The notes under the pieces were generated by a model. The model searched no databases, was not told the DNA's origin, and saw only the letters and a program-made list of their open reading frames with translations. The translations under genes were made by a program, and so were the position numbers. A DNA stretch of 44,380 bases from a virus. The stretch lies in IMG/VR virus record IMGVR_UViG_3300033153_006491, positions 1 through 44,380 of that record. One strand, 5' to 3'. Below, in pieces: positions 1 to 44,380 of the stretch. The stretch's first letter is position 1. Each line of letters starts with the position of its first letter.

Positions 1-544
1 GTTGATCACGTTGCTGACCGTAACGGCTAAGCTCGGCTTGGGTGCTTGCAACACCGTTATGATACAATTTAATCATACCAGCTAAAAATACTTGATCAAT
101 GTCACTGCCGACAAGATCACCGATTTTTTCATCGATGCTTTTTTGTGTTTTTGGGAGCGACAATTTCCAAGTTGGTGCATAACGATTTGACGCCAGCTCG
201 AAGGCTTTATCTGTAGATGCTTTCACCGCGCGATTGAATGAACGCATGGCGGTTTCTTTTCTTCGTTTTTTCTCATCTTTGTTGCACTCGCTAGCAAAAA
301 CCGTGAACATCTTTGCCAAATCGCTGCACAAGGCGGTTAAGCCTTCTTCTACAGAGTTTTTGTCAAGGTAGCAATACTCATCAACTAATTGCTTGCGCTC
401 TTTAGCAAGAGAGTCTGAAGTAGCTTTAAGGCCATTCTTTCGCGCGTCCTCAGCAATTGCTTTGTCTGCGAGGAGGAGAAGGTGGTCAACACGAATAATT
501 TGACTGCTATTGGTGATGGTTGGTGTAGGTGCATTTTTTGTCAT
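1..544 (-). CDS. Unknown protein, C-terminus beyond left edge
   Basis: An open frame reads leftward from an ATG at 542-544 for about 181 codons and leaves the window without a stop. A GAGG Shine-Dalgarno (complement of 553-556) lies 8 nt before the ATG. The visible protein is hydrophilic and mostly helical, with a Lys/Arg cluster (DEKKRRKE) in its middle and no signal peptide or membrane segment. It begins MTKNAPTPTITNSSQIIRVD. I recognise no family. It is transcribed away from the structural genes, so it probably belongs to another transcription unit (early, regulatory or accessory), or to host sequence if this is a prophage edge. A 16-bp palindrome sits 22 bp upstream of the start and could be its operator. 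Confidence 0.75.
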   Translation of the reverse strand, partial: MTKNAPTPTITNSSQIIRVDHLLLLADKAIAEDARKNGLKATSDSLAKERKQLVDEYCYLDKNSVEEGLTALCSDLAKMFTVFASECNKDEKKRRKETAMRSFNRAVKASTDKAFELASNRYAPTWKLSLPKTQKSIDEKIGDLVGSDIDQVFLAGMIKLYHNGVASTQAELSRYGQQRDQ

Positions 545-1034
545 GGTTTTTGCCTCGTTGGTTTTGGTCGGTTGACCGACCGTTTATTTTGAGTGCCACA
601 AAGTGGCATTCGCGTGTGGCACGTGACGCGCCCTGACTCTTTATACTGCAAGCGTCATGCCATCGCTTGCAACTAACTGATATTGTTATATAAATTTCAA
701 CCCTTGTGTGCATATGTTTTCTACGTGTCGCGTGTGTTAGGCGAAGGCAAGGGCTTAAGTCTGTGGTATTACTAGATAAATTGAGCCTTTCGCTGTTTAA
801 CGTGTCAGGTATGTTAGGCTTTTTGTTACTGGATGGTAACAAATAAGCAATGTCGGCAGTACAAATATTTGTAACTACTTGATTTTGTTGAATAAAGTGG
901 GGTATAAGATTTTGTACTAGGTGTTAAGTTGCTGATATTGTTGAGTATTTTGGACGTATACCGAAGAATTTATACCGTGCATATGCACAAAATCGTAGGT
1001 CGAGTTTCCACATGGGGAAATTTAAAAACAAAAC
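545..1034. other. Gene-free region with several dyads
   Basis: No convincing gene is seen. Short frames here have no coding character and no ribosome-binding site. Several perfect inverted repeats occur: TGCCAC/GTGGCA (594-599 and 603-608), TGCAAGCG/CGCTTGCA (647-654 and 664-671, 9-nt loop), and TTTGTTAC/GTAACAAA (822-829 and 836-843, 6-nt loop). They could be operators, leader hairpins or small-RNA stems. No T-rich tail marks a clear terminator. Confidence 0.5.
566..581. promoter_or_regulatory. Palindrome upstream of the left minus-strand gene
   Basis: GGTCGGT (566-572) and ACCGACC (575-581) form a perfect 7-bp dyad with a 2-nt centre, 22 bp before the minus-strand ATG at 544. The position suits an operator or a 5'-leader hairpin. 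No binding protein is identified. Confidence 0.4.
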
Positions 1035-1045
1035 GTTTGACAAAC
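1035..1045. repeat. GTTTGACAAAC element, copy 1
   Basis: An 11-bp palindrome (GTTTG-A-CAAAC) containing TTGACA, identical to 1324-1334. The two copies bracket the heptamer array. No good -10 hexamer follows this copy at the normal distance, so it may be a binding site rather than a promoter. Confidence 0.5.
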
Positions 1046-1061
1046 CTTTAAATTTAACCAG

Positions 1062-1274
1062 GCGGCAGGCAGCAGGCAGCAAGCGGCAGACTAACTCTAC
1101 AAGCAGCAAGCAGCAAGCGGCAGACTAACTCTACAAGCAGCAGGCAGCAAGCGGCAGGCAGCAAGCAGCAGGCGGCAGGCGGCAGGCGGCAGGCAGCAGG
1201 CAGCAAGCGGCAGACTAACTCTACAAGCAGCAGGCAGCAAGCAGCAAGCAGCAAGCGGCAGGCGGCAGACTAAC
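1062..1274. repeat. Heptamer array GCRGCAR with 13-nt interruptions
   Basis: Twenty-four head-to-tail heptamers (GCAGCAG, GCAGCAA or GCGGCAG) fall in blocks of 4, 3, 11 and 6. Identical 13-nt interruptions ACTAACTCTACAA separate the blocks at 1090-1102, 1124-1136 and 1214-1226. The last block is followed by ACTAAC (1269-1274) and then different sequence. Every block ends in GCGGCAG before ACTAAC, and the internal blocks begin GCAGCA after the interruption. The frames that cross it (runs of Leu, Ala, Cys and Pro) are artefacts of the repeat. Its function is unknown: it could be a protein-binding array, a recombination-prone satellite or a host-type intergenic repeat. Confidence 0.9.
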
Positions 1275-1323
1275 GCTTGCTACAATTTCTCATTTCTCCC
1301 TATAAAAAATTTTAATTAAAACT

Positions 1324-1357
1324 GTTTGACAAACTCAAATAAAAATGTTTCTAATAA
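1324..1357 (+). promoter_or_regulatory. GTTTGACAAAC copy 2 and weak promoter before the packaging genes
   Basis: TTGACA (1326-1331) lies inside a second copy of the palindrome (1324-1334). The best -10-like sequences are TTCTAA (1349-1354, spacer 17) and TAATAA (1352-1357, spacer 20); neither is strong. The ATG at 1361 follows almost at once, so a transcript would be nearly leaderless, which agrees with the lack of a Shine-Dalgarno there. Confidence 0.4.
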
Positions 1358-1360
1358 TTT

Positions 1361-1552
1361 ATGAATATAAAACGAAACTCACTTGCCGTCCGACTCGATG
1401 ATTATGACTACGAACAATTTATGGAAAACACGGGTCGTACATATAGCCTCACGCTCCGCGCACTTATAGAGTTGTATAACAAATACTACCAAACTAGTGA
1501 TGAGAATCTGTCCCCGAAAGACCGCGTCAAAGCTGTGATGGGAAGAATTTAA
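1361..1552 (+). CDS. Small ribbon-helix-helix-like protein
   Basis: A 63-residue protein. Residues 7-43 (SLAVRLDDYDYEQFMENTGR and the helix after it) have the strand-helix-helix pattern of the MetJ/Arc/CopG fold: a short basic/hydrophobic beta strand (LAVRL), an amphipathic helix, a turn with Gly-Arg-Thr, and a second helix (LTLRALIELYNKYY). This is fold-level resemblance only. It is the first gene of the packaging cluster and its stop shares bases with the next ATG (TAATG at 1550-1554), indicating translational coupling. No clear ribosome-binding site is seen. It could be a regulator of the late genes or a DNA-binding part of the packaging machinery. Confidence 0.55.
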   Translation: MNIKRNSLAVRLDDYDYEQFMENTGRTYSLTLRALIELYNKYYQTSDENLSPKDRVKAVMGRI

Positions 1553-1839
1553 TGGAAATAAATCTAGAAGAGAAAATTTCCGAGCACTTCGACCGGTTAG
1601 AGTCCCTAGCCGACGAAGCAGAGGGGGATGTCGAAGAATCCTACTCTTCCCGCGCCAGCGCAATGGGAGCCTTAACCGGTATGCTGCGGGACCTGGTAAA
1701 TCTCCAAGGAAAGGTTATAAATATGGAAAGATTGATCCGTATAGAAGCCTTAACCATCGAAACACTTCAGAAACACCTTTCCGAAAAGCAACACGAAGAC
1801 TTCCTCAAAGATCTAGAGGACCTTCTTAATGTCAAATAA
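1552..1839 (+). CDS. Possible terminase small subunit
   Basis: A 95-residue, acidic, all-helical protein with no cysteines. It sits directly before the large terminase and overlaps it by 11 nt. The central segment (residues about 30-75, ASAMGALTGMLRDLVNLQGK and onward) is an amphipathic helix pair. I recall similar short proteins before phage terminases, but no catalytic or helix-turn-helix motif is visible. The assignment as small terminase rests on position, size and coupling. It is shorter than lambda Nu1 (about 180 residues), so DNA recognition may be shared with the ribbon-helix-helix-like protein just upstream. Confidence 0.45.
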   Translation: MEINLEEKISEHFDRLESLADEAEGDVEESYSSRASAMGALTGMLRDLVNLQGKVINMERLIRIEALTIETLQKHLSEKQHEDFLKDLEDLLNVK

Positions 1840-3511
1840 TGTCAACCAAACTAAACACTTTATCTCCCGTCTCCGGGCCGGTCTACGTCCTGACTTAACA
1901 AGCCTCGTTCGATTTATTATCGAAGAAACATACATAAATCTTAAACCATACTCCTTTGCAGGTCATGAATTTCAACAATACTTCACGGAATTAATCGAAA
2001 AAGACCCCAATATTGACATAACTGCAGAGAAATGTAGTCAAATTGGCCTCTCAGAGGTCTGTTTTCGTATAGTTTTAGGACAAATGGCCCTAAACCCTGG
2101 ATATTCCGTTATTTATGCCATGCCCAGCAAATCTTTTGCTATGGAAGTCCTAAAAACGCGAATGGCCCCAATTATTGAACAAGCCCCTCAATTAAACATG
2201 TTAATCTCCAAGGATGTCGATTCTGCCTCGGTAAAAATGTTTAAGAACGGTTCTATCTTATTCGCCCTTGGAGCCAGCTCAAATTCCTCCTCTTCTTTGA
2301 TTAATAGACCTGTTACCCTTGCTCTCACCGACGAACTCGATAAATGTGACTACGCGACCCACACCGGTCTCCGATCACGACAGACACACTCAGTAAATAA
2401 ACCCAGAATCGCGATTTCTACGCCCACCGCCCCGGGAGTCGGTATAAACGCAGAAGCCGAAGGTCGACAGGTACATTATCAAAGTGTGATCTGTAGTCAC
2501 TGCGGGGATGAATTCCTCCCCGACTACTACGAACAGGTCAAAATTCCCGGTTATGAGGACCCTCTCTCGACATTAACCACAGAAAAAGTTCGTACCTTGG
2601 ACCTCACCATAGATGACGCATACCATCATTGTCCCAAGTGTCACGGGCGTCCCGACCTCTCACCGGTAAATCGTCGCTGGGTAATAGAAGAGCCCCATCT
2701 CCGTAAAATTCATCTGCGTCTCACGCCTTTTGATGCACCGACATTCATCACGCCAGCGGATCTCGTCACTAGTCAATTAACATATTCTTCTCGCGCAGAG
2801 TTCGACAATCAAAGTCTCGGTCTCCCTTCTCAATTATCTGATGCAACCATAGACCGTAATTCTATAAAATTTACTCGTGAGGAGCCTCCTGGGGGCCTTC
2901 CTGTAGCTGGATTGGACCTCGGTCGTAATTCTCATTACATGCGTGGAATTTTAAAGGAAAACGTGTTGTTTGTGTATGGAATGGAGGTGATCCCAGTTGG
3001 TGAATTAGAAAATCGCGTTAACTATAATATCAAGACTCAGAAGATCCTCTCTATCGTCTCGGATTCATTACCTTTTTTGGATGTGGTTCATCGTCTCGCA
3101 ACCACCAACAATCAGTTCTGGGGATCTATTTATTCTGTTCCGAATCAACCTCAGCCGGAGTTGTATAAGATCAAAATAAAGGATGAGGAACACGTTCGTC
3201 AGGTAAATATTCAGAAGAATTTATTTATGGATCATGTTGCGGGGATGATCGCCAGTGAACAGATCGTGTTTAAGTCCAGTCCATTTGATGAACAAATAGT
3301 ACGCCATTTCACGGACATGCGAAGGATGCGTGATCATAAATTTTCTGAGTTACGGTATAAATGGGTGAAGTCTGCGAAGGGTGTGGATCATTGGTGGCAT
3401 TGTTTATGTTATCTGGTCTGCGCGTCTAAATTAATTCACAAGAGTTCGCGACAGGGGACCCTTCCCATGGGGTCTATGTTGTCTGTGTTCCGCCATAAAC
3501 GCGACGTTTAA
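1829..3511 (+). CDS. Terminase large subunit, GpA-like
   Basis: A 560-residue motor-nuclease of DNA packaging that cuts the concatemer and pumps DNA through the portal. Visible motifs: a deviant Walker A KCSQIGLSE (about 68-76), typical of the lambda gpA branch where the usual GKT is replaced; Walker B VTLALTDELD (about 162-171); a coupling motif IAISTPT (about 194-200); a zinc knuckle made of CSHC (222-225) and CPKC (268-271); and the start of the RNase-H-like nuclease, AGLDLG (about 360-365), with the likely metal-binding Asp363. Length is slightly below lambda gpA (641). The gene starts at an ATG inside the end of the preceding frame and is followed by a 214-bp gap before the portal. Confidence 0.93.
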   Translation: MSNNVNQTKHFISRLRAGLRPDLTSLVRFIIEETYINLKPYSFAGHEFQQYFTELIEKDPNIDITAEKCSQIGLSEVCFRIVLGQMALNPGYSVIYAMPSKSFAMEVLKTRMAPIIEQAPQLNMLISKDVDSASVKMFKNGSILFALGASSNSSSSLINRPVTLALTDELDKCDYATHTGLRSRQTHSVNKPRIAISTPTAPGVGINAEAEGRQVHYQSVICSHCGDEFLPDYYEQVKIPGYEDPLSTLTTEKVRTLDLTIDDAYHHCPKCHGRPDLSPVNRRWVIEEPHLRKIHLRLTPFDAPTFITPADLVTSQLTYSSRAEFDNQSLGLPSQLSDATIDRNSIKFTREEPPGGLPVAGLDLGRNSHYMRGILKENVLFVYGMEVIPVGELENRVNYNIKTQKILSIVSDSLPFLDVVHRLATTNNQFWGSIYSVPNQPQPELYKIKIKDEEHVRQVNIQKNLFMDHVAGMIASEQIVFKSSPFDEQIVRHFTDMRRMRDHKFSELRYKWVKSAKGVDHWWHCLCYLVCASKLIHKSSRQGTLPMGSMLSVFRHKRDV

Positions 3512-3665
3512 CCTGTTTTAACCTTAGTCTGATTTTGACCACCAGACGTCTCATAGTTCAAGTCTGAGTTTTTCCTCTGTATTTATTCAAGAGATCCCTC
3601 AGTTCGTCCAATGATTTTTCTTCTAGGTTTAACATGTTTAATTATTTAATTATTTAATAAAACTC
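3512..3665. other. Gap between terminase and portal
   Basis: No plus-strand gene is seen. The gap holds AGTCTGA twice (near 3524 and 3560), an AGACGTCT palindrome at 3547-3554, a short minus-strand frame (3558-3635) and an AT-rich stretch of repeated TTAATTATT just upstream of a promoter. It has no obvious factor-independent terminator. Confidence 0.4.
3558..3635 (-). CDS. Possible 25-residue antisense peptide
   Basis: A minus-strand frame runs from ATG (3633-3635) to TGA and encodes MLNLEEKSLDELRDLLNKYR plus five residues. The composition is that of a real amphipathic charged helix, which is unusual for a chance frame. No Shine-Dalgarno is visible and the upstream sequence is AT-rich. It may be a very small gene, the remnant of a larger one, or chance. 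Confidence 0.25.
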   Translation of the reverse strand: MLNLEEKSLDELRDLLNKYRGKTQT

Positions 3666-3694
3666 TTGACATCACGTAATTAGAATTATATTCT
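3666..3694 (+). promoter_or_regulatory. Promoter for the head genes
   Basis: TTGACA (3666-3671), a 17-nt spacer and TATTCT (3689-3694; 4 of 6 to consensus), with an AT-rich tract upstream that could act as an UP element. It lies about 30 bp before the portal start. The perfect -35 and ideal spacing make it the best conventional promoter in the left half of the window. Confidence 0.6.
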
Positions 3695-3725
3695 CATTTC
3701 AATATTATCTTTATTGGACAACTAT

Positions 3726-5204
3726 ATGTCACTACTGTCAAGACTAAAATCTGCGTTGTTGGCGGAGCCTAAGCCACCAAGCCGCCTCCCATCTAAGACA
3801 CAAGCAAATCCGAAGTATTTGGGGACCAGTAAGGGAAGTAAGATTTCCAACACTGCAACCAATACCACGAATCTTGATCGTTCTATTTATGCTCGAGGCG
3901 CTGCGAATATAAATGATGTGGTCGCCAATCTCGTTAGAACTTCTCCTGATTTATCTCATGCAGTTGCTGTTAAAATTTCTACAGCAATATCAAAGAATTA
4001 CACTGCTGTTGCTTACGATGAAACCGGTCGTGTAGATGTTAAGGGCACAGAAATCGCCCAGGCCCTATGTCTTCGTTGGGACTCCATGGCCCACGACTAC
4101 AGCCGATTCACCCGTTCTACGGATTTACGTTCACTCTGTTCTTCTCTCATTCTGGATTCGACCAGATACGGGGGAATGACTGCGGAACTTATTCTTGGGC
4201 CCGGGAAGGTCCCACTGTATATCAGGTCCGTTGATACCTCCAAGGTTGAATGGGCCGACAACATGATCGACTCCTATCCTGTGTATAAAGGAAGGGATGG
4301 TGATGTTGAATTAAATTTTCCAACTATTTTCTACAGCGCAACTCAACAGGACATGGGGACGCCCTACAGCGAAAGCCCACTTCAAACTTCTATTCAACCC
4401 GCGCTCTGGGACCAGGAGCTCACCGACCATCTTCGTCGGGCCGCACACCGTACCCTTCTCCAACGCCTTGTTATTACTATCAATTCTGAGGAATGGTTAG
4501 ATAGTCTTCCTCCAGAAATCAGATACGATGAGGATAAGTTAGCCGCTCATACAAAACAAACAATCACAGAAATTGAAAATCAGATGAATAATCTGGATCC
4601 TGAGGATTCATTAATCGTATTTTCAAGTCTCTCTGTTGACACTGTCCAGGATGCGAACCGGTCCGAAGACCGAACTCTCCTGGTATTGAATGCATTGATA
4701 TCCGGGCAACTGGCGTCAGGGTCCAAGATCCTACCGTCGGTAACCGGCCGAGCCCCGGAAGGGTCCAGCGCAGCTAGTACGGAGGCTATGTTATTCCTCA
4801 AGTCCGTATCCTTCATCCAACATGAAATCAATATTTTTATAAGTCGAATTTTAACTCTTGCTGTGAGGTTAACCGGTCAGGACGTTTCTGTGAAGTTTAA
4901 ATTTGAGGACGTTAACCTTAGACCTGAGATTGAACTTGAATCTTTCCGTGCTATCAAACAATCACGTTTACTCAAGGAGTTAAGTCTTGGACTACGCCCC
5001 GATGAAGAGGTAAGTATTGAGCTTACTGGAAGTCTTCCTCCGGCCGGATACACCCCGTTAACCGGTACCATGTTTGATGTGAAGCCGGCTGAAACTTCCG
5101 GAAATAATTATAGCAACACCTCTGCTGCTGATAACGGCAAAACTGATTCAACCAAATCCACGAAAGACAGCCAGGCAGACGAAAAAGGTGTGAAGAGTAA
5201 ATAA
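3726..5204 (+). CDS. Portal protein
   Basis: A 492-residue protein taken as the portal, the dodecameric ring through which DNA enters the head. The call rests on its place between a GpA-type terminase and an S49 head protease, on length (portals are about 400-550), and on a portal-like order: helical N-terminus, mixed core, then a helical stretch around ALWDQELTDHLRRAAHRTLL (about 225-245) and a disordered Ser/Thr/Lys-rich tail from about 455. I chose ATG 3726 over the in-frame TTG at 3714 because it gives a more usual N-terminus (MSLLSRLKSALL); neither has a strong Shine-Dalgarno. No enzyme motif is expected or seen. Confidence 0.8.
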   Translation: MSLLSRLKSALLAEPKPPSRLPSKTQANPKYLGTSKGSKISNTATNTTNLDRSIYARGAANINDVVANLVRTSPDLSHAVAVKISTAISKNYTAVAYDETGRVDVKGTEIAQALCLRWDSMAHDYSRFTRSTDLRSLCSSLILDSTRYGGMTAELILGPGKVPLYIRSVDTSKVEWADNMIDSYPVYKGRDGDVELNFPTIFYSATQQDMGTPYSESPLQTSIQPALWDQELTDHLRRAAHRTLLQRLVITINSEEWLDSLPPEIRYDEDKLAAHTKQTITEIENQMNNLDPEDSLIVFSSLSVDTVQDANRSEDRTLLVLNALISGQLASGSKILPSVTGRAPEGSSAASTEAMLFLKSVSFIQHEINIFISRILTLAVRLTGQDVSVKFKFEDVNLRPEIELESFRAIKQSRLLKELSLGLRPDEEVSIELTGSLPPAGYTPLTGTMFDVKPAETSGNNYSNTSAADNGKTDSTKSTKDSQADEKGVKSK

Positions 5205-5223
5205 TAAAAGCATTGTGCATTAC

Positions 5224-5252
5224 TTGACAAACTAACTTTAAACAGGTAGTTA
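5224..5252 (+). promoter_or_regulatory. Weak promoter before the head protease
   Basis: TTGACA (5224-5229), 17 nt, then TAGTTA (5247-5252; 3 of 6). The sequence TTGACAAAC repeats the element seen at 1037 and 1326. It lies in the 55-bp gap after the portal gene; the protease ATG follows at 5260. Confidence 0.4.
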
Positions 5253-5259
5253 ATAAATT

Positions 5260-6702
5260 ATGAAGAAACAATATGTTGCACTCGCTATCTTAGAGACTTA
5301 CGGAGCAGAATTTCTGGAAGCGGAAGCTTCGGCCCAGGCCGAATTATCTTCTGGTTCAGAAGCGCCTGAATCTGACCTTCTTAATGTTTTTGAAGGGGTA
5401 GGAGTTATTGAAGTTAAAGGAAAGCTGACCAACAAGGATTCGTACTTTAATTCCTGGTATGGTCTTGTATCCTACAACCAAATTCGCGCAGCTGTTGTTG
5501 AGGCCCTGGAACTTGGGGCCAACGCCATTCTCTTTGATTACGACACCCCGGGCGGGGCCGTATCAGGAATGGGCGACCATTCAAATTTTATCTCCTCCAT
5601 TCCAGTTGAAACTGTAGGACACACTTCCGGAACCATGGCTTCGGCCGGGTATTTCTCTGGAGCTTCTAATGATCATCTCTTCGCAGATGAATTATCTGAG
5701 GTTGGATCTATTGGTGTTGTTATGCAGCACATGGAAATGACAGAGGCTGTTAAGAAAGCCGGTTATAAGGTCGACATCATTCGATCCGGATCCCGTAAAG
5801 CTATCGGGGGTCCTTATGAGAAGTTAACCGCTACAAATCGAAAAATATTACAAGACCAAGTCAACGTTTATGCGGACAAGTTTTTTAGTTTTGTTTCAGA
5901 AGAACGTGGAATGCCTTTGCCTACCATGACTGATATTAAGGAAGGCGGGACATACATTGGTCAAGAAGCTGTACAGGTTGGTCTTGTTGATAAGATCATG
6001 TCCTTTGATGAGGCTCTGGCCTTTACCATAGGCCTGGCGCAAAAGAAAGCCGCTGAAGATGAGAACCAAGGTTTTAATGATTATTATGGGAATAATCATG
6101 CTTTCAATAGCTCCACGGAGCAAAAAGGAGAACAAGGTATGGCTGCTAAAAAGATCAGCAAAAAAGCCTTAGCCGCTCTGGTTAATGCAGGAAATGAAAA
6201 ACCTGCTCCCGGAGCAGACGACGGAAAAGAAGAAAACACCAACGTACCTGCTGAAGGTGCAGATGAAAATCTTAACACAGAAGATACTGAAGGTACCACC
6301 GAGGCCGAGGCCATGGAAGATACCCCGGATCTTTCCGCTGAATTACTTGAGATGACTGAGAAGTATGATGCTTCCCAGGTAGAGCTTGCTGAATCAGCTG
6401 AGAAGTTGGAAGCTTCTGAAACCGTTCTTGCTGATTTGAGCGAGAAACACAGTGCAGAGGTTGCTGATTTTAGTGAGGTCATCATCGCTCAGATTAATAC
6501 CATGCGGGTCGCCCTCAACCTGACTGCTGTTGATATGAGTGCATTTGCTCCTACTGCTGTAATGGTTGAGTACAATGCCCTGATGAAAACTTTTGAGAAC
6601 TCTCTGCCTGTTGGTGGTGTGGTTCCAAATGAACAAGCTGAAACTAAATCTGAAACCGTCAGTCGAACTGATGTCGGTGATGTTAAAGCTCTCGCATTCT
6701 AA
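5260..6702 (+). CDS. S49 (SppA/ClpP-like) head maturation protease with C-terminal scaffold
   Basis: A 480-residue protein equivalent to lambda gpC. Residues about 45-265 form a peptidase S49 domain: a substrate-groove segment DYDTPGGAVSGM (93-104), the nucleophile motif GTMASAGY with likely Ser128, the following GSIGV (149-153), and the likely general base Lys180 in GSRKAIGGPYE. After about residue 265 comes an acidic, low-complexity, helical region that matches a scaffolding domain. An independent start inside this region (ATG 6139) implies that the scaffold is also made alone. The enzyme should cleave scaffold, and perhaps portal, inside the prohead. It follows the portal by 55 bp and precedes the probable decoration and capsid genes. 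Confidence 0.9.
   Translation: MKKQYVALAILETYGAEFLEAEASAQAELSSGSEAPESDLLNVFEGVGVIEVKGKLTNKDSYFNSWYGLVSYNQIRAAVVEALELGANAILFDYDTPGGAVSGMGDHSNFISSIPVETVGHTSGTMASAGYFSGASNDHLFADELSEVGSIGVVMQHMEMTEAVKKAGYKVDIIRSGSRKAIGGPYEKLTATNRKILQDQVNVYADKFFSFVSEERGMPLPTMTDIKEGGTYIGQEAVQVGLVDKIMSFDEALAFTIGLAQKKAAEDENQGFNDYYGNNHAFNSSTEQKGEQGMAAKKISKKALAALVNAGNEKPAPGADDGKEENTNVPAEGADENLNTEDTEGTTEAEAMEDTPDLSAELLEMTEKYDASQVELAESAEKLEASETVLADLSEKHSAEVADFSEVIIAQINTMRVALNLTAVDMSAFAPTAVMVEYNALMKTFENSLPVGGVVPNEQAETKSETVSRTDVGDVKALAF
6139..6702 (+). CDS. Nested capsid scaffold protein (Nu3-like), internal in-frame start
   Basis: Within the protease frame, AAGGAG (6125-6130) stands 8 nt before an in-frame ATG (6139-6141) exactly where the protease domain ends. 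Translation from it gives a 187-residue acidic, helical protein (MAAKKISKKALAALVNAGNE at the N-terminus) with a coiled-coil-like Glu/Ala/Ser/Leu middle (ELLEMTEKYDASQVELAESA). This is the arrangement of lambda C and Nu3, where the scaffold is made in excess from an internal start of the protease gene. The strong Shine-Dalgarno is seen directly; separate expression is inferred. Confidence 0.75.
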   Translation: MAAKKISKKALAALVNAGNEKPAPGADDGKEENTNVPAEGADENLNTEDTEGTTEAEAMEDTPDLSAELLEMTEKYDASQVELAESAEKLEASETVLADLSEKHSAEVADFSEVIIAQINTMRVALNLTAVDMSAFAPTAVMVEYNALMKTFENSLPVGGVVPNEQAETKSETVSRTDVGDVKALAF

Positions 6703-6721
6703 TTATTAAGGAGATATAAAA

Positions 6722-7138
6722 ATGCCTAGCGTACAAATTTTGCCAAAAGTTGGCGAGAATGATCGTCGTGAATGGAAGATGGTTGGGGCGGTTACCGATG
6801 CTGATGTTGGTAAGCCTGTAACCATTACTGGTGCTGCCGAGGTAACCCTCGCTGTAGCTGATGGAATCATTCATGGTTTTGTGGATTCTATTGAACAGGG
6901 CACTGATGGTGGTCTTGTTGTTGTTACGGTTGCTGAAAAGGGCACTGTACGTGCTTCTGCATCTGGCGATGTTGCCGTTGGTGATGTAGTAGCAGCTGAT
7001 ACTAATGCTGCACTCGGAACCAAACCTACCACTTGGGGTATTGTGAAAGCCATCGCTGTTCCAGACGCTGGTCAAAAATACTGGATTGCTCTCACCGCAG
7101 CTGCGGATACTGAGACAGTCATCATTCAAGCCGTTTAA
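6722..7138 (+). CDS. Probable head decoration protein
   Basis: A 138-residue, small, beta-rich, Gly/Ala/Val-rich protein with no cysteine, preceded by a strong AAGGAG site. It occupies the lambda gpD position between the protease/scaffold gene and the capsid gene. Decoration proteins bind threefold or quasi-threefold sites and stabilise the expanded shell. The repeated VAVGDVVAAD and TDADVGKPVT patterns resemble the beta-tulip or DUF2190-type cement proteins found beside phage capsid genes; that is family-level recollection. Only 12 bp separate it from the capsid gene. Confidence 0.65.
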   Translation: MPSVQILPKVGENDRREWKMVGAVTDADVGKPVTITGAAEVTLAVADGIIHGFVDSIEQGTDGGLVVVTVAEKGTVRASASGDVAVGDVVAADTNAALGTKPTTWGIVKAIAVPDAGQKYWIALTAAADTETVIIQAV

Positions 7139-7150
7139 GGAGAACTCAAA

Positions 7151-8377
7151 ATGAGTGTTAATCTTGTAGATAAAAATGGTAAACAGTTCGACCTTGACCT
7201 TGAAGGCATGCGCCTTCATCGTGAAGCCTCTGATGCCAAAATGACTTTCCGTCAGCATGTAAATGCTAAATTTCCAACTACAGCAGATCAGCCGGAAACC
7301 TTCCAGCAGATGTGTGTTCGTGCCGGAATGCGTTTTCAACGTGATGCCGAGACTGGTCGACCTGCTTCTTCACTTCGTGAAGTTTTGGATCCAATTGGAT
7401 ACGAAGCTGCTGATAATCAAACTGGTGGTACTTATACCTCCAATCCTGCTATTCCTGATTCTCGTATCCTCTTCGCTCCTGCCTTGATGGAAGCTGTAGA
7501 GAATGCCATGGAAACCAAAGAGAACGATGCTACCTCAGCATTTGAATCTCTGGTAGGTTATCGTGAGACTATTGCTGGTACTCGTATTGAGCAGCCTGTA
7601 ATTGACTACTCCGGTAAAGGTGGACCTGAGGATTCTTCATTCTCTCGTCAAGGTCAGAATGCACGTCCTAACGTTATCCTCTCAATCACTGCTAGTGACA
7701 TCAGCCGTCAGATCCCAGCCAGTTCTTTTGGTCTTGAGATCTCTGATCAGGCTATGAACACCGGTCTTGATTTTGTAACTCGTACCATGGCTCGCTTTTA
7801 TAAGAAAGCTGATTATGCTGAATGGGTATCACAGATTGGAATGTTGCTTGATGGTAACCCAGATGCCGCAGTTACTCCTATGGATGACGGTACTGCTGCT
7901 CTTTCCGCTCAGGACCGAAGCGTTACTGCCAATTCCCTGACGGCTGCAGATCTCTCTGCTGGTGGAATTCTCAATCAAGAAGCATGGTTGAAGTATTTTT
8001 ATAAAGACAGCATGAACATGACCCCGGACAAGATCGTTTGTGACTGGGCTACCATGTATGCAATCGAAAATCGTGCTGATCGTCCAACCAACGTAATGAA
8101 CAACTCTACTGATCGTATGGATATCCCTTACCAGGTTCTTTATCCTAACTTCAAAGAGTCCATCGGAATGGTTGTAATGCCAGCCGGTACCTTTACTGCT
8201 GCCACTATTATGGGCCTGCAGACTTCTGATGCTATTGCTAAGATCACATCCTCTTCCGTATCTTACCAGGCTATCGAAGCTCAGGTAATGAAACGTTCTA
8301 CTGAGATGAGATTTGACCGTGGATTTATTATCTACCGTCAGTATGCAGATGCTTTCAGTGTGATGACTCTTACCTAA
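7151..8377 (+). CDS. Major capsid protein
   Basis: A 408-residue protein in the expected place after the decoration gene and before the connector genes, with a strong AAGGAG 6 nt before the ATG. The middle contains SFSRQGQNARPNVILSITAS and nearby segments that could belong to an extended loop and spine helix of an HK97-type capsid fold, followed by an A-domain-like mixed region ending at a beta-rich C-terminus (DRGFIIYRQYADAF). It has no long N-terminal scaffold-like domain, as expected when a separate scaffold is made. It is closed by a strong terminator, a usual sign of a highly expressed capsid unit. Fold assignment is inferred from context. Confidence 0.82.
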   Translation: MSVNLVDKNGKQFDLDLEGMRLHREASDAKMTFRQHVNAKFPTTADQPETFQQMCVRAGMRFQRDAETGRPASSLREVLDPIGYEAADNQTGGTYTSNPAIPDSRILFAPALMEAVENAMETKENDATSAFESLVGYRETIAGTRIEQPVIDYSGKGGPEDSSFSRQGQNARPNVILSITASDISRQIPASSFGLEISDQAMNTGLDFVTRTMARFYKKADYAEWVSQIGMLLDGNPDAAVTPMDDGTAALSAQDRSVTANSLTAADLSAGGILNQEAWLKYFYKDSMNMTPDKIVCDWATMYAIENRADRPTNVMNNSTDRMDIPYQVLYPNFKESIGMVVMPAGTFTAATIMGLQTSDAIAKITSSSVSYQAIEAQVMKRSTEMRFDRGFIIYRQYADAFSVMTLT

Positions 8378-8398
8378 AAGCTAAAGTCGTAAGTATCT

Positions 8399-8430
8399 AG
8401 CCCCGGTTTCTTTTTGGAACCGGGGCTTTT
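8399..8430 (+). terminator. Factor-independent terminator after the capsid gene
   Basis: AGCCCCGGTT (8399-8408) pairs with AACCGGGGCT (8418-8427) around a 9-nt loop, and the strand continues TTT. It would reduce, but perhaps not abolish, transcription from the head genes into the connector genes. Confidence 0.9.
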
Positions 8431-8463
8431 CTGGTGAAACCTAACTAAATATAGGAGTTGATA

Positions 8464-8694
8464 ATGGAACCTAAGAACGACAAACCTGTAGAGAAAGCAG
8501 AAGAGAAGAAAGCTCCTGCCCCTAAGAAAAGGGCTCCTGCTAAAGCGAAGGTTGTAATGTACGTTTCTAAGAAATTGCGGATGTATCACCCGGAACAAAA
8601 CATTAGATTTGAGCCTGGCGTTCCTACTGCCTGCAACAAAGACCTTTGGCTGCAACTACAAATTAATGCTGACCTCATCCAGGCAGTTAAATGA
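8464..8694 (+). CDS. Short conserved virion-associated protein after the capsid gene
   Basis: A 76-residue protein. Residues 1-29 are a charged Lys/Pro/Ala-rich tail (EEKKAPAPKKRAPAKAK); the rest is a small beta domain, VMYVSKKLRMYHPEQNIRFE then PGVPTACNKDLWLQLQINADLI. Short proteins of this pattern often lie between capsid and connector genes, but I do not know a function. The start is ATG 8464, 6 nt after AGGAG; an in-frame TTG at 8458 is less likely because it overlaps the spacing. Its stop overlaps the next ATG (ATGA at 8691), so it is coupled to the adaptor-like gene. Confidence 0.75.
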   Translation: MEPKNDKPVEKAEEKKAPAPKKRAPAKAKVVMYVSKKLRMYHPEQNIRFEPGVPTACNKDLWLQLQINADLIQAVK

Positions 8695-9179
8695 TTGATG
8701 ATATCCTTGACTACGTAGACTCTTATGACAGTGTCCGTGCTGTTTGCGGCCTGAGTCTCGAAGAGCTCCCTGATGAGGAGCTGGGGCTCGTAGTCTATCT
8801 GAATTACTTGGGACTAGAACTTTATAACACTTCTGGCGTTTATTCTCCAAGTGCTGAAGACCAGACCTTGATAGAGATCTTTTCTGCCACGGCAGAAACG
8901 GATCCAATGCATTCTGCAATTCAGTTGTACTCTATTTATACGGTTGCTGATTGTGTGTTGAATACGGTTGGCCTTAAGGCCTATAAGACCATGGCAGACG
9001 GTAAATCTACACTTACCAGGTTTTCACCGGAAGCCACTTTTATGGCTGCCCGGGCCTCTGTCAAAGAGATGTTGAGTAAATATTCTAACGCCATAAACAA
9101 GATGCTGGGCAGTGATGAAACTGCTGCAGCTTCTTTAACAGCTGTCAAACCTCTTGTGGATCCTGTTACGGGGGCTTAA
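8691..9179 (+). CDS. Head-tail adaptor-like connector protein
   Basis: A 162-residue, mostly helical, acidic N-terminal protein beginning MIDDILDYVDSYDSVRAVCG. Position (first full-sized gene after the capsid protein, ATGA-coupled to it through the short gene) and helical content match the HK97 gp6 / SPP1 gp15 adaptor group, which docks under the portal. The N-terminal helix pattern with Leu-Glu-Glu-Leu-Pro-Asp fits that group but is not diagnostic. No catalytic motif is seen. Confidence 0.55.
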   Translation: MIDDILDYVDSYDSVRAVCGLSLEELPDEELGLVVYLNYLGLELYNTSGVYSPSAEDQTLIEIFSATAETDPMHSAIQLYSIYTVADCVLNTVGLKAYKTMADGKSTLTRFSPEATFMAARASVKEMLSKYSNAINKMLGSDETAAASLTAVKPLVDPVTGA

Positions 9180-9182
9180 TCA

Positions 9183-10022
9183 ATGCGCCTGAAGGATACA
9201 GTCTCTAAATTTGCCACCGAAACATTTTATGATGTTTTTGATTCCTCGGAAACATTTCTTGGAAAGGTAAATCCTTTTTCTGAAGTTGCAAATTCTGGGG
9301 CTTCCTCCCAGCGACGAATCCTTGAGACAACCATAGATGTTGTCATTCCTACTGAACGGGTGATTCAATCCCCTTCGACCGAAAAATTTATCGTTGCTGC
9401 TGCTAACCATGACTATTGGCATGGAGAAGTCATCCGGCACAAATATCCTATACTGCCTGTTGATGTGATGGGATCTGTTGGGACTGTTGGAGAGGTCCTG
9501 GCCGCGACCCAGCCAGACAATGCTGTATATTCGTATCCTTATTTTGTTCGTCGTGAGACTGATGAAGAAGAACGATCTGATTACTTATCTGGATATGAGC
9601 TCTATTTCTCTAAAAATAAGAGTTTTGTCCGGTCACAAATATTACTGCTCGGGTCCGAATATTATAGACTGAAGACTGATACTTGGGTTGATGGTGCAGG
9701 ATTTGCTGTGGCTCAATCTGTGAGGGTGGAAAATCCCATCCAGGTCTTTACGATAAACCATGACAAAACTGAGTATGATCCAGCCCTTGATGGATACCCT
9801 GAAACCACAGTACCTAACATAACGTGTTTTGTTGAGTCCTTGAAACAGGACTATGAATTTGTTACCCCTTCCTTTACTAAAATTCAAGAAGGTGATAAAT
9901 CTATATCAATACTAAAATCTGACGTGACCATTGGGGTGAATGATCGGATTGGCCCTTTGAGAGTTATGAGCGTCAGGGATAACGGGGATTGGAATACTTG
10001 CCAATGTAGGGTGCTTTCATGA
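9183..10022 (+). CDS. Neck protein, possible head-completion/stopper
   Basis: A 279-residue, beta-rich protein lying between the adaptor-like gene and the HK97 gp10-like gene. That slot usually holds the stopper that closes the head after packaging (SPP1 gp16, lambda FII). It is longer than those (about 100-120 residues), so it may be a stopper fused to another domain: residues about 200-279 form a compact beta unit ending in IGPLRVMSVRDNGDWNTCQC, which resembles a small stopper-like barrel. No family is recognised with certainty. Its stop overlaps the next ATG by four bases (ATGA at 10019). Confidence 0.5.
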   Translation: MRLKDTVSKFATETFYDVFDSSETFLGKVNPFSEVANSGASSQRRILETTIDVVIPTERVIQSPSTEKFIVAAANHDYWHGEVIRHKYPILPVDVMGSVGTVGEVLAATQPDNAVYSYPYFVRRETDEEERSDYLSGYELYFSKNKSFVRSQILLLGSEYYRLKTDTWVDGAGFAVAQSVRVENPIQVFTINHDKTEYDPALDGYPETTVPNITCFVESLKQDYEFVTPSFTKIQEGDKSISILKSDVTIGVNDRIGPLRVMSVRDNGDWNTCQCRVLS

Positions 10023-10507
10023 TACATGATAACTTATCAGATATCGTCAGAAACATGGATGTCATGGAGGTCGCTGTTTATAAGGAAGTGGGCGAAACCC
10101 TGGCTAAAGCAATTTGGAAAGAGTTTGAGCAATTGGTAAAAGAAACTCCACAATGGTCAGGCACGTCTGCTGCATCCTGGAATCTGTCAATTGGTGGTTC
10201 TGGTGGCCTTTCTGGTGTTCGCAATATGCCTGAACGAGATCCTAAAACAGCACTACAAAAAGGACATATGCATGCTGTTGATGTGGCTTTGGCTTCTAAC
10301 CTTAATAGCTTGCAAGATCTTAGTGATCAGTTCAAGCCTGGTCGGATACGAAATGCCGGAATTGTAGTTGAGAATTATGCTCCTTTTGTTGATATAACAG
10401 AGTCTGGCCATGTGAGAGATGTGAATCTTCCTAACGGTGCTTTTGCCAGGTTTCAAGAGCGTGTGGCTTTTATGATTTTTGAACCTTTAAGGAATAGAGT
10501 ATTATGA
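10019..10507 (+). CDS. HK97 gp10-like minor tail/neck protein
   Basis: A 162-residue protein. The N-terminal half is a long helix, followed by VKETPQWSGTSAASWNLSIG (about 40-60), the signature region of HK97 gp10/lambda Z-like tail-completion proteins, which have a TPVDTG-R-aliphatic pattern at this place. The end of the protein (VENYAPFVDITESGH) also fits the motif seen there in that family (N..PYA..vE.G). It likely helps to join or complete the tail at the neck. ATGA-type overlaps at both ends show coupling. Confidence 0.7.
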   Translation: MIHDNLSDIVRNMDVMEVAVYKEVGETLAKAIWKEFEQLVKETPQWSGTSAASWNLSIGGSGGLSGVRNMPERDPKTALQKGHMHAVDVALASNLNSLQDLSDQFKPGRIRNAGIVVENYAPFVDITESGHVRDVNLPNGAFARFQERVAFMIFEPLRNRVL

Positions 10508-10923
10508 TCTCACTTGAAGAAGTAAGGCAAAGTGTTGTTGCAGCTTTCAAGGATGTGCATGATACACACTATTCCTCTACCTTAGTCAATTATCCAAATT
10601 TCACTGTGGTGGATCTTGAACATCAGACCGACCCTTTTGTGAATGTTGAACTTGATTTTACGAATACTGAGCAGGCTGCTTTAGGTGAAAAGGAAATCTA
10701 TGTTCACGGAATTCTATATGTGACCTTTTATTTTCGGGATGGTTCCGGGATGTCTGGGGCCTATTCTTACACAGATATGCTCAACCAGTATCTCGGGATG
10801 AGTGTCTTTAACTCAATTGGATACCAGGCCGCAAAGGTTATCAATATTCAGACTTTTCCTGGGTGGCAGGGTAGCATGAATCAAATACCTTTTGACATTG
10901 TTACTGAGGCTAATTGTTCGTAA
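10504..10923 (+). CDS. Tail terminator-like protein
   Basis: A 139-residue alpha/beta protein: N-terminal helix (ISLEEVRQSVVAAFKDVHD), then strands with FVNVELDFTN and IYVHGILYVTFYFRDGSG, a helix (SYTDMLNQYLG), and a C-terminal strand. This topology and the location directly before the tail tube match the lambda gpU/SPP1 gp17 tail terminator group that caps the tube at its head-proximal end. No exact family is claimed. It ends convergently with an antisense gene, with a 14-bp overlap of the two coding ends. Confidence 0.6.
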   Translation: MISLEEVRQSVVAAFKDVHDTHYSSTLVNYPNFTVVDLEHQTDPFVNVELDFTNTEQAALGEKEIYVHGILYVTFYFRDGSGMSGAYSYTDMLNQYLGMSVFNSIGYQAAKVINIQTFPGWQGSMNQIPFDIVTEANCS

Positions 10924-11098
10924 ACCGGTCTGTGACCGGGTCGTATTGTTTTGATACCGGGGCTGTCCTTTTATGAAGTAAGTCTTGAATTGCCTCTCTA
11001 ATTAATTCACTCACATTTCTACCTTCTGTCAAACTGAGGTCTTTTAGTTTGACCCAGATCGAATCCTTTATAACAATACTCCGTCTTTTTGTTCTCAT
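10910..11098 (-). CDS. Ribbon-helix-helix transcriptional regulator (antisense cargo gene)
   Basis: A 62-residue protein. Residues 4-43 are a complete MetJ/Arc/CopG fold: the DNA-binding strand KRRSIVIKD (4-12), helix A (SIWVKLKDLSLTEG), the conserved Gly-Arg-Asn-Val-Ser-Glu turn, and helix B (SELIREAIQDLLHKR). It should bind DNA as a dimer of dimers. It is the only minus-strand gene in the structural operon, between tail terminator and tail tube. Its own promoter's -10 lies inside a 33-bp palindrome, which argues for autoregulation. No Shine-Dalgarno precedes the ATG at 11096-11098. The tail of the gene overlaps the tail terminator gene by 14 bp. It looks like an inserted accessory gene (a 'moron'), or a regulator of the tail genes. 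Confidence 0.85.
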   Translation of the reverse strand: MRTKRRSIVIKDSIWVKLKDLSLTEGRNVSELIREAIQDLLHKRTAPVSKQYDPVTDRFTNN

Positions 11099-11126
11099 AT
11101 TTTTTAAGTGTCCATACAGGCGGTAT

Positions 11127-11159
11127 TGCCAGTGTCATGATAGTATCAGGACACTGGCA
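11127..11159. promoter_or_regulatory. 33-bp near-perfect palindrome, likely operator
   Basis: Arms TGCCAGTGTC (11127-11136) and GACACTGGCA (11150-11159) enclose TGATA-G-TATCA (11138-11148). All 16 symmetric pairs match except 11137/11149. It covers the -10 of the minus-strand promoter, so a bound dimer pair would block the regulator gene. It could also fold as a hairpin in either transcript. Confidence 0.8.
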
Positions 11160-11168
11160 TGAAGTCAA
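11140..11168 (-). promoter_or_regulatory. Promoter of the ribbon-helix-helix gene
   Basis: On the minus strand, TTGACT (complement of 11163-11168), a 17-nt spacer and TACTAT (complement of 11140-11145). The -10 lies at the centre of the 33-bp palindrome. Confidence 0.7.
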
Positions 11169-11188
11169 TGTGATTAATTAAATTCTTT

Positions 11189-11217
11189 TTGACTTCTTTA
11201 ATAAGTGCCTGTACTAT
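11189..11217 (+). promoter_or_regulatory. Promoter for the tail genes, divergent copy of the minus-strand promoter
   Basis: TTGACT (11189-11194), 17-nt spacer, TACTAT (11212-11217). Both hexamers and the spacing are the same as in the minus-strand promoter, and the identity continues (TTGACTTC at the -35, TACTATCAT at the -10). A second palindrome, ATCATT-GT-AATGAT (11216-11229), covers the expected start site and may be another operator. Confidence 0.7.
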
Positions 11218-11227
11218 CATTGTAATG

Positions 11228-11268
11228 ATCCTCCATTGTGGAGGAGTTTATCAACGTTGATGGAGGAT
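11228..11268 (+). promoter_or_regulatory. Leader that can mask the tail tube ribosome-binding site
   Basis: ATCCTCCAT (11228-11236) is the exact complement of ATGGAGGAT (11260-11268), the Shine-Dalgarno of the tail tube gene. It can alternatively pair with an intervening TGGAGG (11239-11244) as a short hairpin. A 12-bp palindrome, ATCAACGTTGAT (11250-11261), overlaps the second arm. The two exclusive pairings suggest translational control, which is untested. Confidence 0.45.
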
Positions 11269-11273
11269 TTATT

Positions 11274-12035
11274 ATGGCATTTACTGGAAGTTATAAAGTA
11301 GCAAGCAATGCTGCTGTTGTCGCCTACGCAGGTAAGACAGAGGAAATGATCATTAAGGGCCTGCAGTCTATAGCCCTACCAATTGGTTTTACGATGAATA
11401 CCACGACCGTAAGTTCCATGGGTGAACGTATCGATCTTGTTCTTCCTACTGGTGGTACTTATGAAGAAGTGTCTGTAAACTACAACTTTGCTTCTGGTGA
11501 TGCTTCCCAGGCTTATTTGATGGATGCAGCCCTTAACAACACTGAGATTCAAGATATGCGTTTTATGGTTGACCATAATATGCTTTGTGGTGACTTTGCT
11601 GCTCTTGACCTTATTTCTGATGATACCGGGTCCTATAGGGTTGGTACCTTCTCCTCTCCTCAGGGCTCTAAGAATGATCTCTTTACCGGGACCGTTTCTT
11701 TCTTGCCTGCAGGACCTTCTACTCTTTTCACTGCCCATGCCAACGGTTCGGATCTTGAATTCGCAACTGGTGCTGGCGGAACTATAACAGCAACACTTCA
11801 GGATTTCGTTGCTTTGGGTTTTGTAGCTGATCAGACTATTATCATAGATCATATGGATACCGGTGTTGATCCTCTGTATTGTAAGATTGCAAGTGTTACC
11901 ACTACTGTGATTACACTCGAAGATGGAATAGGGGATGAAGAACTGGTTACTACTGTGACAGGAATTGATAATGTGACTTCTATTCACGCTGGAACCCCAA
12001 TGATCGCTTCAAGTCTTAGCTCTATCGTTTGTTAA
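11274..12035 (+). CDS. Tail tube (major tail) protein
   Basis: A 253-residue protein. Residues about 1-150 have the tail-tube pattern I recall from siphoviruses: a Gly/Ala start, a beta sandwich with TGGTYEEVSVNYNFASGDAS, a loop, and a FSSPQGSKNDLFTGTVSFLPAGPS motif. The C-terminal part (about 160-253) is an extra beta domain often appended to tube proteins (LEFATGAGGTITATLQDFVALGF, then IIIDHMD). I chose ATG 11274, 6-7 nt after GGAGGAT; an in-frame GTG at 11238 lacks such a site. It has its own promoter, set back to back with the regulator gene, and is closed by a terminator. Confidence 0.8.
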   Translation: MAFTGSYKVASNAAVVAYAGKTEEMIIKGLQSIALPIGFTMNTTTVSSMGERIDLVLPTGGTYEEVSVNYNFASGDASQAYLMDAALNNTEIQDMRFMVDHNMLCGDFAALDLISDDTGSYRVGTFSSPQGSKNDLFTGTVSFLPAGPSTLFTAHANGSDLEFATGAGGTITATLQDFVALGFVADQTIIIDHMDTGVDPLYCKIASVTTTVITLEDGIGDEELVTTVTGIDNVTSIHAGTPMIASSLSSIVC

Positions 12036-12048
12036 TATGTTTTTAGTT

Positions 12049-12106
12049 TGTTGCCTGATGGCTCTGGTCTCCCAGCGGTGGACTAGGCCTGATGGCAACA
12101 TTTTTT
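12049..12106 (+). terminator. Terminator after the tail tube gene
   Basis: TGTTGCC (12049-12055) pairs with GGCAACA (12094-12100), followed directly by TTTTTT. The interior (38 nt) can pair further. GCCTGAT also appears as a direct repeat on both sides. It would keep tube mRNA abundant relative to downstream genes. Confidence 0.75.
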
Positions 12107-12135
12107 AATTCACCGCTCTTAAAAAGGAGATTTAT

Positions 12136-12525
12136 ATGTTAAAGCTTACTAATCGTCGTACAAAATGGTTTACTGTTCCTCAGGATACTTCCGGAGATAC
12201 CCGGATCGAAATACTCTTCCTTAAACCTGGAGAGGTTGCTGATATTGAGGCCAAGTCCAACCAGGTAATAGGGAAGCAGTCAGGTGAGGAGTTTGTCACT
12301 GAGATCGGTTTTAATATGCCACAGCGGGCCAAGGCCTTTGTGTCAAAAGCCGTTGTTGCCTGGGAAGGAGTTCTTGGATCTGATAATCAGCCTTTGCCTT
12401 GTACCGCGAATAATAAACTTGCAGTGTTGAAAGAGTTTGATTGGTTTGGTCCTATGATCGATGGATTTCGTACTGAGCTGTCTGACGAGATTGAATCAGA
12501 GAGGGAGGAGCTCGAAAAAAACTGA
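12136..12525 (+). CDS. Tail assembly chaperone, short form (lambda G-like)
   Basis: A 129-residue protein between tail tube and tape measure, preceded by AAAAAGGAGA. It ends in an acidic helix (ELSDEIESEREELEKN). Position, size and the -1 slippery site at its 3' end identify it as the first tail assembly chaperone, which binds the tape measure before tube polymerisation. Most ribosomes stop at TGA 12523-12525; a fraction should shift to produce a longer 246-residue product. Confidence 0.85.
   Translation: MLKLTNRRTKWFTVPQDTSGDTRIEILFLKPGEVADIEAKSNQVIGKQSGEEFVTEIGFNMPQRAKAFVSKAVVAWEGVLGSDNQPLPCTANNKLAVLKEFDWFGPMIDGFRTELSDEIESEREELEKN
12502..12522 (+). promoter_or_regulatory. Programmed -1 ribosomal frameshift site
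   Basis: The slippery heptamer A AAA AAC occupies 12516-12522 in the right phase (gaA AAA AAC, then TGA). A Shine-Dalgarno-like AGGGAGGAG (12502-12510) lies just upstream, as in the dnaX frameshift cassette where such a site stimulates slippage. Slippage leads into the -1 frame that stays open for 117 codons with a chaperone-type sequence. No strong downstream hairpin is seen by eye. Confidence 0.88.
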
Positions 12526-12875
12526 TTGACTTCAGTGTCTGGCTTAGTGGCGCAGGTAGAACATCTTGTGATATCTGCATCCAAGCTTATGAGGGATCTG
12601 GTAAAGAACCCCCTTGTTATAAATGCCGGCCGGAGCTGAAGAAACCAAATCTTCCTTACTTTGTTTTACACGGGTATTGTCAAGATCAATATATAATGGG
12701 TCCTGGCGGTCCCGTGGGTTTGAACATGCTGGCCGTTGACCTGGCAATGGGAGATTATCATATCGCCCAGGATGAAAAAATTGATTTTTCAACTAAGGTT
12801 CGACGGATAGCAAATATTATCATCTCAGAGAGGGCCGAAGAAGCCGAATCTGAACGCAAGCGAAAGAAAAAATAA
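12522..12875 (+). CDS. Tail assembly chaperone C-terminal extension (lambda T-like, by -1 frameshift)
   Basis: After slippage at 12516-12522 this frame adds 117 residues to the short chaperone. It has no start of its own. It begins LIDFSVWLSGAGRTSCDICI and contains a Cys pattern CDIC...CYKC that may bind zinc, then YIMGPGGPVGLNMLAVDLAM, matching the Gly-Pro-Val-Gly-Leu motif I recall in siphovirus chaperone extensions. It ends in a basic tail (SERKRKKK). The long form should be made in small amounts and link tube subunits to the tape measure during assembly. Confidence 0.85.
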   Translation: MIDFSVWLSGAGRTSCDICIQAYEGSGKEPPCYKCRPELKKPNLPYFVLHGYCQDQYIMGPGGPVGLNMLAVDLAMGDYHIAQDEKIDFSTKVRRIANIIISERAEEAESERKRKKK

Positions 12876-12898
12876 AGCCTCCAGACTCCTGGAGGCTT
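12875..12898 (+). terminator. Hairpin between chaperone and tape measure
   Basis: AAGCCTCCAG and CTGGAGGCTT form a perfect 10-bp stem with loop ACTC. The tract after it is only TT then CTC, so termination may be partial. The tape measure's AAGGAG site follows within a few bases. Confidence 0.7.
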
Positions 12899-12915
12899 CT
12901 CAATAAGGAGTTGGT

Positions 12916-15900
12916 ATGGCTCTAAAAATTACTGGTGATTCTACCTCAATAGTTAAATCACTTGGAGATTTTACCAGATCCTTAGACAAAAGTCGTAAAG
13001 CTGCAATAAGATCAGCCGGTGGCCTTGATAAACTCAACAAGAAAGAAAAAGAGTTTAAAGAGCTTGCTCTGGCTGCTTCCCGACAAGTCAAAAAGCAAAT
13101 CCCTTTAATTGCCAAACTAGCTAAGGATTACAATAAGTTAGAAGGGGAAATTGATGATGTGCGAGGCTCTGTCAAGAACCTTCACAAGGCTTTTAAGTCT
13201 CAGGAAAATCAGTTAAAGAAAGCCACCATGGCTAATAAGAAGTACGCACAGTCCAATAGACTTGTGAAGGATTCTATGCGTGGTGTCATGGGCGGCATGG
13301 GCAAGATGTCACTTGGTTATGGTGGCCTGGCCACTATCGCAACAGTTGGTGCTTCTTACGCTGCTGTTGCTGGAATCAAAGCAACCGTCTCTGGGGTAAT
13401 GGAAGCCGGGGCCGCTTTTGAGTACATGACAACCTATGCTCATTCCATCTCTGAAATGGATGTGAAGCTTCAAGATCTTCAGTCTACCTTATTGAGCATC
13501 AAAGGCTCCGTCCACACTCCCGTAGAATTGGCCGAAGGTATTAAAGAGATGGCCAAAGCTGGCTATGACCTTCAAGACTCCTTGGAAAATATTGAAAAAC
13601 TCTCTAAATTTGCAGCTGTTGGTGAGCTTGCACTTGGAGAAGCTACAGCTCTTGCCGTAACCCAGGTTGAGGCTTTTAGTGATGAGAATCTAAAGCTTGC
13701 AGATTCTATTGATATCATGGCTGCTGCGGCCTTAGGCTCTCCTATGAGTTTTGGAGACTTGAGAACTGCCCTGTCCCACACCACGGAACTTTCAATTGTT
13801 GCCGGTCAAAAATTCGAAGATGTAAATGCTGCTCTGGCTCTCATGGCTAAAGCAGGAATCAAAGGGTCCAAGGCTGGTACAGCCATCCGGACTGCAATCA
13901 ATAAACTAATATCTCCAACAGAGGCCCTCCATCAAAAGATGAAGGGCCTCGGGATGGATTTTGACGCTTTTACCGACGCTGGTAAGGTTAAAGACATGCG
14001 GTCCTTGTTTGATAATCTGTCACAGGCAATCAAGAAACTTCCCGGACCGGAGCAAGCTGCTATTATGAAGAAGATCTTTGGTCTTCGTTCATTGAAAGCT
14101 GGTGCTGTTTTGGTTAAATCTTTGTCTGGAGGTTGGGATGAGTTTAAGGAAAGCCTTTTTGAAGCTCAACAAGGGATAGGGATCATAGAAAGGACTTTTG
14201 CTCATCTGGAAGGAACTACTTCTGTACAGATGAAGCAACTATCTGCTGATATTAATAAGGCTTTTGTAGAATCCTTTAATGGTGAAATGGTTACGAAAGT
14301 ATTAGGAAACGTTCGTGACGTTATCACAGATCCTTCTTTTCAATCATCCATAGAATTTATGGCTGATACTTTTGTGGTTATGGCTGGTTTGACTTTTAAA
14401 GGGATAGAGGCACTTCAACAGTCTCTTACCGGATGGGCTATGATCGTGTCCTTGCTTACTAATTCAGATATTGAGCGTAAGGATTTTGCCGGGGTTAACA
14501 ATACCCAGGACCTCAAGAATATAGAAGAATACAAAAAAGCAATGCGGGAGCGACAAGAGCTAGAAGAAACATATGCTAAAACTCTTAAGAGTACTGCAGT
14601 GTACCATCAGGCTTATAGTAACGCAGTTATTGAAAGAGCACAGGTATTACAGGAAAGTCATGAAGGTCTTGTTGGACCAAAAGAGGTTAGGGCTGCTGAA
14701 CGAGAAGTTGCTTATTACAAAGGCTTGTATGAGACATTCAAAGAGAAAGCAGAGGGCTTAGGGTCTAAACTAAGTGAAGACATCTCAATCCAAGCAGAAA
14801 AATTGGACGATGATCTGAATGAACTGATGGAGAGTTCAAAATTATTTGGATTTGAGTTCGAAGAAACAGCAAAAAAGGTTGAGGCTTCCAGTGATGCCCT
14901 GAAAAACTTTGATGCAATTATGAAGCAGCTGGACCTTAAGAATGCAGTTAGCTCAATGACTGAACTTGAAAAAGTTCAAGCTGACTTGGATGCCCAGTAT
15001 GCGAAAGGTGCAGCAGCTCTTAATGCCACTGGAAAATCCAGTTGGGAATACAGAGCTGCTGTAGAGGCACTTAGAGTAAGTATCTATGAAGGGTCAGCTG
15101 CACATAAGGCTCGGGCTGATGCTATAGAAAAAGATGGTAAAGCAACCAAAGGCTATGTTCGAGCTTTGGAATCTGCGGATAAAGCTATAACAAAGATCAC
15201 CCATAAAATAGCGACTGCTGGGATGGGCGAGCAACATAAGATAATTAGTAAGAACCTGCAGGCTCTGGAAGGGACCATTGCTGGTTTTGATAAGAAGGCC
15301 TTAGGTGCTGAAGCTTACACTGCAAAAGTTGAAGAAGCTACAGCTGCTCAGGCCATTAATACACAAGCTGAACTAGATGCTGCGGATGCTAAGAATGACC
15401 TGGTAGCTGCTACCCTTAAGCAAAATCTTGAGGCTACGATTCGGCTTGAGCTTTTGAAGGCCGAAGGCGAAGGTCTAAGGGGCATGGCCAAGCTTAACAA
15501 CGAAGTTGCTAAATCAATTGCGCAATTTGAGAAGTCTTCTGACTATAAGAAGGCGCTTATTGATAATCCGGTATTGGCCGCGAAGAGCCTTGCTAAATTT
15601 AAGGTTGCTGCTGAAGCAGCCGTAAAAACAACCAAGGCACTTATCGAAGCTGATAGGGACACCCAAAACTTATGGAAAGGATTCACTGCCGGGGCCAAAG
15701 ATGCTGCGGAATCTCTTACGCGACTCGGTGAAGTAGGATACGAAATCCATGGTGCCTTGAGTGAGGGAATTCAGGAATCCCTGTCTACCACGTTGAAAAA
15801 TTTTGCTTATGGTCTTGACGATGCAAAAGATGTCATTACAGAAGCATTCACAATTGACTCTGAAAAACTTCATGAATCGTATGCCAAGGATCTCGCTGAT

Positions 15901-18900
15901 CTTGAAGAGGAATATTCTAAGGGCGAGCAGACAGTAGAAGATTACGAACAGGCTAAGTTGGATCTCCTTGAGAGTTATAACGAAACTAAGTTGGATGCCC
16001 TTGAACAATATAACGATGATATCCTGGCGGCTGAAGAAAAACTCGGGGTTGACCTCAAAAATATCTGGGATGAAACTCTTCGAAGTATGCTTGACAGTGT
16101 TATAGATTGGGCAGCTGAAGTTGCGGCCAAAATGGTCATCAACGCCAGTATTGATATTGTTGATGGTATGACCGGAGGCCTTTTATCTAAATTAGGTATT
16201 GGTGGAGGTCCTGACGGAACACCAGGCAACCCACTGCATGTGGTAATGGCTGGGGCGGGTATTGCAGAGTTTGTTGATGATTTCGGGAATGTTCTTTCAT
16301 CTGAATCTGTATCGATGTTGTCTGATGCAGCCAAAGATTATTATACAAATCATGATGCCTATCTACAGACGTATGGATCAACTTTTGATAATGCGACTGG
16401 CGAATATGTGATGGCTGATCCTTCAAATTATGATCTTGATTACGGAGCCATTCCTGCTGAAGGAACTTGGTACAGTGAGTTATCAACTTCAATGACGGAG
16501 CTTAAAAATAAAATTGCTCCTTATCTTGGGGCCTTGGCCGGGGCTTATGGTGTTTATTCAGGAGTAAATCAATTCGGAGAAGGAAATTATGTGGGCGGGG
16601 CCGTATCCACTGCAGGTGGAGCCTCTAATATTTACTCCTCCATGGGTGGACAATATGCCGGCACAGCAACTACTTTGACAGGTGCTGCCGGAAGTATCTA
16701 CGGACTCTATTCCGGAATCTCCGATATGATGGAGAACGGAATAAATGCTGGGAATGCCATGGGCACCGGGTTGTCTGCGGTCTCTGCTTACAATACGGTC
16801 CCTGCTGCTTACGGGATTATAGCTGAAGCATTCACCTCTGTAGCGACCACCACAGCCGCTCAGACAGCCGCTCAGACAGCCGCAGTGTACTCAGCACAAC
16901 AAGCAAGTGTTGCAGGTTTAGCAGCGGCTGAAGCTGGCGCTCAGGGCGCAGGAACACTCGTAGCAGGTATCGGGTCAGCAGCCACTGGAATCGGCATCAT
17001 CGCTGCAATACATACCATCCCGGCCATGATCAAGGAACTTGGACAGCAGCCAACAGATGTAATCGAAACACAATCAACGGGTGACTACAATCTTTGGGAT
17101 GGAAGAGATTTTGCTTCTCAATTCCTGAAAGACTTTACAACTGCTGTTAATATTGATCTCTCCGACATGATTGCCCTCGATGAATTTGGAGATGTAAATG
17201 TTGCTAAGAGTAATGAGTTCCTCCAGGAGCTGGTAAATATCGGTACCGAGTTTGGTATCCTTGATGATGCCATGGCCTTAACCGGTACTTCTGTAGAGAA
17301 GCTCACCGAGCAGATGGGAGAACCGGTAGTCTCTGAATACACTCAAGGGCTAGAGGCTATGAACACCCAGTTCGTAACTCTCCTTCAGAGCACTTATGGT
17401 TTGTCTTTATCTACCGATGCTGCAGCAGATGCCAATGCAAGCTTTCAAAATATCCTTGATAATGGAATAAACTCAAGCTCTGACGCATTCTCTGATCTTA
17501 CTCAGCAGCTGGAAGTATTAGGTATGACATCCGGTTCTGCTTATTTTGCTATCAAAGAGTTGTATAAAGCAATCGGAAATGTCCCTGCATCAGATATGGC
17601 TGGAATTGATACCTTTGCCTCTGGTGGGGTTATTGGTGGAGTCCTTCAAGGGGGGTCCGGGAAGGTTGATGATCTTTATCTTGGAACAATTAATGGAACG
17701 GCTCAGGTTGCCGTGGGTGGCGAATATATTATGCCTCCCGAGCAAACCAAGAAATACGGACCGGTTCTTGAATTGATGCGCTCTAATCAGTATGCAGATG
17801 GAGGCTTTGTATCCAGTCCTCCTGATTCCTTTTACAATCCATATGCCGGATCTACTACTGAAGTCAGTAACCCTAACATAGCAGAGATTCAAAGCCTTAT
17901 CGATTCTTTCAATGATATAATCGGATCTAATAATCTCCAAAATTATGTGGATGAGATTCGAATTCTTGATCTTGAATATCGAAGAACTATCAACACCCTG
18001 GAGTCACTTGGAGCTTCTCAGGAAGATATTCAGAAAGCTCAGGCAGCTCACGCCCTTGAGATTCGAGCGGTAGGAACTGCTCAGGAAGATGCTGATAAAA
18101 AACGTAAGGATTCTTTAGAAGATCTTTTAGGACCATATCGAGACATAAATGCCAGCATGTCGGACATGCAGATTAACGCCAGGGACATGGTAGACAGTTA
18201 TGCTGAAGCTATTGAAGCTGCTGCTGAACTTGGTGCGACTGAAACAGAATTGGCTATGATACGAAGGGCAGGCACTACCGAAACAGATAAAGCTATCATG
18301 GATCTTCTTGGATCTTTTGGAGCCTTAAATGTAGGAATGTCTGATACGGAGATTTGGATACAGGACTTGAATGCTAAATATCAAGAAGGGCTTGAAGTGT
18401 TGATGGAATCTACTGCGGGTCATGGAGAGTATGTGGATTATATGCGAGCCTGGGATGAAGCTGTTCAGACTGAGGTTGATAAGTTTATGGATCCAGTGAA
18501 AGATATTATCGATCAAGACACTTTATCATCACTTGTTTATGGGACGAATAAAGTTAATGAACGTTTTGATGAAATGCGTGATTCTCTTATTGCTCTTGAT
18601 GCCTCTTCCGCAGATTTACTGCAGGTCGAGATGGCTAGAAATATTGAACTGGAGAAGGAGGCGGGTAAGGATCCTATCAGTTGGTATGATGATTTGATTA
18701 ATATGGGAGCCACAGTATCAACCTTTGGATCACAGTCAGCTTTTAGTTCTCTGGAACCTGCTAATAATGACATTCAGGTTACTGTGATGGTTGATGGTAA
18801 CGGAATAATTAATGAAGGGGCCCTTGCTACTAAAATTGTAGAGGTGTCAGAATCTTCTGCTACTGATAAATTCCGGAGAGACTACACCGGTCTCACAACC

Positions 18901-18918
18901 CATCCTGGAGTTATATAA
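12916..18918 (+). CDS. Tail tape measure protein
   Basis: A 2000-residue protein that sets tail length. It starts with a coiled-coil N-terminus, then a Gly-rich membrane-like patch (MRGVMGGMGKMSLGYGGLAT, near 120-140), and the PhageMin_Tail-type core with IKGSKAGTAIRTAINKLISP (about 315-335). Long helical coiled-coil segments follow to about 1100. Hydrophobic Ala/Gly segments lie at about 1205-1385 (one is VAGIGSAATGIGIIAAIHTI). A typical C-terminal motif, FASGGVIGGVLQGG ... VAVGGEYIMPP, lies near 1570-1620. No lysozyme or peptidase domain is evident. At roughly 1.5 angstrom per residue, the tail should be about 300 nm long. A strong AAGGAG precedes the ATG, and its TAA overlaps the next ATG. 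Confidence 0.95.
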   Translation: MALKITGDSTSIVKSLGDFTRSLDKSRKAAIRSAGGLDKLNKKEKEFKELALAASRQVKKQIPLIAKLAKDYNKLEGEIDDVRGSVKNLHKAFKSQENQLKKATMANKKYAQSNRLVKDSMRGVMGGMGKMSLGYGGLATIATVGASYAAVAGIKATVSGVMEAGAAFEYMTTYAHSISEMDVKLQDLQSTLLSIKGSVHTPVELAEGIKEMAKAGYDLQDSLENIEKLSKFAAVGELALGEATALAVTQVEAFSDENLKLADSIDIMAAAALGSPMSFGDLRTALSHTTELSIVAGQKFEDVNAALALMAKAGIKGSKAGTAIRTAINKLISPTEALHQKMKGLGMDFDAFTDAGKVKDMRSLFDNLSQAIKKLPGPEQAAIMKKIFGLRSLKAGAVLVKSLSGGWDEFKESLFEAQQGIGIIERTFAHLEGTTSVQMKQLSADINKAFVESFNGEMVTKVLGNVRDVITDPSFQSSIEFMADTFVVMAGLTFKGIEALQQSLTGWAMIVSLLTNSDIERKDFAGVNNTQDLKNIEEYKKAMRERQELEETYAKTLKSTAVYHQAYSNAVIERAQVLQESHEGLVGPKEVRAAEREVAYYKGLYETFKEKAEGLGSKLSEDISIQAEKLDDDLNELMESSKLFGFEFEETAKKVEASSDALKNFDAIMKQLDLKNAVSSMTELEKVQADLDAQYAKGAAALNATGKSSWEYRAAVEALRVSIYEGSAAHKARADAIEKDGKATKGYVRALESADKAITKITHKIATAGMGEQHKIISKNLQALEGTIAGFDKKALGAEAYTAKVEEATAAQAINTQAELDAADAKNDLVAATLKQNLEATIRLELLKAEGEGLRGMAKLNNEVAKSIAQFEKSSDYKKALIDNPVLAAKSLAKFKVAAEAAVKTTKALIEADRDTQNLWKGFTAGAKDAAESLTRLGEVGYEIHGALSEGIQESLSTTLKNFAYGLDDAKDVITEAFTIDSEKLHESYAKDLADLEEEYSKGEQTVEDYEQAKLDLLESYNETKLDALEQYNDDILAAEEKLGVDLKNIWDETLRSMLDSVIDWAAEVAAKMVINASIDIVDGMTGGLLSKLGIGGGPDGTPGNPLHVVMAGAGIAEFVDDFGNVLSSESVSMLSDAAKDYYTNHDAYLQTYGSTFDNATGEYVMADPSNYDLDYGAIPAEGTWYSELSTSMTELKNKIAPYLGALAGAYGVYSGVNQFGEGNYVGGAVSTAGGASNIYSSMGGQYAGTATTLTGAAGSIYGLYSGISDMMENGINAGNAMGTGLSAVSAYNTVPAAYGIIAEAFTSVATTTAAQTAAQTAAVYSAQQASVAGLAAAEAGAQGAGTLVAGIGSAATGIGIIAAIHTIPAMIKELGQQPTDVIETQSTGDYNLWDGRDFASQFLKDFTTAVNIDLSDMIALDEFGDVNVAKSNEFLQELVNIGTEFGILDDAMALTGTSVEKLTEQMGEPVVSEYTQGLEAMNTQFVTLLQSTYGLSLSTDAAADANASFQNILDNGINSSSDAFSDLTQQLEVLGMTSGSAYFAIKELYKAIGNVPASDMAGIDTFASGGVIGGVLQGGSGKVDDLYLGTINGTAQVAVGGEYIMPPEQTKKYGPVLELMRSNQYADGGFVSSPPDSFYNPYAGSTTEVSNPNIAEIQSLIDSFNDIIGSNNLQNYVDEIRILDLEYRRTINTLESLGASQEDIQKAQAAHALEIRAVGTAQEDADKKRKDSLEDLLGPYRDINASMSDMQINARDMVDSYAEAIEAAAELGATETELAMIRRAGTTETDKAIMDLLGSFGALNVGMSDTEIWIQDLNAKYQEGLEVLMESTAGHGEYVDYMRAWDEAVQTEVDKFMDPVKDIIDQDTLSSLVYGTNKVNERFDEMRDSLIALDASSADLLQVEMARNIELEKEAGKDPISWYDDLINMGATVSTFGSQSAFSSLEPANNDIQVTVMVDGNGIINEGALATKIVEVSESSATDKFRRDYTGLTTHPGVI

Positions 18919-19940
18919 TGTTTTTAGTTGAAATATGGGACAGTGTTGCTGGAGTAATAGATAAATCTGCTACCCCTGATTTTAGGATCTCTACCCAATA
19001 TTATGCTTTCACAGATCCTTGGGATGAAGGACTTATAGATATTAGTGGGATAAGTTACGGGGTAGATACTCCTCATGGCGGTATGATTAGATCCAAGTTC
19101 GGTATTCTAACGGTACTCCCAACAGTAACTTCAGTTGAGTACATTGGTGTGGATGTTTTTTACTCAAATGGGGACGACACGGATAAACAATTGTTATTTA
19201 GTGGCGTAGCCTATGTGAATTCCAGAACCAGAACTGTTATCTCTTACGATTTATTTACTAATGCTCCAAATGTTCAGATAGAAACAGAGTTAAGTTTTAA
19301 TTCAGGCACAGATACCCTTGTTTCTGTATTTTCTGATTATTGCACAAAAGTAGGTTGGACCCTCATCTCTACTTTAGCCGCTTCAACAAATATTGACGTA
19401 GAGTTTAAAGCTGCTACCGGGCAATTGTATTCTGATCTCTTGGCTAATCTTTGTCAGACTTATGGTCATTATTTTATTGTAGATGCTGTAGCCGAGGAGA
19501 TACATCTTAGAGAAATAGACAAGGGGGTTGGGACCACTGTCGTTATCGATGCGTTTGAATATTTTCCTTCAAAGTATTCCTACAATATTCCTCCTTCAAA
19601 AGTAACAATTGGAGATGGAGTAGCTTACAATAGTCCCTTCTATTTTGGAGCGGCTAAAAGTTTGAATTCATATACCGAAGATTTGACACTTAATAACACA
19701 CTATCAGCTAATATTAGGGATATTTATACAAACAATCCTTATGAATTTGAACTTCACATGCCGTTGGAGTATTTTGTTGCTAAAGGTGTGAATTTTATTA
19801 CAACAAATAAAATTCAATGGACTGAGGAAGTGGTTCAGTTACCTGGATTGACTGGTGTGTTTGAAATGGTGATTAATGGAATTTCTTTCAATGTGAGGGA
19901 GGATAAAGTAACTCTCACAGGATTCACTATAGAGGTGTGA
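18918..19940 (+). CDS. Tail-tip protein of unknown type
   Basis: A 340-residue beta-rich protein, coupled to the tape measure by a TAATG overlap. The N-terminal part resembles a hub or distal-tail barrel in pattern only, with a centre FNSGTDTLVSVFSDYCTKVG that could be a hub helix (lambda gpL/T4 gp27-like folds contain such a small domain, used to read a local code). Together with the next gene it fills the place of lambda M, L and K. I recognise no exact family. No peptidase motif is seen. Confidence 0.5.
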   Translation: MFLVEIWDSVAGVIDKSATPDFRISTQYYAFTDPWDEGLIDISGISYGVDTPHGGMIRSKFGILTVLPTVTSVEYIGVDVFYSNGDDTDKQLLFSGVAYVNSRTRTVISYDLFTNAPNVQIETELSFNSGTDTLVSVFSDYCTKVGWTLISTLAASTNIDVEFKAATGQLYSDLLANLCQTYGHYFIVDAVAEEIHLREIDKGVGTTVVIDAFEYFPSKYSYNIPPSKVTIGDGVAYNSPFYFGAAKSLNSYTEDLTLNNTLSANIRDIYTNNPYEFELHMPLEYFVAKGVNFITTNKIQWTEEVVQLPGLTGVFEMVINGISFNVREDKVTLTGFTIEV

Positions 19941-19941
19941 T

Positions 19942-20793
19942 GTGGAACGAATAGTAACCAATGAAGCTACAGCTTCAAATATATCCATTTTAGTCAATGA
20001 TGTTGAGGTTGATGAACCTTATTATGTAGCTGCTACCGAAGACCCATATGTCCCTGGCCACATGGAAGGAACAGATGCTGAAGATTCTGTTTATCCAAAG
20101 GAAAATTTGTTGGATCTTCATCCTCAGAAGGTATCAAAAAGTTCAGGCACAAATGATAGCATTTTAATCTCTGTCGTTTGTCTTAATCCTACTAGTGCTG
20201 TGTCCATCTTTAATACCAATGCGGCTACTATTACCGTTGAAGTTTTAGATGTAGATGGAAATCAATTATTTACTCCGATAGCCACGAACCTTCAAGGTTC
20301 TACCACTTACGAACAATTGATTACTGATATGAATAAGGCTGATCTTAAGGAGTATTTTATCTCTTACGACAGATATGCCTACGCTCATGTAATTAACATT
20401 TATCTCTCTGGACCTGTAGGAGACACAGTTATTAATACAGGGATTGTATTTGCAGGGTTGAACATTACAACACGAGATGCTTCTCTAGGCATGACCACCT
20501 CGTTTAAAAATTACTCTATTGTATCTGAACTTGCTTCAGGAGCAACTTACATTCTGCAGAGACCGAGGGTGAGAACCTTTACGTTTGACATTGATTTGTG
20601 TGTTAGTGGTGGGGATGTAGAAAGATTGAAGGAAACCTTTTTGGAGATCGGCCCTCATCCCATTCCCTGGGTTATAAACTCTGGAAATAATGAAATGTGG
20701 TTGGTCTTTGCAAGGACTCAGTCGGAGCCAACAACAAGTTTCTACACTTTCAATAGATCAAAAAATACCATAAATTTGATAGAGGTTCTGTAA
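19942..20793 (+). CDS. Distal tail-like or receptor-binding baseplate protein
   Basis: A 283-residue beta-sandwich-type protein that begins with GTG one base after the previous stop. The pattern YPKENLLDLHPQKVSKSSGT (about 50-70) is reminiscent of F5/8-type or baseplate-distal proteins that start with a NLLD-x-H/R motif. The C-terminal half (RVRTFTFDIDLCVSGGDVER) may be a Dit-like core. It lies between the first tail-tip gene and the large fibre gene, which suggests it anchors the fibre. Family assignment is uncertain. Confidence 0.45.
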   Translation: MERIVTNEATASNISILVNDVEVDEPYYVAATEDPYVPGHMEGTDAEDSVYPKENLLDLHPQKVSKSSGTNDSILISVVCLNPTSAVSIFNTNAATITVEVLDVDGNQLFTPIATNLQGSTTYEQLITDMNKADLKEYFISYDRYAYAHVINIYLSGPVGDTVINTGIVFAGLNITTRDASLGMTTSFKNYSIVSELASGATYILQRPRVRTFTFDIDLCVSGGDVERLKETFLEIGPHPIPWVINSGNNEMWLVFARTQSEPTTSFYTFNRSKNTINLIEVL

Positions 20794-23700
20794 GTGAATC
20801 CGTATAAAATAGTAGAAGGATCAGGGGCATCAGTAGTAAAAACCAGTGGACACCCATATGATATAGTCACTATTAGTGCTACAGGTACTGGGACTACCGA
20901 TCATAGTCTGTTAGACAACAGAGATATTATCAATCAGCATCCCACTTCTGCGATAACTGGTCTTGATACTGCTCTGTCAGGAAAAGTTGATGACGGTCAA
21001 GTCTTGACTGACGTCCCTGCCGGAGCCGTATTTACTGATACCACTTATACTTCAGGTGATTTCGATCACAACTCTTTGGCCAATACTCACAATCTTACTA
21101 CAGATATCAATCATGACTCCCTAACGAATACTCATAACCTCACTACTGATATCGACCACAATTCAATCACGAACAACCATAATCTTACTACTGATATTGA
21201 CCACAACACCATAACGAATAATCATAACCTTACCACTGACATAAGCCATGATAGTATTGCTGATACCGGTTCTGCAAATCAACATCCTACTTCTTCTATT
21301 ACGGGGCTAGACACAGCCCTTTCAAATAAGGTAGATGATTCTGTTGGGGAGGCGATGAATATCTCCCTTGGCGGTTATCAACACTTTGCAGATTATGACG
21401 ACCCTTTCTCAGCAGACACAGGTTTAAGATGTCATGTCAGAGACGGTATTTGGTATCTCGCTAAAGATATAGAAGAGACCAATGATATCTACGTGTATAT
21501 TGAAGGTGAGCGTGTACTTACCACTGCTGATGAGGGTACCGGCAATGGGCTCGATGCAGACACCACAGATGGTAAGCATGTAAATATCGCAGCTTCCAGT
21601 AACTGGGCTGCAGTTATTGATAAAATACCCATGGTAAATTCTTCCGGGGTTATTGAGTTTGGTAATACTGTAGACTTCCATGCTACCAGCTCATCGAATG
21701 ACTTCGACATCAGAGCATTCTGTACGAACAATGTCCTGGATATAATCGGGCCCGGAGATGCTGAGTTAAGAGTCGAGGGAGATAGAGTTCTCACAGTGGC
21801 TGATGGTGGTGCTGGTTCTGGGATAGACGCAGACTTAGTCGATGATATGCATGCCGATGAGTTTGTCTATCTGACAGGTGAGAATAATACTAATTTAGGA
21901 GACATAGGAACAGACACCAACCTTCATTGGTATCTTGTAGCTACGTACACATTCACTGCTGTAACAGATGATTACGTGAATGAAACCTGGCATATCACAG
22001 GGGATGAATGTAATCCTTATGATTTAAGCTTATATTTCAAATTCGTTAATATAGATAATTTCGATGTTCCAGAATGTAGGATGTCAATTGTTGCTAATAA
22101 GATATTAGGAAATTACCCTATATTTAAAGCAATAACAGATGATGCTAGTCGTACTCTGAAGATTTACTATAACAGATCCGGAAACGATACCTGTAGAGAA
22201 TGGTACAGAATCTCTATGGCAACAACAGATCAGGTTACCCGGGCCTTTTCTAACACCTCAGTAGGAACCACAGAACCAACAGACACCAACGAATGGCGTA
22301 CCAGTAATGATACCTTCCATCAAGTCATTACATCTGAAGATGGGGCCATAACAACTTCTGATAACCTTCTCTCTATATCTTCATCTAATTTCCATTGGAA
22401 TGGTGTAAACGTTCTCACTAGTGATGATGAGGGTTCAGGGAATAACTTAGATGCAGATACTGTTGATGGCAAGCATGCCAACACCTCAGGATCCAGTAGT
22501 GTTTGGGCTGACGTTATAGACGATATTCCTGTTATTGATGGGAGTGGTAGTCTTACGATTGGTAATGAGTTAGACTTCTTGGTCACTGATGGAGATAGTC
22601 CTGCTATCACGGCTCACTGCTACAGCGCTAATGAGTTGGATTTCGTAGGATCAGAACCTAATTCTACCATACTCAAAGCCAATAACCGTAGATTACTGAC
22701 AGAAGATGATTTATCAAGTGTCGGCCAGGATGCTGACACCGTTGACGACATGCATGCTATTGAGTTCGTATATGCTAACGGTGAGAACAACGTCCTCATG
22801 GGGGACATAGGTACTGATACAAAACTTCATTGGTATCTCCTGGCTACATATACTTTTGATCAAGATGAAGAGAGTTTCGTCAGTGAGACTTGGCATATAA
22901 GTGGTAAGGACTGCGACCCTTACGACTTCAGTCTGTACTTTATTCATGACCACATGACCACGTTCGTTACAGCAGACTGTTGGATGCATATTACTGCTCC
23001 TGATCTCTCTGATAATGCTCCGGTCTTTAAGACTGTCACGGACAACAATGCCCGCACCATGAAGGTGTACTATAATAGATCCGGGCATGACATGCATAGA
23101 GAGTGGTATCGTACCTCTATGTCGTCCTCTTATGTAGTCACTAAGGTCCTCTCTAATAACTCAGTAGGAACCACAGAACCTACAGGGGATTTTAACCTAA
23201 CCTCTGACAACACTTCTTATCAGCAGCTCGTAACTTCTGACGGTACTTCTGTTATCTCAGCGCCTAAGTATGAAGCAACCACAGGTACTGGGGACATCAT
23301 CCTTGATTGGCATACCTCTACTTCAACCTCCGGAAAGATGTGGGACATCACCGATCAAGGTGGTCTCGCCATTGGATGTGATAGTGCTATGTTCATCCAT
23401 GCTGGAGATAATACTCCTGCTAGGGTGGCAGATGCAGGAATCGTAGCTGGTACTACTGGCGAAGATATGTTTATCACTGCTGATAATCATATAAATTTTA
23501 GATCAAATTTACAAGGTGGGTGGGGCTCTAGTTTCACGCTCACATTAACGAATGCAGGATACCTTCAACTTAACAGCACTAAATCAATTAATGAATTTTC
23601 TAATGACAACACTTTAGGGGATAGCAGTGAATACTCCTTAGTTACTGAGAATGCAGTTAAAAGTTACGTTGATACGACTTTCGTTACAAAAGTAGGAAGC

Positions 23701-26700
23701 CTATTTACTGGTGACGTAACATTGCAGGAAGGGGATCCTACTCTTATCCTTGACTGTACTACTTCTACAAACAACTCACGGTTACTGTTTCAGACTACTA
23801 CAGACCAAGATGCTGAGATAATTCACGAGATGGAGGACGCTGATCTTATTGGAACAGGTCAAGCCTTTATTATACAGTCAGTAGGGTCATCTTATGCTGA
23901 GTGTCATCTAGAGGTTGAGGGGGACGTTTATTCTAGAGGAGCTAGATCTCTTACAACAGATGATGAAGGCTCAGACAATGGACTTGATGCTGACACTCTT
24001 GATACTTATCATGCCTCAAGTTTCGCTAAGGTAAACAGTGCTGCGTTTACAGCTTCAATTAGAATCTCAGCTACTACTCCAGGAATCTATCTAAAAGAAT
24101 CTGACAGCACTGACCTAGATTGGTTCCTTGTCTCAAATGGAGGGTCGTTATCTTTTCAGACAAGAGATGATGCAGAGTCTTTTATAGCGACAGCTTTGGG
24201 TATCAACCATACAACGCTTCTTGCTGCTTTCACAGGAGATGTAAAAGCACCGAGATATGAATCAACCGCAGCATCTGGAGATGAGATTCTTGATTTTCAC
24301 CCAAGTAATGGTGTTTCTAGTAAGTTTTGGAAGATTACAGATCTAGGAGGCTTGGCCATAGGTTGTGACAGCCCCATGTTTCTACATGCCGGAGACGATA
24401 CATTAGCTAAAGTAGCTGATGCTGGTATCACATCTGATACTACCGCTGAGAATATGTACCTAACTGCTGATGGAACTATCTGGGTTAGAACTGGGTTGCA
24501 GGGCGGGTGGGGTGCAGGGCCATTGTTTACATTCAGTAGTAATGGTACCTTTGAATTGCCACACGTAGACTCCGTTGCTATTAGTGAGTTCTCCTCTGAT
24601 GCGACTTTGGTTGATAACAGTGATAGTGCTGTGCCAACAGAGAAGGCTGTTAAGACTTATGTAGATACTAATACGATAAGTTCAGAGGTAGATGACTCTT
24701 TTTCCGGTGATTTAACTGGCTCTGGAATGATGAAATTGACCAATGAAGAAGCTCAACTTGCTAATGATGCAGCCCTGTGGTTAAGCGGAACTACTGGTGC
24801 CATCATGATGGATTCAGCAGGGCAAAAAAGAATTAGTTGGAACGACTCTGGTGGTAACTTTTTAATTCGTTGTGGTAATTACTATAATGATGGTGATGAG
24901 AGGTATGTTGTAGCCGGGGATGGGGCTACATCCATTAGTTGTACTAGTGACTCCTCCAATGGATCTATAGTTTTAAAGGCTGCAGTTACTGGAACTAATG
25001 CCGATGATCCCGTTGTGTGGGGTCCTTCTTTATCTATAAGTCCCACAGCCTGTCAATGGAATAATAACAACCTGCTGACGACAGGAGACACCCTTAATGC
25101 TGATACTTTGAATGGGAGTACTAAGGATGACTTTGTAGCCGTTGATGGGGACACTATGACCGGCATCTTAGCCCAGGCAAACAGAGTATCCAGGCATTCT
25201 AATCTTTATGAAACTTATAGATATTTTTGGGGCGGGGGTACCGATCAGAACTGGAAGAACATAGCAAGTATAACCATAAATACTGATCTTTATACCGCTA
25301 TGTCTTTCGTAATCAACATTACAAATGCTGATACTAATTACGGGCATTCTGTGAATGCTGTTAATTTAGAATTTTATGTATCTGCTAGTAGAAGTGATGG
25401 CACCTTGAATGGTTTAGATACAGGTGAAGTATCAGGTCCTATGACCGGTTACGTCAGACTAGTCAAGACAGCTACTGGTTTTTATGAAATCCAAGCTAGG
25501 CAGGTAGATATTTACCGACACATGACTATTGAATGTCGTGCAATATCAGATAATGGCGGAGTTGGCGTCACTTATCATGATACCCCTACCGATGGCTCTA
25601 CTACAGGAACAATCTACACAGCTTCAGCAGTCCATAGTCTCTATGCCCCTAAGATTAAACTGTTGGAAGGGACAACAATCAGTGAATTTTCTACCGATGA
25701 CTCTTTTTCAGCAAATTCAGATGATAAAGTACCTACAGAGAAGGCGGTAAAGAAATACATATCTGATGCCTTTAACGGAGCCGCCCCTCCAACTGGTTTG
25801 GAGGTAATGGACGATGGCAATGGTATTGGTTGGATCCTTATAGGCAGGACTCAGACCTACTATGGTGATATTGGATTTCAAGCTGTAGATTTATCCTACT
25901 ATACTGCTACCAATGATACTATGGGTGCTACCGGTACTGGTAGTTTTGCTACTGGTTATGGTACTACTGCTTCGGGAACGTATACTGCAGCTACTGGTTA
26001 CCTGACAAAAGCCATAGGGAATAACTCATTTGTCGCTGGTCTAGGTACTGAAATGACCAATACCGAGGGTACCGCTCTCGGTAAGTGGAATAGTGATACC
26101 TCTGGTACTATTCTTGAGGTCGGTATTGGTACAGATGATGGAAGTAGAGCTAATGCTCTTGAGGTGCACACTGATGGTTTAGTGAAAGCTCCTGGAGCAA
26201 CGGTGTCTGAAATACGTGCCGGGGCTGACTCCGTTATACCAACCAAAGAATATACAGATGGTATTTGCCCAATCGGATCCATTATAGCTTGGCATGGTGG
26301 CCACCATGCGAACTCCGCTAATGGTTCTTACTCAATGATAATGGCTTCAGCTAATACAATAGCTGCTGTCAACACTCATTTGAATCCTATGGGTTGGAAT
26401 GTTTGTAATGGCACAGCTCCTAATGATAGTGATAGCCCCATATTTAATGCCTCCAACAAATATCTTCCTAATCTGACTGATGACAGGTTCATCATGGGTG
26501 ACACCATTGCCGGTAATATCGGTGGTAGCAGCACAATGTCTCATGATCATAGTGTAAATGTTCCTTCTATAGTTGCTACTTCTGGACCTATATCTATTTC
26601 AGAAGCTCAAATGCCTTCACATGATCATAATCTTCTTAGACATACAACATCTTCCGGTACTGGGTCTTATTTTCAAGCCCCTAGTGCCGCTACTTCTGAT

Positions 26701-26853
26701 CGAGACAATGCTACCCCAATAGGTAATAGGGGAAGTGGTTCTTCTCATAGCCACAGTATAAATCACGATCATGCTGCTTTTGACTCCGAGACAGTTGCCC
26801 CTGAAAACAGACCTAAGTATTTATCTTGCTACTATATAATGAGGATTAAATAA
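20794..26853 (+). CDS. Large tail fibre with collar domain
   Basis: A 2019-residue fibre, starting with GTG. Residues about 1-180 carry phage-fibre repeats (SITGLDTALSNKVDD) and four exact-phase 15-residue units (THNLTTDI). Two tandem copies of a roughly 300-residue module follow (about 250-820), then two copies of a APxYE-to-AVKxYVD module (about 825-1300). Three TEKAVKxY-type joints close them. Near 1710-1790 is a YadA-head-like segment (SFATGYGTTASGTYTAATGY). The end is a classical phage tail-collar domain: PIGSIIAWHGG, the Gly-Trp-Asn-Val-Cys-Asn-Gly motif, His-rich turns and the terminal ENRPKYLSCYYIMRIK. It probably trimerises and contacts the host surface. Its TAA overlaps the next ATG. 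Confidence 0.9.
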   Translation: MNPYKIVEGSGASVVKTSGHPYDIVTISATGTGTTDHSLLDNRDIINQHPTSAITGLDTALSGKVDDGQVLTDVPAGAVFTDTTYTSGDFDHNSLANTHNLTTDINHDSLTNTHNLTTDIDHNSITNNHNLTTDIDHNTITNNHNLTTDISHDSIADTGSANQHPTSSITGLDTALSNKVDDSVGEAMNISLGGYQHFADYDDPFSADTGLRCHVRDGIWYLAKDIEETNDIYVYIEGERVLTTADEGTGNGLDADTTDGKHVNIAASSNWAAVIDKIPMVNSSGVIEFGNTVDFHATSSSNDFDIRAFCTNNVLDIIGPGDAELRVEGDRVLTVADGGAGSGIDADLVDDMHADEFVYLTGENNTNLGDIGTDTNLHWYLVATYTFTAVTDDYVNETWHITGDECNPYDLSLYFKFVNIDNFDVPECRMSIVANKILGNYPIFKAITDDASRTLKIYYNRSGNDTCREWYRISMATTDQVTRAFSNTSVGTTEPTDTNEWRTSNDTFHQVITSEDGAITTSDNLLSISSSNFHWNGVNVLTSDDEGSGNNLDADTVDGKHANTSGSSSVWADVIDDIPVIDGSGSLTIGNELDFLVTDGDSPAITAHCYSANELDFVGSEPNSTILKANNRRLLTEDDLSSVGQDADTVDDMHAIEFVYANGENNVLMGDIGTDTKLHWYLLATYTFDQDEESFVSETWHISGKDCDPYDFSLYFIHDHMTTFVTADCWMHITAPDLSDNAPVFKTVTDNNARTMKVYYNRSGHDMHREWYRTSMSSSYVVTKVLSNNSVGTTEPTGDFNLTSDNTSYQQLVTSDGTSVISAPKYEATTGTGDIILDWHTSTSTSGKMWDITDQGGLAIGCDSAMFIHAGDNTPARVADAGIVAGTTGEDMFITADNHINFRSNLQGGWGSSFTLTLTNAGYLQLNSTKSINEFSNDNTLGDSSEYSLVTENAVKSYVDTTFVTKVGSLFTGDVTLQEGDPTLILDCTTSTNNSRLLFQTTTDQDAEIIHEMEDADLIGTGQAFIIQSVGSSYAECHLEVEGDVYSRGARSLTTDDEGSDNGLDADTLDTYHASSFAKVNSAAFTASIRISATTPGIYLKESDSTDLDWFLVSNGGSLSFQTRDDAESFIATALGINHTTLLAAFTGDVKAPRYESTAASGDEILDFHPSNGVSSKFWKITDLGGLAIGCDSPMFLHAGDDTLAKVADAGITSDTTAENMYLTADGTIWVRTGLQGGWGAGPLFTFSSNGTFELPHVDSVAISEFSSDATLVDNSDSAVPTEKAVKTYVDTNTISSEVDDSFSGDLTGSGMMKLTNEEAQLANDAALWLSGTTGAIMMDSAGQKRISWNDSGGNFLIRCGNYYNDGDERYVVAGDGATSISCTSDSSNGSIVLKAAVTGTNADDPVVWGPSLSISPTACQWNNNNLLTTGDTLNADTLNGSTKDDFVAVDGDTMTGILAQANRVSRHSNLYETYRYFWGGGTDQNWKNIASITINTDLYTAMSFVINITNADTNYGHSVNAVNLEFYVSASRSDGTLNGLDTGEVSGPMTGYVRLVKTATGFYEIQARQVDIYRHMTIECRAISDNGGVGVTYHDTPTDGSTTGTIYTASAVHSLYAPKIKLLEGTTISEFSTDDSFSANSDDKVPTEKAVKKYISDAFNGAAPPTGLEVMDDGNGIGWILIGRTQTYYGDIGFQAVDLSYYTATNDTMGATGTGSFATGYGTTASGTYTAATGYLTKAIGNNSFVAGLGTEMTNTEGTALGKWNSDTSGTILEVGIGTDDGSRANALEVHTDGLVKAPGATVSEIRAGADSVIPTKEYTDGICPIGSIIAWHGGHHANSANGSYSMIMASANTIAAVNTHLNPMGWNVCNGTAPNDSDSPIFNASNKYLPNLTDDRFIMGDTIAGNIGGSSTMSHDHSVNVPSIVATSGPISISEAQMPSHDHNLLRHTTSSGTGSYFQAPSAATSDRDNATPIGNRGSGSSHSHSINHDHAAFDSETVAPENRPKYLSCYYIMRIK
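21067..21246 (+). repeat. Four 45-bp coding repeats in the fibre
   Basis: Four units of 15 residues, with core THNLTTDI or NHNLTTDI, in exact 45-bp phase. A fifth degenerate unit starts at 21247 (HDSIADTG). Third positions differ, so the repeat has been kept at protein level while bases drifted. Confidence 0.9.
21532..23245 (+). repeat. Tandem duplication inside the fibre gene
   Basis: The module starting DADTTDGKH and ending GTTEPT...TSD is present twice, at about 21532-22350 and 22421-23245. Shared blocks include GENN...MGDIGTDT.LHWYL.ATYTF, ETWHI.G..C.PYD.SLYF, YYNRSG.D and REWYR.SM. The copies are clearly diverged, so the duplication is not recent. Confidence 0.8.
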
Positions 26854-27080
26854 TGATTGATATAACATATACAGTAGAGTTCAGACCTCCTGGACCATTG
26901 TCTGGAACCACTAAATTAGTAGATGTAATAGGAGATGGGATTGATAAAGAATTTAATTTCAGATTCTTCCAGATGCAGGACGGCACCATGGTGCATGCTC
27001 CCTTGGATTCCGTGGTGAAATTTTCTAAAGAAAGAATGGTAGCTGTTAAATCAAAAATACAAGAGGAAACAGGTAGATGA
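26853..27080 (+). CDS. Small protein after the fibre
   Basis: A 75-residue protein. The middle has a beta hairpin pattern (KLVDVIGDGIDKEFNFRFFQ) and the end is a charged helix. It is coupled at both ends: TAATG to the fibre and ATGA to the next gene. Small proteins here are often fibre-assembly chaperones; that is inference from location. Confidence 0.55.
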   Translation: MIDITYTVEFRPPGPLSGTTKLVDVIGDGIDKEFNFRFFQMQDGTMVHAPLDSVVKFSKERMVAVKSKIQEETGR

Positions 27081-27637
27081 AGTTAACTATAGTGGTTCCT
27101 GACAATAAAGTAATGATTGACGGGTACCAAATAAAAGGATTAGATTTGTCTGGAATGGATCCTGAAGTGAACGTAGTTCAATGGGATCTTGATAACGGTC
27201 ATGAGGAGCTAATAGATAATCAGGTAAACCTCATAATAGATTTAACTCCTTATCAGGATATTATAGACGCTCATGCTCTGGCCAAGGACGCCATAGAAAA
27301 TCCAGTGTATACCATTGAAGAGCTTGTAACAATGAGATTATCTGATATACTGACAGCACATAACATCGAGATTATGGAGAAGGAGACCTCTGATCCGGTG
27401 GAGTTATTAAAGAAGTTCTCAAAGCTTTCTACAGCTCTTCGGAAGGAAGCTAAAGGATCAGCAAGTCAATCTGATAAGAAAGTCCTTGATGATAATGATC
27501 TTCTTGACATTTGGTACGATGATATGGAAACAGCCCGGGAAGTCGAAGAATCCTGGGTAGAAGATCAAGATAGAACGGAACAAGAATTAATCGATTACGA
27601 TACGGCCACGATAGTTTGGCCTGATTATCCACTATAA
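27077..27637 (+). CDS. Conserved tail protein, possible fibre chaperone
   Basis: A 186-residue protein with N-terminus KLTIVVPDNKVMIDGYQIKG then LDLSGMDPEVNVVQWDLDNG, a pattern I recall from a widespread family of short phage proteins beside tail fibre genes (Leu-Asp-Leu-Ser ... Val-x-x-Val-Gln-Trp ... Gly). After about residue 70 it becomes helical and acidic. The role is unknown; association with fibre assembly is suggested by location and ATGA coupling. Confidence 0.6.
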   Translation: MKLTIVVPDNKVMIDGYQIKGLDLSGMDPEVNVVQWDLDNGHEELIDNQVNLIIDLTPYQDIIDAHALAKDAIENPVYTIEELVTMRLSDILTAHNIEIMEKETSDPVELLKKFSKLSTALRKEAKGSASQSDKKVLDDNDLLDIWYDDMETAREVEESWVEDQDRTEQELIDYDTATIVWPDYPL

Positions 27638-27651
27638 CAGGAGATTAATAA

Positions 27652-28635
27652 ATGGGTTATACATGGCCAGCATTTCCACCTACGGGGGAGACTGATTTTG
27701 AATCTACCGCTCGGACTTCTCTGGAGACTTGGAGAGCTAACTCTGTTTTATTGGAAACGAGAATGGACTCTCTCGATACAGGGACCGCAGGGTACTCCAG
27801 TAATTCCATCCCTGGCACTGCTATTCAGACTGGAACAATTACTGCTACTCAGATGGGGTCAAACTCTGTTGATTCAGATGAGATTACCAATGGAGCTGTG
27901 ACTCAATACAAGTATGGTAACGCCAGTCTCCACTACAGTAAATTGTACGCCATTAACTCCCCCAGTGGAGGCGACATCCTCAGCTTTAACTCAGGCTCTG
28001 GGGATTTTGAATGGATTACTGTATCTGCTGGTGGATCTACTGGGCTGGAAAGGATCACCGATGGTAGCCCAGGCTGGCGTCTCGTCGGTATGGATACTGA
28101 TGATTACGGGGATCTTGGCAGTGATGCTGTTGACCTCTCTATATCTACAGGAAACTCTTCTACAAGGGGTGCTGTAGGTAATATGAGTTTCGCCACCGGT
28201 AAAAATACGAGAGCTTCGGGTGATTATAGTATTGTATTTGGAGACACTAACATTGCTTCAGGATTATGTGCTGTAGCAAGTGGATATAATACCGAGGCTT
28301 CTAATGACTACACAGCAGCGTTCGGAGAAGGTACCATGGCTGCTTATTCAGGAGCTTTTTCCTGTGGTAACTTCAACAATGGAACGAATTCAAGTGTGGT
28401 ATTTGAGGTAGGTGTCGGAACTGGAACAGGAGATCGTAAAGATGGCTTCCAGGTTCTCACCAATGGTGTTTGCCTTATGCCTCAGGTATCTCGTTCTGAA
28501 ATAGACTCTGCAGGTAATGCTGCAGTCCTTAGTCTAGGTTACCTGGATGATAAGGGAGCTACTGGGACTTTCACATCTAATGATGGTAAGACTATCACAG
28601 TAGATAAAGGTCTCATAATTTCTATAGTGACGTAA
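27652..28635 (+). CDS. Tail fibre with YadA-like head repeats
   Basis: A 327-residue protein preceded by AGGAGA. The N-terminus (MGYTWPAFPPTGETDFESTA) looks like a fibre attachment segment. Residues about 145-270 contain a trimeric-adhesin head pattern with repeated 14-residue turns (ATGKNTRASGDYSIVFGDTN and following ASG units). The same segment and the EVGVGTGTGDRKDGFQVLTNG block after it are homologous to residues about 1680-1810 of the 2019-residue fibre. It should be trimeric. A short C-terminus, SNDGKTITVDKGLIISIVT, ends the protein. It lacks a collar domain or peptidase. Confidence 0.75.
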   Translation: MGYTWPAFPPTGETDFESTARTSLETWRANSVLLETRMDSLDTGTAGYSSNSIPGTAIQTGTITATQMGSNSVDSDEITNGAVTQYKYGNASLHYSKLYAINSPSGGDILSFNSGSGDFEWITVSAGGSTGLERITDGSPGWRLVGMDTDDYGDLGSDAVDLSISTGNSSTRGAVGNMSFATGKNTRASGDYSIVFGDTNIASGLCAVASGYNTEASNDYTAAFGEGTMAAYSGAFSCGNFNNGTNSSVVFEVGVGTGTGDRKDGFQVLTNGVCLMPQVSRSEIDSAGNAAVLSLGYLDDKGATGTFTSNDGKTITVDKGLIISIVT

Positions 28636-28639
28636 CGAT

Positions 28640-30226
28640 ATGGCAGCTCCAGTATACGAAACTGACCTAACAACCATAGCTATTGGCGATATCGGTACAG
28701 ATGCAGGTTCCTGGGATGAATCCTCTCATGGAGCTTGGGATGATGCCGGCTCCATGGTCGACGATGGCAACCTTTATTATAACGGCACTGCCTGTGTGTC
28801 TGCTCAGTACACTAAAGATGGTGTTGGTACAATTATGTATGAGCACACCGGGACCTATGCTGTTCCAACAGATGGGGCCGTACTGATCTGGCATCTCTGG
28901 GCTGCACCTCCTGCATTGGCAAATCTTGCCGGTGGCGGTGTGCGGATTTTGGTTGGTAATAGTTTTGGTGATTTCAAAGGTTGGAATGCTTCAGGTAGTG
29001 ACGCGGCCCCGGCTCCGAAAGGCGGTTGGTATCAGTATGCTGTTAATCCATCTCTGTCGGAAGATTACTTGGTAGGATCTGTCGCTTCTCCATACGATAC
29101 ATTCGGAATGGCTGTGGCTGCTACTGCCCAGGCTCGTGGTAATCCAAATGCTGTCAATGCCATTCGTTATGGTAGATGTGAACAAAGATATACTGTAGGT
29201 GATTCAGGAAATCCTGCCATATTCTCCGGATATGCTGTACTCGACAATGCCTCTACTGCTAAGTGGGGGTTACTCCAGAATGTAGAAGGTGGTTATAAAT
29301 GGCAAGGCCTGATGTCTTTGGGCCTGTCCGGGACTGCTGTATACTTCGAAGATTCAAATGTAAGTATCACCGTAGAGAACACAATCAATGTATCCGCTAA
29401 TTTCAATAAGATAGAAGTAAATAATGCTGGGAGTACTGTTAATTGGACTGCTGTATCGATCACGGCTCTTGGAACTGTAAGTAAAGGACGTTTTGAAGTA
29501 GTAGATAACGCCACGGTGAACAAGACATCTTGTACGTTTACAGATATGGATACTTTCATCTACCAGAGTAATTCCATCATCCTGACGTCCATCCATAGAC
29601 GTTGTGGCTTAATAACACAAGGGGGTGCTACGATGACCTCCGGCACTCTCGATAAACCTGTAGGGTCTGTAGGAATCACAGCAAACTCCTTGAATGACAT
29701 CACCAAGTATATATTTAACTCAGATGGAACTGGTCATGCGGTTGACCTCGGAACCATTGCTTCTGACACCTCAGTAACCTGGGACAACTCTGATTATGAT
29801 TACACTGCAGCATCCTCTGGAAATGAAACCATCCTTGTAAGTGTTGATAATGGATTTACTCTTACAATAAACGTCACCGATACAGCAACCACTCCTTTTG
29901 TTTATAACACTGGGGCCGGGGATGTATCGGTTGTTGCAGGGCAAAAAACTTTCTCTTTTTCTGTTGAAGACCAGGACGGTACCTCCATGACTGGGTATGA
30001 GTGGAGACTGTATGACTACCAAGGTGTGGTAGGAGAGTACGGAGATGAGTTAGATGGTGAAGAGGTAGCAACATCCAGTAGTCAGGCATACAACTATTCC
30101 TACGCTACAGATGATGCTGTAGTCCTGCAAGTTATGAAAGATGGGTACGTTGAAAACAGGACAAACGATACCTTAATAAATAGCAATCAGAACTTAACGA
30201 TCATTATGAAAAAGGAACTTAATTAA
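28640..30226 (+). CDS. Virion protein with beta-helix-like centre
   Basis: A 528-residue Asp/Gly/Thr/Ser-rich protein. Residues about 180-330 show spaced short strands with Asn/Thr turns suggestive of a right-handed beta solenoid; about 380-450 is an Ig-like or carboxypeptidase-regulatory-like stretch, ending in DGYVENRTNDTLINSNQNLT. It has no signal peptide. Start ATG 28640 has no strong Shine-Dalgarno. It is probably a tail or adsorption accessory; no family is named. Confidence 0.55.
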   Translation: MAAPVYETDLTTIAIGDIGTDAGSWDESSHGAWDDAGSMVDDGNLYYNGTACVSAQYTKDGVGTIMYEHTGTYAVPTDGAVLIWHLWAAPPALANLAGGGVRILVGNSFGDFKGWNASGSDAAPAPKGGWYQYAVNPSLSEDYLVGSVASPYDTFGMAVAATAQARGNPNAVNAIRYGRCEQRYTVGDSGNPAIFSGYAVLDNASTAKWGLLQNVEGGYKWQGLMSLGLSGTAVYFEDSNVSITVENTINVSANFNKIEVNNAGSTVNWTAVSITALGTVSKGRFEVVDNATVNKTSCTFTDMDTFIYQSNSIILTSIHRRCGLITQGGATMTSGTLDKPVGSVGITANSLNDITKYIFNSDGTGHAVDLGTIASDTSVTWDNSDYDYTAASSGNETILVSVDNGFTLTINVTDTATTPFVYNTGAGDVSVVAGQKTFSFSVEDQDGTSMTGYEWRLYDYQGVVGEYGDELDGEEVATSSSQAYNYSYATDDAVVLQVMKDGYVENRTNDTLINSNQNLTIIMKKELN

Positions 30227-30555
30227 TGGATCACATCGACCTGCAGCACTCTCATGTTACCCAGCACACCAATGATAATGTAAAGACTCCTTGGAGAGTG
30301 TGTCAGAATGAAACTAACCTCCGTTTAGGAGAGCTCCCTAAACAGCTTACCGAGGCAGAGGTTTTTTCTATAATGGCCTTTGCCAAGAAGTATGAGCTAC
30401 TGGCTTTTAACGAAGGAATATCCTTCGGTAAAAGAAAGACAGTTAAAGTGTATGATGAACAAATCAAGATTCTTAAAGACAGGCTGAATGCGGCAATAGA
30501 CGAAAATGAACGTCTTGCTACAGTCCTGGATAAACTCACACGTAAAGAGGTATAA
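30226..30555 (+). CDS. Small coiled-coil virion-associated protein
   Basis: A 109-residue protein. The N-terminal half has histidines (DHIDLQHSHVTQHTNDN) and the C-terminal half is a single amphipathic coiled coil (VKVYDEQIKILKDRLNAAID). Its ATG shares the A of the preceding TAA. It probably acts as a small connector or chaperone of the neighbouring virion proteins. Not recognised. Confidence 0.55.
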   Translation: MDHIDLQHSHVTQHTNDNVKTPWRVCQNETNLRLGELPKQLTEAEVFSIMAFAKKYELLAFNEGISFGKRKTVKVYDEQIKILKDRLNAAIDENERLATVLDKLTRKEV

Positions 30556-30557
30556 TT

Positions 30558-32102
30558 ATGTCTGGAGAAGGACAGTTTTTAATTGATCTTAGTAATTACG
30601 ATTCGTTGCTGATTCAATCAACTGAAAGTAGATCAGGTACTCCTGATGGTAATGTATTCTTTAATACGACTACTGGGGAAATTGAGTTCATTAGAGTAGA
30701 TGAACTTGCTACTATTGACCTTTCACCCCTCGGTGGGGCAGTAGATGCTGATAACCCTCTCGGGGTTGATCTGGGGCTTAAATTTGAAGCGATCTATGCA
30801 TTCGAGAATCAGGAACGTGTAGCAGATGAGACTCTTCGTAAGTTCTACCGTTGGTCATCTGGATCATTTAAGTTTGGTGGAGCTTATAACTTTATCAACT
30901 CTCGTAAACCTGCAACAGCTGATGACAGATCTATTATTCGTGGCTCTGGGTGGAATGAGTTTGCCTCAGATGGTGGTACTGATAGAGTTTATTTCGGTAA
31001 CAAGGGATTGTCTAATATTGAAGCCCTCTCCCAACCTTATTTTATGTTGTCCGATTCTGCGACCCCTGATGTTAATACGCTTACTCCTACTGACTATGCG
31101 AAAGACGGCCAGATCGATGAAGCAGTACAGGTGCTGGGAGATACTGGGAACTCTCCATCTGATGTCGGGGCCGGTGACTTTGATACTCGTCTGTATGAAG
31201 CTGTGTCAATTAGAACGTTTACTAAGATATATGATCGTAAGACTACCGTAAACGATCTCGGTATCGCAGAGCTCGGTGGGTATTCAACAGGTTTTGCCGT
31301 TAATGAGTCAGACCATTTGACTACCGGTAATTATACCCTTGCTGATGTATACACGGCACCTATTGCTCCATTTGATACGATGAATCTTGAGAAACTTGCG
31401 GTACCGGTCACAAGAGATGAATTTTCTAATCAGGATGGAACTTATACTTTCACTTGGGTATTAAATAATCCAGGAACTGGAACTAATGCTTCCCCTATTG
31501 CTGCTGGTAATCTTGATCAAATGGTAGCAGTTCTTGACGCTTTGTCTCAGGATGATGTTGATATTGACTCAGGTTCTGAGACAGAGACTTATGGAAAACG
31601 AGTTAATACTTGGTATTACTATAATGCATCAGGTCAGGTTGTAACAAGATCTGGGGCAGATTCCTTAGGGTTGTATCTCTATAACGTCCCCACTTCAGAT
31701 CAGCAGCGCGGGGTTATGACTGATGATGGTGGTACTATCAAAGCATACTCCTTCTCAGTTTCTGTTGAAGCTGAAGTCGGAGCAACCGCAAAAGGTGATG
31801 GTAATGCTTGGTACCATTCTTATTTCGCTGCAGCTTATAATACTGCCGGTGCTATTACGGTTCAGGATTCCGGAGCTTCAGAAGTAAAAGGTGACGCTTC
31901 TTCTGCTGACGTTGACGACAAGATCATCTTTCCATTTGACTATACCGGTGATACTGTTGGTGGCTCTCCTGATACGGATAAAGATTGTATCTTCCTTTGT
32001 GAGGGTGATGGTGGCGCTACCCAGGCCAAGACTCTTTATACCATTACTAAGCAGACTACCGTAGCTTTCTCTTGTTCACCTGGAATCGAGAATAATGCGT
32101 AA
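30558..32102 (+). CDS. Large virion structural protein
   Basis: A 514-residue protein with N-terminus GEGQFLIDLSNYDSLLIQS, a repeat-free alpha/beta body, and the segment ATADDRSIIRGSGWNEFASD. I recall similar long proteins in tail accessory blocks of marine and soil phages, annotated only as structural. It has Asp/Gly-rich loops compatible with calcium sites. It is coupled to the next gene by TAATG. The function is not known. Confidence 0.6.
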   Translation: MSGEGQFLIDLSNYDSLLIQSTESRSGTPDGNVFFNTTTGEIEFIRVDELATIDLSPLGGAVDADNPLGVDLGLKFEAIYAFENQERVADETLRKFYRWSSGSFKFGGAYNFINSRKPATADDRSIIRGSGWNEFASDGGTDRVYFGNKGLSNIEALSQPYFMLSDSATPDVNTLTPTDYAKDGQIDEAVQVLGDTGNSPSDVGAGDFDTRLYEAVSIRTFTKIYDRKTTVNDLGIAELGGYSTGFAVNESDHLTTGNYTLADVYTAPIAPFDTMNLEKLAVPVTRDEFSNQDGTYTFTWVLNNPGTGTNASPIAAGNLDQMVAVLDALSQDDVDIDSGSETETYGKRVNTWYYYNASGQVVTRSGADSLGLYLYNVPTSDQQRGVMTDDGGTIKAYSFSVSVEAEVGATAKGDGNAWYHSYFAAAYNTAGAITVQDSGASEVKGDASSADVDDKIIFPFDYTGDTVGGSPDTDKDCIFLCEGDGGATQAKTLYTITKQTTVAFSCSPGIENNA

Positions 32103-34186
32103 TGAGTGTATTAGCCCCAGTAATAGATCATCTTGATCTAGATACTAAACTTATCTATCTTCTATCGGGTGTTACTGAATACCATCCGGTAGAAGATATT
32201 TATGTTGAGGTCAGAAACCTCAGACGGACAGATGAATCGCTCCGTATTTTTGATGTCCCTGTTACTGCTGCCGGGGCGGTTCCTAAAGGAGGAGGTAAGT
32301 ATACTCCAAGGTACGCGATCTTTAACCATGGTTGGAAGGTCAGGCCTGAGGATGCTGACCATACTCTTTATGTCTCAGGTGAGCAGATCACTGATGATGG
32401 TCAGTCCGGGCCAGCTTGTATCGACACCACACTACTTACTTCCAGTATCATTATCCAGTATGAACCTCCTGCTGCTGAGATTATTCGCGATGAGGATTCT
32501 CTTCGAGCGATTAATCGTATGGCGTTCAATGATATGATCACCTATGATGCGGAGAATGGTTACTCAGGCACAGGGCTAGCTCCAAACGGTCATGAGATAG
32601 GAACTTCAGGGGCACCCTCGAATAATATTACAGATTTTTATAACATAGCAACTACCAATGGCTTTACTGTTGGCTCCATTCTTGGGGATCTTGACCTTAC
32701 TGAAGCGGCTCTCGTTGATGATATAGGGGATCCTATAGCCCTGCATGCTTTTACTTTTATTGGTGCCAGTAGGGACAGAACAACGATCTCCATTGAAGAT
32801 GCTCCTACGGTAGAGGATTGTTCTTATTATGAAGCTAAAGTAACAGGGACCTTGGATGGGCAATCTAAACTCATCCGGTGCCTGGTAGAAGATCTTAATT
32901 ATATAAATGGATCGGTGGAAGCATGCGTACTCTCGGGAACGGGGCAAATAACGTTGGGGGGCGGGGGAGTGTCGGAATTCCTCTCGTGCTACAGCGGAGT
33001 GCCAGGGGTAGGAACCCCAACAATCGACATGGGCGGGGCGGGGCAATCCCTGTCATTGAGGGATTACAACGGAGGCATCCTTCTCACAAACAAAACCGGC
33101 CCGGAAGCAATAAGCGTGGACTTAGGGGCAGGTCAGGTAAAACTTGATCTAGACGGAAGCTTTGGAACCGCAGGCCTTACTAACGGTACCATAGTTGTTC
33201 GTGGGGATGGCAAAGTCATCGATGCTACATCTGGAGCCTATCTTCCTTCCGGAACATATGGCGGCCTTACGCTTCTAAACGAAACTGTTGGTATTGACTC
33301 ATTTTCAGCCGGAAAATACAAAGGGGTGGTTTACCTCGATGTGGATTCTGGTTTTACTGGTGAGTCTGATCCATATGGTTTGATCCGATATCCCGTTGAT
33401 AACCTCGATGATGCTGTAATTATATCAGGGAAATACAACCTCAATGAATATCACTTTCACTCTTCCTTCACCTTACCCTCTGGGTATGACTTCGAGGGGT
33501 ATATAGTAACCTCACATAACCAACTCCTTACTTTTGAATCTGGCTCTTTAACTAACGGTATATCTGTTAAGTATGCCGGTGTCACCGGTATTGTAGAAGG
33601 TAGTCAGGAATATTATGATTGCGATCTTGTCGACCTTTCTGGAGTAGCAGGGCATGTCGAAGGATGTGTATTATCAGGGGATATTTACTTCTCTGGGGAA
33701 ACAATGCTTCGTAATTGTATCGTTATACCTACCAACCCTGCAACTTTACACCCTCAAGGTAATGATATCAGTATGCCGATTACCAAAGGCTACATCACAC
33801 TTTCAGATATCCCATCTGGCACTATTAACATATCACTCCGGGCCGGGTCATTAACGATTGATTCATCCTGTACCGGTGGAACCGTGATGGTGGATATTGT
33901 CGGAAATGGTGAAGTTATTGATAACAGCGGGGCCGGATGCACCGTCATCCTGAAAGAATTCACAAAAGAATCCATCACCACTGAAGTCTGGAGTGCCTCC
34001 GATGCAGTTACTCTTCTCTCTGATGTGTCTTTCGTTAAAGGGATTGAGGGAGGCCGCTGGGAAATAGTCAGCAATCAAATGATTTTTTATTCGGACGACA
34101 ACGTGACAGAAGTTGCCAGGTTTAATCTCTTTGACTCTTCCGGATCACCTTCAATGACAGACATCACAGAAAGAGTTAGGGTATGA
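32102..34186 (+). CDS. Virion protein with widely shared phage beta-solenoid module
   Basis: A 694-residue protein. Residues 1-130 form an N-terminal domain (tail anchoring by analogy). About 210-400 carry a solenoid-like series with SCYSGVPGVGTPTIDMGG, LRDYNGGILLTNKTG, VDLGAGQVKLDLDGS and GTIVVRGDGKV, which I recognise as a module exchanged among many phages. A second solenoid follows (about 475-640). The end, WEIVSNQMIFYSDDNVTEVA then RFNLFDSSGSP, is a common phage C-terminal motif. A GC-rich patch at about 32930-33130 covers the first module. It may be a receptor-binding or accessory fibre. Confidence 0.65.
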   Translation: MSVLAPVIDHLDLDTKLIYLLSGVTEYHPVEDIYVEVRNLRRTDESLRIFDVPVTAAGAVPKGGGKYTPRYAIFNHGWKVRPEDADHTLYVSGEQITDDGQSGPACIDTTLLTSSIIIQYEPPAAEIIRDEDSLRAINRMAFNDMITYDAENGYSGTGLAPNGHEIGTSGAPSNNITDFYNIATTNGFTVGSILGDLDLTEAALVDDIGDPIALHAFTFIGASRDRTTISIEDAPTVEDCSYYEAKVTGTLDGQSKLIRCLVEDLNYINGSVEACVLSGTGQITLGGGGVSEFLSCYSGVPGVGTPTIDMGGAGQSLSLRDYNGGILLTNKTGPEAISVDLGAGQVKLDLDGSFGTAGLTNGTIVVRGDGKVIDATSGAYLPSGTYGGLTLLNETVGIDSFSAGKYKGVVYLDVDSGFTGESDPYGLIRYPVDNLDDAVIISGKYNLNEYHFHSSFTLPSGYDFEGYIVTSHNQLLTFESGSLTNGISVKYAGVTGIVEGSQEYYDCDLVDLSGVAGHVEGCVLSGDIYFSGETMLRNCIVIPTNPATLHPQGNDISMPITKGYITLSDIPSGTINISLRAGSLTIDSSCTGGTVMVDIVGNGEVIDNSGAGCTVILKEFTKESITTEVWSASDAVTLLSDVSFVKGIEGGRWEIVSNQMIFYSDDNVTEVARFNLFDSSGSPSMTDITERVRV

Positions 34187-34359
34187 TTACCAGAGGGCTC
34201 GGAGAAAATTCTCGTTTAATTACAAGAGGCCTTGGATCTTTCATCTCAGTGGTGTATGATTTTATAACTGCTGTAAGGTCATTTGGTAGGAACTCCGTTA
34301 TCAGAGGATCTGCACCGTTCAAATCATCCACACAGAAGGTTAAACAATGGCTAAATTAG
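34183..34359 (+). CDS. Short phage protein with duplicated ITRGLG motif
   Basis: A 58-residue protein, MITRGLGENSRLITRGLGSF onward, with the ITRGLG motif twice in 18 residues and a Lys/Gln tail. Similar very short proteins occur after fibre or virion genes in other phages. It starts in an ATGA overlap with the preceding gene and overlaps the next gene by 13 bp, so it is well packed into the operon. Starts of the LamG genes further on (MKQIITGLG, MKHIITGLD) echo the motif. Confidence 0.7.
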   Translation: MITRGLGENSRLITRGLGSFISVVYDFITAVRSFGRNSVIRGSAPFKSSTQKVKQWLN

Positions 34360-34664
34360 TAAGCACCACCAAGCAACCGTATGAAGCTTACTTCATATTC
34401 GGAAACTTCGAAGATAATATGGTGGACGGGGAGACCATAACCTCAGCCACGACCACTGCCATGGATAAAGCCGGGACTGATGCAACTGCAGATGTCCTTG
34501 AATCCGGCTCCCAGCAGCTCCCAGTGAACGAACCCTTTCGAGTTTATATCCGTGTCCAGGCCGGAACCGTAGACCTCACTCCATACAAATTCACAATCAG
34601 ATGTTTGACTTCTACCGGGAACAAATGGGAAGTTGACGGGACAATTATCGTGAAGGAAACCTGA
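34347..34664 (+). CDS. Conserved small beta-rich phage protein
   Basis: A 105-residue protein: MAKLVSTTKQPYEAYFIFGN, then DGETITSATTTAMDKAGTDA and a closing TSTGNKWEVDGTIIVKET. This pattern recurs near tail accessory genes in many phages, possibly as a single immunoglobulin-like or fibre-cap domain. It is coupled to the next gene by TGATG. Confidence 0.65.
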   Translation: MAKLVSTTKQPYEAYFIFGNFEDNMVDGETITSATTTAMDKAGTDATADVLESGSQQLPVNEPFRVYIRVQAGTVDLTPYKFTIRCLTSTGNKWEVDGTIIVKET

Positions 34665-35266
34665 TGTATCTTACTGTTGATGATCAAGGGACTTATGTAA
34701 ACGTCTATTGTGATGGCTATGTATTGAAGATCGGGGATTACCTTCCTGGTATTTATAACAATTCCTTGGTTAGATTAGCATATCTTAACAAGACTACAGA
34801 CTTCAACATAGCTTCCACTTTGTACAGGCTTACATATGATCCGGATATAACTTTCACAGTTCATGTAAGCTCCTCTTCTTATGTATATGTCTCAGTCACA
34901 GGTAATTTATGTACTGTAGGAGGCACACCACTTACTAATTCTAAATCCTTCACAGAGCATTACCATATTTATTCAGATAGATTTGTCTGCAAGACTGTAT
35001 GGGAGACAGAGACAGGGGATATCACTTTGTCTTCCAAATCGTGGCCTTTGAGGATAGAGTGGGCAGCTGGTAACCTTACGAATGAGGACTCTATCAATGA
35101 GGATACTGGTTCAGAAGTAACCGGACAGACAGGAGACATGTCCTCGGCTACATACATGGGAATCACCTCAGATGAGATAACGAACCAATTCATAGCTATG
35201 CACAGTACTGGAGAAGGCGATATACCAGTAAAGAACATGTTCAATATCATCAATCAAATGATGTAA
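34664..35266 (+). CDS. LamG-type virion protein 1, N-terminal part, ended by in-frame TAA
   Basis: A 200-residue beta-rich domain, MYLTVDDQGTYVNVYCDGYV onward, homologous to residues about 30-235 of the two LamG proteins downstream (HLTVDEQATYVAIQCDGYVL in the third). It ends at TAA 35264-35266. The same frame stays open after that stop and continues the paralogous sequence without shift, so this looks like the first fifth of a 998-codon gene broken by one nonsense codon. It lacks the MKxIITGL leader of its paralogs. Confidence 0.75.
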   Translation: MYLTVDDQGTYVNVYCDGYVLKIGDYLPGIYNNSLVRLAYLNKTTDFNIASTLYRLTYDPDITFTVHVSSSSYVYVSVTGNLCTVGGTPLTNSKSFTEHYHIYSDRFVCKTVWETETGDITLSSKSWPLRIEWAAGNLTNEDSINEDTGSEVTGQTGDMSSATYMGITSDEITNQFIAMHSTGEGDIPVKNMFNIINQMM

Positions 35267-35284
35267 TACCTGCCAAGTGATGTT

Positions 35285-37660
35285 GTGAGTATAGGTTCTC
35301 ATGAAGTTACAGCTATGTTCGTCATAGATTCTACGGAGAGAACCTTTGGTGCCCAAAAGCACAACTCTACAGACCGTCTTCTGATGGGAGAGCAATACCA
35401 TGATATATCTTCTAACCTTACCCTCCCGGATATCAATATAGGTTCTGCCGTTACTGATTTAAACATCCCTTCGAATGATTTTGGTAAGCCTGGAGTCGGG
35501 AGAGAGTTGATTACAGATCACCCTTTAGCAGATGGTCTGGTTGGTGCCTGGCTTCTTAATGAGGGAAGTGGAACCGCTGGTGATTCAGCGGGCAGTAATG
35601 ACGGTACTTTATCCGGTGCTACTTGGACTGCAGAGGGAGTTGACTTCCCTGACGGCAGTACTACTGACAAGATTTCCTGTGGTGCAGATGACTCCTTAAA
35701 CTTCTCTGGGAACCTCACTTTATTTTCAGTTGTTAATATGTCTGCCACAGCACACTTCGGCACCGTGGCTGCTAGATCTGATGCGGGCATCTTGTTCACT
35801 GAAGGAGACTATGGATATGCACTCTTGTTACGGGACATTTCCACCAACTTATATATGTACGTTAATATAGCTGATGGTACTAATTATGATCAGACAGGAA
35901 CACAGATAACTGATATCAGAGATGGAGATTATCACTCAGTAGCCATGGTAAGAGATGGCGATGATATTAATGGTTACGTAGATAGTATTAATGAGGTTAT
36001 CAGGGATGGGTCAGGTATAGGGGATATATCAGTAGTTGGGCAACCATTTCAGATTGGTAATGATGATGACAATGATCACGCATTCAAAGGAGACATCAAA
36101 GTAGTCTACGCTTTTAATCGCGCCCTCTCACCCCAAGAAATAGCCTCCCTGCATGCTGACCCTTACCAAATGTTTCGTCATGGCATGGCTTCAGACGGAG
36201 CATACCATATCGATTCCTCATCCTCTGCCACCGAGCTTGAGTTCAACCAAGATGAGATCAACCCTGTTGCTGTTATTCATGAGGCTAGTGTCCAGGCCGG
36301 AGATAATACTGAACACTTAATCGGTCATTGGAAGTGTGATGATAATGCTGATGATACAGTAGTTGTAGATGATACTGGGAATTTTACTTCTGTATCTTCT
36401 ACTAATACTGATACTTATGATTCTGCCGATTCAGTTAGAGGGGGTTCTCTTTATCTAAATCCCTCTTCAGGAGGTAGTAGTAATGGGGACTATATAGATT
36501 TAGGTGTTTATGATATTTCTAATTGGATGGATAGTTTTACCATATCTTTAGAAGTTAAGGCTGAAGGAGCATTCGATGCTTCTAATTCTAATACCATATT
36601 CGATTTATTCTACTCTAATACAGATAGACTTAGTTGTAGTTATGATGGATATGAGAATGCATTTACTTTATTAAATGATTTAACTGATGCCAGTGTCGTC
36701 ACGGTTATCTCGGAAGTTTACTCATCTGATGAAGAACTTCACGAGTGGAGAAAAATAACCATAAGCGTAGATTTGCAGAACGATAAAATTATCTGCAAAG
36801 TAGATAATACACTTACAGTCATAAACGTCACTGAAAGCTGGGGAGCTATCCCTGTTGGTTTTTATATAGGACAAAATAATACAACTATACGAAACTTTAA
36901 AGGTAAGATTGACAGCATAAAACTTTACGATAGCTGCATACTCCCTTACGGATCCTTTATACCATCAAATGTAACCCACTATTCGAACGTTCATTCTGAC
37001 ATCTCGCTCTACGTTAAGGGGGACGAAACTGTATCTCCTACTTTAGGCACTGAGGATTTAGTCCTTACTGACATAATGTACACAGCAGATGTGATGGGTA
37101 ATCGACTTGGGGCTTTTAGGATAGATCTAAGTACCTCGGTATTAGAAATAGGCTCTAACGATATAGACTACTCTGTTGGTTGTATAGGTTTGTGGATCAA
37201 AACCCCATCATCATCTACTAGTAATGCGTGTATCGTAGAACACTCTACTGATTACACCGCTTTTTCTGTCTATAAGAATACACCCACTTCTCTGCGTTAT
37301 AGATATGGAGGCGTTTCTACCGATCTCACAGTCACTGACTTCTGGGATGATAGATGGCATTACATATCAATACATTTCGATTCAGTAAATAACCAGAGGT
37401 GGGTAGTTATAGATGGTATAAAGTCTGCTGTGAACACTACGGCTATTACTGCCCCATCCTCAGCATCTCTATTGGTGGGTACCGGGAATTCTTCTCAGGA
37501 AATGATAGGATCAATATGCAATATAACTATCACCAACAACCCCCACACTCCTCAAATCCCATTCGTCTTAGGGCACGGCCCTATTTACGTACCGGACATC
37601 ACAAAAGATGGACGAGTACTCCGACCAGGAACTGATTATCAAACGGTGAGTTCAATATGA
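35285..37660 (+). CDS. LamG-type virion protein 1, C-terminal part with three LamG domains
   Basis: Continuation of the previous frame after TAA 35264-35266; the first usable start is GTG 35285, with no clear ribosome-binding site. Paralog alignment shows that coding homology begins right at the stop (YLPSDVV before the GTG). Three LamG (concanavalin A-like) domains begin near DGLVGAWLLNEGSG, EHLIGHWKCDD and SDISLYVKGDE, each closing with strands of the type YIGQNNTTIRNFKGKIDSIK. The end, PFVLGHGPIYVPDITKDGRV, recurs in paralog 2. LamG domains bind glycans or protein ligands, so adsorption is a likely role. Its stop overlaps the next ATG. Confidence 0.75.
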   Translation: MSIGSHEVTAMFVIDSTERTFGAQKHNSTDRLLMGEQYHDISSNLTLPDINIGSAVTDLNIPSNDFGKPGVGRELITDHPLADGLVGAWLLNEGSGTAGDSAGSNDGTLSGATWTAEGVDFPDGSTTDKISCGADDSLNFSGNLTLFSVVNMSATAHFGTVAARSDAGILFTEGDYGYALLLRDISTNLYMYVNIADGTNYDQTGTQITDIRDGDYHSVAMVRDGDDINGYVDSINEVIRDGSGIGDISVVGQPFQIGNDDDNDHAFKGDIKVVYAFNRALSPQEIASLHADPYQMFRHGMASDGAYHIDSSSSATELEFNQDEINPVAVIHEASVQAGDNTEHLIGHWKCDDNADDTVVVDDTGNFTSVSSTNTDTYDSADSVRGGSLYLNPSSGGSSNGDYIDLGVYDISNWMDSFTISLEVKAEGAFDASNSNTIFDLFYSNTDRLSCSYDGYENAFTLLNDLTDASVVTVISEVYSSDEELHEWRKITISVDLQNDKIICKVDNTLTVINVTESWGAIPVGFYIGQNNTTIRNFKGKIDSIKLYDSCILPYGSFIPSNVTHYSNVHSDISLYVKGDETVSPTLGTEDLVLTDIMYTADVMGNRLGAFRIDLSTSVLEIGSNDIDYSVGCIGLWIKTPSSSTSNACIVEHSTDYTAFSVYKNTPTSLRYRYGGVSTDLTVTDFWDDRWHYISIHFDSVNNQRWVVIDGIKSAVNTTAITAPSSASLLVGTGNSSQEMIGSICNITITNNPHTPQIPFVLGHGPIYVPDITKDGRVLRPGTDYQTVSSI

Positions 37661-37679
37661 AGCAGATAATTACAGGACT
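37645..37679 (+). repeat. Gene-junction repeat between LamG genes, copy 1
   Basis: Thirty-five bases spanning the stop/start overlap; 33 match the sequence at 42132-42166. The junctions themselves are therefore part of the duplicated unit. Confidence 0.85.
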
Positions 37680-40600
37680 CGGTCCCGTTGATAGCGGTTC
37701 TAGTTTAGTCACTGGTGACGCTCAGTATGATGAGGGTAGGCATTATCTTACTGTAGAAGAAGGTTCACCTTATACTTACATTTACTGTGACGGGTATACC
37801 ATAAGATTTAACACTACCGATTCAAGTTCCTCATCGTATGGAGAAATATTAGATTCAACCGATACAATCATGATGTGGCTCCGTTCTGATATTATATCAT
37901 CCGGGACAACTTATTTATTTGGAGAAGAGGGGTTTCAAACAAAGGCAGTTACAGTTGTTTCTTCGTTACCTTCCAGGGTGGTCGTAGATATAAAAGGTGT
38001 GCATCAAACATCTTCAGCAGGACTGCCTAATGAATCCTCCTTTACTATAAGATTCCACATCTACGCAAGCTGGTTTACCGCTGAAGCAATATTGATAGCA
38101 GAAAGTACTGGTGTTATTGTAGGCCCATCTGACTCAGAGCATCTCTTGTACTTCGATAGTGCTCCAGGTCTTACTAATGCTGTGTCTATAAATGAATCAA
38201 GTGGGGTAGAGGTAGATCCTGGAAATTATACCCATGTAACTGGAAACTACATCGGTTGTACTGCTGACCAGATGAATATATTTGGTGTCCCTTTGTTCTC
38301 TACTGATCTTGCGCTTATGTATAACAGGGAATCTGGAGCTTTTAGTTATGCATGGGATGAAATGACGTTAACAGCAGGAACGCACCGTCTTGGGATGTTG
38401 ATTAACATAGACTCCAGAGACCGCCTCTACGGTATGAAGAAGTACACCGTCACTGACCGCCTCCTGATGGGTAAGCAATACCATGACATCCCTGCAAGGA
38501 GTAATCTCCCAAATGTTGATATAGGCTCTGCTGTTACTGATCTGAATATCCCTAGTACTGACTTCGGTAAACCTGGATTCGGGAGAGAGTTGATCACAGA
38601 TCATCCTCTTGCTGAAGGGCTTGTCGGTGCTTGGTTGATGAACGAAGGTTCCGGTACTAATGTAGCTGATAGCTTAGGGGATAACGACCTTACCCTTACC
38701 GGAGCAACTTTCGGTGGTATGGGTTTAGTCTTCGATGGTGCTGATAACGAAGCAAGAAGTACAACGTTCTCAATTGACGGGGATACAGATAGAACTATTG
38801 TAGGGCAATTTGAAGTGGGAAATACAACTCAAGATCATCTTATATGTGGTCAGTGGGCTGGAGGGGATGGGGAGTGGCTACTACAATTTGATAATGTGTC
38901 CTTTCAATCTGCTAATACGGATATTTTACTATATGCTCAACAGATCCCCACAGCAGACACTACTTGGCCTACTGTGGAGACCGATTCTTTGGACGTCGAT
39001 ACTACATACAGATATGCAGTAGTTCATGATATAGGGAGTGAGTTAAAGATCTATATTGATGGGGTGGAGGCTACTAATAATGTGTACAATGAGGCCAACA
39101 CTACTTCTGGAAATCCCAACCGAGATTTTACTGTAGGGGAAGGGGCAGGAGACACAAAAGACATGCTTGGAGAACAAGCATTCCTGTATATCTACAATCG
39201 TGTCCTCTCAGCAAAAGAAATAGCCTCACTCCACAACGACCCCTACCAAATGTTCCGGCACGGTGTAGCTACAGATGGTGCCCAGCACATCGAACCTTAC
39301 GTTGATGAACTTCAGTATGCTACTGTCAAGACAACTGGTGATGTGGAGCATTTGATTGGTTATTGGACCTGCGATGACAATGCCGCTGACACTACTGTTA
39401 CTGACATCTTTGGAGGTAATGATGGTACTTTGACAGGGGGTTCGAATACTGCTGATTTATCAACGTTAGATTCTATTCGTGGTAGATCCATACTTCTTGA
39501 TGGTACTGATGATTTTATCGATCTGTCTTCTGCCTTAGCTGGTGTCTCTGATCTTAACAAGTTTACGATTGCTTTAAAGTTCAAGCCTAACTTCACATAT
39601 GATGTCGGATCCGATCAGTACATTATAAGCTGGAGGTATGATGTAAATGATACTGGATATTTTAGGTATAGAGCTAATGGTGATGTTTTTAATGCTGTGA
39701 ACTTTGTTGATAGTCCTACATTCAACCAAAGTGCAGAATCTGAAGTATATACTTCTAACATACAGCTTCAGCAATGGCATACTGTATTACTCTCCTTTGA
39801 TCTTCCTAATAAATTAGTTACCATAGAGTTCAATGGTACTATTATACAATTTGTACAGTTAAATCCTAGTTGGGGTAATGATATAAGTGACCTCTATATC
39901 GGTTCTTTTGTCGGCACAGAATGTTCTATATATGTAGACGAGGTAAAACTCTACAACAACCCAATCCTCCCTTACGGAACTTTCATACCAAGCAACCTTT
40001 CTTCGTACACTGATGCTGATCCGGATATCCTGTTTCATTGGAACTGTGAATCTCTTGATACTCAGATAAGCGGAAAGACCATGACCTTGAATGGCTCTGC
40101 TAATCTATCAGCTTCTGCAGCAATAGCGGGAGCGTTAGGATTAGATACAGTCTCTACTTGGGAAGATTATGCTTCTGTTCCTGTAGCTTCAAGTGACATA
40201 TTTAATCCTAAGAAAGGATCTATCTCAATATGGGTTAATACCCAGGCAAGTGCTAATTCTTCATTCTTCAGCTTTGGTGATGCTGATAATAATATTTCTA
40301 TCAGTAACAACTTATCAAAGTTTAGAGTTACATACCGTTCTCAAGCTGTAAGTGCTACTATCTCTACCGTTGAAGACATCACAGAGGGTGGTTGGCATCA
40401 TGTGAGAGTAACCTTTGACGATTCAGATAAATTACATTTACTCATCGATGATGTAGAGACAGGAACTGGTGCCACGATAGTAAACACTTGGGCAGGTATA
40501 ACTACAGGGACTTTATATATAGGATCTAACTATGTAGGCGGTGCTGGACTTGATTGTTATGTAGATGAGATAACAATCACCAACAATCCAGACACTCCTC

Positions 40601-42147
40601 AGCATGCCTTCATCCCGGGAGTAGGAGGTACTTATAAGACCGCACCAAGCGGTGAGATCAAGTTAGACATTAATCAAGACAGTATCAACTCAGCAGTAGT
40701 AGTCCACGAAGAAGGTGTAAGGACTGGGATTACTGGTGCTGAAGAAGAGCACTTGATTGGGTACTGGAAGTGCAATGACAATGCTGGAGATACTGCGGTT
40801 GTTGACCAGCTCCGTAACTTCCCGGATGGCGTAGTCCAGGGTGGGAAGAACACTGAGGACATGACCACCAGTGATTCAGGTCGAGATTCTGCTCTAGAAT
40901 TTGATGGTATTAACGATTACATAAATATACCAATGCCTACCTCCGGTGAATTTGATCCTGTTAATTGGAAGGATGGGTTTACTGTATCAGCTAGGTATAA
41001 ACCATTATGGGAGTATGATAACTCAGTCAATCTGGGAGTAGTGTCTATATACTCAGCAGCTACTTCTTTCATTAGGTTAGATTGGTACCCTACTTCCGAT
41101 AAACACCAGATAATACATAACCTGAATAATACAGGGTCTATATACCTTAGAGATGCAGACGGTGTTATGGATTCAAATATTAAGCTACAGCAATACATCA
41201 CAGTAATAGTATCTGTAGATTTGGTCAGTAATAGAATCGTAGCCTCGTTTGATGGGAGAATAGCAGTAGGTACAATTACTACAGAATGGTCAGGGGATCC
41301 CGTCTATCTTGTTATAGGCGCTGGCCGAAGTACTGGTACATACCCTGCTGAAGTAATTGTAGATGAAGTACGGCTCTACAACAAACCTATCCTCCCTTAC
41401 GGTTCCTTCATTCCTGTTAACCATGGCTACGCCAACGCTCATTCTGATATCCTATTTCATTGGGATTGTGAATCTCTTGATACCCAGATCCCTGCTGACG
41501 GTTTGATGACAGTAGAAGCTATAGGGAGCATTATAGATAATACCGTTTCTGTGTCAGGGAAGAATTCCTTATTCACCGATGCTGGAGAAAAAGGAGCTTA
41601 CATAGAGGTTATTGATAATGATCTCTGTGATTTTACTAAAGGTACCATAGGTTTTTGGGTATACCCAGACACTCCTAATACTAGTAAATTCTTTTTTAAG
41701 ATATATGATGATGAAGAGAATTTTATTGGACTACAGACTAATTGGGATGATGAAACTGAAGTACGAATATATACCCGTTTAGGAGATACTGCTAACCAAC
41801 AAATACTGACATCCCACTTACCAGACCTTACATGGAGTTACGTTGTTGTGCAGTGGGATGTTCTTGAGAAATTTCAGAGAGTTTACTTAAACGGAGAGTT
41901 AGTAGGAGATGAAACTTTATCCGGTACTTGGGCTGGAGATGGTAATGGTTTTATCCATCTAGGTAATGATGAAGGTTATGGAGGCCCAGCAAGTGCTTGG
42001 TTCGACAACTTCACAATCACCAACAACCCCCACACCCCTCAAGTTCCATTTGTAATAGGTAAAGGCCCGATTCACACCCCACTGATATCCAAACGAGGAA
42101 GGCTGTTACGAGCTGGTACTGACTACAATATGGTGAGTTCAATATGA
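37657..42147 (+). CDS. LamG-type virion protein 2 with five LamG domains
   Basis: A 1496-residue paralog of the preceding and following genes. Residues 1-260 are an N-terminal beta domain (start MKQIITGLGPVDSG), then a linker TDRLLMGKQYHD ... DFGKPGFGRELITDHPLAEG (about 266-321) shared by all three. LamG domains begin near 321, 564, 789, 1030 and 1262. Domains 2-3 and 4-5 form a duplicated pair (EHLIGYW- then DILFHW-types), which accounts for the extra length over paralog 1. No catalytic residues of glycosidases are evident. A large adsorption or surface-decorating role is likely. Confidence 0.85.
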   Translation: MKQIITGLGPVDSGSSLVTGDAQYDEGRHYLTVEEGSPYTYIYCDGYTIRFNTTDSSSSSYGEILDSTDTIMMWLRSDIISSGTTYLFGEEGFQTKAVTVVSSLPSRVVVDIKGVHQTSSAGLPNESSFTIRFHIYASWFTAEAILIAESTGVIVGPSDSEHLLYFDSAPGLTNAVSINESSGVEVDPGNYTHVTGNYIGCTADQMNIFGVPLFSTDLALMYNRESGAFSYAWDEMTLTAGTHRLGMLINIDSRDRLYGMKKYTVTDRLLMGKQYHDIPARSNLPNVDIGSAVTDLNIPSTDFGKPGFGRELITDHPLAEGLVGAWLMNEGSGTNVADSLGDNDLTLTGATFGGMGLVFDGADNEARSTTFSIDGDTDRTIVGQFEVGNTTQDHLICGQWAGGDGEWLLQFDNVSFQSANTDILLYAQQIPTADTTWPTVETDSLDVDTTYRYAVVHDIGSELKIYIDGVEATNNVYNEANTTSGNPNRDFTVGEGAGDTKDMLGEQAFLYIYNRVLSAKEIASLHNDPYQMFRHGVATDGAQHIEPYVDELQYATVKTTGDVEHLIGYWTCDDNAADTTVTDIFGGNDGTLTGGSNTADLSTLDSIRGRSILLDGTDDFIDLSSALAGVSDLNKFTIALKFKPNFTYDVGSDQYIISWRYDVNDTGYFRYRANGDVFNAVNFVDSPTFNQSAESEVYTSNIQLQQWHTVLLSFDLPNKLVTIEFNGTIIQFVQLNPSWGNDISDLYIGSFVGTECSIYVDEVKLYNNPILPYGTFIPSNLSSYTDADPDILFHWNCESLDTQISGKTMTLNGSANLSASAAIAGALGLDTVSTWEDYASVPVASSDIFNPKKGSISIWVNTQASANSSFFSFGDADNNISISNNLSKFRVTYRSQAVSATISTVEDITEGGWHHVRVTFDDSDKLHLLIDDVETGTGATIVNTWAGITTGTLYIGSNYVGGAGLDCYVDEITITNNPDTPQHAFIPGVGGTYKTAPSGEIKLDINQDSINSAVVVHEEGVRTGITGAEEEHLIGYWKCNDNAGDTAVVDQLRNFPDGVVQGGKNTEDMTTSDSGRDSALEFDGINDYINIPMPTSGEFDPVNWKDGFTVSARYKPLWEYDNSVNLGVVSIYSAATSFIRLDWYPTSDKHQIIHNLNNTGSIYLRDADGVMDSNIKLQQYITVIVSVDLVSNRIVASFDGRIAVGTITTEWSGDPVYLVIGAGRSTGTYPAEVIVDEVRLYNKPILPYGSFIPVNHGYANAHSDILFHWDCESLDTQIPADGLMTVEAIGSIIDNTVSVSGKNSLFTDAGEKGAYIEVIDNDLCDFTKGTIGFWVYPDTPNTSKFFFKIYDDEENFIGLQTNWDDETEVRIYTRLGDTANQQILTSHLPDLTWSYVVVQWDVLEKFQRVYLNGELVGDETLSGTWAGDGNGFIHLGNDEGYGGPASAWFDNFTITNNPHTPQVPFVIGKGPIHTPLISKRGRLLRAGTDYNMVSSI

Positions 42148-42166
42148 AACATATAATTACAGGACT
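42132..42166 (+). repeat. Gene-junction repeat between LamG genes, copy 2
   Basis: Matches 37645-37679 at 33 of 35 positions. It marks the boundary of a duplicated gene unit. Confidence 0.85.
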
Positions 42167-44380
42167 TGATAGCCTTGTTGATGATCGGTATCTGATTGGT
42201 ACGGAACAGTTTAACTCTGATGTTCCTCACCTGACTGTCGATGAACAGGCTACTTATGTAGCGATTCAATGTGATGGTTACGTTCTGAGGGTAGGAACAA
42301 GTAATTGGGACTTAAACTTAATTAAGTTCTATTCTGACAGCACTTTAACTACTGAACTTGGTTTATGGCTATGTCTTTGGAATGATGGTACTACTTATGT
42401 ACTGGGCTATGACGAGAATCGCACTACAACCGTAGAGAATTACGGTACGCACGTAACAGTCAAGATAAAAGGGATACCCGATAATACTGGTGGAAATGGG
42501 ACTTCTTATTTAACTGGTTGTACCTCAATGTCCATGACTCTGACTGTCTATCCAGATAGATTGTTCTGTTTAGTTGAGATGGATGCTTCCTCAGTTATAA
42601 CTAACTCTAATGTTGTATTTTCTCAGGCACAATTTAGTGTAAATAATGCTACTAATAGGAGTAACTTTTATGAGTCTTCTGGAATAGAGGCAAACGCTGG
42701 TACTTTTACTACTAAGAATTCTGCTGATTATCTACTCGCACACTCAGATGAGATAAGTGTTTTTGGTTCCTTATTGTATGATGAGTTAAGTTCTGATCAA
42801 TATGTTGGTGGTGCCGGAGACATCGCGTTCAAGCCAACAGCAGACGCCCCAATAGGAATCTCAAGATCATTATCAGTATTTGTCATCGATTCAGCAACCA
42901 GAACCTTTGGGACCAAGAAGTACAGCCCTGTAGATCGCCTCCTGATGGGAGAGCAATACCATGACATGGCTGCAAATTACACCCTTCCTTCAGTAACTAC
43001 TGGTAAAGCTGTAACTGACCTCAACATTCCAGGTAACGACTTCGGTAAGCCTGGATATGGTCGGGAACTTATCACTGACCACCCACTCGCTGATGGTCTG
43101 GTTGGTGCTTGGCTTCTTAATGAGGGCAGTGGAACCGCTGGTGACTCTGCTGGGGATAATACTGGCACCCTTGTTACAGCTACTTGGAATCCTGATGGCG
43201 TTAATTTCTTGGATGCTACCTTAAATGACAGAATTGAATGTGGTACCGATGACTCCCTGAATTTCTCAGGAGATTTCACAATATTTTCTGTAGTGAATCA
43301 ATCTGATATCGCTCAGTCTGGGGTAGTGGTAGGAAGGAGTGATGGTGGCTTTCTCTTAGCCGCAGGAGAATATGGTTTTATTTTTATGCTGAGAGATGTT
43401 TCCACTAATCTTTATATGTATACTAATATTTCTGATGGCACTAACTTTAACAGCACAGGTACTCAGATAACTGATATTAGAGATGGCGATTGGCACTCAG
43501 TAGCCATGGTTAGGGACGGGGATGATCTAAATGGTTATGTAGACAGCGTTAATGAAGTCAATAATGATGGTACTGGTATTGGAGATATATCTAGGCCAGA
43601 TAGGGTGTTTAAAATTGGCAATGACGACAATAACGGAGACCAATTCCGTGGAGATATCAAGGTAGTCTATGCCTATAACCGTGCCCTTTCTGCTGAAGAA
43701 ATCCAACAGCTTCACGATGACCCTTATCAGATGTTCAGACATGGTATGGCCACTGATGGTGCGTATCATATAGAATCTGAATCTCCTGATATTGATTACG
43801 CCAGTGTAAAGACCGGGGCCGGTACTGAGCACCTGATAGGGTACTGGACTTGTGATGATGATACTTCTGATACTGTAATAACTGATAGTGTCGGTGGTAA
43901 TGATGGCTCTATGCCTGATAACACTGAGGATGTTTCATCTGCCGAAGCACTTAGAGGTAGATCCTTCCACATGCTAGGGACTCCAAGTAGTGATTATATC
44001 CATTTAGATGATGCTTTGTCTGCAATCACAGACCATAATTCCTTCACTATAAGTTTCAGTATCAAACCTCTATGGGATTGGGATACAAGCGTTTTGCAGT
44101 CTCTACTGTATCTCCAATACGACGCAGATAACTTCTTTCAAATAGTCTATCAAACCGGAGGGGACGATTACTATGTTTATAGTGGTGTAAATAATGAGGA
44201 TATAAGTACTTACATTACAGGTGAGAATTTTTCCTCTAATGAACAGTTACAGCAATGGACTACTGTTAGAATAGTATTTGATCTTACTGATAACAAAAAG
44301 ATCACTGTTTTTGGTTTAGGATCAGAACCTCATGTATTTTATCCTGCTGCAGGTTTTGCCGGAGACTTTACAACATTTGG
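42144..44380 (+). CDS. LamG-type virion protein 3, C-terminus beyond right edge
   Basis: A frame open for 745 codons to the end of the window, starting in an ATGA overlap. N-terminus MKHIITGLDSLVDDRYLIGT, an N-terminal domain as in the paralogs, linker TDLNIPGNDFGKPGYGRELI (about 290-310), LamG 1 from about 314 (ADGLVGAWLLNEGSG to EEIQQLHDDPYQMFRHG) and the start of LamG 2 near 562 (EHLIGYWTCDDD). It is closer to paralog 1 than to 2 in LamG 1 (NEGSGTAGDSAG, QITDIRDGD, SVAMVRDGDD). Incomplete. Confidence 0.85.
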   Translation, partial: MKHIITGLDSLVDDRYLIGTEQFNSDVPHLTVDEQATYVAIQCDGYVLRVGTSNWDLNLIKFYSDSTLTTELGLWLCLWNDGTTYVLGYDENRTTTVENYGTHVTVKIKGIPDNTGGNGTSYLTGCTSMSMTLTVYPDRLFCLVEMDASSVITNSNVVFSQAQFSVNNATNRSNFYESSGIEANAGTFTTKNSADYLLAHSDEISVFGSLLYDELSSDQYVGGAGDIAFKPTADAPIGISRSLSVFVIDSATRTFGTKKYSPVDRLLMGEQYHDMAANYTLPSVTTGKAVTDLNIPGNDFGKPGYGRELITDHPLADGLVGAWLLNEGSGTAGDSAGDNTGTLVTATWNPDGVNFLDATLNDRIECGTDDSLNFSGDFTIFSVVNQSDIAQSGVVVGRSDGGFLLAAGEYGFIFMLRDVSTNLYMYTNISDGTNFNSTGTQITDIRDGDWHSVAMVRDGDDLNGYVDSVNEVNNDGTGIGDISRPDRVFKIGNDDNNGDQFRGDIKVVYAYNRALSAEEIQQLHDDPYQMFRHGMATDGAYHIESESPDIDYASVKTGAGTEHLIGYWTCDDDTSDTVITDSVGGNDGSMPDNTEDVSSAEALRGRSFHMLGTPSSDYIHLDDALSAITDHNSFTISFSIKPLWDWDTSVLQSLLYLQYDADNFFQIVYQTGGDDYYVYSGVNNEDISTYITGENFSSNEQLQQWTTVRIVFDLTDNKKITVFGLGSEPHVFYPAAGFAGDFTTF

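Follow-up and report, generated by a model that had tools for sequence, protein, structure and literature searches.

How much of each virion protein a phage makes from one long late operon is generally attributed to translation and terminators. Among small ribbon-helix-helix (RHH) regulators, the CopG-type plasmid repressors are autoregulated: each is a short RHH protein with an operator over its own promoter. The P22 arc/mnt region is said to affect the tailspike level, Adams et al. (1985) reportedly being the source behind this effect. To judge by the comparison made here, this region is also the closest known arrangement to the locus described below: in the P22 immunity I region (NC_002371) the genes of the RHH repressors Mnt and Arc, with divergent promoters, immediately precede the tailspike gene within the late operon. 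The arc/mnt region has been called a moron, thought to affect the tailspike level through read-through, in the epsilon34 paper, which defines a moron by its opposite strand, its own promoter and its absence from syntenic phages (PMC2629481).

The present locus resembles immunity I in featuring an RHH regulator, divergent promoter-like sites and putative operators, inserted in a late operon immediately 5' of a tail gene, and in being missing from some syntenic phages. In P22, however, two repressors control the antirepressor gene ant, along with an antisense RNA, and the tail gene is affected by read-through; here a single RHH gene directly faces the tail tube gene, and there is no ant. The locus would work somewhat like the arc/mnt region but is no member of it: its protein has no Arc homology by sequence, and there is no Arc operator. 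With CopG-type repressors it shares a short RHH protein and a putative operator over its own promoter but, unlike theirs, its other putative target, lying on the opposite side, is a gene for a virion protein instead of one for replication.

We propose, with a probability of about 0.55, that the gene encodes an autoregulated RHH repressor having the tail tube promoter as second target. If true, a single virion gene inside a late operon would clearly be controlled at the level of transcription, and the suspected effect of P22 arc/mnt on the tailspike level would have a direct-acting counterpart. The three phages found to carry the gene are natural variants for testing; in one of them a homing endonuclease separates gene from promoter.

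The RHH gene and its neighbours

The window analysed is a 44,380-base IMG/VR virus record, an incomplete virus genome, and whole-window motif counts refer to these 44 kb. It contains the late region of a long-tailed phage, with terminase, portal, S49 protease, major head protein, tail terminator, tube, chaperone, tape measure and tail genes. The genes at the locus are:

10504-10923, plus strand: tail terminator gene (phrog_179 match, 1e-5; orthologues in relatives; convergent with the RHH gene)
10910-11098, minus strand: RHH gene, 62 aa, putative autorepressor (open reading frame; RHH_3 and PHROG matches; orthologues at the same place in the relatives L002 and L003)
11274-12035, plus strand: tail tube gene, 253 aa, putative controlled gene (gene order; 75% identical in L002, 67% in L003)

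An RHH gene on the opposite strand between tail terminator and tube, as the original prediction had it, was confirmed. Its 3' part shares 14 bp with the end of the terminator gene, and its product matches PF12651, RHH_3, with an E-value of 4.8e-6 and 26.9 bits, above the gathering cut-off of 21.6, as well as PHROG 3180, 'Arc-like repressor' (5.4e-5). In the protein model helices 12-25 and 29-45 are predicted at a pLDDT of about 90, the strand being unformed in the monomer; the best PDB neighbours are RHH proteins, yet every E-value exceeds 0.1. Fold family and size agree with RHH_3 and PHROG 3180; the difference is a C-terminal YDPxTD tail, located outside the RHH fold and kept in all three RHH proteins, with which the protein forms a subfamily of its own. 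A clear ribosome-binding site is absent before the window's RHH gene and present for those of L002 and L003.

The window and L003 proteins had no matches among 50,697 phage records, and the L003 protein none in the plasmid collection. Searching genome contigs with tube and RHH protein queries produced two generic RHH matches; the one inspected adjoins a restriction-type operon. A weak Antitox_RHH Pfam match, below cut-off, might suggest an orphan antitoxin-like gene derived from a toxin-antitoxin pair, which we regard as extremely improbable, given a conserved YDPxTD tail without a partner. A type II antitoxin proper was rejected: in none of the three phages does a toxin gene lie beside the RHH gene, for which PADLOC finds nothing.

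The tail tube was assigned from gene order: next comes a chaperone that has an A AAA AAC slippery site, followed by the tape measure gene. Profile searches yielded no family match for the tube protein, and its AlphaFold model was poor (pLDDT 40, probably from lack of alignment depth) and was left unused. The chaperone terminates with GAA AAA AAC TGA (window 12510-12530), the -1 frame at its slippery site being open to 12875, as in lambda G/GT.

The divergent promoter region

The 175-bp gap between the RHH and tube genes features:

11127-11159, no strand: 33-bp dyad centred on the minus -10 and covering the start, the putative main operator (pairing at 15 of 16 arm positions; shuffles)
11140-11168, minus strand: promoter-like site in front of the RHH gene: TTGACT-17-TACTAT, its -10 preceded by TGn (sequence scan; start predicted near 11133)
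11189-11217, plus strand: promoter-like site in front of the tail tube gene: TTGACT-17-TACTAT (sequence scan; start predicted near 11224)
11216-11229, no strand: 14-bp palindrome ATCATTGTAATGAT, imperfect, where the plus start is expected; putative second operator (sequence)

The two sites pointing away from each other with the same hexamers and a spacing of 17 are present as originally described, and exact TTGACT-N17-TACTATCAT is found in the 44-kb window at these two outward-facing sites only. Promoter-like hexamer pairs in general are at chance level, 10 observed versus 9.9 expected in 5 kb: taken by themselves the hexamers do not exceed chance, and it is the combination of features that carries weight. 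The identity claimed to extend beyond them does exist, the sites being alike at 21 of 32 ungapped positions (matched in 3 out of 200 shuffles) and sharing exact blocks of 8 and 9 (27 out of 2000), but it is weaker than it looks; the likeness is moderate, with p about 0.015.

One -10 does lie, as had been noticed, within a 33-bp palindrome, whose pairing of 15 was reached in none of 1000 dinucleotide shuffles of the gap, the best shuffle attaining 13. Autorepression via this dyad over its own -10 and start is the most secure of the predicted steps: the RHH protein would bind it as paired dimers and shut its own promoter. The palindrome announced after the other -10 is there too, although with 12 of 14 positions paired it is unremarkable by itself. 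At this weaker palindrome, at the start of the tube promoter, partial or earlier-released repression is plausible: the protein may bind it and keep the promoter repressed until dilution or loss of the repressor.

The original prediction also likened the core ATGATAG to the Arc operator. As a sequence comparison this is correct, in that the annotated P22 O_arc is ATGATAGAAGCACTCTACTAT and ATGATAG equals one of its half-sites at 7 out of 7 positions. The Arc operator as such, ATGATAG-N7-CTACTAT between -35 and -10, is nevertheless not found in the window, where one 7-bp half matches and falls on the -10, nor is ATGATAG kept in the L002 or L003 regions. An Arc-type operator was accordingly rejected, the coincidence with the -10 being best taken as chance plus promoter constraint. 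Kinship with the Arc family was likewise discarded: BLASTP of the RHH protein against Arc gave no alignment, and forced alignment yields about 12% identity to Arc and 20% to Mnt.

Related phages and origin of the gene

Relatives were sought in IMG/VR with protein queries (tube, RHH, terminator and upstream gene), used singly and/or aligned. The resulting group has three members (the window, L002 and L003), none cultured and all known from sequence; no further relatives were found among IMG/VR viruses, genome contigs, annotated phages and plasmids. What is new here is that in both relatives an RHH gene occupies the same place and strand, with a divergent promoter region upstream. In L002 it occupies 5591-5788, minus, is 45% identical over 53 aa (E 4e-17) and ends 26 bp inside the tail terminator gene; in L003 it occupies 3931-4116, minus, and is 56% identical to the window's. 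Overall, the three proteins are 41-56% identical. Identities by codon position are 0.56/0.69/0.32 and 0.52/0.66/0.44; being lowest at third positions (0.32-0.44), they indicate selection on the protein.

A 212-bp gap follows the RHH gene in L002, where a plus site towards the tube, TTGACA-16-TACAAT, scores 11/12 and is the best in its 9.5 kb. In L003 the promoter region contains a minus-strand TTGACA-17-TACTAT (10/12), and the plus site towards the tube is weak. L003 also harbours a 1.7-kb homing-endonuclease gene (4089-5753, minus, 554 aa; phrog_559, phrog_3339), which separates the RHH gene from the divergent promoters, encodes a C-terminal Mom-like domain and overlaps the RHH start with its end.

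Repeats recur around these promoters. Inverted TTATGTAATA copies overlap the minus promoter region of L002, their inverted-repeat score being reached in 4 out of 300 shuffles, and lie off its best plus promoter, on the upstream side; L003 has a perfect ATCAATCGATTGAT at the place matching the window's ATCATTGTAATGAT. The gap DNA is, however, divergent among the three phages: the operator-like repeats differ in sequence and share no common motif, and the window's 33-bp dyad is absent from L002 and L003 despite the kept gene. Diverging repeats would fit a regulator and operators evolving together; unrelated repeats would look alike too.

The suggestion that the gene acts as a switch on itself and the tube is partly supported. 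Gene, strand, position and divergent promoters are kept in both relatives, with repeats on promoters, and it is these relatives that, in our assessment, carry most weight for the proposal; on the other side, the repeats differ between phages and, in L003, the homing-endonuclease gene separates the RHH gene from the promoters and the plus promoter is weak; the window's RHH gene, moreover, lacks the clear ribosome-binding site of its two counterparts.

A comparison with phages lacking the island had also been called for. Vibrio phage SHOU24 and Pseudomonas phages Lana and UAntarctica have the same gene order and distant head-gene homology (24-27%); none of them has an RHH gene between terminator and tube, where they have gaps of 20, 5 and 0 bp, respectively, in agreement with an inserted island. 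Profile comparison found no match between the window and SHOU24 tubes and a weak one only between their tail terminators, so that the comparison with SHOU24 rests on gene order and head-gene homology. Either the gene was inserted in the lineage of the window or theirs lost it; the event would be old, since the RHH proteins have diverged to about 41% identity; an insertion would be conserved in the window's lineage rather than stray.

The original prediction had offered, as an alternative, a moron brought in with its own promoter: the RHH gene, autoregulated, would act elsewhere, for example on superinfection or host genes, the tube would be transcribed by read-through and adjacency would be incidental. 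Opposite strand, own promoter-like site and absence from syntenic phages correspond to the epsilon34-paper definition (PMC2629481), and the arc/mnt region, itself called a moron, acts on ant and not primarily on the tail gene. The alternative is weakened by a location that is the same in all three phages even though protein identity has fallen to 41-56%, by a plus promoter-like site facing the tube in the window and L002 and by the lack of further exact motif copies in the 44-kb window. We consider it possible, if somewhat unlikely.

The same observations bear on an RHH protein controlling mainly promoters outside the window, such as an early or lysogeny switch, the island being just its autoregulated gene. 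The record being an incomplete virus genome, and many Arc-like proteins being immunity regulators, such targets are conceivable; with no other exact operator in the window and the gene kept beside the tube in three phages, we judge this quite unlikely.

The tail tube gene as a probable transcription unit

Two RNA elements flank the tube gene:

11228-11268, plus strand: tube 5' leader, with ATCCTCCAT at 11228-11236 and the ribosome-binding site ATGGAGGAT at 11260-11268 (RNA folding, sequence)
12049-12118, plus strand: hairpin, U-tract and pseudoknot between tube and chaperone (z, compensatory changes in three phages)

In the leader, ATCCTCCAT is predicted to pair either with a local arm (-13.6 kcal/mol with everything else refolded) or with ATGGAGGAT, the ribosome-binding site (-16.6); the same 9+9 pairing is found in L003 (5951-5995) and was not seen in L002. 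A translational layer, in which a local hairpin competes with one hiding the ribosome-binding site, is thus possible.

The downstream hairpin recurs in L002 (about 6770-6843) and L003 (about 6777-6846), with z from -2.5 to -3.2 in the three phages. It consists of a 7-bp outer stem, a TGAT/TGAT-type internal loop and an upper stem; its loop, AGCGGTG, may form a pseudoknot with CACCGCT, directly upstream of the chaperone ribosome-binding site, with 8-9 possible pairs in the three phages. Compensatory changes are A-U to U-A in the pseudoknot and G-C to C-G in the stem. Rfam gave no match to the element, and a pattern scan for the pseudoknot returned many matches, the top ones of which, once folded, included no convincing new case. 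SHOU24 and Lana feature plain strong terminator-like hairpins at the same place. The window's hairpin is probably a partial terminator bounding the tube unit.

The palindromes of the promoter region might themselves act as RNA, as hairpins of start-proximal or read-through transcripts that insulate or stabilise the tube mRNA, with no protein operator involved. The 33-bp dyad would give a strong hairpin in late read-through RNA, and alternative tube-leader pairings are common to the window and L003; the dyad, however, straddles the minus -10 and start, is absent from relatives that keep the gene and has no U-tract on either side, so that it is not an intrinsic terminator. This makes an RNA role of the palindromes very improbable.

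With its putative promoter and its downstream hairpin, the tube gene looks like a transcription unit of its own inside the operon. Under the repressor model, the tube, which normally exceeds all other tail proteins in amount, would gain a metered promoter within the late operon, bounded downstream by the hairpin. More speculatively, late transcription from upstream, running antisense through the RHH gene, could cut repressor synthesis, and late onset itself could thereby free the tube promoter. Combined, these steps would make a booster for one virion protein, triggered by read-through that lowers the repressor and opens a second, tube-only promoter, the pseudoknotted terminator closing the unit: a scheme that we regard as doubtful.

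Two other elements were observed upstream in the window: TTGACA-N17-TATATT at 3666-3694, in a 200-bp gap directly 5' of the portal gene, is a possible structural-operon promoter, and units of the GGCAGGCAGCAAGCAGCA type, in which ACTAACTCTACAA is repeated, are arrayed in tandem at 1062-1276, upstream of the late genes.
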